Source of the DNA: Spirochaetales bacterium | Lineage (GTDB): Bacteria > Spirochaetota > Spirochaetia > UBA9216 | NCBI GenBank assembly: GCA_016839055.1 | Contig: JAEKNX010000002.1 | Location: forward strand, 441,451-505,450 | DNA length: 64,000 nt | Direction of reading: 5' to 3' | Program-made: the position numbers and the translations under genes | Shown here: one piece after another, positions 1 to 64,000 of the stretch | Position numbering within the stretch: position 1 is the stretch's first letter | Layout of the letters: each line of letters begins with the position of its first letter | Notes under the pieces: generated by a model | Database searches by the model: none | What the model saw: the letters and a program-made list of their open reading frames with translations, nothing else | What the model was told of the DNA's origin: nothing

Positions 1-1594
1 CGTCTCCGGCATGCGCGGCTTCGATGGCGGCGTTCATGGCAAGAAGGTTTGTCTGACTTGCAATGTTGGCTATAATGCTGTTGGCTTCCTCAAGATTTTG
101 GGAGCGATCTGAAATGGCTTTTACAAGTTCTTCGACGCGGCTGAGGTTGTCTCTACCTTCGGCGGAGGCACCGGTAAGCTGTATAGCGTGGCTTTCCGCT
201 TTTTCACTGGCTCCTGATATGGTTGAAATATTAGCTATCATTTCTTCGATGGCGGAGGATGATTCAGTGACACTGGCAACCTGAGTCTGGATGGCCTCGT
301 CCAGTTCCTCAATATTCTGAGTCATCTGTTCCATGAGGGCGGCTGTTTCTTCAACATGAATGCCCTGGGTGGAAATTTGTTTACGGGTACTTTCAATATT
401 TGAGTCAATCTGAATGATGGAAGTCGAGGTTTCTTCCATGTTTGACGTTAGGGTCAGTCCCAGCTGTTTTAAGGCGTCAGTCTCTTCCACAAGGCTGCCT
501 ATGAGGGTATGCATCGTTGTTGTTAAGGTTTTGAGTGAACCGCCGATATAGTTAAGTTCATCTTTTCCGGCTATGTCTGTACTTTGGGTAAGATCTCCGG
601 TTGAAAGGATTTCAATCCCGCCCCGCAGGGCAGTTATTCGTTTGATTACAAGATTTTTCATCATGAATATTATGGATGTTACCAGGAAGATCGAAGCGGC
701 CAGACCGCTTAATGCAAGAAGTAGAGTGACCAAATTAGTCATATAATAAAAATCATTTTTCGGAAGACTAATTGCGACAATCCACGGCACGCTTGAGAGC
801 CTGTTGAAAAAAAGCAGCTTGGTTTCACCTTCAAACTCGTACCATATGGGTTCATTTGGATCGGCTCCCTGCAGAACTTTCTTTACGGCTGAATTATCTG
901 ACATATCTGTGAAAATGATTTCATCATTGGGATGGGCAATAACGTTGCCCATCTGATCAAGGACGAAGGCATATCCCTCACGGCCGTATTTGAGGTGAGT
1001 GATTGTTGTATGTGAGAAGATTTCAAAATCGTAGGAAACGGCTATAATACCAAGGAATTTGCCTTTTTCACTAAGGATGGGCCTTGCGCAGACAAATATC
1101 GGGTGGCCGGTGAGGGGTGAAGGAGAGGGCGCGAGATCCATATAATTCTGACTCATTCGAGCATTAAGCAGTCTGTAAAAATTATTACCAGAACAGTCTA
1201 ATCCTAAGGCCTCAGGGTTGTGGCTTATTATTATCCTGCCGTCTTTATCTGTTATCCATGTATTCTCGAAGTTCTGCGAGGTCGCCATGAGACTATCGAT
1301 GACTTTTTGTCCCCTTTGGCCGTTTACCTCCGGGTTTTCTAATGCTTCGATGAGGTTTCTGTCTGAACTATATCCACCAATAAGATTTCTTGTTGAAGTG
1401 ATTTCCGCGTCAATGATTTTTTGAAGATCTCCAATGGTCTGAAGCATTAAATGTTTTTGATTCTCACCATCTATTTTTCGAACAATAGAGCTTGTGGTGG
1501 CTACCATAATGCTCATAACTATTATGGTTGTAAGAAGGGCATAAAAGGATATCCGGAAAGATAACCGTTGCGAGACAAAGTTAGCGCGTTTCAT
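1..1594 (-). CDS. Methyl-accepting chemotaxis protein, truncated by the window edge
   Basis: A chemotaxis receptor that reads an external signal and controls the CheA kinase. The frame is open from the ATG at 1594 to base 1, so about 531 residues are visible and the C-terminus is missing. A TM segment lies near residues 10-35, followed by a periplasmic dCache-like sensor (about 35-290) with a 'GIIAVSYDF' strand, a second TM segment, a HAMP region, and the start of the signalling coiled coil. The visible part ends at the conserved hairpin motif NAAIEAAHAGD, so roughly the descending half of the signalling helix is lost off the edge. An SD-like GGGAG lies about 6 bases before the start. The ligand cannot be told from the sequence. 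It is divergent from the GH9 gene. Confidence 0.93.
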   Translation of the reverse strand, partial: MKRANFVSQRLSFRISFYALLTTIIVMSIMVATTSSIVRKIDGENQKHLMLQTIGDLQKIIDAEITSTRNLIGGYSSDRNLIEALENPEVNGQRGQKVIDSLMATSQNFENTWITDKDGRIIISHNPEALGLDCSGNNFYRLLNARMSQNYMDLAPSPSPLTGHPIFVCARPILSEKGKFLGIIAVSYDFEIFSHTTITHLKYGREGYAFVLDQMGNVIAHPNDEIIFTDMSDNSAVKKVLQGADPNEPIWYEFEGETKLLFFNRLSSVPWIVAISLPKNDFYYMTNLVTLLLALSGLAASIFLVTSIIFMMKNLVIKRITALRGGIEILSTGDLTQSTDIAGKDELNYIGGSLKTLTTTMHTLIGSLVEETDALKQLGLTLTSNMEETSTSIIQIDSNIESTRKQISTQGIHVEETAALMEQMTQNIEELDEAIQTQVASVTESSSAIEEMIANISTISGASEKAESHAIQLTGASAEGRDNLSRVEELVKAISDRSQNLEEANSIIANIASQTNLLAMNAAIEAAHAGD

Positions 1595-1775
1595 TAGTGA
1601 CTCCCGTAAAATGAAATTTAATAGATCTTCTAATAGGCTGTACTTTATCGGAAGGCGAAATACAAATCAATTCCCGAAGCTCTTCAAAAAATCATTTTAC
1701 GTAAAAATATCTTCCCATTGCTGGTGAGTAAGCTTAAAGATTGCGCCGGAATGCAAATGGCATTATGATTACACA

Positions 1776-3506
1776 ATGAATATTCTTCTTGATCATATAG
1801 GATTTGAATTAAAAGGCGGAAAACAAGCTCTGGCCGCATGTACAGTCTCAGAAACCCTTTCACCGGTCGCTGCTTTTTTTCTTATAAGAGACGGCAGGGC
1901 GGTCTATAAAGGCCATCCTGGCAAGCCGGTCATAGTACAGGGCTGGCAGGGGCGCTGCTTTTATCAGCTTGATTTCTCTGAAGTCGAACAAGCGGGAGAT
2001 TATCATATCCGTCTTGTGGATGAGAACCTTCTATTTGAGAGTCCGGTATTCACAATAGCCGAGAAGCTTTTTGTTGATAGATGTATTTCCGATATTCTTT
2101 TTTATTTTAAATCACAACGCTGCACCTGGAAATGGGATGAGGCCGACCATAATGCTCCCTTCTTCGGAGATCGGAGCGACAGGGTTGATGTTTCAGGCGG
2201 ATGGTATGACGCATCAGGAGATTACAGCAAATATCTTTCTCATCTATCCTACGCAAACTACATGAATCCTCAGCAGACTCCCCTCGTTGTGTGGTCGCTG
2301 CTTTTTCTTAAAGACGAGCTCTCGGCCGACAGCAGCTACAGCGGATCGCTTCTCGAGGAGAGGGCGTTGGAAGAAGGCCTCTTCGGTGCAGATTTCCTTG
2401 TAAGGATGCAGGATGAGGACGGATATTTTTATATTACCCTTTTTGACGGGTGGAGTAAGGATACAGAAAGGAGAAAGATTGCCTCTTTCCGGGGAATAGA
2501 AGGGATTCTTACGGACAATTACCAGGCCGGGATGAGACAGGGCGCCGGCATGGCCATTGCTGCCCTTGCGAAGGCTTCGCGTTTTTCTGTATCCGGTCAG
2601 CACAGCTCTCAGGAATATCTGTCGGCAGCGGTGAAAGGCTGGGATCATTTATCTGTTAATAACGGGAAATACCTCGATAACGGAAGGGAAAATATTATAG
2701 ACTGTTACTGCGCGCTTTTAGCGGCTGTTGAGCTTTATAAATCAACGGGTGAAGACCGTTTTCTAGATGCCGCCAGGGATCGAGCCGGGCAGCTAGAACG
2801 TTTGTACAATAAGGACCTTGGTTGCTGGGTGGTTGAAGAGGGCAATGATAGGCCCTTTTTTCACGCCTCTGATGCAGGATTGCCGATTCTATCCCTGATT
2901 GAATACTGCGGGATTGAAGAAAAAGATTTCGATGGCAAAAGTGCCGCCGAGGAGCTTGTGCGGACCGCAGTAAAAGACCTTGTTGAGCTTGCCGGATCCC
3001 CGATGGATAATCCCTTCATGCTGGCAAGGCAGTGGGTGAAACCCTTAAACGCGGATATTCGGACATCATTTTTCATGCCTCATGAGAATGAGACCGGTTA
3101 CTGGTGGCAGGGCGAGAACGCAAGGCTTGCTTCGATTTCATGTGTTGTCCGAAGGTCCACATCCTTTTTCGGCGCAGAGTCAAAATCATTCCTGTCAAAT
3201 CTTGAAGATTTCGCCGACGCGCAGATGCACTGGATCCTGGGCCGAAATCCGTATGATATGTGTATGCTGCAGGGGCACGGCAGGAATAATCCCTGCTATG
3301 AGGAAAACAGTATAAATGCTCCCGGCGGTATCTGCAACGGAATAACAGCTGGTTATGAAGATGAGAATGATATCGATTTTCTGCCCGCGGCTATCGAAGG
3401 ACGGGGAAACCACCGCTGGCGATGGAGTGAGCAGTGGATTCCCCACGCATCATGGTTCCTCCTGTCGCTTTCAGCTGATTTTACAAAGCGGAAGAAAAAA
3501 CTCTGA
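1776..3506 (+). CDS. Glycoside hydrolase family 9 protein (endoglucanase-like), no signal peptide
   Basis: A probable beta-glucan or oligosaccharide hydrolase of 576 residues. An N-terminal Ig-like 'CelD_N' domain (about 1-95) is followed by the (alpha/alpha)6 GH9 barrel. The conserved aspartate motif GGWYDASGDYSKY is at about 141-153. The typical C-terminal stretch has LGRNPYDMCMLQGHG followed by a 'P' loop. A candidate acid residue is the Glu in WSEQW at about 550. There is no signal peptide, so it probably works in the cytoplasm on imported oligosaccharides, which is unusual for family 9 cellulases. The ribosome binding site before this ATG is weak. Substrate cannot be assigned; GH9 also includes exo-glucosaminidases. 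It ends 18 bases before the convergent ndk. Confidence 0.85.
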   Translation: MNILLDHIGFELKGGKQALAACTVSETLSPVAAFFLIRDGRAVYKGHPGKPVIVQGWQGRCFYQLDFSEVEQAGDYHIRLVDENLLFESPVFTIAEKLFVDRCISDILFYFKSQRCTWKWDEADHNAPFFGDRSDRVDVSGGWYDASGDYSKYLSHLSYANYMNPQQTPLVVWSLLFLKDELSADSSYSGSLLEERALEEGLFGADFLVRMQDEDGYFYITLFDGWSKDTERRKIASFRGIEGILTDNYQAGMRQGAGMAIAALAKASRFSVSGQHSSQEYLSAAVKGWDHLSVNNGKYLDNGRENIIDCYCALLAAVELYKSTGEDRFLDAARDRAGQLERLYNKDLGCWVVEEGNDRPFFHASDAGLPILSLIEYCGIEEKDFDGKSAAEELVRTAVKDLVELAGSPMDNPFMLARQWVKPLNADIRTSFFMPHENETGYWWQGENARLASISCVVRRSTSFFGAESKSFLSNLEDFADAQMHWILGRNPYDMCMLQGHGRNNPCYEENSINAPGGICNGITAGYEDENDIDFLPAAIEGRGNHRWRWSEQWIPHASWFLLSLSADFTKRKKKL

Positions 3507-3524
3507 CAGGCGTTCAGGATTTTC

Positions 3525-4007
3525 TCAGATAAATTCTTTCAGAACAGTTTCATAAGGATCGGTATAATCGGAATCATCAAACCACAGAGAGAGTTCCCTG
3601 AGTGCGCTTTCGGCTGAGTCGGAGGCATGCACCATATTATTGATTGTTCCTTTGAGTTCCGCACTTCTTGTGTATCCCATGTGGGCAAAATCTCCCCTGA
3701 TTGTTCCGGGTGCCGCGCTCTGGGGTTCGGTGTCGCCGTTCAGTTTTCGAACAACCGCAATAGCATGAGCTCCTTCCGCGGCAATGGCAAGAGAGGGGCC
3801 GGAAGTCAGGAGAGCAACCAGGGAGCTGAAAAAACTCTTCCCCCGGTGCTCTGCGTAATGCTCCTCCGCCTGTTCCCGGGTGCAGGATACCAGCTTGACT
3901 GCACACAGGCGCAGTCCGGCCCTTTCATAGCGCTGGATTATACTTCCTATGAGTCCGCGTTTGACACCATCGGGTTTTATAAGGATAAATGTCTTTTCCA
4001 ATGTCAT
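3525..4007 (-). CDS. ndk: Nucleoside-diphosphate kinase
   Basis: Transfers the gamma phosphate from ATP to nucleoside diphosphates through a phosphohistidine. The protein has 160 residues, a little longer than the usual ~140-150. It has the N-terminal KTFILIKPDGV strand and the active-site segment NMVHASDS with the catalytic histidine at residue 127. The family motif is normally N-[IV]-H-G-S-D; here Gly is Ala, a mild change. The longer length comes from an insertion near residues 90-103 (GDTEPQSAAPGTIRGDF) and a short C-terminal tail. It is tail-to-tail with the GH9 gene, with no clear terminator in the 18-base gap. Confidence 0.95.
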   Translation of the reverse strand: MTLEKTFILIKPDGVKRGLIGSIIQRYERAGLRLCAVKLVSCTREQAEEHYAEHRGKSFFSSLVALLTSGPSLAIAAEGAHAIAVVRKLNGDTEPQSAAPGTIRGDFAHMGYTRSAELKGTINNMVHASDSAESALRELSLWFDDSDYTDPYETVLKEFI

Positions 4008-4063
4008 TATAAAAGTATAAAACCCTTCTGAACTGCGGTCAACACTGGTTATTCACAAACAGC

Positions 4064-4320
4064 AATTGTCTGAATTTGGCTGCAATTCCCCCCGAATGTC
4101 GGCCCTTGCTGCCCCCGATACCATCAGAAAAAGGTTCGGAAGACCTCAATTTTTCTCAGGCGGCACCGGGGCCCCCATCGGCGGCATACAAAGGCAGTCA
4201 AATTCAGAACTACTGACGTCCCGGAAGCGGGAATTAGAACTCTTCAACACGCGGCAAAGAGGAATGATTTAGATATTCTGACATTTTAAGAATTATCCAA
4301 CCGCTTCCGAAGGTTAAATA
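4064..4320 (+). repeat. Dispersed intergenic repeat, copy A
   Basis: About 255 bases that match 60178-60418 on the opposite strand at roughly 85-90 % identity by eye. The best part is 4070-4270 and weaker similarity continues to the TTAAAT at about 4320. A 13-base inverted pair (CTGAATTTGGCTG at 4070-4082 and CAGTCAAATTCAG at 4195-4207) encloses a GC-rich core. It is followed by a small hairpin TCCCG-GAAG-CGGGA at 4219-4232. The two copies differ by single-base indels in C runs that shift any reading frame, so it is not a protein gene. It could be a MITE or REP-like element, or a structured RNA. Confidence 0.8.
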
Positions 4321-4348
4321 GAGAACTGCAGGACATTTTTATCAATAC

Positions 4349-4377
4349 TTGACAGATCGCAAGTTATGACTTAACGT
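4349..4377 (+). promoter_or_regulatory. Possible promoter for the hdr/met/flx operon
   Basis: A perfect -35 TTGACA at 4349-4354 is followed after 17 bases by TAACGT, a poor -10. This is the only consensus -35 seen between the repeat and the operon. The start would leave an untranslated leader of more than 100 bases before the 38-codon ORF and about 260 before hdrA. Low confidence because of the weak -10. Confidence 0.3.
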
Positions 4378-4498
4378 GAATTATATGGTGTAACATCATC
4401 TCCATTTAAGGCCTTCTTGTTACAGTTAGTGAGATACTGATTTTCAGTTCTGATTTTTTTTATACAGAAGATGCACAATGCGCATCGGAGGAACTGTA

Positions 4499-4615
4499 AT
4501 GGATCAGAATAACAGTATAATTATGATCTCGAAATTCCTCAAAGCTGCAGAACGACTTTTTTTATATGCTTTTACTAATTCTATAAAAAGTGTGACGCAG
4601 CACGATGCTATTTAA
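4499..4615 (+). CDS. 38-codon ORF with strong RBS ahead of the redox operon (leader peptide candidate)
   Basis: ATG at 4499 with GGAGGA six bases upstream (4487-4492), the best ribosome binding site in this gap, and a TAA at 4613-4615. The predicted peptide begins MDQNNSIIMIS and has a short amphipathic middle (KFLKAAERLFLYAF). I recognise no family. It ends 26 bases before hdrA, whose own RBS is weak, so it could be a leader or translational-coupling ORF, a small accessory subunit, or a remnant. No run of a single amino acid suggests classical attenuation. Coding is inferred only from the start signal. Confidence 0.35.
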   Translation: MDQNNSIIMISKFLKAAERLFLYAFTNSIKSVTQHDAI

Positions 4616-4641
4616 ATTTTAATAAAAAATGAAAATGGATT

Positions 4642-7026
4642 ATGAGTAAATTTTTAATAGTCGGGGCCGGAATAAGTGGAATCTCTGCTGCGGAAATCCT
4701 TGCACGGAAGGGTCATTACGTGGAAATTATTGAATCCACGGGTGCTATCGGTGGTAAGGTAAACGGTTATGCCTGTAAGGCCACTGACAGTTGCAGCAGA
4801 TGCGGCGTCTGCATAGCTAACACTTCCCTCGCCGGCGCCATCCGGAACAGCCGGATAAGAACAAGAACTTCCGCTACGATAAACAAGGTCATAAACAATC
4901 ATAGTCTCGATGTCTGGATCGAGCAAAAAAATCCTCAAATAGATTATTCAAAATGCAGCTTCTGTGATTCCTGTGTTAACAGCTGCCCCGTCGGCTGCAT
5001 TACAAAAACAACCAGAGGAGAGTTTACCCAGTATATTTTTGATCATGAGAAATGCCTTCTGCATAAGGGGAAAGCATGCAGTCAGTGTCTGGAAAATTGC
5101 CCCTCCGGAGCTGTGGAAATCAACGGGGCTGTGTCGGACATGAAAATATCTGCCGCTGCCGCGCTTATTGCAATAGGTCATGAAAACTATGATGCCCGTA
5201 ATAAAGTAAGGCTAGGATACGGAAGACTTGAAAATGTGTTCACCGGCTCCGATGTGGAAGAAATTCTGAGTCATCAGGATTATCTTTACCGTTCCGGGGA
5301 GGATGTGGCTTTCATACAATGTGTCGGCTCCAGGGATCCCGAAGCAGGGAGAAATTTTTGCTCCAGCGTCTGCTGCTCCTATGCACTCCGCCTTGCCAGA
5401 GTTTTGAAGTACCGAAACAAAGATACCAAAATAACAATATATTATATAGACATTCAGAATTTTGATAAAACCTTTACCGCTTTCAGGAATGAACTGGAGG
5501 GAATGGGGATTGATTTTGTGAGGGGAATTCCTTTCTCTGTAGAAAGGGGACGAACGGGAAAACTCAAGGTTTTAGTACCCGATGGAGGGGCTGTCTCCTC
5601 GGCGGAGCATGATGCTCTGGTGCTTTCCACGGGAATAGCCCCGGCACGAAACAGCGATAGAATTGCAGATTTATTTCATCTTGACAGCGACGAATCCGGA
5701 TTCCTTTCATCTCCCGAAAAGAATATCTTCGTAACAGGGACATGCAGCAAGCCTCTGAGCATTCTGGACAGTATGACTGCCGCGGGGGAAGCCGTCCGGT
5801 TTATAAGCGGATGCGGATACGGAGAAGCAGAAATTCCGGAAATCACTCCTCATGAAACGGCCTTTGAAGTAAGAGATATTCCCCTAAGGAGGGATGTCCT
5901 TGTCATCGGCGCCGGGCCTGCCGGCATCTGCACAGCTTCAGCATTAAAGCTCATGGGCTATCCGGTTACTCTGATTGATAAAAATAATATAAAACCGGAA
6001 GAAGATCTTGCGGGAGTTGATTTTATTACAGGAAGCGAGCTTGTAAGTCTTGATGGAAGTGTGGGAAATTTTATTGCGGATATTAAAACCCCCCGGGGAA
6101 TAATGAATTTTAATTTCGGTGTGATTGTGGCAGCCACGGGTACTGAAAACAACGGAAATACTGTGTCGAAGAAGGGGAATATAGTTTCTCTGGACAGGCT
6201 CGGGGAAGCTGTCTCTGCAAGAAAGAGGAGAAGAGAAGCATCTGCAGTCGCTATAGTGCTGGACCTGGAAATTGACGAGACGAGGGCCTCTACCGAGACG
6301 GCCTTAAAGACGGCTCTGGAAATTCAGGAAAGAGAAAGATATCAGGTTTTTATATTCTGCAAAGATATGAGGGTTGCCTCTCCTGAGCTTGAGAGGCTGT
6401 ATCAAAGCTCGAGAGACAGCGGTGTAACAATAATTAAATATTCAGGAAGACTCTCGGTTGAAGATGACGGCAGTGGGGTGATTATTGAATTCGACGATCC
6501 CTACCTCAATAGAAGGGTGGTAGTCCAATGCATTATCGCGGGAATCAGCCCGGGGGGAATCCCACAGAAGGCCGATCCGGCATTGATGAAACTCCTGGGA
6601 ATAACGGGGGACTGCTACGGGCAGATACAGGAAAACAATGTCCATCTCTTTCCAGCCGGAACCAACCGGCCTGGTGTTTTCGCCCTCGGGTCCTGCCGGG
6701 GAGAGCATTTTGGACCCCAGATACTCCTGGATGCCGGAGCGGCGGCTAGATCTATTGATGAACTCATTGCTCCTGGAATAATAAAGGTAGAGCTGTCAAA
6801 TGTTGTGGTTGATCAGGATAAATGCATCCTATGTCTTACATGCATACGCAGCTGCCCATCCCGGGCTATGATAATTAACAGCGAGAAAGGATGTGCACAG
6901 AGTATCGCTGAAGTTTGTCAGAAATGCGGGATTTGCGTCGGAGAGTGTCCGGCTAAAGCCATTGTCCTGCCGGGATATGAAGATACTAAAATTCTGGAGA
7001 GTGCTGACGATGCCGGAAATTACTAA
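4642..7026 (+). CDS. hdrA: HdrA-like iron-sulfur flavoprotein, first gene of the redox operon
   Basis: A 794-residue HdrA-type electron-transfer flavoprotein. It has an N-terminal FAD motif GAGISG (about 8-13), a CSRCGVC segment where HdrA normally has its conserved Cys region, and two [4Fe-4S] motifs (CSFCDSCVNSCP and a second with KACSQCLENCP). It then has the HdrA signature FIQCVGSRD with FCSSVCC, a second Rossmann domain with GAGPAG near residues 420-425, and two C-terminal [4Fe-4S] motifs (CILCLTCIRSCP and CQKCGICVGECP). HdrA proteins carry the flavin where electrons are bifurcated; whether this copy or the one split across 9498-15492 does so cannot be told here. The start has only a weak RBS and may be coupled to the small ORF upstream. 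It overlaps the next gene by 17 bases. Confidence 0.88.
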   Translation: MSKFLIVGAGISGISAAEILARKGHYVEIIESTGAIGGKVNGYACKATDSCSRCGVCIANTSLAGAIRNSRIRTRTSATINKVINNHSLDVWIEQKNPQIDYSKCSFCDSCVNSCPVGCITKTTRGEFTQYIFDHEKCLLHKGKACSQCLENCPSGAVEINGAVSDMKISAAAALIAIGHENYDARNKVRLGYGRLENVFTGSDVEEILSHQDYLYRSGEDVAFIQCVGSRDPEAGRNFCSSVCCSYALRLARVLKYRNKDTKITIYYIDIQNFDKTFTAFRNELEGMGIDFVRGIPFSVERGRTGKLKVLVPDGGAVSSAEHDALVLSTGIAPARNSDRIADLFHLDSDESGFLSSPEKNIFVTGTCSKPLSILDSMTAAGEAVRFISGCGYGEAEIPEITPHETAFEVRDIPLRRDVLVIGAGPAGICTASALKLMGYPVTLIDKNNIKPEEDLAGVDFITGSELVSLDGSVGNFIADIKTPRGIMNFNFGVIVAATGTENNGNTVSKKGNIVSLDRLGEAVSARKRRREASAVAIVLDLEIDETRASTETALKTALEIQERERYQVFIFCKDMRVASPELERLYQSSRDSGVTIIKYSGRLSVEDDGSGVIIEFDDPYLNRRVVVQCIIAGISPGGIPQKADPALMKLLGITGDCYGQIQENNVHLFPAGTNRPGVFALGSCRGEHFGPQILLDAGAAARSIDELIAPGIIKVELSNVVVDQDKCILCLTCIRSCPSRAMIINSEKGCAQSIAEVCQKCGICVGECPAKAIVLPGYEDTKILESADDAGNY

Positions 7027-7402
7027 AACCAGGAAGGCTGTTATTTTCTGTTGTGAAAATTCGTCCCTGGCAGTGAATGCAGTAAAGGATACCCGGCTGC
7101 TTGAAGGATTTGAGCAGAAAGTTCTGCCATGTTCCGGAAAACTGGAAGTGGGACTGATTCTAAAATGCCTGGAGAGGGAGCATCCCTTCATTCTGGTGCT
7201 GGCATGTCCTCTGGATAACTGTAAATACTTGAAAGGCAACATGAGGGCTCGAAAACGTGTTGACCTGGCTAATAATATCTGTGAAGAAATAGGGATCGGC
7301 GGCGGCAGGGTCAGGATGGATTACGTATCAAGCCTGGATGCTCACAAGGTCGAGAGAATACTTAAGGAAGTCAGGGAGCAGATTCAAGGGGGATTGATTT
7401 GA
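7010..7402 (+). CDS. mvhD: MvhD-like [2Fe-2S] electron-transfer subunit (first copy)
   Basis: A small iron-sulfur protein of about 130 residues that in known complexes passes electrons between a hydrogenase, formate dehydrogenase or NADH module and HdrA. The cysteines are in FCCENSS, LPCSGK and ACPLDNCKYLKGN, the same layout as MvhD, but the first pair is adjacent (CC) rather than CxxC as in the second copy at 15507. I chose the ATG at 7010, inside the end of hdrA and preceded by GGAG, because upstream residues in this frame are out-of-frame hdrA sequence. The TGA overlaps the metV start. It is probably the partner of the HdrA encoded just before it. Confidence 0.82.
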   Translation: MPEITKTRKAVIFCCENSSLAVNAVKDTRLLEGFEQKVLPCSGKLEVGLILKCLEREHPFILVLACPLDNCKYLKGNMRARKRVDLANNICEEIGIGGGRVRMDYVSSLDAHKVERILKEVREQIQGGLI

Positions 7403-8070
7403 TTACAGCAGTTCAAAAACCATTTGAAGAGATCTATCAGAATATAAAAGGTATTGAAAAACTTCTTGTATTAGGCTGCGGAAGCTGCGTAACCGTCTGC
7501 ATGGCAGGCGGCGAGAAGGAGGTTGAAATTCTATCTTCTTCCATAAGACTGGCTAACCGGCAGAACGGGCTGTCCATGGAGGTCGCAGAAGGAACTATAG
7601 AAAGACAATGCGACCGGGAGTTTTTTGATTCTGCGAAGAAAATGATAGATGAAGCGGATGCAGTGATCTCCATGGCCTGCGGGGTTGGCGTACAATTTCT
7701 GGCCGAAGAGTTTAAGGGTAAAGTTGTATTCCCCGCCCTCAATACGAAATTTTACGGGGCCACCGATGAACAGGGGGTCTGGTCTGAACGCTGTGCCGGC
7801 TGCGGTGACTGCAAGTTAACGGATTTCGGGGGAATCTGCCCGGTGGCCCGGTGTTCCAAAAGCCTTATGAACGGTCCCTGCGGCGGCTCTTCTGAGGGAA
7901 TGTGTGAGGTGGACCCCGAGACCACCCCCTGCGGATGGCAGCTTATCTTTGACAGGATGAAGGAACTTGGGCAACTCGAAAAACTTGAAAAAACTCATCC
8001 TCCCGTCGATTGGAGTTCCGGACGCGACGGCGGGCCCGGCAGAATTATCAGGGAAGATGTGAAATTATGA
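7399..8070 (+). CDS. metV: MetV, iron-sulfur/zinc partner of methylenetetrahydrofolate reductase
   Basis: A 223-residue protein of the MetV / 'methylene-tetrahydrofolate reductase C-terminal' family. In acetogens MetV forms a complex with MetF and links it to redox partners. The sequence has an N-terminal CGSCVTVC motif, a central AGCGDCKLT, and the typical Cys-rich CPVARCSKSLMNGPCGG region with a further GMCEV. The start is TTG at 7399 overlapping the mvhD stop, with a GGGGG run about six bases before it. It overlaps metF by ATGA. Neighbouring metF makes the assignment firm. Confidence 0.88.
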   Translation: MITAVQKPFEEIYQNIKGIEKLLVLGCGSCVTVCMAGGEKEVEILSSSIRLANRQNGLSMEVAEGTIERQCDREFFDSAKKMIDEADAVISMACGVGVQFLAEEFKGKVVFPALNTKFYGATDEQGVWSERCAGCGDCKLTDFGGICPVARCSKSLMNGPCGGSSEGMCEVDPETTPCGWQLIFDRMKELGQLEKLEKTHPPVDWSSGRDGGPGRIIREDVKL

Positions 8071-9014
8071 AAAATCTTAAGACGGGAAGTAATCTGGAAA
8101 AGGTCTTTGAAAGCGGTAACTTTGCCGTAACCGCCGAGCTTGGCCCGCCAAAGAGCATAGATGCCGAAATTATCCGGAAAAAAGCAGGCTATCTGAGAGG
8201 CTACGTTGATGCCGTTAACATCACGGACAACCAGACTGCCATAGTAAGGATGTCTTCCATCGCGGCCGGCTTGCTGGCTATTAAGGAGGGGCTTGAACCC
8301 ATCATCCAGATAACATGCAGGGACAGAAACAGGATAGCCATTCAGAGTGATGTGCTGGGGGCTTCCGCCCTGGGAATTAAAAATATCTTGGCCTTGAGCG
8401 GAGATCACCAGAAGTTTGGAAACCATCCCGGAACGAAGAATGTATTTGATATTGATTCAATTCAGCTCATTGGAATTCTGTCGGAGATGAGGGACAAGAA
8501 GATATTTCAGAACGGGGAGGAAATTAAAAACAGCAAAAATGCGCCGCCGGCCGCCCCTGAAATATATATAGGCGGAGCGGCCAATCCCTTCGGAGATCCT
8601 CTGGAGTTCCGACCCGTCCGTCTGGCAAAAAAAATAAATGCCGGCGCAGATTTTATCCAGACCCAGTGTATCTACGATATGGAAAGGTTCAGCCTGTGGA
8701 TGGAAAAGATAAGGGAACGCGGGCTTCATACAAAGATAAAAATCATGGCTGGGGTGACCCCGCTTAAATCTGCCGGTATGGCCCGCTATATGAGGGACAG
8801 TGTCGCAGGGCTTACGATCCCGGATTATTATATCGAGCGGTTGTCCAAGGCTGAGGATCCTGTATCCGAAGGCCTGGCAATTTGTGTGGAACAGATTCTG
8901 GAGCTGAAAAAAATTGAAGGGCTATCCGGCATTCATATTATGGCTATTGAGTGGGAAAGGAAGGTGCCTGAAATAGTGGACGCCGCCGGCCTGTACCCGC
9001 GACCGGAGGTGTAG
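8067..9014 (+). CDS. metF: Methylenetetrahydrofolate reductase
   Basis: Reduces 5,10-methylene-THF to 5-methyl-THF with FAD, or the reverse. It has 315 residues, a normal length for the acetogen-type MetF. The TIM-barrel landmarks include AELGPPKS at the N-terminus, VNITDNQ, QITCRDRNR and the flavin-binding LALSGDH. They continue with DFIQTQCIYD in the C-terminal half and a GVTPL strand. I took the ATG at 8067 (ATGA overlap with metV) over the longer frame start at 8010, which would add residues unlike the family. In this operon the electrons most likely come through MetV and the Hdr subunits rather than directly from NADH. A role in methionine biosynthesis alone would not need such partners. 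Confidence 0.93.
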   Translation: MKNLKTGSNLEKVFESGNFAVTAELGPPKSIDAEIIRKKAGYLRGYVDAVNITDNQTAIVRMSSIAAGLLAIKEGLEPIIQITCRDRNRIAIQSDVLGASALGIKNILALSGDHQKFGNHPGTKNVFDIDSIQLIGILSEMRDKKIFQNGEEIKNSKNAPPAAPEIYIGGAANPFGDPLEFRPVRLAKKINAGADFIQTQCIYDMERFSLWMEKIRERGLHTKIKIMAGVTPLKSAGMARYMRDSVAGLTIPDYYIERLSKAEDPVSEGLAICVEQILELKKIEGLSGIHIMAIEWERKVPEIVDAAGLYPRPEV

Positions 9015-9016
9015 AG

Positions 9017-9508
9017 ATGGAAGAGATAATAATCGAAAAGCTTGACCATAACTTTAAATACCTGCTTGCCCAGAGGCCCGGGGCGGAAAATATAAAGAAG
9101 TGTTACGCCTGCGGAACCTGTACCTCGGCCTGTCCGGTTTTTCAGGTTGAAAATGAATACAGCCCCCGGCGTATTATCAGGATGATCCTCATGGGAATGA
9201 AGGAGGAGGTTCTGAAATCGAAACTGATCTGGCTCTGTGCAAGATGTTATACCTGCTCGTTCAACTGTCCTCAGGGAGTGGATTTTTCAAACATAATGGC
9301 TGTACTCAGGGAACTATCGGTAGAGGCGGGCTACGTGGGGCCGGAAACACCGGAAAAAATTGATTTGATTACTACGCTTATTCATGAGGCTCGCAAGGAT
9401 TGTATAAACTTGATTTTAGACGGGAAGAAGGAGCAGAACGGCAGCATTTCAAGAAAAATTGAGGATGGATTATCCCGGATAATGGAGGGCGGCGGCAATG
9501 GCAGTTAA
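9017..9508 (+). CDS. hdrC: HdrC-like two-[4Fe-4S] ferredoxin subunit
   Basis: A 163-residue protein with two CxxCxxCxxxCP-type motifs, CYACGTCTSACP (about 29-40) and CARCYTCSFNCP (about 74-85), separated by the 'SPRRIIRMILMG' helix typical of HdrC. It would wire the HdrA flavins to a partner. In methanogens HdrC hands electrons to HdrB, but no HdrB is encoded here, so MetFV is the likely destination. A strong GGAGG lies before the ATG. The gap to metF is two bases and the overlap with the next gene is 11 bases. Confidence 0.88.
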   Translation: MEEIIIEKLDHNFKYLLAQRPGAENIKKCYACGTCTSACPVFQVENEYSPRRIIRMILMGMKEEVLKSKLIWLCARCYTCSFNCPQGVDFSNIMAVLRELSVEAGYVGPETPEKIDLITTLIHEARKDCINLILDGKKEQNGSISRKIEDGLSRIMEGGGNGS

Positions 9509-10373
9509 GGCTAGGCCGAGTGGTTCGGTAATGGTTGTAGGGGCTGGAATTGCCGGAATACAATCCGCTCTTGATCTGGCAAACAGCGGTTTTAAAGTCT
9601 ATCTGGTAGAACACTCTCCATCCATAGGCGGGACCATGACCCAGCTGGATAAAACATTTCCCACTAATGACTGTGCCATGTGTATCGTCTCTCCAAAGCT
9701 TGTTGAATGCAGCAGACATCATAATATAGAAGTCCTTACCTATTCAGATGTAAAGGAAGTTTCCGGAGAGGCGGGAAATTTTTCAATTACTGTTAATAAG
9801 AAAGCCCGCTCAATAGATCCTGATAAATGTACCGGCTGCGGTACCTGTATGATGACCTGCCCGGTTACCAACAGACTGCAGATACAGGAGATATTTGAAG
9901 AAGATGCTATCGAAGAAATCGAGGAAACCGAAAGGATAATCAATCAGTATGGGGGGAAGCGGCAGTCTCTTATAACAATCCTACAGGATGTAAATGAAAA
10001 ATTCGGTTATCTTCCCGAAGGTGCCCTGCGAAGTATAAGTACGCATCTGGAACTGCCCCTTGCAGAAGTTTACGGCACCGTCTGTTTTTATAAGGCCTTC
10101 AGCCTCGAGCCGGTAGGAAAACATCTGATCAAGGTGTGCATGGGGACGGCATGTCATGTCCGGGGTGCCGGAAGAATACTGGAGGAGCTCGAGAGATATT
10201 TAGGCATACCGAGCGGACAGACTACCGAAGACCGGCTGTTTACCCTGGATACCGTGAATTGCCTCGGCGCCTGTGCCCTGGGGCCCATTGTCTCTGTGGA
10301 TGGTGATTTTCATGGGAATATGTCCCTTTTGAGAACAGCAAAGCTGGTGGATGAATACGCAAAGAGGAAGTGA
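9498..10373 (+). CDS. Fusion of an HdrA N-terminal flavin segment to a NuoE-type [2Fe-2S] subunit
   Basis: A 291-residue chimera. Residues 1-125 are the N-terminal part of HdrA. They have the FAD fingerprint VVGAGIAG, GGTMTQLDKTFPTNDCAMC, the SPKLVECSRHHNI segment and one [4Fe-4S] motif CTGCGTCMMTCP. Residues about 140-291 are a thioredoxin-fold NuoE/HydC-type domain with cluster cysteines C214, C219, C255 and C259. The HdrA part stops exactly where normal HdrA would continue into its second [4Fe-4S] motif, and that missing continuation is found in the protein at 12250. The frame is intact and overlaps both neighbours, so this looks like a real split/fusion rather than a broken gene. NuoE would pass electrons from NuoF to the Hdr flavin. 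Confidence 0.85.
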   Translation: MAVKARPSGSVMVVGAGIAGIQSALDLANSGFKVYLVEHSPSIGGTMTQLDKTFPTNDCAMCIVSPKLVECSRHHNIEVLTYSDVKEVSGEAGNFSITVNKKARSIDPDKCTGCGTCMMTCPVTNRLQIQEIFEEDAIEEIEETERIINQYGGKRQSLITILQDVNEKFGYLPEGALRSISTHLELPLAEVYGTVCFYKAFSLEPVGKHLIKVCMGTACHVRGAGRILEELERYLGIPSGQTTEDRLFTLDTVNCLGACALGPIVSVDGDFHGNMSLLRTAKLVDEYAKRK

Positions 10374-12253
10374 TGGAGAAATTTAAAACTACTGCGGATT
10401 TGGAAACTTTCAGAAGAAAAATAACCTCTGTAAGGCCGGCTCCGAAAATAAGTATTACCATTTCAGTTAATTCTTCCTGTTGTATTCTCCGGGGAAGCAA
10501 GACCGTTGCCGCGGCTTTTAAGGATGAACTTGAGTCACAGGGACTAAATGGCAAGATCGAGGTTCTTCATACCGGCTGTCTGGGGTTCTGTGAAATAGAG
10601 CCCGTTGTAATTATTCAGCCCGCGAATATTCTCTATGGGAAGGTGTCCCGGAAGGATGTCAAAGAGATTGTAGCCCGGACAGTTAAAAATGGCGAGGTCC
10701 TCGAAAGGCTCCTGTATAAAGACCCTGTTTCCGGCGAGAAGATCCGGGGAAAGGGGAATATCCCTTTTTATCAAAAACAGATGCGCCATATTCTCGGCAG
10801 AAATGAAGTAATTGATCCCAGAAGTATAGATGACTATATAAAGGCCGGCGGGTATTCGGCACTGACCCGGACCCTTGATGGAATTGCCCCTACAGAACTG
10901 GTTAATATGATAAAGGAATCCGGTTTAAGGGGCCGTGGCGGCGGCGGTTTTCCTGTAGGTCTAAAGTGGATATCCTGCAGGGATGCACCCTGTGATGACG
11001 GTATAAGGTATGTTATCTGTAATGCTGATGAAGGGGACCCCGGAGCCTATATGGACAGATCCATACTGGAGGGGAATCCTCATTCGGTTATAGAAGGGAT
11101 GATTATCGCCTCCTTTGGAATTGGAGCCGGAGAGGGATGGGTCTATGTAAGAGCCGAGTATCCTCTGGCTGTGGAGCACCTTAATATTGCCCTCTCCCAG
11201 GCGCTGAATTACGGACTGCTGGGAGAAAATATCCTTGGAAGCGGTCATTCCTTTTCAATCAATGTTGCCAGGGGTGCGGGAGCCTTTGTCTGCGGAGAAT
11301 CTACCGCTCTCATGGCCTCTCTTGAAGGAAAGGTGGGGAGGCCCAGATCAAAATATGTTCATACCGTAGAAAAGGGTCTCTTTGATCGTCCCAGTTCCCT
11401 GAATAATGTGGAAACCTTTGCAAATGTATCACTCATCCTTGAAAAAGGGGTGGAAGGTTACCGCGAAATTGGGACTGAAGGCAGTAAAGGGACTAAAATC
11501 TTCTCTCTGGTAGGGAAGATCAATAACACCGGCCTCGTGGAAGTGCCTATGGGAATAACCTTAAGGGAGATAATCTACGACATTGGAGGGGGGATACCCG
11601 GCGGCAAGCGCTTCAAGGCTGTACAGACCGGAGGACCGTCGGGAGGATGCATTCCCGAAAGGCTTCTTGATCTCAGCGTGGATTTTGATGCATTAAAAGA
11701 AGCCGGCTCCATTATGGGATCCGGCGGAATGATTGTAATGGACGAGGATACCTGTATGGTGGATGTGGCCCGTTACTTCATGAATTTTTTAAAAGGTGAA
11801 TCCTGCGGCAAGTGCGTTCCCTGCAGGGAGGGAACCAGAAGAATGTCGGAGATTCTGGAGAGAATCTGCTTAGGCGGAGGAGAGATGGAAGATTTGGAGG
11901 TTCTGGAAGATGTCTGCGAATATCTCCCGGACACGGCATTATGCGCCCTTGGGGCAACCGCCGCTAACCCTGTCTTAAGTACGTTGAAATATTTCAGAAA
12001 TGAATATACTGAGCATATCAAACAGAAATTCTGCCGGGCTGGGGTTTGTAAAACTCTCTTCAGGTATGAGATAGATAAAGACCTATGTACCGGCTGTACT
12101 TTATGCAGCATGCAGTGTCCGGTAAACGCAATATCCGGCGAGAGGAAAAAGGCCCACATTATTTCTGCCGATGTTTGTTCCCGCTGCGGTATCTGTTATG
12201 AGTCCTGCCGGTTTGGTGCCGTCAAAATAATTCAGACAGGGGCGGCTGTATGA
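10373..12253 (+). CDS. nuoF: NuoF/HydB-type NADH-oxidising FMN subunit
   Basis: Binds NADH and FMN and feeds electrons into iron-sulfur clusters. It has about 626 residues. The N-terminal thioredoxin-like [2Fe-2S] domain (to about 120) has cysteines in SCCILRG and TGCLGFC. The FMN/NADH core has GLRGRGGGGFPVG and NADEGDPGAYMDR. The [4Fe-4S] motif is ESCGKCVPCREGT, with its fourth Cys about 40 residues later. Two C-terminal ferredoxin motifs (CTGCTLCSMQCP and CSRCGICYESC) complete it. This is the architecture of HydB in bifurcating hydrogenases and of NAD-dependent formate dehydrogenases, not of the shorter Complex I NuoF. The ATG at 10373 (TGATG with the preceding stop, GAGG upstream) is preferred over the GTG three bases earlier. 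Confidence 0.93.
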   Translation: MEKFKTTADLETFRRKITSVRPAPKISITISVNSSCCILRGSKTVAAAFKDELESQGLNGKIEVLHTGCLGFCEIEPVVIIQPANILYGKVSRKDVKEIVARTVKNGEVLERLLYKDPVSGEKIRGKGNIPFYQKQMRHILGRNEVIDPRSIDDYIKAGGYSALTRTLDGIAPTELVNMIKESGLRGRGGGGFPVGLKWISCRDAPCDDGIRYVICNADEGDPGAYMDRSILEGNPHSVIEGMIIASFGIGAGEGWVYVRAEYPLAVEHLNIALSQALNYGLLGENILGSGHSFSINVARGAGAFVCGESTALMASLEGKVGRPRSKYVHTVEKGLFDRPSSLNNVETFANVSLILEKGVEGYREIGTEGSKGTKIFSLVGKINNTGLVEVPMGITLREIIYDIGGGIPGGKRFKAVQTGGPSGGCIPERLLDLSVDFDALKEAGSIMGSGGMIVMDEDTCMVDVARYFMNFLKGESCGKCVPCREGTRRMSEILERICLGGGEMEDLEVLEDVCEYLPDTALCALGATAANPVLSTLKYFRNEYTEHIKQKFCRAGVCKTLFRYEIDKDLCTGCTLCSMQCPVNAISGERKKAHIISADVCSRCGICYESCRFGAVKIIQTGAAV

Positions 12254-15200
12254 CTCTTTCCGAAAACAGCGGTGAGATGCTGAATATAACCATCAATGGA
12301 AGCCCTGTTAAGGCTGAGGCCGGAAAAACGATTCTCGAAGTAGCGAAGGATATCGGTGTCGATATTCCGACCCTCTGTTATAACCCCATGCTCGAGGCTT
12401 ACGGCGGGTGCCGCCTTTGTGTTGTAGAGGCGGATTTAGGAAGAAGAAAGAAAATTGTTACCTCATGCAATTATGAAATATGGGAGGGATTGAAGGTAGA
12501 AACTGATTCACAAAGGGTCCGTCGCAGCAGGAGGATGACAATTGAGCTTCTGCTTGCAAGGTGTCCTGAGGTTGAGTTTATTAAAGACCTTGCATTAAAA
12601 TACGGAGTTCATGATCCCAGGTTCCCCTTGGATCATGATGACTGCCTTCTCTGCGGCCTCTGTGTTCGAATCTGTAATGAGAGAATGGGAGTTGGAGCGG
12701 CAAGCCTTGTCGGCCGGGGAGCAGAAGCGAAGATGGATACTCCCTATCATATAGACAGCGAAGTCTGTATTACCTGCGGGGCCTGTGTCTCGATTTGTCC
12801 CGCCCAGACGCCGAGGCTGAAGAAGATCTCCGGCAGGGAACCGATCATGCAGGAGTCGGAATTTGAGCTGGGATTGAAAGCCCGGCCCAATATATACATC
12901 CCCTTTGCTCAGGCCCTTCCAAATATCCCGGTTATTGACAGAGATAACTGTGTCCATTTTTACAATGATGCCTGTAGGGCCTGTCAGGATGCATGTCCTG
13001 CCGGAGCCATCGATTACACCCAGCAGGATGAACTGATAGATTTGAAGGTGGGGGCTGTAATTCTTGCTCCAGGTTTCTGCGCCTACGATGCCGACCAAAA
13101 GCCGGAAATGGGACTTGTTAAATATCCAAATGTCATAAGCAGCCTTCAGTTTGAAAGGATACTTTCGGCCAGCGGCCCCTTCCTGGGGAAGGTTGTAAGA
13201 CCTTCGGATAAAAGAAAGCCCGACAGGATAGCCTTCATTCAGTGTATCGGCTCCAGAGAAAGGGAAAATAATTTCTGCTCATCCGTATGCTGCATGTATG
13301 CTATCAAGGAGGCGATTATCGCCCGTGAACATGAGGCGAGTATTACCTGTAGCATATTTTTTATGGACATCCGTGCTCATGGAAAAGGCTTTGATCTGTA
13401 TTATGAACGCGCTAGGGAACTGGGAATAGAGTTTGTCCGCAGCCGGCCTTTTCGTGTGGAAGAGGAGCGGGACAGTCGGAATTTGACATTAACTTATGAG
13501 GGAGAGGACGGAGGATATAATTCGAGAGAGTTTGATATGCTTGTTCTTTCAACGGGACTTCAGCCGCCGAAGACTTCCGGGGAAATCGCGGCCAAGTTCG
13601 GCATAGAAACAGATTGCCGGGGTTTTGCCCTAACCCGTCCTTTCGAGCCTGTGTCGACAACCAGGGACGGAATCTATGTCTGCGGGCCTTTTTCGGAGCC
13701 AAAGGATATCCCCGAAACGGTAGTTGAGGCATCCAGCGCCGCCTCCTGCGCTATGGTGGCGCTGTCCGAATCCAGGGGGGAGGACGTAACTATCTTCGAG
13801 CTTCCTCCTGAAAGGGATATAACAGGAGAACCCCCGAGGATAGGGATATTCGTATGTCACTGCGGAAAAAATATCGGTGGTGTGGTGGATGTTCCATCGG
13901 TAAGCAATTACGCGGCAGGTCTTCCTAATGTGGTCTATGCGGAAGATAATCTTTATACCTGCTCCTCGGACACTCAGGCAAAAATCAAGGATAAGATAAA
14001 AGAACACGGACTTAACAGGGTCATAGTCGCCTCCTGTTCTCCGCGGACTCATGAACCTCTTTTTCAGGAAACCCTCAGGGAGGCCGGGCTTAATCCTCAT
14101 CTTTTTGAAATGGCGAATATCAGAGACCAATGTTCCTGGGTGCATATGCATGAAAAAGTCCTGGCCACCGAAAAAGCGAAGGATCTTGTCAGGATGGCGG
14201 CAGCTAAAGTCAGGCTGAGTCAGCCGGTCACTTCCATTCGGCTTCCGGTTAACAAAAGGGCCTTGATTATCGGCGGAGGAATAGCGGGGCTGACCAGTGC
14301 TGTTTCCATAGCCGGTCAGGGTTTTGAGACTGTCCTCGTTGAAAAAAGCGCCGGTCTTGGAGGGAATGCCCGTGAATTAACAACTGATCTTTATGGAAAT
14401 GATGTTGCCTCTCATCTGGATGCCCTGATTAAAGAGGCAGAAAGAAATGACCTGATACAAATCATGATTAATTCGGAAATAGAACATGTTGACGGTTTTA
14501 TCGGCAATTTCAATACCAGAATAAAGACTGCCGGTAAAAATGATTATACCGAAATAGAACATGGGGTCGCACTTATCGCCACAGGAGCAGTCGCGAGTGT
14601 GCCCGGAGAGTATCTTTACGGCAGAAATCGGAATGTGAAAACAATTTTAGAGCTTTCCGGGGAGATCGACCGGGAAGATTTTATAGTTCCGGAAACCGCT
14701 GTGTTCATTCAGTGTGTGGGTTCCAGAGAAGATGCTAATATGTACTGCAGCCGGGTCTGCTGCAGGGCATCTATAAGAAATGCCCTTAAGCTGAAGGAGA
14801 AAGAGGAGAAGACAAATATTTTTATTCTGTATCGGGATATCCGGACCTACGGTTTCAGTGAGGAATATTACACTCTTGCCAGGGAGCGGGGCATTAACTT
14901 CATCCGGTATGATCTCGAGAACAAGCCGGAAGTCTCTGCCAACGGGTCCGGAGTTTCTGTAAAGATCTATGACAGTATTCTGAAAACAGGGCTTAATATT
15001 AAAGCGGATCTTCTCGTCCTGGCATCAAGAATTGCACCCAACCCGGATAATGATGAGCTCTCGAAATATTTCAAAGTGCCCCTTTCGAGTGAAAAGTTTT
15101 TTCTTGAATCTCATGTTAAACTTAAACCTGTCGATTTCGCGACAGACGGAGTTTTCGTCTGCGGCCTTGCCCACTATCCTAAAAACATCAGGGAGTCCAT

Positions 15201-15492
15201 TTCTCAGGCCATGGCGGCCGGAAGCAGAGCCGTGACGGTCCTGAGCCGGGATACTATCGACGCCGCCGGAAAGGTTGCGGTTGTTAGGGAAAACAGATGC
15301 AGCGGCTGCGGTGCCTGCGTTCAGGTCTGCGCGTACAATGCCGTAAGCCTTGATGAAGAGCGGCAGCTGGTGACGGTAAATGAGGCCTTGTGTAAAGGCT
15401 GCGGAGCCTGCGCGGCTAGCTGCCGGGGAGGGGCAATCTCGCTGCGGGGATTTACCGACGAACAGATTCTTACAATGCTGAAAAATTTTTAA
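12250..15492 (+). CDS. NuoG N-terminus fused to an HdrA C-terminal segment and a full HdrA
   Basis: A 1080-residue multidomain electron carrier. Residues 1-215 match the N-terminus of NuoG/HydA. They have a [2Fe-2S] ferredoxin (C43, C54, C57, C73) and two [4Fe-4S] motifs, CLLCGLCVRIC and CITCGACVSICP. Residues about 230-510 are the second half of an HdrA, with [4Fe-4S] motif CRACQDACP, GAVILAPGF, FIQCIGSRE and FCSSVCC. From about 530 a full HdrA follows. It has the N-terminal VCHCGKNIGG domain, NRVIVASCSPRTHEP, FAD motif GGGIAG (about 676), FIQCVGSRE with CSRVCC, and two C-terminal ferredoxin motifs (CSGCGACVQVC, CKGCGACAASC). The middle segment has no FAD fingerprint of its own; that part sits in the HdrA-NuoE protein at 9498. 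This fusion is probably the core linking the NADH modules to the flavin site. Confidence 0.88.
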   Translation: MTLSENSGEMLNITINGSPVKAEAGKTILEVAKDIGVDIPTLCYNPMLEAYGGCRLCVVEADLGRRKKIVTSCNYEIWEGLKVETDSQRVRRSRRMTIELLLARCPEVEFIKDLALKYGVHDPRFPLDHDDCLLCGLCVRICNERMGVGAASLVGRGAEAKMDTPYHIDSEVCITCGACVSICPAQTPRLKKISGREPIMQESEFELGLKARPNIYIPFAQALPNIPVIDRDNCVHFYNDACRACQDACPAGAIDYTQQDELIDLKVGAVILAPGFCAYDADQKPEMGLVKYPNVISSLQFERILSASGPFLGKVVRPSDKRKPDRIAFIQCIGSRERENNFCSSVCCMYAIKEAIIAREHEASITCSIFFMDIRAHGKGFDLYYERARELGIEFVRSRPFRVEEERDSRNLTLTYEGEDGGYNSREFDMLVLSTGLQPPKTSGEIAAKFGIETDCRGFALTRPFEPVSTTRDGIYVCGPFSEPKDIPETVVEASSAASCAMVALSESRGEDVTIFELPPERDITGEPPRIGIFVCHCGKNIGGVVDVPSVSNYAAGLPNVVYAEDNLYTCSSDTQAKIKDKIKEHGLNRVIVASCSPRTHEPLFQETLREAGLNPHLFEMANIRDQCSWVHMHEKVLATEKAKDLVRMAAAKVRLSQPVTSIRLPVNKRALIIGGGIAGLTSAVSIAGQGFETVLVEKSAGLGGNARELTTDLYGNDVASHLDALIKEAERNDLIQIMINSEIEHVDGFIGNFNTRIKTAGKNDYTEIEHGVALIATGAVASVPGEYLYGRNRNVKTILELSGEIDREDFIVPETAVFIQCVGSREDANMYCSRVCCRASIRNALKLKEKEEKTNIFILYRDIRTYGFSEEYYTLARERGINFIRYDLENKPEVSANGSGVSVKIYDSILKTGLNIKADLLVLASRIAPNPDNDELSKYFKVPLSSEKFFLESHVKLKPVDFATDGVFVCGLAHYPKNIRESISQAMAAGSRAVTVLSRDTIDAAGKVAVVRENRCSGCGACVQVCAYNAVSLDEERQLVTVNEALCKGCGACAASCRGGAISLRGFTDEQILTMLKNF

Positions 15493-15506
15493 ATGAGGTA
15501 ATGAGG

Positions 15507-15950
15507 ATGGATGGAAATAGTATGTGGGAACCCAAGATAGTGGCATTTCTCTGCAACTGGTGTTCCTATGCCGGGGCAGATCTGGCAGGAGTAAGCCGGA
15601 TTCAGTATGGACCTAATATCCGTATAATCCGGGTTCCCTGCTCCGGAAGGATAAATCCTCTCTACATTCTCAAAGCATTTCAGAACGGGGCCGATGGAGT
15701 TCTTGTTTCAGGATGTCATCCCGGTGACTGTCATTATATAAGCGGAAACCTTGTAGCACGCAGGAAATTTACGCTGCTGAAAAACTTTCTCGTATATACC
15801 GGCCTTGAACCGGAAAGAATTCAATTCTCCTGGGTCTCCGCGTCTGAAGGGCAGCGCTTTGCTGCTCTGATGGACAAGGTTATAGCGGATGTCAGAAAGA
15901 CGGGCCCTATGGAAAATCAAATAAAGGAACCACGGCTGGCCTATGATTGA
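15507..15950 (+). CDS. flxD: MvhD/FlxD-type [2Fe-2S] subunit (second copy)
   Basis: A canonical MvhD-family protein of about 147 residues with FLCNWCSYAGADLAG, RVPCSGR and GCHPGDCHY, the set of cysteines that hold its [2Fe-2S] cluster. In FlxABCD-HdrABC complexes FlxD bridges the NADH-oxidising Flx subunits to HdrA. I chose the ATG at 15507, with GAGG eight bases upstream; the ATG at 15501 is too close to that RBS. It follows the HdrA fusion gene after 14 bases and overlaps the next gene by eight bases. Its cysteine pattern differs from the first MvhD copy at 7010, so the two probably dock on different HdrA proteins. Confidence 0.9.
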   Translation: MDGNSMWEPKIVAFLCNWCSYAGADLAGVSRIQYGPNIRIIRVPCSGRINPLYILKAFQNGADGVLVSGCHPGDCHYISGNLVARRKFTLLKNFLVYTGLEPERIQFSWVSASEGQRFAALMDKVIADVRKTGPMENQIKEPRLAYD

Positions 15951-16890
15951 AGTTCAGAATCAGATGAGAATCCTAGCCTCTGATCTCATCAGGCAAAAGA
16001 GGGTAGATTTTATTATCGGGTATGAACAGGGGACCCTGGCCCATACAAGCAGACCCTGTATTATCGATGTAAGAACTTCCGGTCCTGAAGTGTCGGAGAA
16101 ACTTGTGTGGAACTCTTATTGCTCAAACAATCTTTCCGTATATCTTCAGAAATTTTTTGCGCCCCCTGTTCAGGGAAGAAAAAAGGATGCCGCCCCTCCG
16201 CTGCGGATTGGTTTGATTGTGAAGGGCTGCGATTTGAGATCCGTGTTAAACCTGATTAGGGAGAAGCAGGTGCCGCGGGAAAATCTAATTCTCATAGGCC
16301 TTCCCTGTACCGGAATGCTGGATAAAAAAAAGATGGAGATCAACAAGGATGAGTTGGATATTGAAAAAAATATTCAGGACAGCTGTCTTGAATGCAGGTT
16401 TTCAAATGTGAAGGGAGTGGATTTTGAAATTACCGGAAAAACCCGAGAAGTTCCCGGAGACTTGTATGAAGTTGTCAGATTATTTGAAGCCCGAACAAGG
16501 AAAGACAGGCTTGCGTATTTTGAAAAAGAGATCTCCAGATGTATCCGCTGCAATGCCTGTCGGCAGGCATGTCCATCCTGTTACTGCAGGGAGTGCTTCG
16601 CCGATCAGAAGGATATGAAATGGCTGGGGTCGGGAACAATGTCTGATACTATGATCTATCATTTAATCCGTATTTTTCATCAGGCCGGGAGATGTGCAGA
16701 ATGCGACGCCTGTTTCAGGGCATGTCCTGAAGAAATAGATCTCAGGACTTTTACCAGGAAGCTGGCTAAAGACGTTGAGGAGCTGTTCGGTTTTGTAACT
16801 GATTTCAACCGCGAATCAATACCTCCCCTGTCAACCTTCAGCAGCGGGGACAGTGACTCATTCATTACCGAACCTGAGGAGGGAGGATGA
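15943..16890 (+). CDS. flxC: FlxC-like [4Fe-4S] protein related to FrhB/FdhB
   Basis: A 315-residue iron-sulfur protein. The N-terminal ~160 residues resemble the F420-hydrogenase/dehydrogenase beta family, with VKGCDLRSVLNLI, IGLPCTG and DSCLECRFSN. The C-terminal part has two ferredoxin motifs, CIRCNACRQACP followed by SCYCRECF, and CAECDACFRACP. Together with the flanking MvhD-, AsrA- and AsrB-like genes it matches the Flx gene set of sulfate reducers, where its exact task is not settled. It overlaps flxD by eight bases. The name follows context and is less certain than the domain description. Confidence 0.75.
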   Translation: MIEVQNQMRILASDLIRQKRVDFIIGYEQGTLAHTSRPCIIDVRTSGPEVSEKLVWNSYCSNNLSVYLQKFFAPPVQGRKKDAAPPLRIGLIVKGCDLRSVLNLIREKQVPRENLILIGLPCTGMLDKKKMEINKDELDIEKNIQDSCLECRFSNVKGVDFEITGKTREVPGDLYEVVRLFEARTRKDRLAYFEKEISRCIRCNACRQACPSCYCRECFADQKDMKWLGSGTMSDTMIYHLIRIFHQAGRCAECDACFRACPEEIDLRTFTRKLAKDVEELFGFVTDFNRESIPPLSTFSSGDSDSFITEPEEGG

Positions 16891-16894
16891 GATA

Positions 16895-17926
16895 ATGAAA
16901 ACGGGAATACTGACAAAACCTGAGATACAGGAGCTCTTCTCTTCAATGATTACGAAAAACGGCGAAGAAAGCCGAATATTTGTTCCGGCGACAATCGAGG
17001 GCAGGGTGATATTGGAAGAATTTTCACCTGAAAGGGAGATATTCTATGATTTCGCGAATTTCCTTAGACCGCCCAAAGGCATTTTCTTTCCTCAGAGGGA
17101 GGTTCTCTGCAGTTTCGAGCAAGAGCGCGCGGTGGAAGTTCCCCCGGCAGCCGGCAGGATTATAATCTTCGGGATAAGACCATGCGACGCGAGATCATTT
17201 CTTTTTTTAGATAAGATATTTTCCGCCGGTTCCAGCGGTTTTGCCGATCCTTACTACCTCGGCAGAAGAGAGAACTCGGTGATTATCTCCCTCTCCTGTA
17301 TCGAACCTTCTGAAGGCTGTTTCTGTACAAGCCTTGGGGGAGGACCCGGTGATGAGAGCGGGTCGGATATTGTCGCATTTGACCTAGGGGACAGACTTCT
17401 GTTTGAGGCTCATAGCGCGAAGGGAGAGAACTTTATTGAAGAAAATACGACGGAGTTCCGGCAACCGGACGCAGCGGATCAGAATGCAAAAAAGGAGAGC
17501 CTGCAGGCGGCCTTCAATGCAATTTCCAGGATTTCGACTGATGGACTTGTAGAAAAACTTGATGATGATTTTAGTGATAGTTTCTGGGAAGAGATTACCG
17601 CCACATGTCTGGGCTGCGGTGTCTGCACCTATCTATGTCCGACATGCCATTGCTTCGACATTACCGATGAAAAAGATAGAGATGGAACAGGAACAAGGGT
17701 AAGGACCTGGGATTCCTGCCAGTACCCCCTTTTTACCATGCATGCTTCCGGACATAATCCCAGAGCCGAGAAGAAACAGAGGATGCGCCAGCGGATTATG
17801 CATAAATTCTCCTATACGCCCAGGACGACAGGGGATGTTTTCTGTGTCGGCTGCGGCCGCTGTGTTAGGAAGTGTCCGGTAAACCTGGATATCCGTGAAG
17901 TGATCCGCAAGATAAATGGAGAATAG
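16895..17926 (+). CDS. flxB: FlxB / HydB / AsrA-like [4Fe-4S] subunit
   Basis: A 343-residue protein of the sulfhydrogenase-beta / anaerobic sulfite reductase A family. The N-terminal domain has GIRPCDARSF and SCIEPSEGCFC. The C-terminal third carries two ferredoxin motifs, CLGCGVCTYLCPTCHC and CVGCGRCVRKCP. It normally pairs with an FAD/NAD protein like the next gene and relays electrons away from it. The ATG at 16895 follows a very strong GGAGGGAGG; the longer frame start at 16853 lies inside flxC. The gap to flxA is two bases. Confidence 0.87.
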   Translation: MKTGILTKPEIQELFSSMITKNGEESRIFVPATIEGRVILEEFSPEREIFYDFANFLRPPKGIFFPQREVLCSFEQERAVEVPPAAGRIIIFGIRPCDARSFLFLDKIFSAGSSGFADPYYLGRRENSVIISLSCIEPSEGCFCTSLGGGPGDESGSDIVAFDLGDRLLFEAHSAKGENFIEENTTEFRQPDAADQNAKKESLQAAFNAISRISTDGLVEKLDDDFSDSFWEEITATCLGCGVCTYLCPTCHCFDITDEKDRDGTGTRVRTWDSCQYPLFTMHASGHNPRAEKKQRMRQRIMHKFSYTPRTTGDVFCVGCGRCVRKCPVNLDIREVIRKINGE

Positions 17927-17928
17927 AG

Positions 17929-18768
17929 ATGCAGAATCCCTACATGCCAAGTCCGGTGACCATCGAGCAAATTGATATAGAAAATGATCTAAAGGATATT
18001 AAAACCTTCAGGCTGAAATTTGAGAGGGAGGAGGATTCCCGGAGATTTAACTACAAGCCCGGACAGTTTGCCGAACTGTCCCTCTTCGGATTCGGGGAAT
18101 CCCCAATCGGTATTGCCTCTTCTCCTACAGAGGAAGGATATCTTCTTTTTTCAATAAAAAAGACAGGGACAGTAACCTCCGAGCTTCATAATTCCGAGCA
18201 GGGCCGGAAAATGGGAATAAGGGGCCCTTTTGGAAATAGTTTTCCCTGGGATAGGATGAAGGGGAAGAATATTGTTATCGTCAGCGGCGGATTCGCGTTT
18301 ACAACACTGCGTTCGGCAATTATATACATGATGGACGCGCGAAACCGGGGAGATTACAAAAATATTACGGCAGTCTACGGAGCAAGATCGCCGGGAGAGT
18401 TTCTATATAAGAAAGAGCTGAAAAAATGGCAGCAGAGTGAGGATATTGATCTTACCCTTACCATCGACAGGCAGGCGGAGGAGGAATGGGACGGCTCTGT
18501 TGGGCTGGTTCCCTCCGTCCTAAAGGATGTGAGTCCTTCGGCGGAGAATTCCATAGCCCTTGTCTGCGGTCCTCCTGTGATGATTCACTTTACCGTACCC
18601 GTTCTGCTTGAACTGGGATTCAGGAAGGAGGATATAATACTCTCTCTGGAAAACAGAATGAAATGCGGGATAGGAAAATGCGGCAGATGCAATATCGGCC
18701 ATAAGTATGTCTGTGTCGACGGCCCGGTTTTTACCTTTTCGGAATTGGAAAAATTACAAACAGAGTAG
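17929..18768 (+). CDS. flxA: FlxA / HydG / AsrB-like FAD- and NAD(P)H-binding subunit
   Basis: A 279-residue ferredoxin-NADP reductase-fold protein and a second predicted NAD(P)H entry site in this operon. The FAD domain has YKPGQFAELS and the SSP turn. The NAD domain has VSGGFAFTTLRS and CGPPVMI. A C-terminal [2Fe-2S] motif CGIGKCGRC, with a last Cys in KYVCVDGP, is typical of sulfhydrogenase gamma and AsrB. FlxA of sulfate reducers uses NADH; NADH rather than NADPH is assumed here by analogy. It is the last gene of the operon and no clear terminator hairpin follows it. Confidence 0.9.
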   Translation: MQNPYMPSPVTIEQIDIENDLKDIKTFRLKFEREEDSRRFNYKPGQFAELSLFGFGESPIGIASSPTEEGYLLFSIKKTGTVTSELHNSEQGRKMGIRGPFGNSFPWDRMKGKNIVIVSGGFAFTTLRSAIIYMMDARNRGDYKNITAVYGARSPGEFLYKKELKKWQQSEDIDLTLTIDRQAEEEWDGSVGLVPSVLKDVSPSAENSIALVCGPPVMIHFTVPVLLELGFRKEDIILSLENRMKCGIGKCGRCNIGHKYVCVDGPVFTFSELEKLQTE

Positions 18769-18828
18769 GAATATTTAAAGGATTATCCGTCTTGGGGCCG
18801 GTTTTACAGATTGATTTCCAGAGACCGC

Positions 18829-18852
18829 CCTGAATTGACACCTGAATTGACG
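18829..18852. repeat. Tandem pair of a 12-base unit
   Basis: CCTGAATTGACA is followed directly by CCTGAATTGACG, just upstream of the ileS promoter. The role is unknown and it may be chance. Confidence 0.5.
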
Positions 18853-18856
18853 ATAC

Positions 18857-18885
18857 TTGACCTCCCACCTGTTTTTCCCTAGAAT
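18857..18885 (+). promoter_or_regulatory. Promoter for ileS
   Basis: TTGACC at 18857-18862, a 17-base spacer, and TAGAAT at 18880-18885. The leader to ileS would be about 95 bases. No T-box structure or conserved T-box sequence was seen in it. Confidence 0.6.
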
Positions 18886-18985
18886 ACCTAGTCTAAAATC
18901 TGTTATTTTCAAGTATAAATAGCATAAAATTACTTAATAATTCCTTTGGCGGAAAGGCCGGGAATGATGATATGTGGAGGAAAAT

Positions 18986-21900
18986 TTGTATAATTCTGTT
19001 GACCCGAAAGTTAGTTTCCCTAAGATGGAGGAACGCATACTAGAATTCTGGAAGAAAAATAATATTTTTGAGAGATCCATTGAAGAGAGGGAAGGCTCTC
19101 CTGAGTTTGTTTTCTATGATGGACCTCCGTTTGCAACCGGTCTTCCTCACTTCGGACATTTTGTCCCGGGTACCATTAAGGATATTATCCCCAGATATCA
19201 GACTATGAAGGGCTACAAGGTCAGTAGAAGGTTCGGATGGGACTGTCACGGGCTTCCGGTTGAGTACGAGATGGAAAAAGAGCTCGGAATATCAGGCAAG
19301 AAGGCAATTGAAGATTTCGGTATTGCCGAATTTAATGAATCCTGCCGTTCAATTGTTCTTAGATATACCAAAGAATGGGAATCCATAATCACAAGACTCG
19401 GCCGCTGGGTTGATTTTGAACATGACTATAAGACAATGGACGCTGATTACATGGAATCCATCTGGTGGGTTGTTAAATCCCTATGGGAGAAGGGTTTGAT
19501 GTATGAAGGTCATTATATTCTTCCATACTGCCCCCGCTGTTCTACTGTTCTGTCAAATCATGAACTGAACCTCGGCGGATACAAGGATGTTCATGATCCG
19601 GCTATAACTGTAAAATTCAAACATAAATCCGAGGCAAATACTTATTTTCTTGCCTGGACAACTACTCCATGGACTCTTCCTTCTAACCTCGCGCTCTCGG
19701 TAGGCGCGGACGTGGACTACGTGAAGGTGCGTGACGGACAGGAAATTTACATTCTTGCCGAGGCAAGACTGGAATCTTACTACAAGAGCGCCGAAGAGTA
19801 TGAAGTTATAGAAAAGATACCGGGCAGCGCTCTTGTCGGACAGGAATATGAGCCGCTTTTCCCTTATTTTAAGGACGCCGCGGAACAGGGAGCATTCCGG
19901 GTGTTTGCGGCTGATTATGTTACAACCGAAGACGGAACAGGAATTGTTCACACGGCTCCGGGCTTTGGTGAAGACGACTATAATACATGCAAGGGCACAG
20001 GTATTCCGACTGTCTGTCCAATAGATGATGAGTGCAAGTTTACCTCTGAGGTTTCAGACTACGAGGACCGCTTTGTAAAAGACTGTGATAAAGACATTAT
20101 CAAGCGCCTCCGCGAGGAAGGAAAGCTTATTAAGCGTGATAATTATCTCCACTCCTATCCGCACTGCTGGAGATGCGACAGCCCTCTTATTTACAGGGCC
20201 GTATCATCCTGGTTTGTAGATATCGGGAAGATTAAAGACAAGATGCTCGCCGCAAATGATCAGATTCTCTGGGTTCCCGCTCACCTGAAAAAGGGAAGGT
20301 TCGGCAAGTGGCTCGAAGGAGCCCGCGACTGGGCGATTTCAAGAAACAGGTTCTGGGGAAACCCCATTCCTGTCTGGAAGTGTCCCGATTGTAATGAGAG
20401 TATCTGCATTGGTTCGAGAGACGAGCTTGAAGAAAAATCGGGTGTAAGGGTTGAAGATCTTCATAAACACTTTGTCGACCATATCGAGATAGACTGCTCC
20501 TGCGGCAGCAAGATGAAGAGAATCCCGGAGGTTCTTGACTGCTGGTTTGAGTCAGGTTCAATGCCGTATGCTCAGAACCACTACCCGTTTGAGAATAAGA
20601 AACATTTTGAGCAGAATTTTCCCGCTCACTTCATCTCTGAAGGTCTCGATCAGACAAGGGGCTGGTTTTATACCCTTACAATTCTCGCCGCGGCTCTTTT
20701 TGATAAGCCGGCATTCGAGAAGGTAATTGTAAACGGCCTTGTTCTTGCTGAAGACGGTAAGAAGATGTCTAAATCAGCACGGAACTATTCTGACCCTATG
20801 GTAGTAATTGATAAATTCGGCGCCGATGCATTGCGTCTTTTTCTGATGAATTCTGCCGTGGTCCGGGCTGAAGATCTTAAATATACTGATGAGGGTGTTC
20901 TTGAGATTTTAAAGAGTATAATAATCCCGGTCTGGAACGCTTATAGTTTCTATGTGACCTATGCGAATATCGATAACGCGTCTCCAAAATCAGCACCTGA
21001 TGAGCCCGATAATCCTCTTGATAAGTGGATTCTTTCCGAGTCTGAGAAGCTTGTTGCCGAGGTGACCGATCAGCTCGATGCATACGAGCTGCAGCGGGCT
21101 ATTGCGCCGATACTTAATTTCATTGATCTTCTTAATAACTGGTACATCAGACGCTCGAGGAGGAGATTCTGGCGCTCTGAGAATGATTCAGACAAGAACC
21201 AGGCATATGAAACCCTCTATACGGTGCTCATGAAGCTTGTGACAGTAGCTTCTCCCTTCATTCCCTTTGTAACCGAGGAGATTTATCTCAACTTAAAGCC
21301 TGAGGGGACTCCTGATTCAGTGCATCTCTGTGATTGGCCTGTTTCCGATGACAGTAAGAGGGATATCGAACTCGAACACAAGATGGCGGTAACCCGTCAG
21401 GCCGTATCAATGGGCAGGGCTCTGCGTTCGATGCATTCTCTGAAGACAAGGCAGCCATTAAAGGCTTTAAACCTCGTCACTCGTGATGAAAATGAAAAAA
21501 TGGTTCTGCGTGAGATGGTTGATATCATCTCGGAAGAACTCAATGTGAAAGAGGTGATCTTTCGCGACAATGAGGAAGAACTTGTTGAATACAGCGCCAA
21601 GGCAAATTTCAAGGTGCTTGGAAAGCAGCTGGGACCGAACATGAAAACTGCAGCCGCCGCAATAATGAAGCTTGAACCGGGTGAAATCCAGTCGCTTCTT
21701 GAGGGCGCAACCCTGTCACTCGGTCTTGATTTCGGGAATCTGGAAATAACCGAAGAATCGGTCGTAATTCAGCGTAATGAGAAAGACAACATGAAGGTTC
21801 TGAATGAAGGATCGCTTACAATTGCCCTCGATTCTGAAATTACCGAAGAGCTTCGGCAGGAAGGAATGGTTCGCGATATAGTGAGATCTGTCCAGAATCT

Positions 21901-22105
21901 CAGAAAGGACAGGGATCTCGATGTCACCGACCGAATAGTACTTTCAATATCGGGGAATGATAATGTAAAAGCGGCCGTTGAGGCCTTCCAGGATTATCTT
22001 TCATCAGAGACCCTGACATCGAGATGGATATGGGAAAGCCTTGACAACGCGCAGAAAGTGGAGTGCGGTGATGAAGAATGTACTATCGCGCTTGAAAGGG
22101 CGTAG
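18986..22105 (+). CDS. ileS: Isoleucyl-tRNA synthetase, type 2 (eukaryote-like)
   Basis: Charges tRNA-Ile. It has 1039 residues from the start I prefer. The class I motifs are PFATGLPHFGH near residue 50 and KMSKS near 594. The HIGH-region form and the length mark it as the type 2 enzyme (eukaryotic, archaeal and some bacteria), which is naturally little affected by mupirocin. The frame is open from a GTG at 18974, but a GGAGG at 18976-18980 sits five bases before the TTG at 18986. Starting there gives the family-like N-terminus (M)YNSVDPKVSFP. It overlaps the next gene by 35 bases. Confidence 0.95.
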   Translation: MYNSVDPKVSFPKMEERILEFWKKNNIFERSIEEREGSPEFVFYDGPPFATGLPHFGHFVPGTIKDIIPRYQTMKGYKVSRRFGWDCHGLPVEYEMEKELGISGKKAIEDFGIAEFNESCRSIVLRYTKEWESIITRLGRWVDFEHDYKTMDADYMESIWWVVKSLWEKGLMYEGHYILPYCPRCSTVLSNHELNLGGYKDVHDPAITVKFKHKSEANTYFLAWTTTPWTLPSNLALSVGADVDYVKVRDGQEIYILAEARLESYYKSAEEYEVIEKIPGSALVGQEYEPLFPYFKDAAEQGAFRVFAADYVTTEDGTGIVHTAPGFGEDDYNTCKGTGIPTVCPIDDECKFTSEVSDYEDRFVKDCDKDIIKRLREEGKLIKRDNYLHSYPHCWRCDSPLIYRAVSSWFVDIGKIKDKMLAANDQILWVPAHLKKGRFGKWLEGARDWAISRNRFWGNPIPVWKCPDCNESICIGSRDELEEKSGVRVEDLHKHFVDHIEIDCSCGSKMKRIPEVLDCWFESGSMPYAQNHYPFENKKHFEQNFPAHFISEGLDQTRGWFYTLTILAAALFDKPAFEKVIVNGLVLAEDGKKMSKSARNYSDPMVVIDKFGADALRLFLMNSAVVRAEDLKYTDEGVLEILKSIIIPVWNAYSFYVTYANIDNASPKSAPDEPDNPLDKWILSESEKLVAEVTDQLDAYELQRAIAPILNFIDLLNNWYIRRSRRRFWRSENDSDKNQAYETLYTVLMKLVTVASPFIPFVTEEIYLNLKPEGTPDSVHLCDWPVSDDSKRDIELEHKMAVTRQAVSMGRALRSMHSLKTRQPLKALNLVTRDENEKMVLREMVDIISEELNVKEVIFRDNEEELVEYSAKANFKVLGKQLGPNMKTAAAAIMKLEPGEIQSLLEGATLSLGLDFGNLEITEESVVIQRNEKDNMKVLNEGSLTIALDSEITEELRQEGMVRDIVRSVQNLRKDRDLDVTDRIVLSISGNDNVKAAVEAFQDYLSSETLTSRWIWESLDNAQKVECGDEECTIALERA

Positions 22106-23039
22106 TTTAAATAAATTATTAAGGGCGGCAGTCATTGCCGCCCTCGCAGTTATATTTTTTTCCTGTGCAGCTATTCCTGAAAAGGCTGAAATGTGGAGCG
22201 GAGCGGAGCTTCTGCCAGAGGCTGTAAACATTGTTATAAGCACCAGGGTTGAGGGTAATTTAGAGTTAATCCAGCCCGTTCTTGAAGTGATGGCAGATAG
22301 TATTCCGTCCGAGATGTCAGAGGATTTCCTCGAACGAACGTCTGTGATCTGGGCTGGACTGGAGCTCATAGACGGCAGTGACGGGAAGTTCAGAAACAGC
22401 ATCGCCGCCGAGGGCGATTATCCGAAAGGCCTCATCGAATGGGGACTCTGCTGGAATGCCGACTGGAAAAAAGAGAAGTTTAATCCTATTCCCGGTGGAA
22501 ACTTTGAGATGGTTTACTGGGACGATGAGAAGAGCGGCAACCAGATTGCGCTGCCTGCGAGTGATTACATGCTTGCATCAAGCGGAGCCATGGAAGAGAT
22601 GCTTACCTCCTGGGCAGGGGGCGCCGTGCCTTCAGGCAGGGAGTGGATTGACGCCGAGGCAGCCTCAGACGTTACTATAATGACGAAGGGCCTCTCACAG
22701 GAAGAGTATTCGAGATTCGTGCCTGAACTTAAAAAGGTGCCGATAGAGTCTCTCATTCTTTTCATGAAGCGAAGCGGTGATGACTACCTTATTTCAGGAA
22801 CCTTTCATATGGACAGCCCGGGCAATGCCTTCCTTTTTGCCGCTATTTTTAGAACTTTGATAGTAACGGCGAAAACTCCGGAAGGCAAGAGACAGTTCAC
22901 AAATCTTAAAGAGATTAAGATTGAGAAAAACAATAATGATGTAGTCCTTGAAGGGATGAGGCTTCCGGCCGAAACTGTAGCCGCTATCGAACGTGAATGG
23001 CTTATACTGGCCGGAGTAAACTTAGGAACAAAATTATGA
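22071..23039 (+). CDS. Lipoprotein of unknown function
   Basis: A 322-residue predicted lipoprotein. A basic start and hydrophobic stretch are followed by a lipobox ending FFSC (Cys about residue 32). I do not recognise a family. The rest is a soluble, mixed alpha/beta-looking sequence without repeats or TM segments, with a substituted-lysine-rich C-terminal strand region. The ATG at 22071 lies inside the end of ileS, with GGAG about seven bases upstream; an earlier frame start at 22041 would extend the N-terminus ahead of the signal peptide. Its stop overlaps hisH by ATGA, so ileS, this gene, hisH and hisF are probably co-transcribed. Confidence 0.8.
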   Translation: MKNVLSRLKGRSLNKLLRAAVIAALAVIFFSCAAIPEKAEMWSGAELLPEAVNIVISTRVEGNLELIQPVLEVMADSIPSEMSEDFLERTSVIWAGLELIDGSDGKFRNSIAAEGDYPKGLIEWGLCWNADWKKEKFNPIPGGNFEMVYWDDEKSGNQIALPASDYMLASSGAMEEMLTSWAGGAVPSGREWIDAEAASDVTIMTKGLSQEEYSRFVPELKKVPIESLILFMKRSGDDYLISGTFHMDSPGNAFLFAAIFRTLIVTAKTPEGKRQFTNLKEIKIEKNNNDVVLEGMRLPAETVAAIEREWLILAGVNLGTKL

Positions 23040-23638
23040 TTGGTGTTGTTGATTATGAAGCCGGTAATCTGAAGAGTGTCGAGCTTGCTCTCAGGCATAT
23101 CGGAGTTGATTTTTATATCAGTAAAGATCCCGAAAAGCTTCTTAGCGCTGACAGGATGATCTTTCCAGGAGTAGGGGAAGCTCAATCTTCGATGGAAGTT
23201 TTGGATAGAACAGGACTGGGTGACGCGGTAAAAGAGTTCGCGGCATCCGGGAAGCCGCTTCTGGGGATATGCATAGGCTGCCAGATTCTCTTCGATTTTT
23301 CGGAAGAAAGAAATACAGATTGTCTGGGGATAATACCGGGAAAGGTTCTTGAGTTTTCCTCGGATATGGGACTCAAGGTTCCTCATATGGGCTGGAATCA
23401 GGTGAGCCATCTGGGACGCCATCCTATTTTTGACGGGATAGACGATGACTCGGCATTTTATTTTGTTCATTCTTATTATCCGAGTCCGGCCTCAAACGAC
23501 GCTGAAATAGGGCGTACTGAATACGGAATTGAGTTTTCCTCGGCCGTTGCCAAGAATAATGTAGTTGCAACCCAGTTTCACCCGGAAAAATCCGGTGAGA
23601 TAGGACTCAAGCTGCTCAAGAATTTTATCAGCCTATAG
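23036..23638 (+). CDS. hisH: Imidazole glycerol phosphate synthase, glutaminase subunit
   Basis: Hydrolyses glutamine and channels ammonia to HisF for histidine and AICAR formation. It has 200 residues. The class I amidotransferase triad is visible, with the nucleophile Cys79 in GICIGC and the His/Glu pair in QFHPEKSGEIG near the C-terminus. The ATG at 23036 (ATGA overlap with the lipoprotein gene) gives the expected IGVVDYEAGNLKS start. It is followed after 15 bases by hisF with a good RBS. Other his genes are not in this window. Confidence 0.96.
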   Translation: MIGVVDYEAGNLKSVELALRHIGVDFYISKDPEKLLSADRMIFPGVGEAQSSMEVLDRTGLGDAVKEFAASGKPLLGICIGCQILFDFSEERNTDCLGIIPGKVLEFSSDMGLKVPHMGWNQVSHLGRHPIFDGIDDDSAFYFVHSYYPSPASNDAEIGRTEYGIEFSSAVAKNNVVATQFHPEKSGEIGLKLLKNFISL

Positions 23639-23653
23639 GAGGCGGGGAAGACC

Positions 23654-24421
23654 ATGCTTCAGAAAAGAATAATAATATGCCTTGATGTGAGAGACGGAAA
23701 GACAACAAAGGGCATCAAGTTCAAGGGTAATGTCGATATAGGCGATCCGGTTGAGATGGCCGCCGAATATTATCGTCAGGGTGTCGACGAGCTTGTGTTT
23801 TATGACATAACCGCCTCTTCAGAGAAGCGCGGGATAATGATAGACGTTGTCAGCAGGGTAGCCGAGCAGATCTTTATACCCTTCTGCGTGGGAGGCGGTA
23901 TCTCCAACGTTGCAGACATGCGCTCTGTGCTGCTGGCAGGAGCTGAGAAAATCAGCATAAACTCGCAGGCCGTGAAGAATCCGGATATAATCTCCGAGGG
24001 CGCATCGCTTTTCGGCAGGCAATGTATTGTCCTCGGAATGGATGCCGCGGCTGACCGCGCTATGCCCTCGGGGTACCGGGTGGTAATCAACGGCGGCCGT
24101 ACGGCAACCGGCCTCGATGCCCTTGAGTGGGCACTAAAGGCTGAGAGCCTCGGCGCGGGCGAGATAGTGCTTAATTCCATTGATGCCGACGGAACCCGGG
24201 AAGGCTATGAATTGAACATTACCAGGATGATTTCCGAGGCAGTGGGCATCCCGGTTGTAGCATCAGGAGGAGCGGGTAAGTCAGAACATCTGCGTGATGT
24301 CCTCACTGATGGCAAGGCTGATGCGGCCCTGGTTGCTTCGATGGTTCACTTCGGCGGATATACTGTCGGCGCCATCAAAGAGTACCTGTGCAGCGAAGGT
24401 GTTCCGGTGAGAATGCTTTAG
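23654..24421 (+). CDS. hisF: Imidazole glycerol phosphate synthase, cyclase subunit
   Basis: Closes the imidazole ring using ammonia from HisH. It is a 255-residue TIM barrel with CLDVRDG near the N-terminus (catalytic Asp11), [16 protein letters not shown], the GMDAA strand (second catalytic Asp) and ASGGAG. Length and motifs are normal for HisF. The WbuZ-type paralogues used in sugar amidation were considered, but the sequence reads as ordinary HisF. Confidence 0.95.
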
Positions 24422-24453
24422 TACTTCTCGCCGCTGTTTTTCAGATTTGATTA

Positions 24454-24482
24454 TTGACCATAGTCGGTAATATTATTATATT
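24454..24482 (+). promoter_or_regulatory. Promoter for the FmdB-family gene
   Basis: TTGACC at 24454-24459 and TATATT at 24477-24482 with a 17-base spacer, about 47 bases before the ATG. Confidence 0.55.
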
Positions 24483-24529
24483 TACAACACACAATGAAAG
24501 AAATAATTTCTCTTACGGAGACGAAATAG

Positions 24530-24865
24530 ATGCCAACATATGAATATGAATGCAAAGAATGCGGACACAGGTTTGAAGCTTTTCAGAATATGTCAGATGA
24601 CCCGCTGACTGAATGCGAAAGCTGCAGTTCCGAAGTGAAACGACTAATATTTGGAGGAACCGGAGTAATCTTCAAAGGAAGCGGTTTCTATGTTACAGAT
24701 AATAAAGGCAAGGCCAAGTCTCAGCCCGTAGCCAAAACTAATGACGGCGACTCAAAGACTGATTCAGGAGCCCCGGATTCCAAGCCGTCCGACAGTAAGG
24801 CTGAAAAACCCAAGACAGAATCAAAAGCAGATTTACCTAAGAAAGAAACTGTGGCCGCTAAATAA
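24530..24865 (+). CDS. FmdB-family zinc-ribbon protein
   Basis: A 111-residue protein of the FmdB/putative regulatory family. An N-terminal zinc ribbon has CKECG and CESCSS. It is followed by GTGVIFKGSGFY, typical of the family, and a low-complexity Lys/Ser/Asp-rich tail (about 65-111). The function of the family is not firmly known. Its stop overlaps the 3' end of the convergent hisS by eight bases, so the two transcripts must overlap. Confidence 0.88.
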   Translation: MPTYEYECKECGHRFEAFQNMSDDPLTECESCSSEVKRLIFGGTGVIFKGSGFYVTDNKGKAKSQPVAKTNDGDSKTDSGAPDSKPSDSKAEKPKTESKADLPKKETVAAK

Positions 24866-26177
24866 TAGCGCGGCCCAGCATTGTTTTAATTTTTTCGGAA
24901 GCTTCATCAATAGTTATCATATTATAATTTTCTCTCGCAGATAGATCTTTCAGGTTTATCTTATTTTCCTTATACTCATCTTCCCCGCAGATTATTGCAG
25001 CGGGGATGTTTTTGCGCTCCGCGAAATTGAACTGATTCTTCATCTTTTTCGTCTCAAGGTATACTTCGCAGTTCAGCCCTTCTTTTCTCAGGATTGAAGC
25101 TATATTAAAATAATGGCCTTTTAGCTTCTCATCCATGTTCAAGATTAGCACGTCTGTAAGGCTGTTCCTGGGCGCTGAAACACCGAGTTCTTCCAGTGCT
25201 GCCATAAGCCTGTCGAGGCCTATCGAAGAGCCGACTCCGGGCATCTCTTCTTTCGAATAAATTGATGCAAGATTATTATACCGTCCGCCCGAGCAGACCG
25301 AACCGATGCCCGGCAGATCATCCAGGAAGGTCTCGTAGACAATGCCTGTATAATAATCGAGGCCGCGGGTGATGGACGGATTAAGGATGAAAAGATCTTC
25401 GATGCCACATTCTTTCATCATTCCACGCACTATCCTGAGTCTTTCGCTTTCAGCCGATGGACCGCCTGATAATTCCTCAATCTTAGAAAGAATTTCCTTG
25501 AATGAGCCCGCGGCATTTATATATTCAAGAATTAAGGCGGCGTTTTTACTGCTTGTGAGTTCTTTAAGCTGCTTTATTACATTATCCTCGCCTATCTTGG
25601 CCAGTTTATCGACAATCCGCAAGATCTCTGCCGACTTCTCCATGATTTCGAGCTTCTCGAGGAAGCGGTTGAAAATACCTCGGTGAGAGAGGTGAATGTG
25701 AATTTTTTCAATGCCTAGTGCTGTAAGGGAAGCATGCATGACGGAGAGAATCTCAAAGTCTGCTTCCGGTGAATCAAGGCCGACAATATCGAAGTCGCAT
25801 TGGGTAAACTCGCGGTATCTTCCCCTCTGGGTATTTTCCCCCCGCCAGACCTTCGAAATGTGATATCGTTTGAACGGAAGGTAGAGATCATTCCTGTGGG
25901 CCGCCATGAAGCGGGCAAAGGGGACAGTGAGATCGAATCGCATCGCAACGTCCCGTCCGCCGAGATCGTTAAAACGGTAAATCTGTTTATCTGTTTCTCC
26001 GCCGCCCTTACCTAGCAGCACTTCGGTATATTCGAGGGTGGGCGTGTCTATAGGAACCATGCCGAATGATTTAAAAGTATCTTCGAGAGTCTCCTGTATT
26101 TCCTTTCGGGCAATCTCGGTTTCAGGCAGAAAATCCCTGAATCCTTTAAGTACTTTCGGCTGAATCAATTTCGACAT
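24858..26177 (-). CDS. hisS: Histidyl-tRNA synthetase
   Basis: Charges tRNA-His. It is a 439-residue class II synthetase with motif 2 in KVWRGENTQRGRYREFTQCDFD, the histidine-binding GLDYYTG and the motif 3 region GVGSSIGLDRL, then an anticodon-binding domain. The long spacing in the middle fits the variant seen in spirochaetes and archaea. An AGGAGC lies before the ATG. The end overlaps the zinc-ribbon gene. Confidence 0.96.
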   Translation of the reverse strand: MSKLIQPKVLKGFRDFLPETEIARKEIQETLEDTFKSFGMVPIDTPTLEYTEVLLGKGGGETDKQIYRFNDLGGRDVAMRFDLTVPFARFMAAHRNDLYLPFKRYHISKVWRGENTQRGRYREFTQCDFDIVGLDSPEADFEILSVMHASLTALGIEKIHIHLSHRGIFNRFLEKLEIMEKSAEILRIVDKLAKIGEDNVIKQLKELTSSKNAALILEYINAAGSFKEILSKIEELSGGPSAESERLRIVRGMMKECGIEDLFILNPSITRGLDYYTGIVYETFLDDLPGIGSVCSGGRYNNLASIYSKEEMPGVGSSIGLDRLMAALEELGVSAPRNSLTDVLILNMDEKLKGHYFNIASILRKEGLNCEVYLETKKMKNQFNFAERKNIPAAIICGEDEYKENKINLKDLSARENYNMITIDEASEKIKTMLGRAII

Positions 26178-26207
26178 AGCTGCTCCTCTGAAGATTATTA
26201 TTCTGTG

Positions 26208-26236
26208 ATTTTAATGAAAATATGTCTTAATATCAA
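26208..26236 (-). promoter_or_regulatory. Promoter for hisS
   Basis: On the minus strand, TTGATA (26231-26236), a 17-base spacer, and TAAAAT (26208-26213). It sits about 30 bases before the hisS start. Confidence 0.6.
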
Positions 26237-26273
26237 CTGGGGCTAGGCGGAAGGTTCCCCGCAGCCGGGAAGT

Positions 26274-26308
26274 AAAAAAGCCGCAGCTCCCGAAGGACTG
26301 CGGCTTTT
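26274..26308 (-). terminator. Rho-independent terminator after the 26315-27271 lipoprotein gene
   Basis: An 11-bp stem AAAAGCCGCAG / CTGCGGCTTTT with an 11-base loop, ending in a T run on the minus strand (the A run at 26274-26279 of the plus strand). It begins seven bases beyond the stop codon of the lipoprotein gene and separates it from hisS. Confidence 0.88.
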
Positions 26309-26314
26309 AAAGAA

Positions 26315-27271
26315 TCAGTCTTTATTATATAGATTGGTTATAATAGCATTTCTCGAAGTATAATACTGTGAGTTAATACCGATTTGAACCTCTTCATATG
26401 CATCATCATTATTGTATGTGATGTAAAAATCGAAGTTGTTTACTGTGAGCTCGTATTCAGCATCGATAGACCAATAGCTGCCGTAATTAGCTGAAGTTAG
26501 GTAGATTGTCTCGCCTCCGTCATTACGGACCCAGGTACCTATCAGGTTAGCCTTAGTTATGTCCTCATCCTTTATAACGAGAGGTATATCATTATATGTA
26601 TATTCATTATCGTCCTGATCAACGACATGGTAACCCGAGCCGTCGATCCATTTGATAATGTCATAGGTACCGCCTTCCTCATGGACGAGATAGATCTTCA
26701 TCTTCGAGTCGGAGATTTCCCATTTAAAATTCGTGTCGTTAAAATTACCGCTGGTTGAACCGAATGTTAATTTTACTACATCTTCAGAGTTTTCATATTG
26801 TCTGTCTTCGACATAACTCTGTATCACCAGTATTTCATTTCCGACCAGGTCGGCGGCTGCCTCATATGTCTGGTTCTCGGAATTGGTAATAGTAGGAACT
26901 CCATCAGTCAGGGCACCTGTGAAGGTTTTCGTTTCTTTAACGCGGTTGGCCCAGATTTTGTCAGTTGCTTCTGTGTAATACTCGATGGTTATTGTGCTCT
27001 CCTTGAGAGTCCAGGTGAAATCCTCAGCCGGGGTGAAGACGTTGTTGGCATAGGTTCCGCGTTCTCCGCGCAGGTAACAGAGGGTCATGTATGTTGTTGT
27101 CCCGCTGTTTTCGAAAAGAAATGTTGTACTTTTGGTTGACCCGCCGGCATCCTCGCCATAGAAGTCCCGTGTTTCTAAGTTTGCCGCACCATCGTCGCAG
27201 CCCATTACGCTAAGTATCAGCAGCAGACTGATTATTGCGCCTGCCTGTCTGATGATTTTTTTTGTTTTCAT
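26315..27271 (-). CDS. Lipoprotein of unknown function
   Basis: A 318-residue exported lipoprotein with lipobox LSVMGC (Cys at residue 25). The mature part is acidic and rich in Thr, Tyr and Asn with alternating beta-strand patterns, e.g. repeated 'TWTLKES', 'KWEISDSKMKIY' and 'ITYNNDD' segments. This suggests two or three similar lipocalin- or 'lipocalin-like DUF' repeats of about 90 residues. I do not recognise a named family. An AGGAG lies nine bases before the ATG. It has its own terminator and is flanked by divergent pcnB, so it is probably monocistronic. Confidence 0.8.
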   Translation of the reverse strand: MKTKKIIRQAGAIISLLLILSVMGCDDGAANLETRDFYGEDAGGSTKSTTFLFENSGTTTYMTLCYLRGERGTYANNVFTPAEDFTWTLKESTITIEYYTEATDKIWANRVKETKTFTGALTDGVPTITNSENQTYEAAADLVGNEILVIQSYVEDRQYENSEDVVKLTFGSTSGNFNDTNFKWEISDSKMKIYLVHEEGGTYDIIKWIDGSGYHVVDQDDNEYTYNDIPLVIKDEDITKANLIGTWVRNDGGETIYLTSANYGSYWSIDAEYELTVNNFDFYITYNNDDAYEEVQIGINSQYYTSRNAIITNLYNKD

Positions 27272-27402
27272 ATATACTCCTGATGAAATTTGAATTTGAA
27301 CAATTTTAACATTTCAGTCTTAAAACAAGCTTAAATTTGCGGCCTATTGAGGCGGTGAATGAATAAAAATGATTTTTATACGGCCGCTTCAATTATTATA
27401 AT

Positions 27403-27430
27403 TTGAATGTATTTGAAATTAATGTATAAT
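27403..27430 (+). promoter_or_regulatory. Promoter for the pcnB-type gene
   Basis: TTGAAT at 27403-27408, a 16-base spacer, and a perfect TATAAT at 27425-27430 preceded by TG, 37 bases before the TTG start. Confidence 0.55.
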
Positions 27431-27467
27431 AAACCATCAAATTATACATAATACTAGGAAAATTGAA

Positions 27468-28592
27468 TTGCTGATTAGATACGGGACAACGGAAAAAGGT
27501 AAAAGAGTAAAAATAGCAAATATTTATACTATTGAAGAGCATGGCATTACAACCGGCATGATTGACAGTGATGCTCTGAAGGTCATAAAGAGGCTCAGAC
27601 ATGGAGGATTCAATGCCTATGTCGTGGGCGGAGCCGTCAGAGACTTACTCATAGGGAAACATCCTAAAGATTTTGATATAGCTACGGACGCGCATCCACG
27701 CCAGATTAAGAAACTTTTCTGGAACGCCAAAATAATCGGGAAGAGATTCAGACTCGTTCATATTCACTTTAACGAGAAGATTCTTGAGGTGTCTACCTTC
27801 AGGGGGCTTTCTCCCGGCGATGAGCAGAATACCTTTGGAACAATGGAGGATGATGTAAAGCGCAGGGATTTTACGTTCAATGCGCTTTATTATTCACCCG
27901 TTGATGAGCAGCTGCTTGATTATGTCGGAGGGTTTGATGATGTCAAACAGGCAACGATAAGATCGCTTATCCCGCTGGATGTTACTTTCAGGGAAGATCC
28001 GGTCAGGCTGATTCGTACAGTTAAATACGCAGCCACAACCGGTTTTGGTCTTCCTGGTAAAATAAAGAAGGCCCTTAAAAAATATTCCGGTGAACTTGAG
28101 AAGGCAGCGGTTTCGAGGCTGACCGAAGAACTAATGAAGATTCTTGCTTCAGGATGTTCAGTGCAGATTTTTAAATATTGTAGCGAATACGGAATGCTGA
28201 AATACATAGTACCGGGTATCGATGCTGATCTTCGGCCGGAACTCTACCAGAGTCTTGAAACGCTCGATGAGGAAATAAGTAAAAGCAAGACTGTAAAACG
28301 CGAATACATGATCTACTCTCTGACCAGAGTCTATCTTTCTCCTCCTACAAGCCTGATGATTAAGTCAAAGACGGCATTCAGGGACGTCTTCAAGGCAATG
28401 AAGGCTGTAATAGCTCCGCTGACTCCTCCTAACATCGAAGTTGAAAAGGCTGTGGTTCTGTATTTTAAAGAAATAGGAATCACCGTGCGAATCCCGAATG
28501 CGCACGGTCCGAAGCAGCGGCGGTCTAATAACCGAAGGCGAAGGTATCCCGTGCGAAAAAAAATGCCGCCTGAAGAACAGGCAGCAGAATAA
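27468..28592 (+). CDS. pcnB: Poly(A) polymerase / CCA-adding nucleotidyltransferase family
   Basis: A 374-residue class II nucleotidyltransferase. The head domain has GGAVRDLLIGKHPKDFDIATDA, with the two metal-binding aspartates, then RRDFTFNALYY and the REDPVRLIRTVKYAA motif. It ends in a basic tail (RRSNNRRRRYPVRKK), which favours PcnB poly(A) polymerase over CCA-adding enzyme, but the two are hard to separate by sequence. The start is TTG at 27468 with AGGAA about seven bases upstream. It ends 14 bases before a convergent gene. Confidence 0.85.
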   Translation: MLIRYGTTEKGKRVKIANIYTIEEHGITTGMIDSDALKVIKRLRHGGFNAYVVGGAVRDLLIGKHPKDFDIATDAHPRQIKKLFWNAKIIGKRFRLVHIHFNEKILEVSTFRGLSPGDEQNTFGTMEDDVKRRDFTFNALYYSPVDEQLLDYVGGFDDVKQATIRSLIPLDVTFREDPVRLIRTVKYAATTGFGLPGKIKKALKKYSGELEKAAVSRLTEELMKILASGCSVQIFKYCSEYGMLKYIVPGIDADLRPELYQSLETLDEEISKSKTVKREYMIYSLTRVYLSPPTSLMIKSKTAFRDVFKAMKAVIAPLTPPNIEVEKAVVLYFKEIGITVRIPNAHGPKQRRSNNRRRRYPVRKKMPPEEQAAE

Positions 28593-28606
28593 TTAGACTA
28601 TATTTA

Positions 28607-29887
28607 TCAGCTCCCGGTTGTTTTTCTGAGAGCTTCCTCTATTTCAGCCTCTCCTACACCGAGAGTCTCAAGGTGAAGCTTGACGAAACCAGGCTTCTCT
28701 TTTTCAATCTGCTGCATCAGGGACACTGCCCTCGCGCCGTAGAATCCAGGATCACCGCGGAATGAGTCAACCAGGTATTCTACTGCTTCTTCATAGCGGT
28801 TGTCCGCATAGGCATTAACGCCCAGGGCGTAGTAGGTTATGCCTTTTTCTCCGCCCATCTGCATAGCGGTTTCATAATAATATTCAGCCATCATGTAGTC
28901 ACGTTCTGAATAGTAAATAAGTCCGAGATAGTAGTATGGAACGGGATGATCCTCTTTCATGCTTATCGCGTTTATAAATGTCCGTTCGGACAGGGATAGA
29001 TCGCCTTCAGCGTAATAGTCTATTCCATCCTGAACAAGGTCGGGGAAGGTCTTGATCCTGTCAATATAGGCCGCGAAGTCTGTTGAAAACTCATTTTTTC
29101 CAACCCACTCAAAGGCATTTTTTATGATTGAAATCTCGTTGTTTTTTCTGTCATTCAAGGGAGACAGGGTCTTGATTGAATCCCAGAGAATTCTATTGTA
29201 GGCATTATCGCTTGAGTTCAGCAGGAAATGAACCAGTCCCCACGACTGTGCATAGAAAATATCAATGCTTGAATTGGCATTTTCAACATTCATCGTCAGC
29301 AGGGCGGGAAAGGGGATTATAGAATCTTCACTTCCTTCGGCGGTGTTGTTTATATATTTTTTAAGAGTGTATAACCAGTTGAGGTTTTCCTTATATTCGA
29401 CAGCCTTAACAGCGGGAACATAGTAACTCTCTTCGAAATAAACGGCAAAGCCTTTCTGCATCCACAGCGGCGGATTAGGTACGAAGGTTTTCAGGAACTG
29501 CATGAACCCGTGGTGTGCAAGGTATTTGTCATAGACAGCGTCATCACTGTAGTAACAGACCAGCTCATTCTTGTCCGGCTGATTATACTGCAGGAAGACG
29601 AAAGATTTTTTTTCATCCGGAATAATATTTGCAATGTAGTCATCGAAAGATTTTTTGTCTTTAAAGATTTTTACCTTCATCTTGTAGGACAGTGATTCCT
29701 GATCGAAATGAAAATACTGATTATAAAACTCGAAATATGCATCGAGTATCTCAGCGGTTTCGGCAGCATGTCCGACGCTTACTTCCGAATAGATTTTATA
29801 ATAGTCACTTTCAATGAGATTCATGTCCTGAGAAAAAGCGAATACTGAAAGCAGAATAAATATTATACATAATGTAATTTTTTTCAT
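28607..29887 (-). CDS. Exported TPR protein with a degenerate peptidase-MA-like domain
   Basis: A 426-residue exported protein with a signal peptide (cleavage near FAFSQD). The N-terminal ~230 residues look like the peptidase MA / DUF1570-type gluzincin fold, with PPLWMQKGFAVYFEE near residue 165. The metal site where HExxH is expected reads HHGFMQF, so it is probably not a protease. The C-terminal part (about 290-400) contains TPR repeats, e.g. PYYYLGLIYYSERDY and YYALGVNAYADNRYEEA. AAGGAG lies nine bases before the ATG at 29887, which I prefer over the upstream frame start at 29923. A protein-protein scaffold role is possible; the true function is unknown. Confidence 0.75.
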   Translation of the reverse strand: MKKITLCIIFILLSVFAFSQDMNLIESDYYKIYSEVSVGHAAETAEILDAYFEFYNQYFHFDQESLSYKMKVKIFKDKKSFDDYIANIIPDEKKSFVFLQYNQPDKNELVCYYSDDAVYDKYLAHHGFMQFLKTFVPNPPLWMQKGFAVYFEESYYVPAVKAVEYKENLNWLYTLKKYINNTAEGSEDSIIPFPALLTMNVENANSSIDIFYAQSWGLVHFLLNSSDNAYNRILWDSIKTLSPLNDRKNNEISIIKNAFEWVGKNEFSTDFAAYIDRIKTFPDLVQDGIDYYAEGDLSLSERTFINAISMKEDHPVPYYYLGLIYYSERDYMMAEYYYETAMQMGGEKGITYYALGVNAYADNRYEEAVEYLVDSFRGDPGFYGARAVSLMQQIEKEKPGFVKLHLETLGVGEAEIEEALRKTTGS

Positions 29888-29923
29888 GGCGGTATTCTCC
29901 TTGAGCCTTGTATAGACAGTCAA

Positions 29924-29952
29924 ATTTTATGCAATACTTGGAGATATGTCAA
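29924..29952 (-). promoter_or_regulatory. Promoter for the TPR protein gene
   Basis: On the minus strand, a consensus TTGACA (29947-29952), a 17-base spacer, and TAAAAT (29924-29929). The -35 overlaps the last codons of the upstream gene at 29949. Confidence 0.65.
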
Positions 29953-30827
29953 ACCTTTTTCTTTTTTGAAAAGAAATCTTCCACATTAATGCTCACAGAA
30001 TCAATCATAATACCGGAATAACGCTCTAAGTTGTCAACCAGGTACTCCCTGAAGCCGTGAACCATGTTTGAAACTTCTATCCCATAGGGGAGTTTAACGT
30101 CAATTTTTAGAATATAACCGCTAATCTCTTCTCTAACGGTGACTTTTTTGATGGAAATAGCGCTGTCGAACTCGTCTGCGCAGTGAAGAACCATCTGGGC
30201 AAGGGCTGGTTCAGAGATGCTGACTCTTCCTTTCTTGTTGAATTCCGGGCGAACAACGGTTTTTTCGAAGTATTTTCCCTTTTTGGTGAAGGAAAGGAAC
30301 TTTTTCTCCATGAAAACCTTCACTGAATCATAGACCATCTGTGAATAGTTACGGTTGATTTCGACGGCGGGCACAGGTATTACATGTTTGCCCTCAAGGT
30401 TTCTCGATCTGATAGCCGTATTGATTTCTTCGGTTGTCGCAATATCTTCAATCTGGATGATCTTCGATACCGCGGGAAGATCAAGCCTCGCGGCTATCTT
30501 GTGCGTCATTCTTTCCGATGTTCCGATTATAAGTATCCGTTTAAATTTTTCATCTTTGAGTTTTTTTACTACAGAATCACGATGACTGCTGTCATCGAAA
30601 AGCGCGGTCTTGATAGCGCCGAGATAGGTTGGCTCTTTTTTAGCGGATTTTCCGGCAATTATTTTTTTTCCTTTGATGAGGAGTCCGTCGTCAATGAGGA
30701 GCTCGATCCCGTATTTATCAGCGATTAATTTTGAGCGGAAGCTTTTACCGGTACCGCTTTTGCCCACTAGGACAAATACTTTTACGCCTTTAAGTATCCA
30801 TATGATGTTTCTGTAAAGATGATTCAT
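29949..30827 (-). CDS. P-loop ATPase fused to an Asp23/Gls24-like domain
   Basis: A 292-residue cytoplasmic protein. A Walker A motif GKSGTGKS lies at about 22-29. It is followed by an NTPase-like region with a LLIDDGLLIKGK strand and an IIGTSERMTH segment. The C-terminal ~100 residues (about 195-288) have the pattern of the Asp23/Gls24 (DUF322) family, with RVSISEPALAQM, a central strand pair and LPYGIEVSNMVHGF, ending in VSINVEDFF. The fusion is uncommon in my knowledge of either family. The ATG at 30827 has no obvious SD, so the start is less sure than the domains. Function unknown; perhaps an envelope- or nucleotide-linked ATPase. Confidence 0.7.
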   Translation of the reverse strand: MNHLYRNIIWILKGVKVFVLVGKSGTGKSFRSKLIADKYGIELLIDDGLLIKGKKIIAGKSAKKEPTYLGAIKTALFDDSSHRDSVVKKLKDEKFKRILIIGTSERMTHKIAARLDLPAVSKIIQIEDIATTEEINTAIRSRNLEGKHVIPVPAVEINRNYSQMVYDSVKVFMEKKFLSFTKKGKYFEKTVVRPEFNKKGRVSISEPALAQMVLHCADEFDSAISIKKVTVREEISGYILKIDVKLPYGIEVSNMVHGFREYLVDNLERYSGIMIDSVSINVEDFFSKKKKV

Positions 30828-30870
30828 ATTGATATAATATAGAGAGTTAGATAAATATCCAAGTATTATA

Positions 30871-31851
30871 TTAAAAGTATTCTATGTTATTAAGAGCGGA
30901 GATGACTTTACTCTCTCCAAGCAGCTTGTAGAGTATAGTCCGTGAGGGACAGGGCAGTTCAGCCCTGACGGACTGGAAGCCGCAGATCTCATCGCTCTCG
31001 TCGAGCTGCATACTGAATGAATGAAGGATGTAGGATCTAAAACCGGGGGCATCCCCGCCGTATTTTACGTCTCCGGCAAGCGGGAACCCGGCCGAGGAGA
31101 GCTGGCTTCGAATCTGGTGGGTCTGTCCTGTATCAATTCTGAAAAGACATAGGACGTATCGGTTCTCACTTAATAAGGGGAATACCCTCGTGACCGCTGC
31201 AGTTTCTCCGGCCTCAGGAGAAACTGATGTGCGGCTCTTGTTGTTTCTCCGAATGAGCCGATCTTGCAGTACAATGTCGGTTTTCGGACCACCGAGGCAG
31301 AGTCCGAGATAATATTTCCTTATTTTCTTGTCTCTCATCAGCTGGCTGAAGTGCGCGGCTCCCCTTATGGTGGTTCCGGCTATAATGAGTCCAGAGGTGT
31401 TTCTGTCAAGCCTGTGAAGGGGCGAGGGAGTAAATGAGAGCGAATCCTCAATATCGAATAAACCGACCTTAAGCAGCTGGGCAAGCGAATTATCACCGTG
31501 GGTGAGCATTCCTGAGGGTTTGTTCATGAGAAGGAGGTTTTTAGTCCGCAATACAGTCATCTTCTGGAGTTCGGCCGAGGCCTCTACGGGATTGATTTTC
31601 GGCAGTTTGCTGTCTGGGATTTCGTAGAAAATAGATTCGTGTACCTCTATGACATCACCTGGTCCTGTGTTGTATGACTGTTTTACCTTGCAGCCGTTAA
31701 CCTTAATCCGGCCTTTCCGGAGAGATGAATAGATGAGACCTGCCGGGAGTCCGGGCAGCATCTTCTTAATCACCCTGTCGAGTCTTCTTCCTTCATCATT
31801 GCTCTTACAATAAAATTGTTTATATGCATTCACGGATTGTAATACTATCAT
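30871..31851 (-). CDS. RluC/RluD-family 23S rRNA pseudouridine synthase
   Basis: Isomerises uridine to pseudouridine in RNA. It has about 326 residues. An N-terminal S4 RNA-binding domain (GRRLDRVIKKMLPGL and SSLRKGRIKVNG) precedes the catalytic domain with HRLDRNTSGLIIAG, where Asp is the nucleophile, and TGQTHQIRSQL. The exact target cannot be told. I prefer the ATG at 31851 to the frame start at 31944, which adds unlikely residues, though its SD is weak. A 6-bp hairpin GGCTGC / GCAGCC at 31921-31940 lies in the leader region. Confidence 0.88.
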   Translation of the reverse strand: MIVLQSVNAYKQFYCKSNDEGRRLDRVIKKMLPGLPAGLIYSSLRKGRIKVNGCKVKQSYNTGPGDVIEVHESIFYEIPDSKLPKINPVEASAELQKMTVLRTKNLLLMNKPSGMLTHGDNSLAQLLKVGLFDIEDSLSFTPSPLHRLDRNTSGLIIAGTTIRGAAHFSQLMRDKKIRKYYLGLCLGGPKTDIVLQDRLIRRNNKSRTSVSPEAGETAAVTRVFPLLSENRYVLCLFRIDTGQTHQIRSQLSSAGFPLAGDVKYGGDAPGFRSYILHSFSMQLDESDEICGFQSVRAELPCPSRTILYKLLGESKVISALNNIEYF

Positions 31852-32040
31852 GGCTGGTTTATAATATCCACTAATGTAGAGAAAGCTGAAATTCAAATCA
31901 CGGCTGTGATTTTCGAGTCTGGCTGCAAATAATAGCAGCCACAAAGTAAGTCATAGGGTCTTTGGAATTGTCATTAATGATTATTGACGCATTTCCGATT
32001 GACGAAAATATAAACTGTTAGGGAAATGGAAAACTGCTGA

Positions 32041-33537
32041 ATGCTCAAGAGATATATTTATAATCTTCCTTTTATTATTATATTCATCCTCTGCTGTACG
32101 ATTCCGTTTTTTTTCAACGGGACCTCCGGAAGCGGAAGAATATGGGAAGATTACTACCTCGTCGGTATTCCTGAGGGCGGCTGCCCGGAAGTTCTTGAGA
32201 CGGGGTATTTCAGCGGTCTCGAGACAGTATCGGCATATAATACCGTTTTCAGTTTTAACGATTTTGATGAAATGAATACTATTATGCTTAACGATATTGA
32301 TGGAAGGTTTATTGAAGGAGACCCCCGTGTCGATCCGCTGATGAAAACCGCCGGCAGGTATTTCCACACCGAGTCCTCTGAAGGGGTTTCGTTTGAGCTT
32401 GTCTATGTCAAAAGCAGAAGTCCTTCGATGCGGTTTTACTTTAATACAATGTTATCCTATGGAAAACAGGTGTCCACCTGGATTTTTCCTGATTTTAATA
32501 TCTGGTACCGCCTTGCGGCGGTGCTGCTTTTCGCGGTCTGCTGGTTCTTCGGCATCAGAATGCTCTCAGGAATGCGTTTTATGGCATTTCTTGCCGGTAT
32601 CCCCTGGATGGCGGTTATTATCCTCAGTAGTCCTGACATGCTCTCATCATCGGTTCTTGGCTATATTATTTTTATTATGACGGTCCAGGAAATATATCCT
32701 GACCTTATTTTTTATCTTAATTACCAGGAGATCAGGATAAGCCGCAGCTCACTGTTCTTCATAGCCGGTTTTCTTATTGCGACTATTGCCTCCGCGGCCG
32801 GGCAAGTTGTGAACGGAATAATTCTGCCGCCGTTTTTAACCTCCGTCGCAGCGGAGCTCATTCTTGCCGCAATCTATTACAGTCTCAAGAGCGAGAAGGT
32901 AAGACGACAGGAACACCGCCTGTTTTTCCCGATAAAGATTTTCGATGACCGTCTTTCCGGGAATGATAACAGAAAGATTCCGGTCTATACCGCCGCGGCT
33001 GTCGCCGTCATCCTGCTTCCTCTGTTTGTAATGTTTATTACCGAAGACGCCCTGGCACCGATTCCAGTGCCGCATCAATCTGGCGCGATTGAATCATGGA
33101 GCTGGATGAATCTTGAATACCTTGATCAGGCAGCAGGCGGCCTTCCCTCGGCGGCAGATATTCTGAAGCACGAGGCTTTTCAGCAGGGGTATATGTACGG
33201 GAGGGACTACTCCTTTCCGTCAAAGGGTGAGAAATTGACAGTCGGCAGATATGTTACCGAAAACAATGGAGTTGTATATAGAGAGATTTGTATTCAAGAG
33301 TTTACAGATGATTGGTATGCAAGTATAATCGACCGCGGGAACGGAACGGGGCTCAACAAACTTTTGCTCAGCCGGCAGATGCCGACGGCAGTAAGTCTGA
33401 AGACCAGCTTTAATGTAGTCCCTGGTTATTCCCCGCTTGGGCATATAATAATTAGTCTGTCGGCACTCCTGCCGATATTTGGACTGTTTTTATCTAAGAC
33501 AAGTATTACAGTTAGGAGAAAGGGTCAGGAAGCATGA
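32041..33537 (+). CDS. Polytopic membrane protein preceding rnfC, unknown function
   Basis: A 498-residue membrane protein with a TM helix near 7-25, a large extracytoplasmic loop (about 26-150), a group of about six TM helices (about 155-290), another TM near 312-332, a second extracytoplasmic loop (335-460) and a final TM near 468-485. I recognise no family. It overlaps rnfC by ATGA, so it is translated in the same operon as Rnf, and it could be an accessory or assembly protein for the complex. The sequence alone does not prove this. The upstream TTGACG with an AT-rich region is a weak promoter candidate. Confidence 0.75.
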   Translation: MLKRYIYNLPFIIIFILCCTIPFFFNGTSGSGRIWEDYYLVGIPEGGCPEVLETGYFSGLETVSAYNTVFSFNDFDEMNTIMLNDIDGRFIEGDPRVDPLMKTAGRYFHTESSEGVSFELVYVKSRSPSMRFYFNTMLSYGKQVSTWIFPDFNIWYRLAAVLLFAVCWFFGIRMLSGMRFMAFLAGIPWMAVIILSSPDMLSSSVLGYIIFIMTVQEIYPDLIFYLNYQEIRISRSSLFFIAGFLIATIASAAGQVVNGIILPPFLTSVAAELILAAIYYSLKSEKVRRQEHRLFFPIKIFDDRLSGNDNRKIPVYTAAAVAVILLPLFVMFITEDALAPIPVPHQSGAIESWSWMNLEYLDQAAGGLPSAADILKHEAFQQGYMYGRDYSFPSKGEKLTVGRYVTENNGVVYREICIQEFTDDWYASIIDRGNGTGLNKLLLSRQMPTAVSLKTSFNVVPGYSPLGHIIISLSALLPIFGLFLSKTSITVRRKGQEA

Positions 33538-34859
33538 AGGGATTAAAAACTTTTTCTAAGGGCGGTATCCATCCCCACGGAAGAAAGAATTTTACGAACA
33601 AGAAAGCGATTGTGAAAGCTGAAATACCGGATACTCTTGTTGTTCCAATGTCACAGCATCTAGGTGCACCGGCTGAGGCAGTTGTGTCTGTCGGTGATGA
33701 GGTATTGGAAGGAATGCAGATAGGAAAACCTACCGGTTTTATTTCTGCTTCAATTCACAGTCCGGTTGACGGCAGGGTAAAAGAAATAACCGACATTTTC
33801 CTCGTGAATGGAATGAAATCCAGGGCGGTTGTTATCGAAAAAACAGAAGGTTTTATTCCGTCGGTTAAAGAAAAGTCCGATGATTGGAAAACTAAATCAC
33901 CTCAGGAGCTTAATGAGATTGTCAAGGACCTAGGTGTTGTAGGAATGGGAGGAGCTACCTTCCCCGCCAATGTCAAGTTTGCCGTACCTAAGGGGGCAAT
34001 AGCGGAGTATCTGATAATAAACGCCGTTGAATGCGAACCTTATCTCTCAGCGGATCACCGGCTCTTGATAGAAAAGACCTCGGAAATTCTTGAGGGAATC
34101 AGAATTATACAGAAGATTGTGAATCCCAAGAAGATTGCAATCGGAATTGAAATAAATAAGCCTGACGCGATTGATATAATTCGCAGATGCGCCGCGGCTG
34201 AGAATCTTGATCTTGAAGTTGTGTCTCTAAAAATGAAATATCCTCAGGGAGATGAGAAACAGCTTATCAAAGCCGTTACCGGACGCGAGGTTCCTTCGGG
34301 TGCCCTGCCTATCGAAGTCGGCTGCGTCGTTTCAAATGTAGGAACGGTTAACGCGGTTTATGATGCGGTTGTTATGAATCAACCACTCTATGAGAGGGTT
34401 GTCTCGGTGTCAGGACTCGGCGTGAAAAACCCGGGAAATATTCTGGCAAGGGTAGGAACTCCTATCAGGCAGCTTATTGACGCTTGCGGAGGAATGACTG
34501 GTAAACAGATAAAGGTTATCGCCGGAGGTCCTATGATGGGTTTTGCCTTTTATGACCTTGATACTCCTGTAACAAAGGGAACCTCAGGCATTCTTGTTCT
34601 AACCGATAAGGAAGTTGCAGAGGCGCCACAGACCGCCTGCCTGTCATGCGGTAAATGCGTCACAGTCTGTCCTATGGGGCTTAATCCTACAAAGATGTTT
34701 AAATATATAGATCATTCCGATTATCAGGGCGCGATGGATACAGGACTCATGGACTGTAAGGAATGCGGCTGCTGCGCATTCACATGTCCGGCCCACATAC
34801 CGCTGGTTCAGGGAATGCGATTAGGTAAGAAAATGGCAAGGAAGAAGAAGGTAAGCTGA
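33534..34859 (+). CDS. rnfC: Rnf complex subunit C (NADH- and FMN-binding)
   Basis: Peripheral subunit that exchanges electrons with NAD(H). It is a 441-residue NuoF-like protein starting with KGGIHPHGRK, with GMGGATFPANVKF and NAVECEPYLSADHR. The ferredoxin region has two motifs, CLSCGKCVTVCP and CKECGCCAFTCP. Length is near the typical RnfC without the long C-terminal extension of proteobacterial forms. It is the first of six rnf genes in the order C-D-G-E-A-B, the order seen in acetogens and other anaerobes. Confidence 0.96.
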   Translation: MKGLKTFSKGGIHPHGRKNFTNKKAIVKAEIPDTLVVPMSQHLGAPAEAVVSVGDEVLEGMQIGKPTGFISASIHSPVDGRVKEITDIFLVNGMKSRAVVIEKTEGFIPSVKEKSDDWKTKSPQELNEIVKDLGVVGMGGATFPANVKFAVPKGAIAEYLIINAVECEPYLSADHRLLIEKTSEILEGIRIIQKIVNPKKIAIGIEINKPDAIDIIRRCAAAENLDLEVVSLKMKYPQGDEKQLIKAVTGREVPSGALPIEVGCVVSNVGTVNAVYDAVVMNQPLYERVVSVSGLGVKNPGNILARVGTPIRQLIDACGGMTGKQIKVIAGGPMMGFAFYDLDTPVTKGTSGILVLTDKEVAEAPQTACLSCGKCVTVCPMGLNPTKMFKYIDHSDYQGAMDTGLMDCKECGCCAFTCPAHIPLVQGMRLGKKMARKKKVS

Positions 34860-35890
34860 TGTCTGAAGAAATGAAATTACTAATTAAGAGTTCACCGCAG
34901 ATTCATTCAAGACAAACAACTTCAAGGATAATGTGGATTGTTGTTTTGAGCCTTATTCCGTCAGGAATTTGGGGGGTCTACGCGTTTGGTTTAAGATCAC
35001 TTATAGTTCTTGCGGCATCAATTATTGCTGCTTGCGCCGCCGAGTATCTTATGGGCCGGCTGATGTCCAAAAACACCCTTTCGGACGGAAGCGCGTTTTT
35101 AACAGGACTGCTTGTCGGCTATAATATGCCGCCCGCGGTGCCTATCTATATCGCCGTGATTGCATCACTGTTCGCGATTATAATCGTCAAGTGGACCTTC
35201 GGCGGACTCGGCGCAAACTGGATGAATCCGGCGCTTGCCGGCCGTGTGTTCGTGTTCTTTTCATGGACCGGAGGGATGAGCAGATGGTCAATGCCGAGGA
35301 TGATAACCGACACGGTATCCGGCGCAAGTCCCCTGGGATTCATAAAGACCGGCATGCTGAGTTTTGAAGGTACCGCAACAGGGCCCATGGATTTCCTTTC
35401 AATTCAGGGATATCCGGCAGGTTCCTACATGGATTTCTTTCTCGGCAGGATTCCGGGCTGTATCGGTGAAGTTTCAGCCCTGCTGCTGCTTGCCGGCGGC
35501 ATTTTTCTGATAGTTATGAAAATCGTCAACTGGGAAATACCAGTGTTTTATATCGGAAGCTTCGCGCTGCTCACCTGGATATTCGGCGGACTCGGTTTTG
35601 GGAACGGTTTTTTTACCGGTGACGTTCTTTTTCACGTACTGACCGGCGGACTGATGCTTGGAGTATTTTTCATGGCTACCGATATGGTGACCTCTCCGAT
35701 AACCCGAAAAGGTATGATTGTATACGCGGTCGGCTGCGGGTTTCTGACCTTCATCATCCGAATCTACGGCTCATTTCCAGAGGGAGTATCACTGGCGATT
35801 ATACTGATGAATATATTTGTTCCTCTGATTAACAGGGTGACTCAGCCGGTGAAGTTCGGAAATATTCAGAAGGAAAAGAAAAATGACTGA
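34859..35890 (+). CDS. rnfD: Rnf complex subunit D
   Basis: Membrane subunit of the ion pump, 343 residues with about eight or nine TM helices. It normally carries FMN covalently bound to a Thr in a [ST]GAT-type motif. Here the matching site reads DTVSGAS at residues 151-157, with Ser (codon AGT) where the Thr is expected. The start overlaps the rnfC stop as TGATG. Confidence 0.94.
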   Translation: MSEEMKLLIKSSPQIHSRQTTSRIMWIVVLSLIPSGIWGVYAFGLRSLIVLAASIIAACAAEYLMGRLMSKNTLSDGSAFLTGLLVGYNMPPAVPIYIAVIASLFAIIIVKWTFGGLGANWMNPALAGRVFVFFSWTGGMSRWSMPRMITDTVSGASPLGFIKTGMLSFEGTATGPMDFLSIQGYPAGSYMDFFLGRIPGCIGEVSALLLLAGGIFLIVMKIVNWEIPVFYIGSFALLTWIFGGLGFGNGFFTGDVLFHVLTGGLMLGVFFMATDMVTSPITRKGMIVYAVGCGFLTFIIRIYGSFPEGVSLAIILMNIFVPLINRVTQPVKFGNIQKEKKND

Positions 35891-36431
35891 TATGTTAAAA
35901 ACAGGAAGCAAACTGGCACTGATTTGTGCCGTAGCGGCCTTCTGTCTGGGGGCTGTGAATACGGTCACCGAGCCGAAGATTGCCGAGTTCCGGGCGGCAA
36001 AACTTAAAGCCGCTCTCGAGCAGGTTTCACCCGGTGGAGTAATTGGCGAGGAAACTGAGGCCGGAGACGCTGTCGTTCTGAGCTATTATGTAGTTGCCGG
36101 GGTCGATGATGTGAGCGGCTATATTCTGAATCTAAAAGGATCCGGATATGCAGGGAATCTGATAATACTCGCAAGCTACAGTCCTGACGGTAAGGTTCTA
36201 GGCTCGGTACTGATGGAAGATGAGGAAACACCTGGTCTCGGCAAAGAGGCTGAAAAAGACTGGTATATGAAGAAATATCTTGGTTTTTCAGGTAAAGATA
36301 TACCATCAGCCAAGAGACAATTGAGTCAGTCAGACAGTGACGCCATATCAGGAGCTACAATCACCTTTAGTGCTGTTGCTAAGGCTCTTATCTCCGGTTC
36401 TGATTTCGTAATTGCCAAGGGAGGGATGTAG
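35883..36431 (+). CDS. rnfG: Rnf complex subunit G (covalent FMN)
   Basis: 182 residues with an N-terminal TM anchor and a periplasmic FMN domain. The flavinylation motif SDAISGATITF is intact, with the acceptor Thr in SGAT. Also seen are the ETPGLGKEA loop and a C-terminal VAKAL helix. It overlaps rnfD by eight bases. Confidence 0.95.
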   Translation: MTDMLKTGSKLALICAVAAFCLGAVNTVTEPKIAEFRAAKLKAALEQVSPGGVIGEETEAGDAVVLSYYVVAGVDDVSGYILNLKGSGYAGNLIILASYSPDGKVLGSVLMEDEETPGLGKEAEKDWYMKKYLGFSGKDIPSAKRQLSQSDSDAISGATITFSAVAKALISGSDFVIAKGGM

Positions 36432-37058
36432 ATGCTCAAGGATTTTACTAAGGGTTTTGTAAAAGAAAACCCGGTTTTCGTTCTGGCCTTAGGGCTTTGT
36501 CCTGCACTCGGGGTTACATCCAAGGTTGTAAATGCACTGGGAATGGGCGCCGGGGTAATTTTCGTCCTCCTCGGCTCGAATATATTTGTATCTGTATTAA
36601 AGAATTTCATTCCTGAAAAGGTTAGAATACCCGCATACATTGTAATTATTGCGTCTTTCGTAACAATAGTCGAGATGGTCATGGAAGCTTTTGTTCCGGC
36701 ACTTTTTGAGTCACTCGGAGTTTTTGTTCCTCTAATCGTTGTAAACTGCGTAATTCTTGGAAGGGCTGAAGCCTTTGCCAATAAGAACAGCGTTAAGTCT
36801 TCAATTCTTGACGCCTTAGGAATGGGAATAGGATTCACTTTTGCTCTTTTGATAATAGCCTTTATAAGAGAGGTCCTCGGCTCAGGCACAATTTCTCTGA
36901 TTCCAATCGGCACCTGGGACGGTATTGTAAGTATTCCAGGATTGTCAAAATCACCGGCAAGAGTCTTTTCTCTGGCAGCAGGTGCTCTGCTTGTCATGGG
37001 ATACTTAAAAGCCCTGTTCAATTGGGCTGAACTTAAGAAAGCAGGGGCTAAAAAATGA
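36432..37058 (+). CDS. rnfE: Rnf complex subunit E
   Basis: A 208-residue membrane subunit with six TM helices, starting FTKGFVKENPVFVLALGLCPALGV, part of which forms the conserved half of the intramembrane cluster pocket with RnfA. VVNCVILGRAEAFA is the second conserved stretch. It is adjacent to rnfG with no gap and overlaps rnfA by four bases. Confidence 0.95.
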   Translation: MLKDFTKGFVKENPVFVLALGLCPALGVTSKVVNALGMGAGVIFVLLGSNIFVSVLKNFIPEKVRIPAYIVIIASFVTIVEMVMEAFVPALFESLGVFVPLIVVNCVILGRAEAFANKNSVKSSILDALGMGIGFTFALLIIAFIREVLGSGTISLIPIGTWDGIVSIPGLSKSPARVFSLAAGALLVMGYLKALFNWAELKKAGAKK

Positions 37059-37645
37059 CTTATATTGGTATTATTATAACATTTGTGTTTATCAATAACT
37101 TTATTCTTACACAGTTTCTCGGCCTCTGTCCCTTTATCGGAGTATCAAAAAATGTTGAATCGGCCGTTGGGATGGGATTCGCCGTTACCTTCGTAATGTC
37201 GATAGCGGCTCTTGCCACCTGGGCAATACAGAACTTCATTCTAGTGCCTCTTAACATCGAGTTTTTGCAGACAATTACCTTCATCCTCATGATAGCCGCC
37301 CTCGTACAGTTTGTTGAAATGTTTATCCAGAAGTCTTCTCCGTCATTATACAAGGCTCTTGGTATCTATCTTCCACTTATAACTACTAACTGCGCCGTCC
37401 TGGGTATTGCGCTCATTGCGGTTAGAAGCAATTATAATGCTATTGAGAGCTTTGTAGCGGGTATTGCAGCCGGACTGGGCTTCCTCCTGGCTATTCTTCT
37501 GATGTCGACAATACGAGAAAAACTCGATGCGGAATGGATTCCAGCCCCCTTGCGCGGTACGCCGATTGCTTTCATTACAGGCGGACTCATGGCTCTGGCA
37601 TTCATGGCTTTCGATAAGACGCTGCTTAACAACCTGATAGGATAG
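37055..37645 (+). CDS. rnfA: Rnf complex subunit A
   Basis: A 196-residue membrane subunit homologous to RnfE. It has NNFILTQFLGLCPFIGVS in the first helix region and TTNCAVLGIAL later, the two Cys-bearing segments of the RnfA family. ATGA overlap with rnfE. Confidence 0.96.
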   Translation: MTYIGIIITFVFINNFILTQFLGLCPFIGVSKNVESAVGMGFAVTFVMSIAALATWAIQNFILVPLNIEFLQTITFILMIAALVQFVEMFIQKSSPSLYKALGIYLPLITTNCAVLGIALIAVRSNYNAIESFVAGIAAGLGFLLAILLMSTIREKLDAEWIPAPLRGTPIAFITGGLMALAFMAFDKTLLNNLIG

Positions 37646-37655
37646 GAGAGACAAA

Positions 37656-38465
37656 ATGATTGACAGAGTATTATACGCTTTTCTTTCGGTCGGTATTTTA
37701 GGCGGTCTTCTCGGACTTGCCCTTGCTTTTGCGGCTAGAATCTTCGCTGTGAAGAAAGATAAGAGAATTGAAGAAGTTGAGGGAGTCCTTCCCAGCATAA
37801 ACTGCGGCGCATGCGGATATCCCGGATGTTCGGGATATGCGGAAGCCATTATAAATGAGGATGCGGACATGACTCTCTGTTCTCCCGGCGGTGCTGACGT
37901 AGCTACAAAGATCGGCGAGATAATGGGAGTGGAAGTTTCGGTATCCGGAGAAAAGCTAGTGGCCCAGATTCACTGCAGAGGAACCAATGAAACAAGTCTG
38001 AAGAAGTATGAGTACAAGGGTATTGAAGATTGTAATGCCATGCATTCAGCCTTTGGAGGTGACAAGATCTGTCCTTACGGCTGTCTCGGACTTGGAAGCT
38101 GTATCAAGGTCTGTCCGGTAGACGCCATAGTCAAGACCGAATATGGATACCTCGATATCGATAAAGATAAATGTATTGCCTGTGGAAAGTGTATAGATGT
38201 ATGTCCTACAGGTGTAATAAAAATGATACCTTATAGAGCCAGGGAAATTGTGGCCTGCAATTCTACCGATAAGGGCGGTGCTGTAAGAAAGTACTGTTCA
38301 GTAGGCTGTATTGGGTGTAAAATGTGTGAAAAGAAATCCCCCGAAGGCGGTTTCAAAGTTGATAATTTTCTAGCATCAATTGATTACAATGCCGAAGGCA
38401 GCAGAGCAGAAGCTGTTGAAGTCTGTCCGGCCAAATGTATCATAGATCTGGATGTTGCTGACTAG
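37656..38465 (+). CDS. rnfB: Rnf complex subunit B (ferredoxin-accepting)
   Basis: A 269-residue peripheral subunit that takes electrons from reduced ferredoxin. It has an N-terminal TM anchor and the NCGACGYPGCSGYAEAI motif with a fourth Cys in LCSPGG. It also has a second ferredoxin region, CLGLGSCIKVCP and CIACGKCIDVCP, and further Cys residues (VGCIGCKMC, EVCPAKC). GGAGAG lies before the start. This length is close to acetogen-type RnfB. It ends the rnf cluster, and the next gene follows after 29 bases. Confidence 0.96.
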   Translation: MIDRVLYAFLSVGILGGLLGLALAFAARIFAVKKDKRIEEVEGVLPSINCGACGYPGCSGYAEAIINEDADMTLCSPGGADVATKIGEIMGVEVSVSGEKLVAQIHCRGTNETSLKKYEYKGIEDCNAMHSAFGGDKICPYGCLGLGSCIKVCPVDAIVKTEYGYLDIDKDKCIACGKCIDVCPTGVIKMIPYRAREIVACNSTDKGGAVRKYCSVGCIGCKMCEKKSPEGGFKVDNFLASIDYNAEGSRAEAVEVCPAKCIIDLDVAD

Positions 38466-38494
38466 GGAGGGGCAGCAGCCGGAGAATATGTATA

Positions 38495-40510
38495 GTGAAG
38501 AAAGTTAAATTAATAATCGGAACCGTCAACAGTTGCTCGCTGTTAGTTGGCGAGCAGAGACTGGAGGAGATCTATGAGAGATCATACAAACCCTTTCTTA
38601 GAATCGCTCACAGTAACAACCTTCCGGTAACGATGTATTACAGCGGTGAACTGCTTTCATGGCTTATTGACAAGCATGACGGTGTTCAGATGTTGTTCAA
38701 CGACATTTTTAAGAGCAGAAAAATAGAAATTCTTGGAGGAGGGTATTACTCTCCTCTTTTTTCTCTAATCCCGAGGAAGGATCGCGTGAGTCAGATTGAG
38801 CTTATGACGACTGAGATCCGTAAACGTTTCGGCAAGAGGACCCGCGGTATGTGGATTACCGAGAAGGTCTGGGAGCCGGGAATGCCGATGACGATGAATT
38901 ATTCGGGTATGGAGTTTACATTCCTTGATGAGGAATTTTTTGAGGATGCCGGACTGTTTAACGGTGAGCTCTATCAGCCATGCACGACCGAAGATCAGGG
39001 CAAGAAAGTTGTAATATTCCCTATTTCCAACCGGCTTATCAGCCAGTTTCCGCTTGTTTCTCCCGAAGAAATGCTTGAACAAATCTTGGATTGCGGTTCA
39101 GATAAGGAAGAGAGGGTGATAAGCCTTCTTCTAAACGGAGAAGATCTCGACCTCGCAACTGATGGTTCGGTGCAGAGAATTGAACACTTTTTTGATTTAA
39201 TTCATAAAAACAGAAAAAAAATTGATGTAGTACTTCCCGGCAAACTTGTACGGGAATACGGCAGGATGAAGAAGGTTTATTTCGGCTGTGTTTCACCCGG
39301 GGATATCGGGCGTTGGAGCGGTCCTGTTTTCCGTGAGCAGATCAGCAATGAACATGAATTACAAACAGGCGGAAAAGAGACTCCTGCCCGGCGAAAGCCG
39401 GTGAATACTCAGAGTTTTTTCAGGCATTTTCTCGCTAAATACCCTGAAAGCAATTTTCTGTATTCAAGGATGATAGATGTTCACTTTCTTATTTCCCAGG
39501 TAAGGGGAGACAAACAACGAAAAAAATCTGCGGAACTGGAATTATATAAAAGCCAGAACCATTCGGCATTCTGGCATGGCGGTGGCAGTCCAGGAATTTA
39601 TTCAGCTGAAGGCCGCCGTCTGGCTTACGCTTCTCTCATCGAAGCAGAAAAAATTACCAGAGAAAGAAGCGGATTCAGGGCAGCATTCTCAAAGGAAGAT
39701 TTTGACATGGATGGGCTCGATGAGCTTATCTACCGTGGATTGAGCCTCAATATTAATATACACCTTAAAGGTGGTAGTGTATTCGAACTTGATTACTTCA
39801 GAACCCCGCATAACTATCAGGGTACCATGGCGCGTCATAGAGAGTGGTATCATGAAGACGATATAAATGATTTTTATACAAGGAATTCCTTTATAGATCA
39901 TTTCTTCAGACCGGACGAAAAAATTGAAAACTTTTTCAATATGACATACCGGGAAAACGGTGATTTTGTTTCGGGCATTTATGAGGTTGATAAATTTAAT
40001 AAAGAAAGAAAGGACGCCCTCCTCTCGAGGCTCGGAAGCGTAATTACAAGGAAAAGTAAATTTTCCGTACAAGTAAATAAGAAATACAGTTTCAAAAGAA
40101 ATTCAATAATTGTTGAATATGAAATAGTTAATAAATCCGATGCCGTCCTTAGTACAACATTCGCGTCAGAGATGAATCTTGCATTCGGTTCGATAAACGG
40201 GCCGGCAATAAGTATGGTTACAAATGTCAATGGTATCGGAATCAACCAGGATAAAGAGATATTTACTCAGAATGAAGTGAAAGAATTACTGATATATGAT
40301 AAACCTCGGAAGGCGAATATAATTCTTGAATCTGATGTTGAATATGACCTGTGGTCATTTCCGGTATATACAAAAACGGGGACAGGAAAGGTAGTCGAAG
40401 AACTATATCAGTCCACCTGCTTTGTGCCCATCTGGAATCTATTGCTTGCTCCCGGTAAAAGCTGGACAAATAGTCTGCAACTTAAAATTGAGAGAAAAAG
40501 CGGGAAATAA
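38495..40510 (+). CDS. GH57 family protein (4-alpha-glucanotransferase-like, DUF1925/DUF1926)
   Basis: A 671-residue protein of the GH57 glucanotransferase group. It has the N-terminal catalytic barrel, GGGYYSPLF, the nucleophile region MWITEKVWEPGMP (Glu in the WxxExxW context, about 126-132), and C-terminal beta domains. The HxHQP motif near the N-terminus is replaced by GTVNSCS. Where the acid Asp of characterised enzymes lies the sequence reads LLLNGEDLDLA, so the acid may be Asn. Activity is therefore uncertain. GTG start with GGAG about ten bases upstream; it may be read with the rnf genes or on its own. It is followed by a terminator. Confidence 0.8.
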   Translation: MKKVKLIIGTVNSCSLLVGEQRLEEIYERSYKPFLRIAHSNNLPVTMYYSGELLSWLIDKHDGVQMLFNDIFKSRKIEILGGGYYSPLFSLIPRKDRVSQIELMTTEIRKRFGKRTRGMWITEKVWEPGMPMTMNYSGMEFTFLDEEFFEDAGLFNGELYQPCTTEDQGKKVVIFPISNRLISQFPLVSPEEMLEQILDCGSDKEERVISLLLNGEDLDLATDGSVQRIEHFFDLIHKNRKKIDVVLPGKLVREYGRMKKVYFGCVSPGDIGRWSGPVFREQISNEHELQTGGKETPARRKPVNTQSFFRHFLAKYPESNFLYSRMIDVHFLISQVRGDKQRKKSAELELYKSQNHSAFWHGGGSPGIYSAEGRRLAYASLIEAEKITRERSGFRAAFSKEDFDMDGLDELIYRGLSLNINIHLKGGSVFELDYFRTPHNYQGTMARHREWYHEDDINDFYTRNSFIDHFFRPDEKIENFFNMTYRENGDFVSGIYEVDKFNKERKDALLSRLGSVITRKSKFSVQVNKKYSFKRNSIIVEYEIVNKSDAVLSTTFASEMNLAFGSINGPAISMVTNVNGIGINQDKEIFTQNEVKELLIYDKPRKANIILESDVEYDLWSFPVYTKTGTGKVVEELYQSTCFVPIWNLLLAPGKSWTNSLQLKIERKSGK

Positions 40511-40631
40511 AACCGATTTTCATGAAATGATGCCCGTGAATTCTGAAAAATTAAAGGGAAATGTATTTTATTATTTTTATTAGATGTAAGTTGTCTATTC
40601 TGTTGAGGATTTTCTAAGATAATATGCAAGA

Positions 40632-40661
40632 GGGGCCATCCAAAAATTATTGGATGGCCCC
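40632..40661. terminator. Bidirectional terminator between the GH57 gene and the betaine-binding protein gene
   Basis: A perfect 12-bp stem GGGGCCATCCAA / TTGGATGGCCCC with a six-base loop. On the plus strand it is followed by TATCATTTTT, a modest T tail. It lies between the convergent genes ending at 40510 and 40684, so it can serve both. Confidence 0.85.
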
Positions 40662-40683
40662 TATCATTTTTATAAATCTGAAT

Positions 40684-41580
40684 TTATGGAATCCAGATAG
40701 TAACTACGTCCTTGTTCTCAGCTAACCATGCACGAGCGGCATCTTCTTCGCCTTCGTCAGATTCCCGGATGGCGACCATAAGAGATCCTAAATCGGTGTT
40801 GCTGATATTCATGTTTGAAAGAAACTGAGTAAGTTCCGGATTGTCTTCTGATAGTCCTTTTCTTCCAGTTATGTGAATGTTGCCTTCGCCCCAGACTTTT
40901 TCACCATCCTGCTCTAAAAAGGTAAGATCATAATAACCGAACATTGAGTGAGGTTTCCAGGCGGTGACGACAATCCACTCTTCATTAGAATAAGCATCTT
41001 TCAGGGCTGCCATCATTGCAGGACCTGAGGAAGCAAGCAGCTTATAACCTGCATCATCAAGGCCATATGCCGGTATAACATCACTTTCGGTTGTTTTCAT
41101 GATGCCTGCTCCGGCATCTATTCCGATGATAGTTTTATCTAACCTTTTAAGGGCTTCCGGTTTCTTCAGGTCAGAGATGGTCTTGATGCCGGCCTCATAC
41201 ATGTATGTGGGAATAGCTAATCCGCTGAGAGTCCCTTCGTATACGTTACCAAGATCAACGAGATCATCACCGAACTTTTCAATATAATCCTTATGAAGAA
41301 CGGGCAGCCATGTTTCCATGAAGGCATCCTGATCTCCTGCTGCTACACTTGCGTATCCGGGTGCTACATCAGCAGCAGTAATGGTTACTTCATAACCCAT
41401 CATATCTTCCAGTACAACTTTTGCTAAATTGGTATAAGCAACACCTTCTTCCCAGTTTGCATAGACCAGGTTGGCGGTCTTTACGTCTTCTTTTGAGTCC
41501 TGTTGTCCCCCTGCAAAAATACCTGTTGCAGTAGTCGAAACTATGAGAACGATCATTAAGATCTTTCGTAAGTTGTTCAT
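40684..41580 (-). CDS. opuAC: Glycine-betaine/proline-type ABC transporter substrate-binding protein
   Basis: A 298-residue exported binding protein of the OpuAC family. It has a signal peptide whose mature end is near AGGQQDS, a form common in spirochaetes. Ligand-pocket candidates are the Trp in TWLPVLHKDY and TAWKPHSMF, the aromatic residues that cradle quaternary ammonium groups in this family. The ligand could be glycine betaine, proline betaine, carnitine or choline. It is the last gene of the minus-strand transporter operon and ends at the terminator. Confidence 0.9.
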   Translation of the reverse strand: MNNLRKILMIVLIVSTTATGIFAGGQQDSKEDVKTANLVYANWEEGVAYTNLAKVVLEDMMGYEVTITAADVAPGYASVAAGDQDAFMETWLPVLHKDYIEKFGDDLVDLGNVYEGTLSGLAIPTYMYEAGIKTISDLKKPEALKRLDKTIIGIDAGAGIMKTTESDVIPAYGLDDAGYKLLASSGPAMMAALKDAYSNEEWIVVTAWKPHSMFGYYDLTFLEQDGEKVWGEGNIHITGRKGLSEDNPELTQFLSNMNISNTDLGSLMVAIRESDEGEEDAARAWLAENKDVVTIWIP

Positions 41581-41682
41581 CTTTATCTCCTTTTAAGATA
41601 GTAATATATTAATTCCGAAGATGTATTTCGGAATATTTCAATGTTAATTTCCGGCAGTCCCGCAACTCGGTAAGCCTCAATT

Positions 41683-42522
41683 TTAACTCTTGTCCTTGGT
41701 AGTGAAAGCCTGAGTAACCCTGTCCAGGAAAATAGCCAGGATTACAATACAAATTCCGCCTTCAAAGCCCATATCAATTTTTAATTGCGTTATACCCTTG
41801 AGAACCACATTTCCCAGGCCTCCGGCTCCAATCATTCCTGAGATAACTACCATGGAAAGAGCCAGCATGATGGTCTGATTTACTCCGGCCATAATGGTCG
41901 GAAGTGCTACCGGAATTTCTGCTTTTATAAGCATCTGTTTAGGGGTTGCGCCAAAGGCTCGGCAGGCTTCGCGGATTTCAAGGGGAACCTGCCTGATTCC
42001 TAAATTGGTCAGCCGTACTACGGGAGGCAGTGAAAAGATCAGGGTTGCTATAACACCCGGAACCGGTCCCAATTTAAAAAGCAGTACAGCAGGAATTAAA
42101 TATACGAAAGCCGGAAGAGTCTGCATGAAATCCAGTACCGGACGCATGATTTTCCAGGCTGAGTCTGATCGTGACGCCCATATTCCCAGGGGCAGACCAA
42201 TGAGTAATCCAAAGATAACAGCAGAAAAAACAAGGGAAAGAGTATCCATGGTTTCCGACCAATATCCCATATAGAGGATTAGGAGAAATCCAATCAGGGT
42301 AAAAAGAGCAACACCTTTTCCCGCAACCCTCCAGGCCAAAAGACTAAAAAGTCCAATCATTACGAGTGCGGGGGGGAAGTGGAACAGCCAGTTAACTCCC
42401 TCTAAAAACCCCTCTACGACCAACGCTATGAAATCAAACAGCCAATCAGCTTCTTCGGTCAACCATTCAATAATATTTTCAAATCCTGCACCAATATCAA
42501 AAATTTCTCTTATCCTGTTCAT
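41683..42522 (-). CDS. opuAB: Glycine-betaine-type ABC transporter permease
   Basis: A 279-residue ProW/OpuAB permease with about six TM helices and the EAA-type loop EACRAFGATPKQMLIKAEIPVALPTI, in which the EAxxxxGAxxxxxxxxxxIP pattern is seen. It sits between the ATPase and the binding protein genes and is separated from the former by 15 bases. Confidence 0.93.
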   Translation of the reverse strand: MNRIREIFDIGAGFENIIEWLTEEADWLFDFIALVVEGFLEGVNWLFHFPPALVMIGLFSLLAWRVAGKGVALFTLIGFLLILYMGYWSETMDTLSLVFSAVIFGLLIGLPLGIWASRSDSAWKIMRPVLDFMQTLPAFVYLIPAVLLFKLGPVPGVIATLIFSLPPVVRLTNLGIRQVPLEIREACRAFGATPKQMLIKAEIPVALPTIMAGVNQTIMLALSMVVISGMIGAGGLGNVVLKGITQLKIDMGFEGGICIVILAIFLDRVTQAFTTKDKS

Positions 42523-42537
42523 TTAACTCTATTTCCT

Positions 42538-43788
42538 TTATTCATTCTCTAAGGTTTCTGTTTCTTCAAGTATTTCGCTGAAAACAGTTGGTGTATCGGA
42601 TTCGTCGACACCCTCATTGACCTCGGCAATAATCATCTCTCTGCTGACAATCCCCAAAAACTTATTTTCTTCGTTGATAACGACTATCGGGTGTTTTGTC
42701 TGGAGAGCAGTGCCGAGCAAATCAGCTATGGCTGTATCTGGAGTTGTAGTGTAAAAATCGTGTCTTACTATTGTGGAAAGATCATTCTCTTTCTTTTTCT
42801 TTAGTTCTATGACATCCTCAATGTGTATGATTCCTTTCAGAAGTCTTTGGGAATCCACCAGATAAGCGTAGGATTTACTATGCTTTTCCATCAAATGCAG
42901 AGCAGCCTTGGGGCCGTCTTTAGAACTATTAAGAACAGGGCAGCTCTGTTTAATGGAGCCTGCTGTTATTGTCTTTGTCCGATCGACATTTTGAACAAAT
43001 TCTTTTACGTAATTATCAGCGGGATTTGAGAGGATGTCCTCCGGAACCCCTATTTGTCGTATACGCCCGTCTGGTCCCAGGATGGCAATACGATCTCCAA
43101 TCTTCAAGGCTTCATCCAGATCGTGAGTTATAAATATAATTGTCTTATGCATTTTGTCCTGAAGGTCGAGCAGCTCGTCCTGCATTTGAGCCCTGATGAG
43201 GGGATCGAGTGCACTGAAGGCTTCATCCATAAGCAGTATCTCCGCATCATTTGCCAAAGCCCGAGCAAGTCCAACGCGTTGCTGCATACCACCGGAGAGT
43301 TCGCTGGGAAGACTAAACTCAAAACCTTCCAGGCCAACGAGCTTTATGGCCTCCATAGCCTTTTCCCGTCGTTCTGTTTTTTCCATACCACCCAGCTCCA
43401 GACCGAATTCAACATTGTTAACAACGTTTCTGTGGGGAAGGAGCCCGAAATGCTGAAAAACCATAGACATTTTGTAACGGCGAAGCTCCCGGAGCTGTTC
43501 ACTGTCCATCTTAACAATGTCCACTCCATCAATCAGGATCTGACCGGCAGTTGGCTTGATAAGCCGGTTTAAACATCGTATAAAGGTTGATTTACCGCTG
43601 CCGGACAGTCCCATAACGACAAATGTTTCTTTTCTATGTATCTCAAAGGATGCATCATTAATTGCAATGGTGCACCCGGTTTCCTTTTTTATTTCCTTTT
43701 TCGATTTCCCCTCTTTTATCAGCGGAATTGCGCGTTTTGGATTTGGACCGAATATTTTATACAAATCCTTTACTTCTATTAAAGCCAT
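42538..43788 (-). CDS. opuAA: Glycine-betaine-type ABC transporter ATP-binding protein with CBS domains
   Basis: A 416-residue ProV/OpuAA protein. Walker A is GLSGSGKST, the signature is LSGGMQQRVGLARAL, Walker B ILLMDEAFSALDP, and the switch His lies in IIFITHDLDE. After about residue 280 come two CBS domains (SKSYAYLVD...KGIIHIEDVI and KHPIVVIN...FLGIVSREMI) that sense ionic strength in characterised relatives. I chose the ATG at 43788, with AGGGG just upstream, over the longer frame start at 43830. The promoter and an inverted repeat lie directly upstream. Confidence 0.95.
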   Translation of the reverse strand: MALIEVKDLYKIFGPNPKRAIPLIKEGKSKKEIKKETGCTIAINDASFEIHRKETFVVMGLSGSGKSTFIRCLNRLIKPTAGQILIDGVDIVKMDSEQLRELRRYKMSMVFQHFGLLPHRNVVNNVEFGLELGGMEKTERREKAMEAIKLVGLEGFEFSLPSELSGGMQQRVGLARALANDAEILLMDEAFSALDPLIRAQMQDELLDLQDKMHKTIIFITHDLDEALKIGDRIAILGPDGRIRQIGVPEDILSNPADNYVKEFVQNVDRTKTITAGSIKQSCPVLNSSKDGPKAALHLMEKHSKSYAYLVDSQRLLKGIIHIEDVIELKKKKENDLSTIVRHDFYTTTPDTAIADLLGTALQTKHPIVVINEENKFLGIVSREMIIAEVNEGVDESDTPTVFSEILEETETLENE

Positions 43789-43836
43789 AAATTTAATCCC
43801 CTTAAATACAATAGTTGCAAAGCAATTCACCTGTGT

Positions 43837-43865
43837 ATTATGTGAACTGCAAAAAATTTATCCAA
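43837..43865 (-). promoter_or_regulatory. Promoter for the betaine transporter operon
   Basis: On the minus strand, TTGGAT (43860-43865), a 17-base spacer, and CATAAT (43837-43842), about 48 bases before the ATG of opuAA. Confidence 0.55.
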
Positions 43866-43883
43866 ATATATTATTTGTTCACA
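43841..43883. promoter_or_regulatory. Inverted repeat around the betaine-transporter promoter
   Basis: A 7-bp inverted pair TGTGAAC at 43841-43847 and GTTCACA at 43877-43883, separated by 29 bases. One arm overlaps the end of the -10 box and the other lies just upstream of the -35. This is the layout of an operator, but with so few bases chance is possible. Confidence 0.4.
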
Positions 43884-44021
43884 TATTTATGCGAACCAGA
43901 AAATGAGTAGCACTTTTTTCAAAACGTAAAGAGCCATACGCAATGTTTTTAGTGTGTCCTATGGACAGACAGATGATTCTTTTTGGCTATTGAGTCGTGG
44001 AAGAATCACCATTAAAACTAG

Positions 44022-44149
44022 AATCAATGATAGGAGAAATTAATTTCCTAATGAATCAATGATAGGAAAAACTAATTTCCTAATGAATCAATGATAGGGA
44101 AAATCAATTCCCTAATGAATCAATGATAGGAAAAATTAATTTCCTAATG
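44022..44149. repeat. Four tandem 32-bp palindromic repeats
   Basis: Four head-to-tail units of exactly 32 bases start at 44022, 44054, 44086 and 44118. Each contains AATCAATGATAGG followed by an A/T-rich centre and TCCTAATG or CCCTAATG. Within each unit lies a 6-bp dyad AGGAAA / TTTCCT; the third unit has AGGGAA / TTCCCT, a two-sided change that keeps the pairing. A partial fifth copy may follow (about 44160-44180). They lie about 240 bases upstream of opuAA in the 638-base gap 43789-44426. No spacers are present, so this is not a CRISPR array. Confidence 0.85.
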
Positions 44150-44426
44150 TATAAATATAGGATAGGGAAAGAATTAACTTTAGTCAACAGTAACTGCGAT
44201 ATATCGGTCGTTTCAGGAGTAATTGACTACATCTGGTTTGTTGGAAAAAGATTTACGCAGCCCTATTTCTTTTTATCTGATTTAATTGAGGGGGCTTCCT
44301 GACGATATTACAACTTGCAGAAAATCAGACTTTGGGGACAGGCTCTAACTATAAAAAATAAAGAGGCATAATTTCTTTTTAGCAAGCCTTAATCAGGTGT
44401 TATGAATAATTAGTTCGATTCTATAA
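44150..44426. other. Intergenic stretch after the tandem repeats; no gene seen
   Basis: AT-rich sequence between the 32-bp repeats and the 3' end of the FN3/TPR gene. A partial repeat-like GATAGGGAAAGAATTAAC sits at about 44162-44180. I see no ORF with a ribosome binding site, no RNA gene and no convincing terminator hairpin. Confidence 0.6.
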
Positions 44427-45665
44427 TTATTTTCTGAGTTTTTTAAAAAGGCTCTCGATCCATGGACGCGACTCAAGGTAGTAGAATTCCTCTGCAAAGA
44501 GAAACTCAGTTAAGGCCTTGTGCTTGTCGTTGAGGAAATAATAAATCTGTCCAAGATAAAAATGAATGGATGCCTCTATTTCACGGGAACGTTTAATCAT
44601 CTGGAATTCAAGAAGTTTGTCAGCAGCTGATGCAAAGTTTCCGTTAAGGAAATCAGCTTCGAGGATCTGTAGAAGCATGCTGCGTTCACTGCCCGAGGGA
44701 GCGTTGCTGTCCGGTTTTAGAAGGAGCGGTTTAAGCTCCTGCCTGCTGACTTCGGGGATACGGCTTAATAATTTTTTTATATACTCTTCGGTCTCCGGAG
44801 AAACCTCGGAAAGTTCTGGTATGCTGTCTATAACGGAGGGAGAAAGCTGGCGTCCGGTCTGAAAGCCCCTTGATATTGAAAGATAAGGAAGTGGTTTTGA
44901 CCGGGAAGGCAGAATTTTCGGAAGACCGACCCGTTCGGTTGATACCAGTGCTATCTCGGCGGGAATTATTGTTATATTTTCTCCCGCTTTGAAAATATAA
45001 TTACCTGTTTTTATCAGGTTAGAGTCAATTATGCCGTAGTAGTATCCAATACCTGGTATGGGATAATCTGTATATAAGGAAGCAGAACCTGATAGGCTGG
45101 CTATCAGGTTTGCGGTAAGGAGATCATTCTGATCGACAATTGGTTTGATGTTCCTGTATACAAAAAGTTCGGCTGAAGGCTTGCTGCATCTGAAACTTAA
45201 ACGAATTGACTTCGTTGCCGCCCTGGCATCAATAGCCGTAACAAGGGCTGGAGAATCATTTTCGGTTTTTTCTTTTATGGAAGCAGCCGAATGAGTAAGA
45301 TTTCTGAACGGAATAAAAACTTCATGAAGAAGTGACTTTTCGTCTTCCATAAGGATTGCATAATAGTAATTTGTATGGGTATATGGCGGGAAATCTTCAT
45401 AGTATTCCACGCCCTGAGGAATTCTCGCAATTTTGACTGAACTGTCAAAATTATCTGAATTGACAGGCGAGGTGTGGCGATAGATAAGGCAGTTGCCTTT
45501 TACGTCGCCGGTATCCTTCCAGCTGATTTTCACACTTCCCGCAGTTGACTCGGTTTTTATTCTCGATACAAAAGGGGTAAAGATGGTGTTGACCTGAGAA
45601 TGAACTGTTCCCGTGAGGATTAATAGACTTATAGCTGACAAAAACAAAAAAAGACGTCTCTTCAT
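44427..45665 (-). CDS. Exported protein with fibronectin-III-like repeats and a TPR end
   Basis: A 412-residue secreted or periplasmic protein with a signal peptide (cleavage near TVHSQV). Two FN3-like domains are suggested by repeated 'SVKISWKDTGD...YYYAI' (about 40-115) and 'SIRLSFRCSKPSAELFVYRN...YYYGII' (about 145-225) patterns. The C-terminal ~80 residues (about 330-405) look like TPR helices (LEADFLNGNFASAADKLLEF, IHFYLGQIYYFLNDKHKALTE). No specific function. A minus-strand TATAAT near 45667-45673 could be its -10. Confidence 0.7.
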   Translation of the reverse strand: MKRRLFLFLSAISLLILTGTVHSQVNTIFTPFVSRIKTESTAGSVKISWKDTGDVKGNCLIYRHTSPVNSDNFDSSVKIARIPQGVEYYEDFPPYTHTNYYYAILMEDEKSLLHEVFIPFRNLTHSAASIKEKTENDSPALVTAIDARAATKSIRLSFRCSKPSAELFVYRNIKPIVDQNDLLTANLIASLSGSASLYTDYPIPGIGYYYGIIDSNLIKTGNYIFKAGENITIIPAEIALVSTERVGLPKILPSRSKPLPYLSISRGFQTGRQLSPSVIDSIPELSEVSPETEEYIKKLLSRIPEVSRQELKPLLLKPDSNAPSGSERSMLLQILEADFLNGNFASAADKLLEFQMIKRSREIEASIHFYLGQIYYFLNDKHKALTEFLFAEEFYYLESRPWIESLFKKLRK

Positions 45666-45797
45666 ATCTTGTATTATAATCGGCTTAATAATTCATAGAC
45701 CATAGGGAAAATAAGACAAAATCGAAAATAATCAATTTATTGAGGCTCTTCCCGGAAATTGTATTATTGAAAACCTGCGGTTTTTTACAGAGCCTTT

Positions 45798-45858
45798 GAA
45801 GTGTTTTTGACAACTATAAGCTAAACTGTTATAGTATAAGAAGTTGTCAAAAAACTTC
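45798..45858. repeat. Long inverted repeat containing a promoter
   Basis: GAAGTGTTTTTGACAA (45798-45813) pairs with TTGTCAAAAAACTTC (45844-45858) with one bulged base. Inside it, CTATAA (45814-45819) pairs with TTATAG (45829-45834). The plus-strand promoter lies inside this structure, so it may be an operator or a cruciform-prone site. A related GACAAC...GTTGTC pair lies upstream of mcsA. Confidence 0.75.
45807..45835 (+). promoter_or_regulatory. Strong promoter for the Cas2-like/prfB operon
   Basis: Consensus TTGACA at 45807-45812, a 17-base spacer, and TATAGT at 45830-45835. The transcript would have a leader of about 140 bases before the Cas2-like gene. It is embedded in the inverted repeat 45798-45858. 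Confidence 0.7.
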
Positions 45859-45981
45859 ATTTTAATCTAAAGTTGGAATTTCATAAAATTGGAGATTTTC
45901 AATCTCCTGATTTTTATAATTCCATCCATGATAATATCTTTAGGGTTTGACATAAAAAAAATATCTTTCTAAACTGTATGA

Positions 45982-46254
45982 ATGTTTGTATCAGTTATTT
46001 GTGATATTGCGGATATGGGTCATAAGGATCTTGTTGTCGATTTTCTGAAGAGATACGGCTTCAAGGATGTGATGGGTAACACCTTCGAAAGCACTTCGAT
46101 AAGTGAGAAGGCTTTGATGAGGCTGAAGAGGGATATAGATCAGTCCACCGATTTTTATGACAAAGTAAGGTTTTATCAGTACCCTTTTGAGGGAACTATG
46201 GTAATATCGTTTTTAATAGAAAAGAAATGGAAAAAGTCTGTTATCAGAATTTGA
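45982..46254 (+). CDS. Stand-alone Cas2-like small protein
   Basis: A 90-residue protein with the Cas2 pattern: FVSVICDI first strand with an Asp, a helix, KRYGFKDVMGNTFES where Cas2 has its 'yG...vQ.SvfE' strand, a second helix, and DKVRFYQYPF strand. The family includes metal-dependent nucleases of CRISPR systems, VapD toxins and inert relatives. No CRISPR repeats, cas1 or a partner antitoxin are in the window. The gene sits just ahead of prfB, which suggests a housekeeping or RNA-related role. The start is the ATG at 45982, with weak SD. Similarity was judged by eye. Confidence 0.5.
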   Translation: MFVSVICDIADMGHKDLVVDFLKRYGFKDVMGNTFESTSISEKALMRLKRDIDQSTDFYDKVRFYQYPFEGTMVISFLIEKKWKKSVIRI

Positions 46255-46266
46255 TAAGGAGATATT

Positions 46267-47371
46267 ATGCTGCAGGAAATTGAACCTCGTATTAGGGAAA
46301 TAGAAAAGAAGATTCTCGAAACATGGAGGCATCTTTGACCCGGATAAGCTAAAAGCGGAAATATTAGAATCTGAAGTAAAGACCTCCGCCGAAGGATTCT
46401 GGAATGACAGGGAGAATGCTGAGAAAATTTTTGGAGAACTGAAGCGTGCTAAAAACAGAATCGAACCTTGGGAAGAGATAAAAGCCGATTTGGAAGAGCT
46501 GCGGGAGCTTCTTTTACTGGCCGTTGAAGAAGCTGATGAATCCCTGGAGGCTGAAATAAATAAGGGCCTGGATGCGCTGATAAATAAATATAATAAACTC
46601 GAGGTTATTGAGCTTTTAGGTGAAAAATTTGATGCTAATAGTGCCTTCATAACAATACATTCAGGAGCCGGCGGTACCGAAGCCTGTGACTGGGTTAATA
46701 TGCTCTACCGGATGTATTCCAGATGGATGGAACGAGAAGATTTCAAATATCAGATTCTCGATTTGCTGGAGGCTGAAGGCGGAATAAAATCTGTAACGGT
46801 TCAGGTGACAGGCCGCTTTGCATACGGATATCTGAAAGGCGAATCAGGTGTACACCGTCTTGTAAGGATTTCTCCCTTTGACTCAAGTTCACGGCGGCAT
46901 ACAACCTTTGCATCGGTATTTATATCTCCGGTTATAGATGATGATATTGAAGTAGATATTAAACCTGATGATATTCGAATTGATACCTACAGAGCATCCG
47001 GCGCAGGCGGTCAGCATGTTAATAAGACTGATTCTGCCGTTCGGCTAACCCATCTTGCCACCGGTATTGTAGTACAGTGTCAGAACGAGAGGAGCCAGCA
47101 CAAAAATAAGGCTAATGCAATGAAAGTTCTGAAGTCCCGGCTGTTTGAGCATTATCAGGCGGAACAGGATAAGGAACACGAGAAGCATGCGCTGGAGAAG
47201 AAGGAAATCTCCTGGGGAAACCAGATACGCTCCTATGTTTTTCACCCCTACAATATGGTGAAGGATCACCGGACCAAGTGTGAAACTGGAAATGTTCAGG
47301 CTGTAATGGACGGAGATCTTTCGAAATTTATTGAAGATTTTCTAAAATGGAACTGGGCCGAGAACAAGTGA
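46267..47371 (+). CDS. prfB: Peptide chain release factor 2, with programmed +1 frameshift
   Basis: Recognises UGA and UAA and releases the peptide chain. The frame from ATG 46267 (AAGGAG upstream) runs 23 codons and meets TGA at 46336-46338. The site reads GGAGGCATCTTTGAC, the classic slippery CTT-TGA-C with an SD-like GGAGG just before it. The ribosome moves +1 and continues from GAC at 46337 to the stop at 47371, giving about 367 residues. RF2 features are SPF in VRISPFDSS and GGQ in GAGGQHVNK (about 246). It is not a broken gene: the in-frame TGA is the autoregulatory switch known in RF2. Confidence 0.95.
46333..46339 (+). promoter_or_regulatory. Programmed frameshift site in prfB
   Basis: CTTTGAC with a GGAGG internal Shine-Dalgarno starting seven bases earlier, the same arrangement as in other bacteria. 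Low RF2 lets the ribosome slip and make more RF2. Confidence 0.93.
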
Positions 47372-47760
47372 ACCTGAAAAAACGCGCCTCCGGCGTGCTG
47401 ATAGTAGATGATTTATCTTTTATGAGGACTGCAATAAGGGGGATCCTGCAAGACGCGGGGATTCCTGTTGCCGGGGAAGCCGAAAACGGGCTTCGATGTC
47501 TTGAATTTTATTACCGGCATCCTGTCCAGCTAGTGCTGCTGGACATCACAATGCCGGTGATGGACGGAATTGAGACCCTCGGAAAGCTTCTTCGGCTGGA
47601 CAGGGATGCCAAAGTCATCATGTGCTCGGCAATGGGAGAAGATAGCTATATCATCCGTTCGATTCAGCTGGGCGCGCGCGACTTCATAGTTAAACCTTTC
47701 AAGGCTGAGCGAATTGTTTCAGCTGTAAGAAAGGCCGCCGGGCTAAATGAAGAATTATAA
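47368..47760 (+). CDS. Single-domain response regulator (CheY-like)
   Basis: A CheY-fold receiver of about 130 residues with the acidic pair VDD, phospho-acceptor Asp in LVLLDITMPVMDG, Thr/Ser switch in IMCSAMG and the Lys in IVKPFK. All receiver residues are present, so it should be phosphorylatable; no output domain. A GTG at 47368 overlaps the prfB stop (GTGA); the longer frame starts with ATG at 47347 inside prfB. The partner kinase is not in this window, so a chemotaxis role is only possible. Confidence 0.88.
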   Translation: MNLKKRASGVLIVDDLSFMRTAIRGILQDAGIPVAGEAENGLRCLEFYYRHPVQLVLLDITMPVMDGIETLGKLLRLDRDAKVIMCSAMGEDSYIIRSIQLGARDFIVKPFKAERIVSAVRKAAGLNEEL

Positions 47761-49189
47761 TATCAGATCTGCCGTATTGATTTTCCTTTTTATTTTTTCA
47801 GCTGGAACTCTTTCCGCCGAGGAAAATCAGCATTTACTTCGGCTTGGCGTGTGTAAACTCATATATACCGGTTCGGGTACCGATGAGCTCTCAGGCGGAA
47901 TATCAAACAGCCTCACTGAAGCGCTCTCGGATATTACTGAGAGAAAGATAGATTCAGATGAGATTATTGCAATACTCACCTCTAAAATGCAGGATGAACT
48001 CTCCTCAAAGAAGATTGAGCTTGAGAAGATTTACATGCAGAGAGATCTTCTTCTTTTCAGCAGCAGCCTCGAAGACCTTTCCCGGAATATCCAGAAGAAA
48101 AATGAGCTCATTGAAGATCTTGAGCTGGAAATTTCAGAAATGATGACGGCTATTACACAGGCCGGAGCAGATGTCGAGGTTGAAGATTTTTCTATTCTTC
48201 CCATTGAAACTGCCCATCCTGATGACGGCCGACTTTATCAAATGAAAGCAGGTAAGCCCTCCGATACGGCCGCGGCGTATAATATAGATCTGCTTGTCTA
48301 TGGTTTTCTTGAGGAGCTTGAGGATTATTATATAATTGAACTGAGAGTGTGGAATAATATTACGGGCCGGGAAATCAGTGAATGGAAGACGGCAGTTAAA
48401 TATAATGATCTTCAGAAAGAAATAGTTCCCGGCATCAATGATATTAGGACGATAATTCTCGGAAGGGAATGGGCCGGACTAGTAGTCGAGTCTTCCGGGA
48501 ACAGCATGATCTATGTAGATGATGTTTTCTCCGGAATAGGCAGGTTTGAGAGCAGGCTGTTCGCGCCGGGGACTCATCGCGTCATGATCAAGCGGGCTGG
48601 TTTTGAGGGCGTTGAAGAGACGGTTGTTCTTGATGCAGGGAAGACCCTTAGACTTAAGCTTGATACTGAAACGGCAGTTGATCGGAAGATCATATTTCAG
48701 AGCTACCCTCAGGGAGCTGATCTTTATATCGACTCGGTTTGGGCTGGGAAAACTCCGATGCGGGTTGATATTAAGGGATTTCCGGCAGCAGTGAGGCTTA
48801 GTAAAGACGGCTGGGAGGATAAGCAGTTTTTTATCGATAGGTATTCAGATAATATCGTGGACACTAATCTTAAACCGGAATCTGTTGATCGTTCCGAATG
48901 GGTTGATGTCAACAGAGCCAGGTTTTACGGCAGTCTCGGAGCTTTCGTTCTGTCCATTCCGCTGACAGCCATGTGCTTCAGTGGTATAGAACAAACCGCC
49001 CTAGCATACAACAGAGAATACGCAGAGAATGGAATGACAAACATGGATGAACTGATCCGTCTTGAGGCTCTTAATAAGGGCCTCTACGCCGCTTATTTGG
49101 GGTCATTAGGGCTTAATTTTATTCTTTTTTTTGATACAATAATACAGGCTGTCGATTATGTGGATAGTGTAGATTATGTCAGTGATTGA
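47747..49189 (+). CDS. Exported PEGA-domain protein
   Basis: A 480-residue exported protein with a signal peptide (near TLSAEE). The middle contains a helical, coiled-coil-prone stretch (about 80-140). Two PEGA repeats follow at about 240-310 and 315-375 (IYVDDVFSGIGRFESRLFAPGTHRV and PQGADLYIDSVWAGKTPMRV), and two TM-like helices near 395-415 and 445-465. PEGA proteins are frequent in spirochaetes and usually sit in the envelope. Overlaps the response regulator gene by 14 bases. Confidence 0.75.
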   Translation: MKNYNIRSAVLIFLFIFSAGTLSAEENQHLLRLGVCKLIYTGSGTDELSGGISNSLTEALSDITERKIDSDEIIAILTSKMQDELSSKKIELEKIYMQRDLLLFSSSLEDLSRNIQKKNELIEDLELEISEMMTAITQAGADVEVEDFSILPIETAHPDDGRLYQMKAGKPSDTAAAYNIDLLVYGFLEELEDYYIIELRVWNNITGREISEWKTAVKYNDLQKEIVPGINDIRTIILGREWAGLVVESSGNSMIYVDDVFSGIGRFESRLFAPGTHRVMIKRAGFEGVEETVVLDAGKTLRLKLDTETAVDRKIIFQSYPQGADLYIDSVWAGKTPMRVDIKGFPAAVRLSKDGWEDKQFFIDRYSDNIVDTNLKPESVDRSEWVDVNRARFYGSLGAFVLSIPLTAMCFSGIEQTALAYNREYAENGMTNMDELIRLEALNKGLYAAYLGSLGLNFILFFDTIIQAVDYVDSVDYVSD

Positions 49190-49200
49190 AGGAGCAGGCA

Positions 49201-50073
49201 GTGGGTAAACCCGGTTTAGGTGAACGACTGAAGAAATTATTCAAGGCATCGGGCGGGGGTAAGGACTTTTACGACGATTTTGAAGATATATTGATAGAAG
49301 GTGATATCGGTGTTTCCGCTGCAATGGAGATTAGTGAAAAGCTGAAGATCAAGTTCGGTGGGAAAGGCCCCTCAGACAGGGATGCAGTGAGTAATGAACT
49401 GAAGAGCATCCTCGATGAGATGATACTCACTGCGGACCCCGGAGTTAATCCCGATGAGATGACCATCATCATGGTGCTCGGAGTCAACGGAGTAGGCAAG
49501 ACTACAACAATTGCCAAAATGGCAGATTATTACCGGAAAAAATATGGTCTTGAACCCATTCTCAGCGCAGGAGATACTTTCAGGGCCGCGGCAATAGATC
49601 AGCTTAAACTTCATGGTGAGCGTCTTGACCTAAAGGTTGTTCATCAGCAGCCCGGTTCTGATCCCGGAGCCGTTATCTTTGACTCCATCGAAAGCGCCAA
49701 GGCTCACGGTTCAAAGATGATAATTGCGGATACCGCAGGCAGAATGCATAATAAGGCTAACCTGGTGAAGGAACTTCAGAAGATAGATAAGATAATAAAC
49801 TCCAGGGCTGCTGACGCGGTATATAGAAAGATTCTTGTAATAGATGCGACAACTGGGCAGAACGGATTTCGGCAGGCGGAAATGTTTAATGAGGCGGTTG
49901 GAATCGACCAGATTGTGCTGACCAAATATGACTCAAGCGCAAAGGGCGGAATAGCCGTATCAATATCATCAAAACTCGGACTTCCGTTTTCATTCATCGG
50001 AACAGGAGAAAAGTATTCGGATTTTAGTGAATTCAGCAAGGATGGGTTCATTGAAAACATGCTTAAAGGATGA
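49201..50073 (+). CDS. ftsY: Signal recognition particle receptor
   Basis: Docks SRP-bound ribosomes at the membrane. It has about 290 residues with the N and G domains and almost no acidic A domain. The P-loop GVNGVGKTTT lies near residue 94. DTFRAAAIDQLK, DTAGRMHNKANL, TKYDSSAKGG and the C-terminal GTGEKYSDF follow. The frame is open from a TTG at 49186, but AAGGAG at 49188-49193 sits seven bases before the GTG at 49201, so that GTG is the better start. Overlaps the next gene by four bases. Confidence 0.95.
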   Translation: MGKPGLGERLKKLFKASGGGKDFYDDFEDILIEGDIGVSAAMEISEKLKIKFGGKGPSDRDAVSNELKSILDEMILTADPGVNPDEMTIIMVLGVNGVGKTTTIAKMADYYRKKYGLEPILSAGDTFRAAAIDQLKLHGERLDLKVVHQQPGSDPGAVIFDSIESAKAHGSKMIIADTAGRMHNKANLVKELQKIDKIINSRAADAVYRKILVIDATTGQNGFRQAEMFNEAVGIDQIVLTKYDSSAKGGIAVSISSKLGLPFSFIGTGEKYSDFSEFSKDGFIENMLKG

Positions 50074-51101
50074 GAAAGATACTTTTTACAGTCCTGCTAT
50101 TATCGGTTCTCCCGGTCCTGTGGTCATTCGATTATTATAAATCGAATATTCTGGGAATGAAACTTGGCGCCGAACAAGACTCCCCGCCTGAAGATGCTGA
50201 ATTTATCCTGAGAATTGAGAAAGATTCTGAAAAGGAGAAACACAGCCTGTTCAGGGGAGCCGAAATTTACTTTATCCGGACTTTTGAGAAGACGGACGGC
50301 GGGGAAGTTGAAATAACACGAAAAGATAATCTAACCGAGACTGTTATTCGGAGACGTGGACTGATTATCTCTGAAAAAAAAGAAGAAGAGGGCAAACCTG
50401 CCGAGCTGGTTGAATATAGTTATAAGCAGGGCAGGCTCACTTCCTCTGAGTACAGCATGGGCGGAGAACTTGTCTATACCGAGATCTATACCTATGCGGC
50501 CGGGAGCAGGCTGCTTGATGTTAAGCGGATGTATACAGGCGTAACCGAAGGCTCTCTCTCATCCTTCATGTTTGATAATGGAAGGCTGAGGACCTATTGG
50601 TTTGAGAACGGCAGCGGTCATAGTCTTATGAAATTTGACAGAGAGGGAATATTTTTCAGTGAAATACTCTCAGATGGGGGGTGGAGTGAGACAAGGGAAT
50701 ACGGTAGGGATGAACAGGGCAGGCGGTTTGAACTTGTTAGGAATGATAAGGGTGAAAAGATTTATCTGCTTTATAATAAATCAGGAAGCCTTCAGTCGAG
50801 TTCTTCCTTTGATGCGGCCGGCGGGCGGACAGAACAGCTTCTGTATCATTGGGAGAAGGAACAGCTGATTTATCTCACCATTAAACGGGATTTGTCAACG
50901 GAGAAGTTCAGTTTTGAATATGACAGCGAAGGCATGATGCTGAATGAGACATACTCTAAAAATGGAATTATTATCCAGGAGACAACCTACAATAGTGGAG
51001 ATGACAGGGTTGAAAAGCTATACCGTTATGGTAAACCGATTCTTCGTATTACATACCGCGGCGGCGAGAGAGTTGAAACTGAACAGCTTCAGGAAAGATA
51101 A
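50070..51101 (+). CDS. Exported protein with repeated beta-strand motifs, unknown function
   Basis: A 343-residue protein with a signal peptide (near LWSFDY) and a beta-rich body of roughly 20-residue repeats resembling YD/RHS or MORN-antitoxin-like elements, e.g. 'SYKQGRLTSSEYSMGGELVY' and 'FEYDSEGMMLNETYSKNG'. I do not recognise a named family. It overlaps ftsY by ATGA and is followed immediately by the lolC-like gene, so it may be part of the envelope-lipoprotein operon. A role in lipoprotein sorting is suggested only by position. Confidence 0.7.
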   Translation: MRKILFTVLLLSVLPVLWSFDYYKSNILGMKLGAEQDSPPEDAEFILRIEKDSEKEKHSLFRGAEIYFIRTFEKTDGGEVEITRKDNLTETVIRRRGLIISEKKEEEGKPAELVEYSYKQGRLTSSEYSMGGELVYTEIYTYAAGSRLLDVKRMYTGVTEGSLSSFMFDNGRLRTYWFENGSGHSLMKFDREGIFFSEILSDGGWSETREYGRDEQGRRFELVRNDKGEKIYLLYNKSGSLQSSSSFDAAGGRTEQLLYHWEKEQLIYLTIKRDLSTEKFSFEYDSEGMMLNETYSKNGIIIQETTYNSGDDRVEKLYRYGKPILRITYRGGERVETEQLQER

Positions 51102-52301
51102 ATGATAAAAAAATGGGTACTATGGGTTTCATCCCGCTACATCAATGTTAACCGGAGGGGCCGGAAAATATCGCCAGGAATACTCTCATCAGTCGGAATC
51201 GGGGTCGGAGTCATGGCGCTCATAACGGTAATTTCGGTGATGAACGGGTTTCAGATGGGATTTATCGAAGACATCCTGGAAATATCCTCATATCATATAC
51301 GAATCAGTGATATCACGAAAGAAGAGGCTGTCAATGTGCGGGATCTGAAGGGGATAAAATCAATAATGCCCTTTCTCGAATCTCAGAGTCTTATAAACAC
51401 CGAGTACTCGATGGAACCCTGTCTAATCAAAGGAATACCGGCTGACGCAGAGATTCTTGACCCGGCATTTTTCGAGCATCTTAATATTGTTACAGGTAAG
51501 TTCAGTCCCGACACCGAAGGCGGGATACTTATTGGCAGGATAACCGCCTACAGAATGGGTGTGACCATCGGAGACCGTATATCGATTATCGCATTAAACG
51601 GCGGGACCTTCGGCAGCCTCAGGCCGGAAAACTCTGAATTTACCGTTACCGGGATCTTTAAATCAGGATACAACGACTTTGACTCATCTCTGGTAGTAAT
51701 GTCACTCGCGTCTCTTTTTGGAATTGATGATTGTGCCTCTGTAGAATACGGTGTTAAACTCGAGAACCGTTTTATAGACAAGGCCGCCTCTTTGATGATT
51801 GCGGCGGAGGCCGGAATTGAGCAGGACAAGATTGTCTCCTGGAGGAGTTATAACAAATCATTTTTCAGCGCCCTTAAACTGGAGAAGACTATGATGTTCA
51901 TTCTTCTCGGCCTGATTTTTCTGGTTGTTTCATTCGGCATTTTCAACTCTACGAGGAGGACTGTCGTCGAAAAGCAGGAGGAGATCGGGATAATGAGGGC
52001 CATCGGTTCAACTCCGGCTCAGATACGGCAGATTTTCGTTATTGAAGGTTTAATAATCGGTCTCGCGGGAGGACTTGCGGGAACTGCCGCCGGGCTGCTT
52101 ATAACTCTAAACATAAACGCTATTCTCTCTGTTTTCGCGTTTAATTCGGGCTCGTTCCTGATAAATGTACCGGTAAGGATTGTCTTTGGCGAGGTGTTTA
52201 CGATTTTTACGTCCGCGCTCCTGTTCTGTGTTTTCTCAGCATATGCAGCGTCACGGAAGGTGTCAAGAATAACTCCTCAGGAAGTCCTGAGATATGAGTG
52301 A
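51102..52301 (+). CDS. LolC/LolE-type ABC permease
   Basis: A 399-residue permease of the lipoprotein-releasing or MacB/FtsX family with one N-terminal TM helix, a large extracytoplasmic domain (about 50-255), and three C-terminal TM helices ending with SRKVSRITPQEVLRYE. The GIMRAIGSTPAQIRQIF stretch is the coupling-helix region. With the next two genes it forms a LolCDE-like set for moving lipoproteins to the outer membrane. Confidence 0.9.
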   Translation: MIKKWVLWVSSRYINVNRRGRKISPGILSSVGIGVGVMALITVISVMNGFQMGFIEDILEISSYHIRISDITKEEAVNVRDLKGIKSIMPFLESQSLINTEYSMEPCLIKGIPADAEILDPAFFEHLNIVTGKFSPDTEGGILIGRITAYRMGVTIGDRISIIALNGGTFGSLRPENSEFTVTGIFKSGYNDFDSSLVVMSLASLFGIDDCASVEYGVKLENRFIDKAASLMIAAEAGIEQDKIVSWRSYNKSFFSALKLEKTMMFILLGLIFLVVSFGIFNSTRRTVVEKQEEIGIMRAIGSTPAQIRQIFVIEGLIIGLAGGLAGTAAGLLITLNINAILSVFAFNSGSFLINVPVRIVFGEVFTIFTSALLFCVFSAYAASRKVSRITPQEVLRYE

Positions 52302-52364
52302 GTTTAGCACAGTGGTTGAAAATTCATTTAATTGCAACAGTAATATAAAATTGGGGAGCAGCCG

Positions 52365-53039
52365 ATGAGTCTTGTCCGGATTGAAGGACTTCAAAAGAAA
52401 TTTAAGACAGAAGCCGAAGAGCTTTTGATTCTGAAGGATATAAACCTAGAGGTTAAACCGAATACTACTGTTGTGATTACAGGCGAGAGCGGCTGCGGAA
52501 AGAGTACTCTGCTCAATATCATCGGTGGACTCGAAAAGGCTGATGCGGGGCACCTGTCAGTTGACGGACAGAGTGTTCCCGAGATGAGTGAGAATGAACT
52601 CTCGACATACAGGAAAACTAAAATAGGATTTATTTTTCAATTTCACTACCTGATGAAAGATTTCACCTGCGTTGAAAATGTAATGATACCTTATTTCATG
52701 GCGGGAAACAGCAGGAAAGAAGCGACCGAGCGGGCCGAAGCTATTCTGGGAAGGGTAAAGCTTGACCATCGAATGACCCATTATCCGGCACAGATGTCCG
52801 GAGGTGAGAGGCAGCGCGCGGCTTTTGCCAGGGCGCTCATAAATGATCCTATGATTATACTGGCGGATGAACCCACCGGAAATTTGGATGAAGAGAATTC
52901 CAGGATAGTCGAGACGCTGCTCTTCGATCTGGTCGAGTCTTTCGGAAAGACCCTTATTATGGTCACCCATGATCTTGAACTTGCCGGACGTGGAGATTTG
53001 GAATACCTCTTGAGTAAAGGGGAGCTTCATCTTAAATGA
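52365..53039 (+). CDS. lolD: LolD-type ABC transporter ATP-binding protein
   Basis: 224 residues. Walker A GESGCGKST (about 40-48), Q-loop FIFQFHYLMKDFT, signature MSGGERQRAAFARAL, Walker B MIILADEPTGNLD and the switch His in VTHDLELA. The length and pattern match LolD/MacB-type ATPases. GGGGAG precedes the start. It overlaps the next gene by four bases. Confidence 0.93.
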   Translation: MSLVRIEGLQKKFKTEAEELLILKDINLEVKPNTTVVITGESGCGKSTLLNIIGGLEKADAGHLSVDGQSVPEMSENELSTYRKTKIGFIFQFHYLMKDFTCVENVMIPYFMAGNSRKEATERAEAILGRVKLDHRMTHYPAQMSGGERQRAAFARALINDPMIILADEPTGNLDEENSRIVETLLFDLVESFGKTLIMVTHDLELAGRGDLEYLLSKGELHLK

Positions 53040-54298
53040 AGATAAAACCAGGGTTTTCATTTTTTCTAGGACTCAGAAATTTCTACAGCTTCAGAAAGGG
53101 TAAGAGAAGAACTATGGCCGGAGCGGTAATAGCGGTTGCCTTGTCTATAATACCGCTAATAGTAGTGCTCGAAGTCTCGGATGGTATGATTGAGGGCATT
53201 ACACGAAGGTTTATCGAACTCGAAACTGGTCATTTGCAGGTTTCATCATATGAGGAGATGTCCGTCAGCGAAATGGAGAAAGTCAGCCGTGAACTCGAAG
53301 AGCTTCCTGAAATTATCTATGCCTCGCCGGTTTACCGAGGTATGGGGCTTATATATTCTGAAAACTATAAATCAGGCATTCAGGTAAAGGCACTTCCGCC
53401 GGATATTTATGAGAAAGACAGTGGGTTCAGAAATTATCTGGAAATAACCGGCGGTGAGTTCGATCTGAGCGGGGGGGAGAATATAATGCTCAGCTCTGAG
53501 CTTGCCAGACAGCTCGGAGTGAAGGCCGGTCAGCAGATAAAACTGCTGACCGGCAAGACCGCCAAGAATGGAAAAATGATACTGCGGCCGGAGATGTATG
53601 AAATAAGCGGAATATTTTCAACCGGCTATTATGAGGTTGATTCAATGACGGCATACATCAATCTTGAAAAGGGTGAAAAGCTGTTCAGGGGAGAGGGCCG
53701 GCTGCATATTCAGTGTAAAATTATCGATCCCTATGATTCCGCCGACCAGACTGCACTGATGATCAGAGATAAATATGAGTCTTTTTCTACCGTTACATGG
53801 TTCCGGATGCAGAAGTCGATGTATGAATCACTCTATACAACAAGAATTCTCCTCCTGTTCATCATGGCAATAATAGTAATAGTGGCGGCCGTGAATATCG
53901 CCTCTTCGCTATTAATAATGGTAGTCGAGCGAAGGCAGGATATTGCAATCCTGAAAAGCTGCGGAACATCAAATATTCATATTAGAAGAGCCTTTATCTA
54001 TACAGGGATGTTTACCGGCATAATCGGAGCCGTCGCGGGAATAACCATCGGTCTTCTGATATCAATGAATATAAACGGAATTATTCAATTTATCCGGAAT
54101 ACCGTATCATTTATCAGCGGCAGTCCTGCGGTACTCTCGGCCTCAGAGTATTATCTGGAGCAAATTCCGGTGAAAGTGAAAATTCCGGAGATTCTTATAG
54201 TCGCAGTAACGACAGTACTACTCTCTACCGCCGCCGCGCTTCATCCTGCCAGGAAAGCGGAAAAAATGTCTCCGAAAGAGATTATGCAGAAGCATTAG
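53036..54298 (+). CDS. LolE-type ABC permease
   Basis: A 420-residue permease with the same layout as the one at 51102: one N-terminal TM, an extracytoplasmic domain (about 55-270), three C-terminal TMs, and an ending KAEKMSPKEIMQKH. AILKSCGTSNIHIRRAF is the coupling segment. The two permeases probably form a heterodimer on LolD. A substrate other than lipoproteins (MacB-like export) cannot be excluded. Confidence 0.9.
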   Translation: MKIKPGFSFFLGLRNFYSFRKGKRRTMAGAVIAVALSIIPLIVVLEVSDGMIEGITRRFIELETGHLQVSSYEEMSVSEMEKVSRELEELPEIIYASPVYRGMGLIYSENYKSGIQVKALPPDIYEKDSGFRNYLEITGGEFDLSGGENIMLSSELARQLGVKAGQQIKLLTGKTAKNGKMILRPEMYEISGIFSTGYYEVDSMTAYINLEKGEKLFRGEGRLHIQCKIIDPYDSADQTALMIRDKYESFSTVTWFRMQKSMYESLYTTRILLLFIMAIIVIVAAVNIASSLLIMVVERRQDIAILKSCGTSNIHIRRAFIYTGMFTGIIGAVAGITIGLLISMNINGIIQFIRNTVSFISGSPAVLSASEYYLEQIPVKVKIPEILIVAVTTVLLSTAAALHPARKAEKMSPKEIMQKH

Positions 54299-54397
54299 TG
54301 TTTCTTTTAACAGAATTTAAATTAGATTCAAGACTTGAGGGAATTTGAAAATCAGGCAGATGTGGAATTGTAAGCTCGTATTTAGATAAAATTTTTC

Positions 54398-54436
54398 GAC
54401 AACTTATTACATTATATGATTTTAGGGATTGTTGTC
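54398..54436. promoter_or_regulatory. Inverted repeat upstream of mcsA
   Basis: GACAAC at 54398-54403 and GTTGTC at 54431-54436, 39 bases in all, with a TATGAT (54415-54420) in the middle that could be a -10. The same half-sites spaced over 40 bases occur at 45809-45848. No CtsR direct-repeat box and no CIRCE element were seen in 54299-54542. Confidence 0.4.
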
Positions 54437-54542
54437 AGAAACACTATAAAGGTTCCTGGTAAGGCACCGATTTTTAAAGACCCTCACTTAATTATATGGA
54501 ATATTATTAGTATTTTTATTAAACTAAGAGTAAGGTGATTAA

Positions 54543-55055
54543 ATGAAATGCGATGTATGCGGAGATAATGAAGCCGTAATTCATGTTAAACAGATTATGG
54601 GTGAACAAATAAAAGAGCTGCACCTTTGCTCTGAGTGTGCCGGTGAGAAGGGAATATCGGGTGAAGAAGATCTGATTGAATTATCTCTCTCCCAGCTGCT
54701 GACAGGTTTAATTGATTTAACGGATAAGTACAGCGGCAGTGAACAGCGTAATGTCTGTCCTGTCTGCGGAACTACAATTAAGGATTTCAGGAAGAACGCG
54801 GCAGTAGGCTGCGCGGACTGTTATAATGTTTTTAATAAGGAAATCGAAAACTATCTTGAAAATACAGCGGGACAGATCCAGCATACCGGAAAACTGCCTG
54901 AGAAGGTAGTTACCCTGAAAACTCTCCTCGTCGACAAGGAAAGCCTCAGAGCAAAACTTGAAAGCGCTATCGGCCAGGAAAATTATGAACAGGCAGCCAT
55001 ACTGCGTGACAGAATTAAAATTATTGAGAAGCGGGCGGGAGTCGATGATGAATAG
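54543..55055 (+). CDS. mcsA: McsA-like zinc-finger protein
   Basis: A 170-residue protein with two zinc-binding regions (CDVCGDNEA with CSECAGEKG, and CPVCGTTIKDF with CADCYNVF) and a C-terminal UVR motif (LRAKLESAIGQENYEQAAILRDRI). In Firmicutes McsA activates the arginine kinase McsB and works with ClpC. AAGGTG precedes the ATG. The next gene overlaps its end. Confidence 0.92.
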   Translation: MKCDVCGDNEAVIHVKQIMGEQIKELHLCSECAGEKGISGEEDLIELSLSQLLTGLIDLTDKYSGSEQRNVCPVCGTTIKDFRKNAAVGCADCYNVFNKEIENYLENTAGQIQHTGKLPEKVVTLKTLLVDKESLRAKLESAIGQENYEQAAILRDRIKIIEKRAGVDDE

Positions 55056-56109
55056 TCCTATTATTATAGACGAAAAAAATGGATGGTTCTCACGCAAGGG
55101 AGCCTCTGATGATGTGGTGATAGCAAGCCGCGTAAGACTGTCTCGTAATATTAACGGATTCCTTTATCCTGGAAAGATGGAACAGAAGGATGAGGATGCG
55201 GTTTCAGCTAGTATTAAAAGCGCATTTGAAAAAATAGATACAGAAGACCTCTGGAGAGGCTCAGAGATTGGCAAGCTCAATCCTCTTGACCGGAAAATTC
55301 TGCTTGAGAGGAATCATCTGACTCAGGATTTCATCCTACATAGTAATAAATCAATTGTCCTGAGCAAGGATAACCTGTCTTCCTGCGCGGTGAATGATAC
55401 TGATCACCTTCGAATGTCTTTTTTCGAAGGCGGACTGAGTATAAAAGAATGCGCGGACAGGGCTGATGAGCTTGATCGGAAGATAGAGAAGCACCTTGAT
55501 TTCGCGGTATCATTTGAGTTTGGGTATCTTAATACCGAGGTGAACAATCTCGGAACAGGAATGAAGGCATCGGTTATGATGCATCTTCCGGCTCTGGTTA
55601 AGGCAAACCTGATTGAGAAGGCACTCAAGGCGGTTGTTCAGATTGGATTCACTGTCAAAGGCTTCATGGGTGATGATGATCATTCGCTCGGAAGCATGTA
55701 TCAGATATCAAACCAGTTTACAATAGGCCACTCCGAGGCCGAGATAGTTGATAAACTCCAGAATCTGTGTACGCAGATAGCCGAGTATGAGCGGAAGGCT
55801 CGTGAAGAAATGTTTCAGAAAAAAAGAACCGAGATAGAAGACTCGGTTTTCAGGGCTTACGGCCTGCTGACAAACTGTAGAATACTGAGTTCCAATGAAG
55901 CAATTGAGAATCTGTCGATGCTGCGGATGGGGATTGGTTTGGGTTTGATAGATCTTCCCATCGAAGTATGCAGCAGTCTTATTTTTTTGAGCCAGAAATC
56001 ACACATACAGAAGATGATAAAAGACGGTGAATCAAGGGCTGATGAGATGCTTGTAGATTTTACACGAGCAGATTTCATTAAAAATACCATAATTCAGAAA
56101 AAATTGTAG
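55048..56109 (+). CDS. mcsB: McsB-like phosphagen-kinase fold protein with replaced active-site residues
   Basis: A 353-residue McsB homologue. The start is ATG 55048 (GGGAG six bases upstream); the ORF is open from 54958, overlapping mcsA. It has the kinase core: VVIASRVRLSRNI at about 23-35 and GTGMKASVMMHLPAL at about 169-183. However, NEEDH reads NDTDH at 116-120 (Thr for the guanidino-binding Glu). The Cys of the CPTNxGTG signature reads Glu164 in NTEVNNLGTG, and the GExSEAxG loop reads GDDDHSLG at 208-215 (His for the second Glu). These are the residues that bind the guanidino group, so arginine kinase activity is doubtful. It may be a pseudokinase adaptor for ClpC or use another acceptor. 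Confidence 0.85.
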   Translation: MNSPIIIDEKNGWFSRKGASDDVVIASRVRLSRNINGFLYPGKMEQKDEDAVSASIKSAFEKIDTEDLWRGSEIGKLNPLDRKILLERNHLTQDFILHSNKSIVLSKDNLSSCAVNDTDHLRMSFFEGGLSIKECADRADELDRKIEKHLDFAVSFEFGYLNTEVNNLGTGMKASVMMHLPALVKANLIEKALKAVVQIGFTVKGFMGDDDHSLGSMYQISNQFTIGHSEAEIVDKLQNLCTQIAEYERKAREEMFQKKRTEIEDSVFRAYGLLTNCRILSSNEAIENLSMLRMGIGLGLIDLPIEVCSSLIFLSQKSHIQKMIKDGESRADEMLVDFTRADFIKNTIIQKKL

Positions 56110-56124
56110 ATTATGGAGGAACGA

Positions 56125-58617
56125 ATGTTTAAAGGACTTACACAAAGAGCACAGAGAATACTTACGATTTTCGCGCAGGAGGAAGCAAAGAGATTTCACT
56201 CTGACCAGCTTCTGCCCGAGCACATTATTCTCGCCGTAATCAAGGAAGGAGAGGGAATAGGATACAAGGCCATGAAGAACCTGAGCATTGATCCTATAGA
56301 ACTCCAGCTTGAAATTGAGAGGAATATTCCCAAGAAGCATAGCGGTCTGATTTTAGGAGATGTGCCCCCTTCCAGACGCGGTAAGAAGATACTCGAGGAT
56401 TCGGCTGAAGAAGCAAGAACGCTTGGGCATGATTATATTGGAACAGAACATTTGATTATCGCAGCCTGCAATGAGAGCGGCAGCATAACATCAAGATTTT
56501 TTCTTAAGCACTCGATTAACCCTGAAAATGTCAGGACGGCAGTTGTGGAACTTCGAGGCCCGGGGAATGTTAAACCGAAGATCTCAGGCCTCCAGGCTGA
56601 ACCGGGACGGAAGAAGGGGGTTATCAACGGAAAGAAGAATACTCCCACTCTCGATGAATTTGCACGGGAACTAACCGAGTATGCCAAGGAAGATAAACTT
56701 GACCCTGTAATTGGACGGGACAAGGAGATTCAGAGGGTCATCCAGATTCTGGCGCGGAGAAACAAGAATAATCCGGTTCTTATCGGTGAACCCGGTGTAG
56801 GCAAGACAGCGATTGTTGAAGGTCTCGCCCAGAAAATCGTGAATGGAGAGGCACCTGAGATTCTTCTCGGGAAAAGGGTTCTGACCCTTGATCTTGCCGC
56901 CCTTATTGCCGGAACCAAATACCGCGGAGAATTCGAGGAACGTCTCAAGAGAGTAATGAAGGAAATTCTTGCCGCCGGCAATGTTATTCTTTTTATTGAC
57001 GAACTGCATACTATAATCGGCGCAGGCGGCGCTGAAGGGGCCATAGACGCATCTAACATGCTGAAACCGGCATTGTCACGCGGAGAGCTTCAGTGCATCG
57101 GCGCTACGACCCTTAATGAGTATAAGAAATATATCGAGAAGGATGCAGCGCTGGAGCGGAGGTTTCAGACAATCCTGGTCGAAGAGCCGAATGTCGATGA
57201 TACTATTGAGATACTGAAGGGTATAAAGATCAATTATGAGGAACACCATAATGTTCGCTACACAGATGAGGCGCTTAAAGCGGCGGCAAAACTCTCGGAT
57301 AAATATATATCCGATCGCTTTCTCCCGGATAAGGCCATAGATCTCATAGATGAGGCAGGTTCATTCAAGAGGATTAACAACAGCATCAGGCCGAAAGAAC
57401 TAGCCGAGATGGAGAAAAAAATAGAAGATCTCACCCAGGAGAAGATAACTCTCGTTAATAGTCAGAACTATGAGAAGGCCGCCGCGGTAAGAGACACCGT
57501 CCGCAAGATGAAATCTGAAGTTGAAGAACTAAAGAAAGGCTGGCAGGATAGCCTTCGGCATGAAAAAAACGAGGTTGGAGCCGATGATATCCAGGCACTT
57601 ATCTCGAATATTACCGGAATACCTTTATTTCGAATTGTGCAGACTGAGTCGGAACGTCTGCTTAATATCGAGGGTGAGCTTCATAAGACCGTTATCGGAC
57701 AGGATGCCGCAATAAAGGTTGTAGCATCCTCAATCAGGCGGTCCAGAGTGGGTCTCAGTTCGCCGGCAAGACCTCTTGGCTCGTTTATCTTCCTGGGGCC
57801 TACTGGTGTAGGAAAAACACTGCTGGCAAAAACTCTGGCCGAATTTCTTTTCGGAAATCAGGATTCTTTGATCAGAATCGACATGTCTGACTATATGGAG
57901 AAACACAACCTCTCAAGGCTCGTCGGAGCTCCCCCGGGTTATGTGGGGTATGAAGAGGGCGGCGTTCTCACCGAGCAGATAAGACGGAGACCCTATAGTG
58001 TCATCCTTCTTGATGAAATTGAAAAAGCCCATCCTGATGTTTTTAACCTCCTTTTGCAGGTGCTTGAGGAAGGTGAACTCGCCGATAATCTCGGACACAA
58101 GGTATCATTTCGAAATGCCGTGCTCATCATGACGAGTAACGCTGGGGCCAGGGAAATAAGCAGAGGATCAGCATTGGGTTTCTCAGTCAGTGAAGGGATA
58201 ATGGCTCATAGTGAGATTAAGATATCGGCAATGAGCGAGCTTAAAAGGGTCTTTCGTCCGGAATTCCTGAACCGAATTGATGATATAGTCGTTTTTCACA
58301 GTCTTGACAGACAGAATGTGAGCGAAATCTTTGACATTATGATGAGCGAAGTTGCCTTGAGACTATTTGAGAATAACATCTTCATCGAGATCAGCAAGAA
58401 AGCTAAAGAAAAGCTTATTGTTGACGGCTACGATGTTAAATATGGAGCGCGTCCGCTGCGTCGTGCCATTCAGAACCAGATAGAAGATCCATTGTCAATG
58501 GAGATGCTGAAAGGCACTTTTAAGAGCGGAGATCATATCTTTGTAGAATGTCGGAATGAGAAGATTAAATTCAGGAAGAAGACCGTTCAGAAAGAAAAAG
58601 AGACTAATGTACAATAA
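56125..58617 (+). CDS. clpC: ClpC AAA+ unfoldase
   Basis: Unfolds proteins for ClpP and works with McsAB. It has 830 residues. Order: N-domain ([20 protein letters not shown]), first AAA domain with Walker A GEPGVGKT near 220 and [13 protein letters not shown], a middle domain with a UVR-like stretch ([14 protein letters not shown]), and second AAA domain with Walker A GPTGVGKT near 558, then a C-terminal D2 small domain. The ATG at 56125 (GGAGG five bases before) is preferred over the ATG at 56113. Confidence 0.95.
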
Positions 58618-59209
58618 AAAACTTAAAGAGCTGTATTTTACGGCGATAGATTTTGAGACGACCGGGCTGTATCCGGCCGCCGACAAGATAGTCGAGATAG
58701 GTGCGGTTAAATTTAACCTAAGCGGTGAGGAGTTTCGGTTTTCCGGCTTGATAAATCCCGGTATGAAGATGCCGAAGAAGGCTTCCGAGGTAAATGGGAT
58801 TAACGACTCCATGCTCGAGGGGCAGCCGGAGGCTGAGGCAATCTTTCCCGATTTTCTTGAGTTCATAGAGGGGTCTGTTCTTGTTGCACACAACATAGGT
58901 TTTGACGCGGGCTTCCTCACGAGTACCGCAGCCTTTCTTGATTTGAAGGTTTCAGATCTCCCCTGTCTCGATACTCTGCATCTGGCAAGACAATTCCTTG
59001 TCGGGCTAGCTAGCTACAGTCTCGGGAATATCGCGAAAGCGGTAGGTATTAATATTGAAAACGCCCACAGAGCTGAGGATGATGCCGAAGCCTGCATGAA
59101 GATTTTTTTTGAATGTCTGAAAAAACTGCCGGGTTATCCTGAACTCGAACTTAGGCAGTTTATTAAACGCTCCGGACATAAAACAAAGAGTCTTTCCAGA
59201 AATTATTAA
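58607..59209 (+). CDS. DEDDh 3'-5' exonuclease (DNA polymerase III epsilon-like)
   Basis: A 200-residue exonuclease of the DnaQ-like family. Exo I AIDFETTG (Asp, Glu), Exo [12 protein letters not shown] (Asp) and Exo [12 protein letters not shown] (His, Asp) give a complete DEDDh active site. It is stand-alone, so it may be the proofreading subunit or a separate exonuclease. The ATG at 58607 overlaps clpC by 11 bases. Confidence 0.9.
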
Positions 59210-59228
59210 ATATGATAGGTTGCCGAAT

Positions 59229-60158
59229 ATGAATCTCGAAACATTTATTCTAGGAACAGGCGGAATGATGCCGCTTCCGCATAGGTATTTAACTTCAGTT
59301 CTGCTGCGCAGGGAAGGAGAACTTTTTCTCTTTGACTGCGGGGAGGGGACACAGGTAGCACTTAGAAAACTGAACCTGAAATGGAAGAAAATTACCGCTA
59401 TTTTTATTTCACATACTCATGCCGATCATGTAACCGGACTTCCGGGAATCCTCATGCTCTCTTCACAGGTTGACAGAGAAGAACCACTCTACATCTACGG
59501 CCCCCCGAAGATCCGGGAATACGTTGAGTCAAGCCGCAAGGTTCTTGATATGTACATCAACTATGAAATCATCATCCGTGAGATCTCCGAGGATGGACTT
59601 GTATATGAAGGGGATGGCTTTAATATTTCGTCATTCAAACTTGAACATTCAAAGCCTTGCGTAGGCTATACCCTTACTGAAGATAAGAGACCTGGAATTT
59701 TCTTTCCGGATAAGGCTGAAGAACTCGGAGTTCCGCGAGGTCCTCTATGGTCGGATCTACAGAGCGGGAAAGATGTCAGTATTGCCGACGGGACAGTCGT
59801 CAGGCCGTCGGATGTTATGGGTGAATCCAGATCAGGGCGTAAGTTTTCTTTTGTGACGGACTCTCTCCCTCTTGATACGATACCTGAGAAGATAAGCGGT
59901 TCTGATCTGTTTATCTGTGAAGGAATGTTTAAGCACGAACTTAAAGAAGGCGCGGCGGAGAAGAAGCATATGACCGGCGTCCAGGCTGCCGAACTTGCCA
60001 GGGCCGCGGGCGGAGTAAAGAAAATGGGACTTATTCATTACAGTCCCAGATATAGCAAATCTGATTTAAAAGATATGGTGAAAGAGGCTATAGAAGTATT
60101 TCCTGAGACATTTCTTACCAGGGACGGTCAGCACATCCCGATAGAAAACGTGGATTGA
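59229..60158 (+). CDS. rnz: Ribonuclease Z (tRNA 3' processing)
   Basis: A metallo-beta-lactamase-fold endonuclease that trims tRNA 3' ends. It has 309 residues with HTHADHVTGLPG (about 61-72), FDCGEGTQVALRK, VTDSLP, and the C-terminal IHYSPRYS. The tail (RDGQHIPIE) is typical. The frame starts with a TTG at 59220, but ATG at 59229 is better spaced from AGGT. The repeat element begins 20 bases after its stop. Confidence 0.94.
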   Translation: MNLETFILGTGGMMPLPHRYLTSVLLRREGELFLFDCGEGTQVALRKLNLKWKKITAIFISHTHADHVTGLPGILMLSSQVDREEPLYIYGPPKIREYVESSRKVLDMYINYEIIIREISEDGLVYEGDGFNISSFKLEHSKPCVGYTLTEDKRPGIFFPDKAEELGVPRGPLWSDLQSGKDVSIADGTVVRPSDVMGESRSGRKFSFVTDSLPLDTIPEKISGSDLFICEGMFKHELKEGAAEKKHMTGVQAAELARAAGGVKKMGLIHYSPRYSKSDLKDMVKEAIEVFPETFLTRDGQHIPIENVD

Positions 60159-60177
60159 TCACAGCAATTCCAAATTT

Positions 60178-60418
60178 AATCTCCGGAAGCCCCTGAATAA
60201 TCTTTAAAATATCTAAACCATTCCTCTTTGCCGTGTGTTGAATAGTTTTAATTCCCGCTTCCGGGAATTAAGTGGTTCTGAATTTGGTTGCTTTTTTATG
60301 CCGCCGCTGGGGGCCCCGTGCCGCCTGAGAAAAATTGAGGTCTTCTGAACCTTTTTCTGATGGTATCGGGGACAGCAAGGGCCGACATTCGGGGGAATTG
60401 CAGCCAAATTCAGAACTG
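60178..60418 (-). repeat. Dispersed intergenic repeat, copy B (inverted)
   Basis: Reverse-complement match to 4064-4320. The 13-base arms CTGAATTTGGTTG (60278-60290) and CAGCCAAATTCAG (60401-60413) enclose the GC-rich core. A 10-bp perfect hairpin TTAATTCCCG / CGGGAATTAA with a four-base loop lies at 60248-60271 in this copy. It fills most of the 275-base gap between the convergent rnz and the GGDEF-type gene. Confidence 0.8.
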
Positions 60419-60433
60419 CTGGATTGATCATCA

Positions 60434-61576
60434 TTAAATAGTTGAGGCGATGTATTCCCTGTATTTATTAAGATCCGTTCTGAATGACATAGTTATGCTC
60501 TCAGGTTCTGAAACGGCCTTTGACAGTGCGGATTTTGCCTCCTGAATCATTCGTTTTTCCGACATCAGCCTGCTGTTTCGTGAGGTTAGGCCGGCGTATA
60601 TCCTATAAGCTGAATCAGGAAAACGTGAGAAGATACTTTTCTTAAACTTCTCAACATCCGTCAAGCCTTCATCAAGATCCTTGTCCGGTATAATCACGCA
60701 GAAGGTGTCTCTGCCGGCTTCAAAGGCCAGATCCCGGTATGTAAAATGCTCAATTATTAATTCGGAGATATTCCGATAGGGTACGAATCCTGAGGGACTG
60801 ATTACGCTGATGTAAACGAGGCAGCTGTCCTGATCGAAGGATGCCGCGCGCTTGAGTTCGGCAGACAACCGCGGGGAGAGAAAACGCTCCCACACAAGGC
60901 CGCTAGTGGGTGAGTATAGACCGGAGGCATCTCCGTCTGGGATTAGGTGAGGCTGCTCATCCTGAACCTGTGCTGGAGCTGTCTCAATTTCCTTCTTGAG
61001 CGTAACTTCGGCCGGAGGTTCGAGTCGAACTTCTTTATTCGCGGATAGAAATATGATTGTCAGCGCGAGGTAGCATATGGCCGCAAGCAGGGTATTTCTA
61101 AGTACTGGTAAGAATTTCCCCCTATTGAGCAGATTATATACCGATGTAAGATAAATTGTTGATTCAGTATCAGGGTAGAGAGCTGACTGAAATATCTCTA
61201 GACCCGGTGTGGGCAGGATGAGTTCAGGATGTCCGCTACTCCAGCCGTTTTCTACTCCGGGCCGACTGGAGAGGATACGGCTGTCCTTTAGCCTTAAGTA
61301 AAGCGGTCCGTCAGCCTCGGTGTATATTATAACAGCCGTCAGCCTGTGATTATCGCTGAACATTTTATCCATTTTTCCGGCGAAGTGTTCTGAAGAGAAT
61401 GATTTTTCCACAGCGTAAGCGCTTTCTATCGCTGTCTGAATATTTTCTGAGGAAGCCGTGGCGGTAAGCAGTTCTTCATCTCTGATTGAGTCAATTGAGA
61501 TCCAGAGATAAAAACCCAAAATTAAATAAAAAACCAAACCAATTGCAAAAAATAATTTAATACCCTTTGTTATCAT
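60434..61576 (-). CDS. Membrane protein with a degenerate GGDEF-like domain
   Basis: A 380-residue protein with an N-terminal TM helix (about 8-28), an extracytoplasmic domain (about 30-160), a second TM (about 163-180), a linker rich in Glu/Pro, and a C-terminal domain resembling GGDEF. The catalytic motif position reads GRDTF (in EAGRDTFCVIIPD) rather than GGDEF, so it should not make cyclic-di-GMP. It may be a sensor or a receptor-type remnant. Function unknown. Confidence 0.65.
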   Translation of the reverse strand: MITKGIKLFFAIGLVFYLILGFYLWISIDSIRDEELLTATASSENIQTAIESAYAVEKSFSSEHFAGKMDKMFSDNHRLTAVIIYTEADGPLYLRLKDSRILSSRPGVENGWSSGHPELILPTPGLEIFQSALYPDTESTIYLTSVYNLLNRGKFLPVLRNTLLAAICYLALTIIFLSANKEVRLEPPAEVTLKKEIETAPAQVQDEQPHLIPDGDASGLYSPTSGLVWERFLSPRLSAELKRAASFDQDSCLVYISVISPSGFVPYRNISELIIEHFTYRDLAFEAGRDTFCVIIPDKDLDEGLTDVEKFKKSIFSRFPDSAYRIYAGLTSRNSRLMSEKRMIQEAKSALSKAVSEPESITMSFRTDLNKYREYIASTI

Positions 61577-61659
61577 ACATAATATTATACGGAAGAAATT
61601 GAAGATGTATATACTTTTTTTTGCAAAAAAAATGGTATAATTCAGTTGAGGACAAAGAA

Positions 61660-62481
61660 ATGAGTTTAAGAAAAATGACCCTGGCCGGGAGTTGGTATCC
61701 TCGAACAGCTAAGGAAGTTTCGAAAACCCTGTCAGACTGGAGAATGACTGAAGACGAGGGTGGCAGATACAGTTCAGCGGTTGTCCCTCATGCAGGTTGG
61801 TACTATTCAGGAAAGACCGCTTCGGAGGCTCTCTCCGGCGCCTGTATCGGAAAGGACATGATATTTATAGTCGGAGGACATCTTCCCTCAGGCCATCCTG
61901 TGCTTGCCGCTCAAGAGGATGAGCTCGAGGTTCCGGGAGGGGCGGCCGTAAACAGGCTCGATATCCTGGAGCGTCTGCGAAAGGCAATAGTCATTGAAGA
62001 AGATGTATACCGGGATAATACAGTAGAGGTCGTCCTTCCCATGGCGCAGTATTATGCACCTGAAGCGGATTTTCTGTGGTTGAGGGCTCCTGCTGATATC
62101 TCTTCGATCAAGCTTGCTGGAGAAATTTTCCGGATAACCGCTGAGCTGAACATAAATGCCGCGGTAATAGGATCGACTGACCTGACTCATTACGGAAGCA
62201 GCTACTATTTTCAACCTGCCGGAAGCGGAGACGCGGCCCTTAAATGGGTTAAGGAAAAAAATGATGCTGGGATAATACGTGATATAGTGAAAATGGATCC
62301 TTCGGCCGTAATTGATAATGCTAAAAAGAATAAGGCAGCGTGTTCTGCGGGAGCTGCCGCCGCGGCAGTTGAGTTCGGCAGATTAAAAGGAGTACCGAAG
62401 GGCAGGCTTGTGAATTATACAACAAGTTATGATATTAGACCGGCTGAGTCCTTCGTCGGTTATGCGGGAATTGTGTTTTAA
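61660..62481 (+). CDS. MEMO1 / AmmeMemoRadiSam protein B family
   Basis: A 273-residue protein of the Memo family. It has VPHAGWYYSGKTASEAL, a VGGHLPSGHP segment, GSTDLTHYGSSYYF and ACSAGAAAA. These carry the His, Asp, His and Cys residues conserved in the family, whose bacterial role is unknown. Bacterial relatives often sit next to AMMECR1 and a radical-SAM protein; neither is seen here. The ATG at 61660 is preceded by GAGG; the frame start at 61621 is less likely. It ends ten bases before a convergent gene. Confidence 0.88.
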   Translation: MSLRKMTLAGSWYPRTAKEVSKTLSDWRMTEDEGGRYSSAVVPHAGWYYSGKTASEALSGACIGKDMIFIVGGHLPSGHPVLAAQEDELEVPGGAAVNRLDILERLRKAIVIEEDVYRDNTVEVVLPMAQYYAPEADFLWLRAPADISSIKLAGEIFRITAELNINAAVIGSTDLTHYGSSYYFQPAGSGDAALKWVKEKNDAGIIRDIVKMDPSAVIDNAKKNKAACSAGAAAAAVEFGRLKGVPKGRLVNYTTSYDIRPAESFVGYAGIVF

Positions 62482-62490
62482 CTCCGGAAT

Positions 62491-64000
62491 CTAATCTAGG
62501 TACATATTCAATACTTCAAGAGCCCAGCTTCTTACGTCACTGAGGATGTCGGACGCTGATTTTTCAGTATCCTTGTATTTCTTTCTAAGTACGGCGGCGA
62601 CGGGGAAAAGGGTAGTCCAAATATCTTTATCGGAATAATCGAGGGTTGAAAAATAGACCGTGGGTGAGCCTGCCGGCTCTGGAAGATTTATCAGACGGCC
62701 TTTATAGTCCGAAAGAAAAGATTTCCAGTCAGTCCTTGACCTTCCTGCAGACAGCAGATTTTTTGTTGTTTTTATCTGTTTTTCAAAGGACGGAATAACA
62801 ATGTCCTCTCCGAGCCCGGGAACCGGGATTATTCGGCCTGAAACTTCGGAAGAATAACGTTCGAGCCTTTCCTTGTAACTTACCATAGGCCGGGTAGTAT
62901 ATCGGTAGCCGTAATCAGTTTTAGACATAGTGATATTCTCGTTTCTGTATAAAAATTTATAGAAAAGAGACTCAATAGTGTCTTTTCGGCTCGATTTACC
63001 GATAAAATATGGATATATATAAGTTCCTCTAGCGTAGCTTTTGCCCTCTGGATAAGAATAATCAGCGCCGTAAATAAAGATTTCAGATGCTCCCAATGTG
63101 TCGGCCAGTGACAATGCCGCTTGGGTGACATTTCCGCCGGAAGTATCGACAACCGGGAACTTTCTCCAGTTGCGGTTTACATACATAGAGAACGGATGGC
63201 CGCTCGTGAAAAATAGAGTCTTTTCGGTTAATCTTGAGACCGCTGGAGGAGAGGCCAGATCTAGAACCAGAGGAACATCTTCCGGATAACCGGCCATAAA
63301 ATGGTGGTAGGTTATCTGTTGGCAGTCAATAGAGATTACAAGGTCAGGTTTAATCGAATGCTTGATAAGGCAGGAGAGAGCAGTATCTGTTGAGATTAGA
63401 AAGCTGTTTTCCTGCCTTTTTCTGATATCATCGAGCTGCATTTCCAGTGACGGGCCTGCCGCGGCAATCAGGACTCTTTTTTTCGGAGGGATAATGGTTG
63501 TCGAGTTTTCGGCTGCCGCAAGATTTGCAATAGAGTTGATAAACCATCGTTTTCCGAACCAGGTCTGGACTGTGTAGTCATCCGACAGCGTATCGAGAAC
63601 CTTCCTTATGGAATTCATGATTCCTGAAAAATATTCCTTTTCAGTTTCAACCCTGGAACGGAGAGTCATTGTCTGGAAATCTCCGGTTACAGCCGGAATA
63701 TAATTTGCAGGAAGATAATCCGTTATTTCATCCTCGCTGCGATCGACAAGTATGGAAATTCTTGAATCGGACAGAAGATCGGATAAATCAATCTCTGATA
63801 GAATGGATTTAATAATTGTAATATCCTTATCAATCAGCAGAATACCGTTAATATCATCACGCTGAAGCAGCGGTCTGATGTGATAACAGGCCCCGAATCC
63901 GAAAACAACAAGGTATCCGCCGCCGCTTATCTGGGCAGAGCTTCGTTCTCCTTCTTTAACAGGATTAAAAAGGGAGTGGAGAGCATAATCTCTGCCATGG
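62491..64000 (-). CDS. DUF115 / Maf-type protein, start beyond the window
   Basis: A large protein of the DUF115 (MptE-like, motility accessory factor) family. The frame is open without a stop through base 64000, so the real start lies outside and the M at 63669 is internal. The visible ~502 residues have LVVFGFGACYH near the visible start, a linker, RVLIAAAGPSLE, DTALSCLIKHSIKPDLVISIDCQ, TSGGNVTQAALSLADTLGASEIFIYGADYSY and a C-terminal helical part. In other bacteria Maf proteins modify flagellin with nonulosonic acids; the substrate here is unknown. Confidence 0.88.
   Translation of the reverse strand, partial: HGRDYALHSLFNPVKEGERSSAQISGGGYLVVFGFGACYHIRPLLQRDDINGILLIDKDITIIKSILSEIDLSDLLSDSRISILVDRSEDEITDYLPANYIPAVTGDFQTMTLRSRVETEKEYFSGIMNSIRKVLDTLSDDYTVQTWFGKRWFINSIANLAAAENSTTIIPPKKRVLIAAAGPSLEMQLDDIRKRQENSFLISTDTALSCLIKHSIKPDLVISIDCQQITYHHFMAGYPEDVPLVLDLASPPAVSRLTEKTLFFTSGHPFSMYVNRNWRKFPVVDTSGGNVTQAALSLADTLGASEIFIYGADYSYPEGKSYARGTYIYPYFIGKSSRKDTIESLFYKFLYRNENITMSKTDYGYRYTTRPMVSYKERLERYSSEVSGRIIPVPGLGEDIVIPSFEKQIKTTKNLLSAGRSRTDWKSFLSDYKGRLINLPEPAGSPTVYFSTLDYSDKDIWTTLFPVAAVLRKKYKDTEKSASDILSDVRSWALEVLNMYLD

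Follow-up and report, generated by a model that had tools for sequence, protein, structure and literature searches.

A spirochaete McsB homologue without arginine-kinase catalytic residues, encoded between mcsA and clpC

In bacteria, McsB marks proteins for degradation by tagging their arginines. In the 64,000-nucleotide stretch of Spirochaetales DNA analysed here (the window; contig JAEKNX010000002.1 of assembly GCA_016839055.1), a McsB homologue lies between mcsA and clpC with the residues for this chemistry replaced. What, then, might such a protein still do beside ClpC, and is it the oddity of one gene?

The locus and the active-site positions of its McsB homologue

As the initial annotation had read them, the mcsA and clpC reading frames flank that of the McsB homologue (Table 1), in the order mcsA-mcsB-clpC and with the start of mcsB overlapping the end of mcsA by 8 bases. 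Located 5' of mcsA is a lolC/lolD/lolE-like set, these names being putative and taken from a reading of the ORFs. Our promoter and terminator scan of the window returned only chance-level matches, and no CIRCE or CtsR boxes were found in the 64 kb.

Table 1. Features of the locus and of the McsB active site, in window coordinates
Feature	Position	Strand	Remarks
lolE-like permease gene	53036..54298	+	upstream of mcsA
mcsA	54543..55055	+	170 aa, two CxxC-pair zinc fingers, C-terminal UVR motif
McsB homologue without arginine-kinase catalytic residues	55048..56109	+	353 aa
SRVRLSRN	55126..55149	+	R-x-R nucleotide motif (R29, R31) and R34 kept
NDTDH replacing NEEDH	55393..55407	+	E120D, E121T
Glu164 replacing signature Cys (C167)	55537..55539	+	
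Lys173 replacing essential R176	55564..55566	+	
Lys204 replacing essential R207	55657..55659	+	
Lid loop GDDDHS replacing GEGSEA	55669..55686	+	E212D, E215H
C-terminal pArg-pocket region	56053..56067	+	R337V; D338 and R341 kept
clpC	56113..58617	+	N-domain, UVR motif, two AAA modules; E32 and E106 equivalents (pArg-site glutamates) present

The window protein aligns end to end with the McsB of Bacillus subtilis (8wtb; ~31% identity), Geobacillus stearothermophilus (6fh1), and Staphylococcus aureus (8gqd), with E-values from 3e-62 to 6e-44, and shares with these three the two-domain build as well as a preceding mcsA and a following clpC. It carries the PF00217 catalytic domain (E-value of 1e-48), as do the phosphagen kinases (arginine and creatine kinase), though unlike them its guanidino-site residues are replaced and a McsB-type C-terminal domain is present. 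At the level of sequence, descent of the window protein from McsB is shown. A profile search of the source genome (97% complete) found this ORF to be the sole PF00217 gene. Here, we noticed that the protein falls below the cut-offs of both NCBIfam McsB models (309.2 bits against 385 and 280.2 bits against 500). An AlphaFold2 model of the window protein together with L032 and L033 had a mean pLDDT of 35 and was not used, as the pocket geometry is not visible in it.

Residues are numbered as in B. subtilis McsB, with C167 as in PMC7235348 (the 8wtb chain is offset by 2). Alignment with the Bacillus and Geobacillus proteins, the check that the initial annotation had suggested, bore out over the full length its claims that NEEDH has become NDTDH and that the signature Cys has become Glu (C167E). 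Its third claim, a GExSE loop turned into GDDDHS, holds in that the lid is changed at both glutamates, but the last of these is not diagnostic, given that S. aureus McsB reads GEGSQV. Since Gln stands there in S. aureus, loss of the last GEGSE Glu alone means little; E215 was dropped as the lid catalytic Glu and our counts were redone with E212, the lid Glu common to all three reference McsB and Asp in the window. The annotation had also described the ATP-side motif as kept, which is so for R-x-R and for the Arg that follows NEEDH (R125), but two further essential arginines have become Lys. According to the B. subtilis experiments reported in PMC7235348, an R-to-K exchange at R29, R31, R34, R125, R176, R207, or R337 abolishes all in vitro labelling by McsB, and one at R86, R255, R272, R281, or R341 only removes stimulation by McsA. 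The window protein keeps four of the seven in the first set (K, K, and V at 176, 207, and 337) and four of the five in the second (R86 being Lys). Set against the three reference McsB, it thus retains R-x-R, R125, R341, and D338, and lacks E121, C167, E212, R176, R207, and R337. For arginine kinase, PMC11075012 reports that Glu225, Glu314, and Cys271 bind the guanidinium in a modelled transition state.

Three relatives of the same genus, whose McsB is 70-72% identical, have the same Cys-to-Glu change and nearly the same lid, which rules out a sequencing error. Moreover, in this clade (four rows, all with a full-length McsB frame) identity is 87% over the four active-site segments versus 73% elsewhere and reaches 93% in the lid; only 7 of 337 circular shifts of the mask give an excess at least as large. 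No such pocket excess is seen in families f29, f24, and f4, where 208, 237, and 136 of the 337 shifts do so, respectively. The window protein thus comes from a lineage whose pocket, though remodelled, has stayed conserved, whereas the pocket of these others is eroded. Within the genus, identity is 70-72% for McsB, 78-84% for McsA, 89-91% for ClpC, and 59-63% for LolE. The NG86 dN of window pairs is 0.21-0.25, with a low but rough dN/dS, as dS is saturated.

The same positions across the spirochaete phylum

The NF002194 model matched 242 of the 392 phylum genomes, none above its cut-off, and our residue table comprises 101 McsB rows, namely 99 of these 242 genomes (chosen for best score and family spread) and two named records whose McsB is identical to that of G395 and G394. 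Ten genomes, the weakest of a set of 40, gave no locus and were left out, so the residue counts may understate decay. None of 14 control genomes matched in the NF002194 and PF00217 searches, so neither had a positive control that worked within that set. B. subtilis, known to carry McsB and CtsR genes, is named as a matching control for LMWPc and gave no McsB or CtsR match; its control genome may be masked there.

E121 and C167 are both kept in 26 of the 101 rows, E121 alone in 17, and neither in 58. The initial annotation had treated the loss as one gene's oddity and had proposed a look at other spirochaetes; the oddity is real in the window gene but forms part of a phylum-wide gradient, and going by the aligned residues it appears that most of the phylum has undergone the same change, though not everywhere to the same extent. 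The states are nested, as no row has lost E121, or the R-x-R arginines R29 and R31, with C167 kept (0/101 each). Arg337 is kept in only two rows, R341 in 99, and His123 in all 101. The full set of E121, C167, E212, and arginines 29, 31, 34, 125, 176, and 207 is found in just two of the 101, those of G012 (L008) and G036 (L034), which form a sister pair on the tree. A quick maximum-likelihood tree was built without the trait columns and without L103; several of its rows are long branches, and the direction of change was not inferred. On this tree, the state with both E121 and C167 changes at least eight times. The linked losses are strong by simple counts, though they come to between 3 and 11 independent pairs on supported branches, with no significant sign test. 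Where residue 121 is Thr or Ser, residue 167 is Asp, Glu, or Asn in 12 of 13 rows, and NDTDH or NDSDH with one of these at the Cys position is also present in a separate group (L055, L056, L070, L071, and L073), so the pair looks convergent.

Most loci of families f27, f38, f46, and f54 with NEEDH and Cys (e.g., L002, L005, and L017) have Lys or Arg at E215 and Cys, Ser, or Gly at R337; as these two positions are changed in many, regulation may differ even in the kinase-like McsB of spirochaetes. In the f29 loci L045, L051, L057, L065, and L066, R-x-R is gone, as is much of the lid in four of the five. Among the best matches in the open-licence literature, no paper was, by its title, on spirochaete McsB or its pseudokinase state.

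Partners, eraser, and repressor

An mcsA ORF adjoins mcsB in 97 of 102 loci and clpC lies downstream in 92 (window counted twice). The five loci without a separate mcsA consist of one at a contig end (L009), two fusions (L096 and L103), one with an overlapping McsA ORF (L082), and one in which none was seen (L101). In the fusions, from G308 (L096, family f13; 524 aa) and G214 (L103, family f49; 377 aa), McsA and McsB share one open frame, measured between stops, whose N-terminus carries CxxC pairs of the McsA type. As the McsA profile became mixed with ClpC through the common UVR motif, McsA assignments were verified from gene position and the number of CxxC motifs, and 94 of the 97 McsA ORFs have at least four CxxC motifs (window counted twice). 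All ten genomes without a detected downstream clpC have a ClpC-like gene, which in G063 is adjacent to mcsB. Loci that keep mcsAB with clpC elsewhere in the genome include L045, L051, L057, L065, and L066 (family f29) and L039 and L043 (family f57).

Four genomes without McsB (G081, G349, G380, and G246) have a lolE-like gene immediately before clpC, so mcsA and mcsB can be absent together. Moreover, among another 40 genomes in which McsB had no match, 30 have a ClpC-like gene, and ClpC without McsB is hence common elsewhere in the phylum. Upstream of clpC in G040 (L153, family f25) is a relic-like 300-aa frame that combines a McsA zinc-finger piece with a degenerate N-terminal part of McsB. 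The pArg glutamates of ClpC, considered as a sign of surviving pArg signalling, were rejected as such: they are kept in 22 of 26 cases with kinase-like McsB, in 48 of 51 with McsB lacking both residues (window counted twice), and in 29 of 34 where no McsB was found (three of the 34 being without the region), as well as in chloroplast ClpC1. Being kept equally without McsB, they are uninformative either way, and PMC12583610 reports that E32 and E106 also matter for the resting state of ClpC.

A profile search found CtsR in none of the 392 phylum genomes, the window genome included (the Lactococcus positive control matched, and only Lactococcus did). Thr in the CTGNTC loop marks a phosphatase as arginine-specific. 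That one residue decides phosphatase specificity is described in PMC5506225. Our DNA pattern for the CTGNTCR loop, which covers CTGNTC loops only and would miss others, matched in seven of the 392 genomes; by frame, these matches are two YwlE-like phosphatase ORFs (VCTGNTCRSPMAE) in G012 and G036, one arsenate-reductase-like ORF (G141), and four in frames of 17 to 44 aa. G012 and G036, by this pattern the only two of the 392 genomes with a YwlE-type loop, are thus the same two that keep the McsB key residues. The literature and the reference alignments supplied this residue set and the phosphatase did not, although the set was tabulated after the phosphatase search; given that the two McsB are a sister pair, the co-retention of writer and eraser counts as one evolutionary event. 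The initial annotation had also called for an arginine-phosphatase search of the window genome, where the CTGNTC pattern and inspection of its two LMWPc proteins (loops CLGNICRS and CTGNSCRS, not GNTCRS) gave no YwlE-type loop. Unlike the reference McsB systems, then, the window is without ctsR in operon or genome and without this loop. The LMWPc-type proteins L182 (G000:C15:32233-32625) and L186 (G141) have the loops CTGNSCRSQMAE and CTGNTCRSQMAD, and by eye they resemble thioredoxin-type arsenate reductases rather than phosphatases.

Candidate roles beside ClpC

The sequence gives good support to a loss of protein-arginine kinase activity: neither the catalytic Glu nor the Cys remains, and three arginines that B. 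subtilis McsB requires are replaced, two of them by Lys, the very substitution with which PMC7235348 reports inactivation. Pseudoenzymes are defined in PMC10211241 by missing conserved catalytic motifs, and such motifs are absent from the window protein (E121, C167, R176, R207, and R337); to this extent the pseudokinase reading of the initial annotation stands, the inactivity itself being what we infer. By a small margin over even chances, we favour a McsB-derived pseudokinase or remodelled McsB that acts with McsA on ClpC without arginine phosphorylation. The window McsB would no longer phosphorylate protein arginine; McsA-McsB would bind ClpC, perhaps under the control of a nucleotide bound in the remodelled pocket, and would bring or regulate ClpC clients directly, such that ClpCP might be served without a phosphoarginine mark.

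Substrate delivery to ClpC would fit the kept operon, the intact McsA zinc fingers, and the adaptor role reported for B. subtilis C167S, and for the window McsB itself it is gene order alone that suggests such a role. In PMC7235348, the half-life of MgsR is given as 12.3 min with the kinase-inactive C167S and 17.7 min without McsB, which its authors read as a partial, kinase-independent adaptor role. The window protein resembles this kinase-dead mutant, reported there to keep part of the adaptor function, in having lost the signature Cys, though C167S is one engineered change and those of the window protein are several, natural, and fixed across a genus. Counting against our favoured explanation, PMC5506225 reports that the adaptor role and ClpC activation need McsB kinase activity in B. 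subtilis. Likewise, at least four relatives have clpC but no mcsAB, so ClpC does not need mcsAB, and a pocket conserved above the rest is also what one would expect of a working enzyme.

Somewhat more boldly, and only tentatively, the window genus may have a rebuilt rather than a dead pocket, in which the Cys thiolate has given way to a carboxylate beside NDTDH and an acidic DDD lid. Such a pocket might be a nucleotide switch for ClpC delivery without phosphorylation or might serve another phosphate acceptor, and most of the phylum would have dismantled pArg tagging (writer residues, YwlE-type eraser, and CtsR) and kept McsA-McsB as a ClpC partner; as part of this reading, a partly similar pair of pocket changes would have arisen in at least one other group. 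A protein that is still a phosphotransferase, with Glu164 (where the Cys was) and the DDD lid in place of the lost carboxylates and with arginine or something else as acceptor, we consider unlikely. Conservation of pocket and lid above the rest in the window genus is what gives a kinase with another acceptor its chance, and the seemingly convergent NDTDH/NDSDH pair, the 12 of 13 rows with a matching residue 167, and the migrated catalytic residues that PMC10211241 describes in some pseudoenzymes point the same way. On the other side, R176K, R207K, and R337K each abolish B. subtilis activity as reported in PMC7235348, where the window has K, K, and V, no pArg phosphatase loop was found in its genome with the CTGNTC pattern, and the association of 121 with 167 amounts to three pairs on supported branches and is not significant.

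A decaying relic, in which arginine phosphorylation is lost and mcsAB is drifting towards deletion, would agree with the nested states, the unexceptional pockets of f29, f24, and f4, the four genomes lacking mcsAB between lolE and clpC, and the 300-aa remnant in G040. For the window we nevertheless hold it to be quite improbable, given a clade McsB that is more identical than lolE and most conserved in its pocket, a full-length frame in all four genomes, and the low, if rough and dS-saturated, dN/dS. Arginine kinase retains some activity when a single Glu is mutated, and this, with the same fold family, the same partners, and the R-x-R motif, speaks for an ordinary protein-arginine kinase despite the substitutions. 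Such a kinase we regard as very improbable, since six positions are changed together, several of them tested as essential in PMC7235348, and the protein scores below both NCBIfam cut-offs (309 of 385 and 280 of 500 bits).

In B. subtilis, the adaptor and kinase roles of McsB are intertwined, which raises the question of whether McsB can serve ClpC without arginine phosphorylation. Spirochaetes, with their graded losses beside an intact mcsA and clpC, appear to have split the two roles several times, and for most of them neither 'protein arginine kinase' as a gene name nor an expectation of phosphoarginine signalling is warranted. G012 and G036, with the key residues of the writer and a YwlE-type loop, provide natural positive controls.
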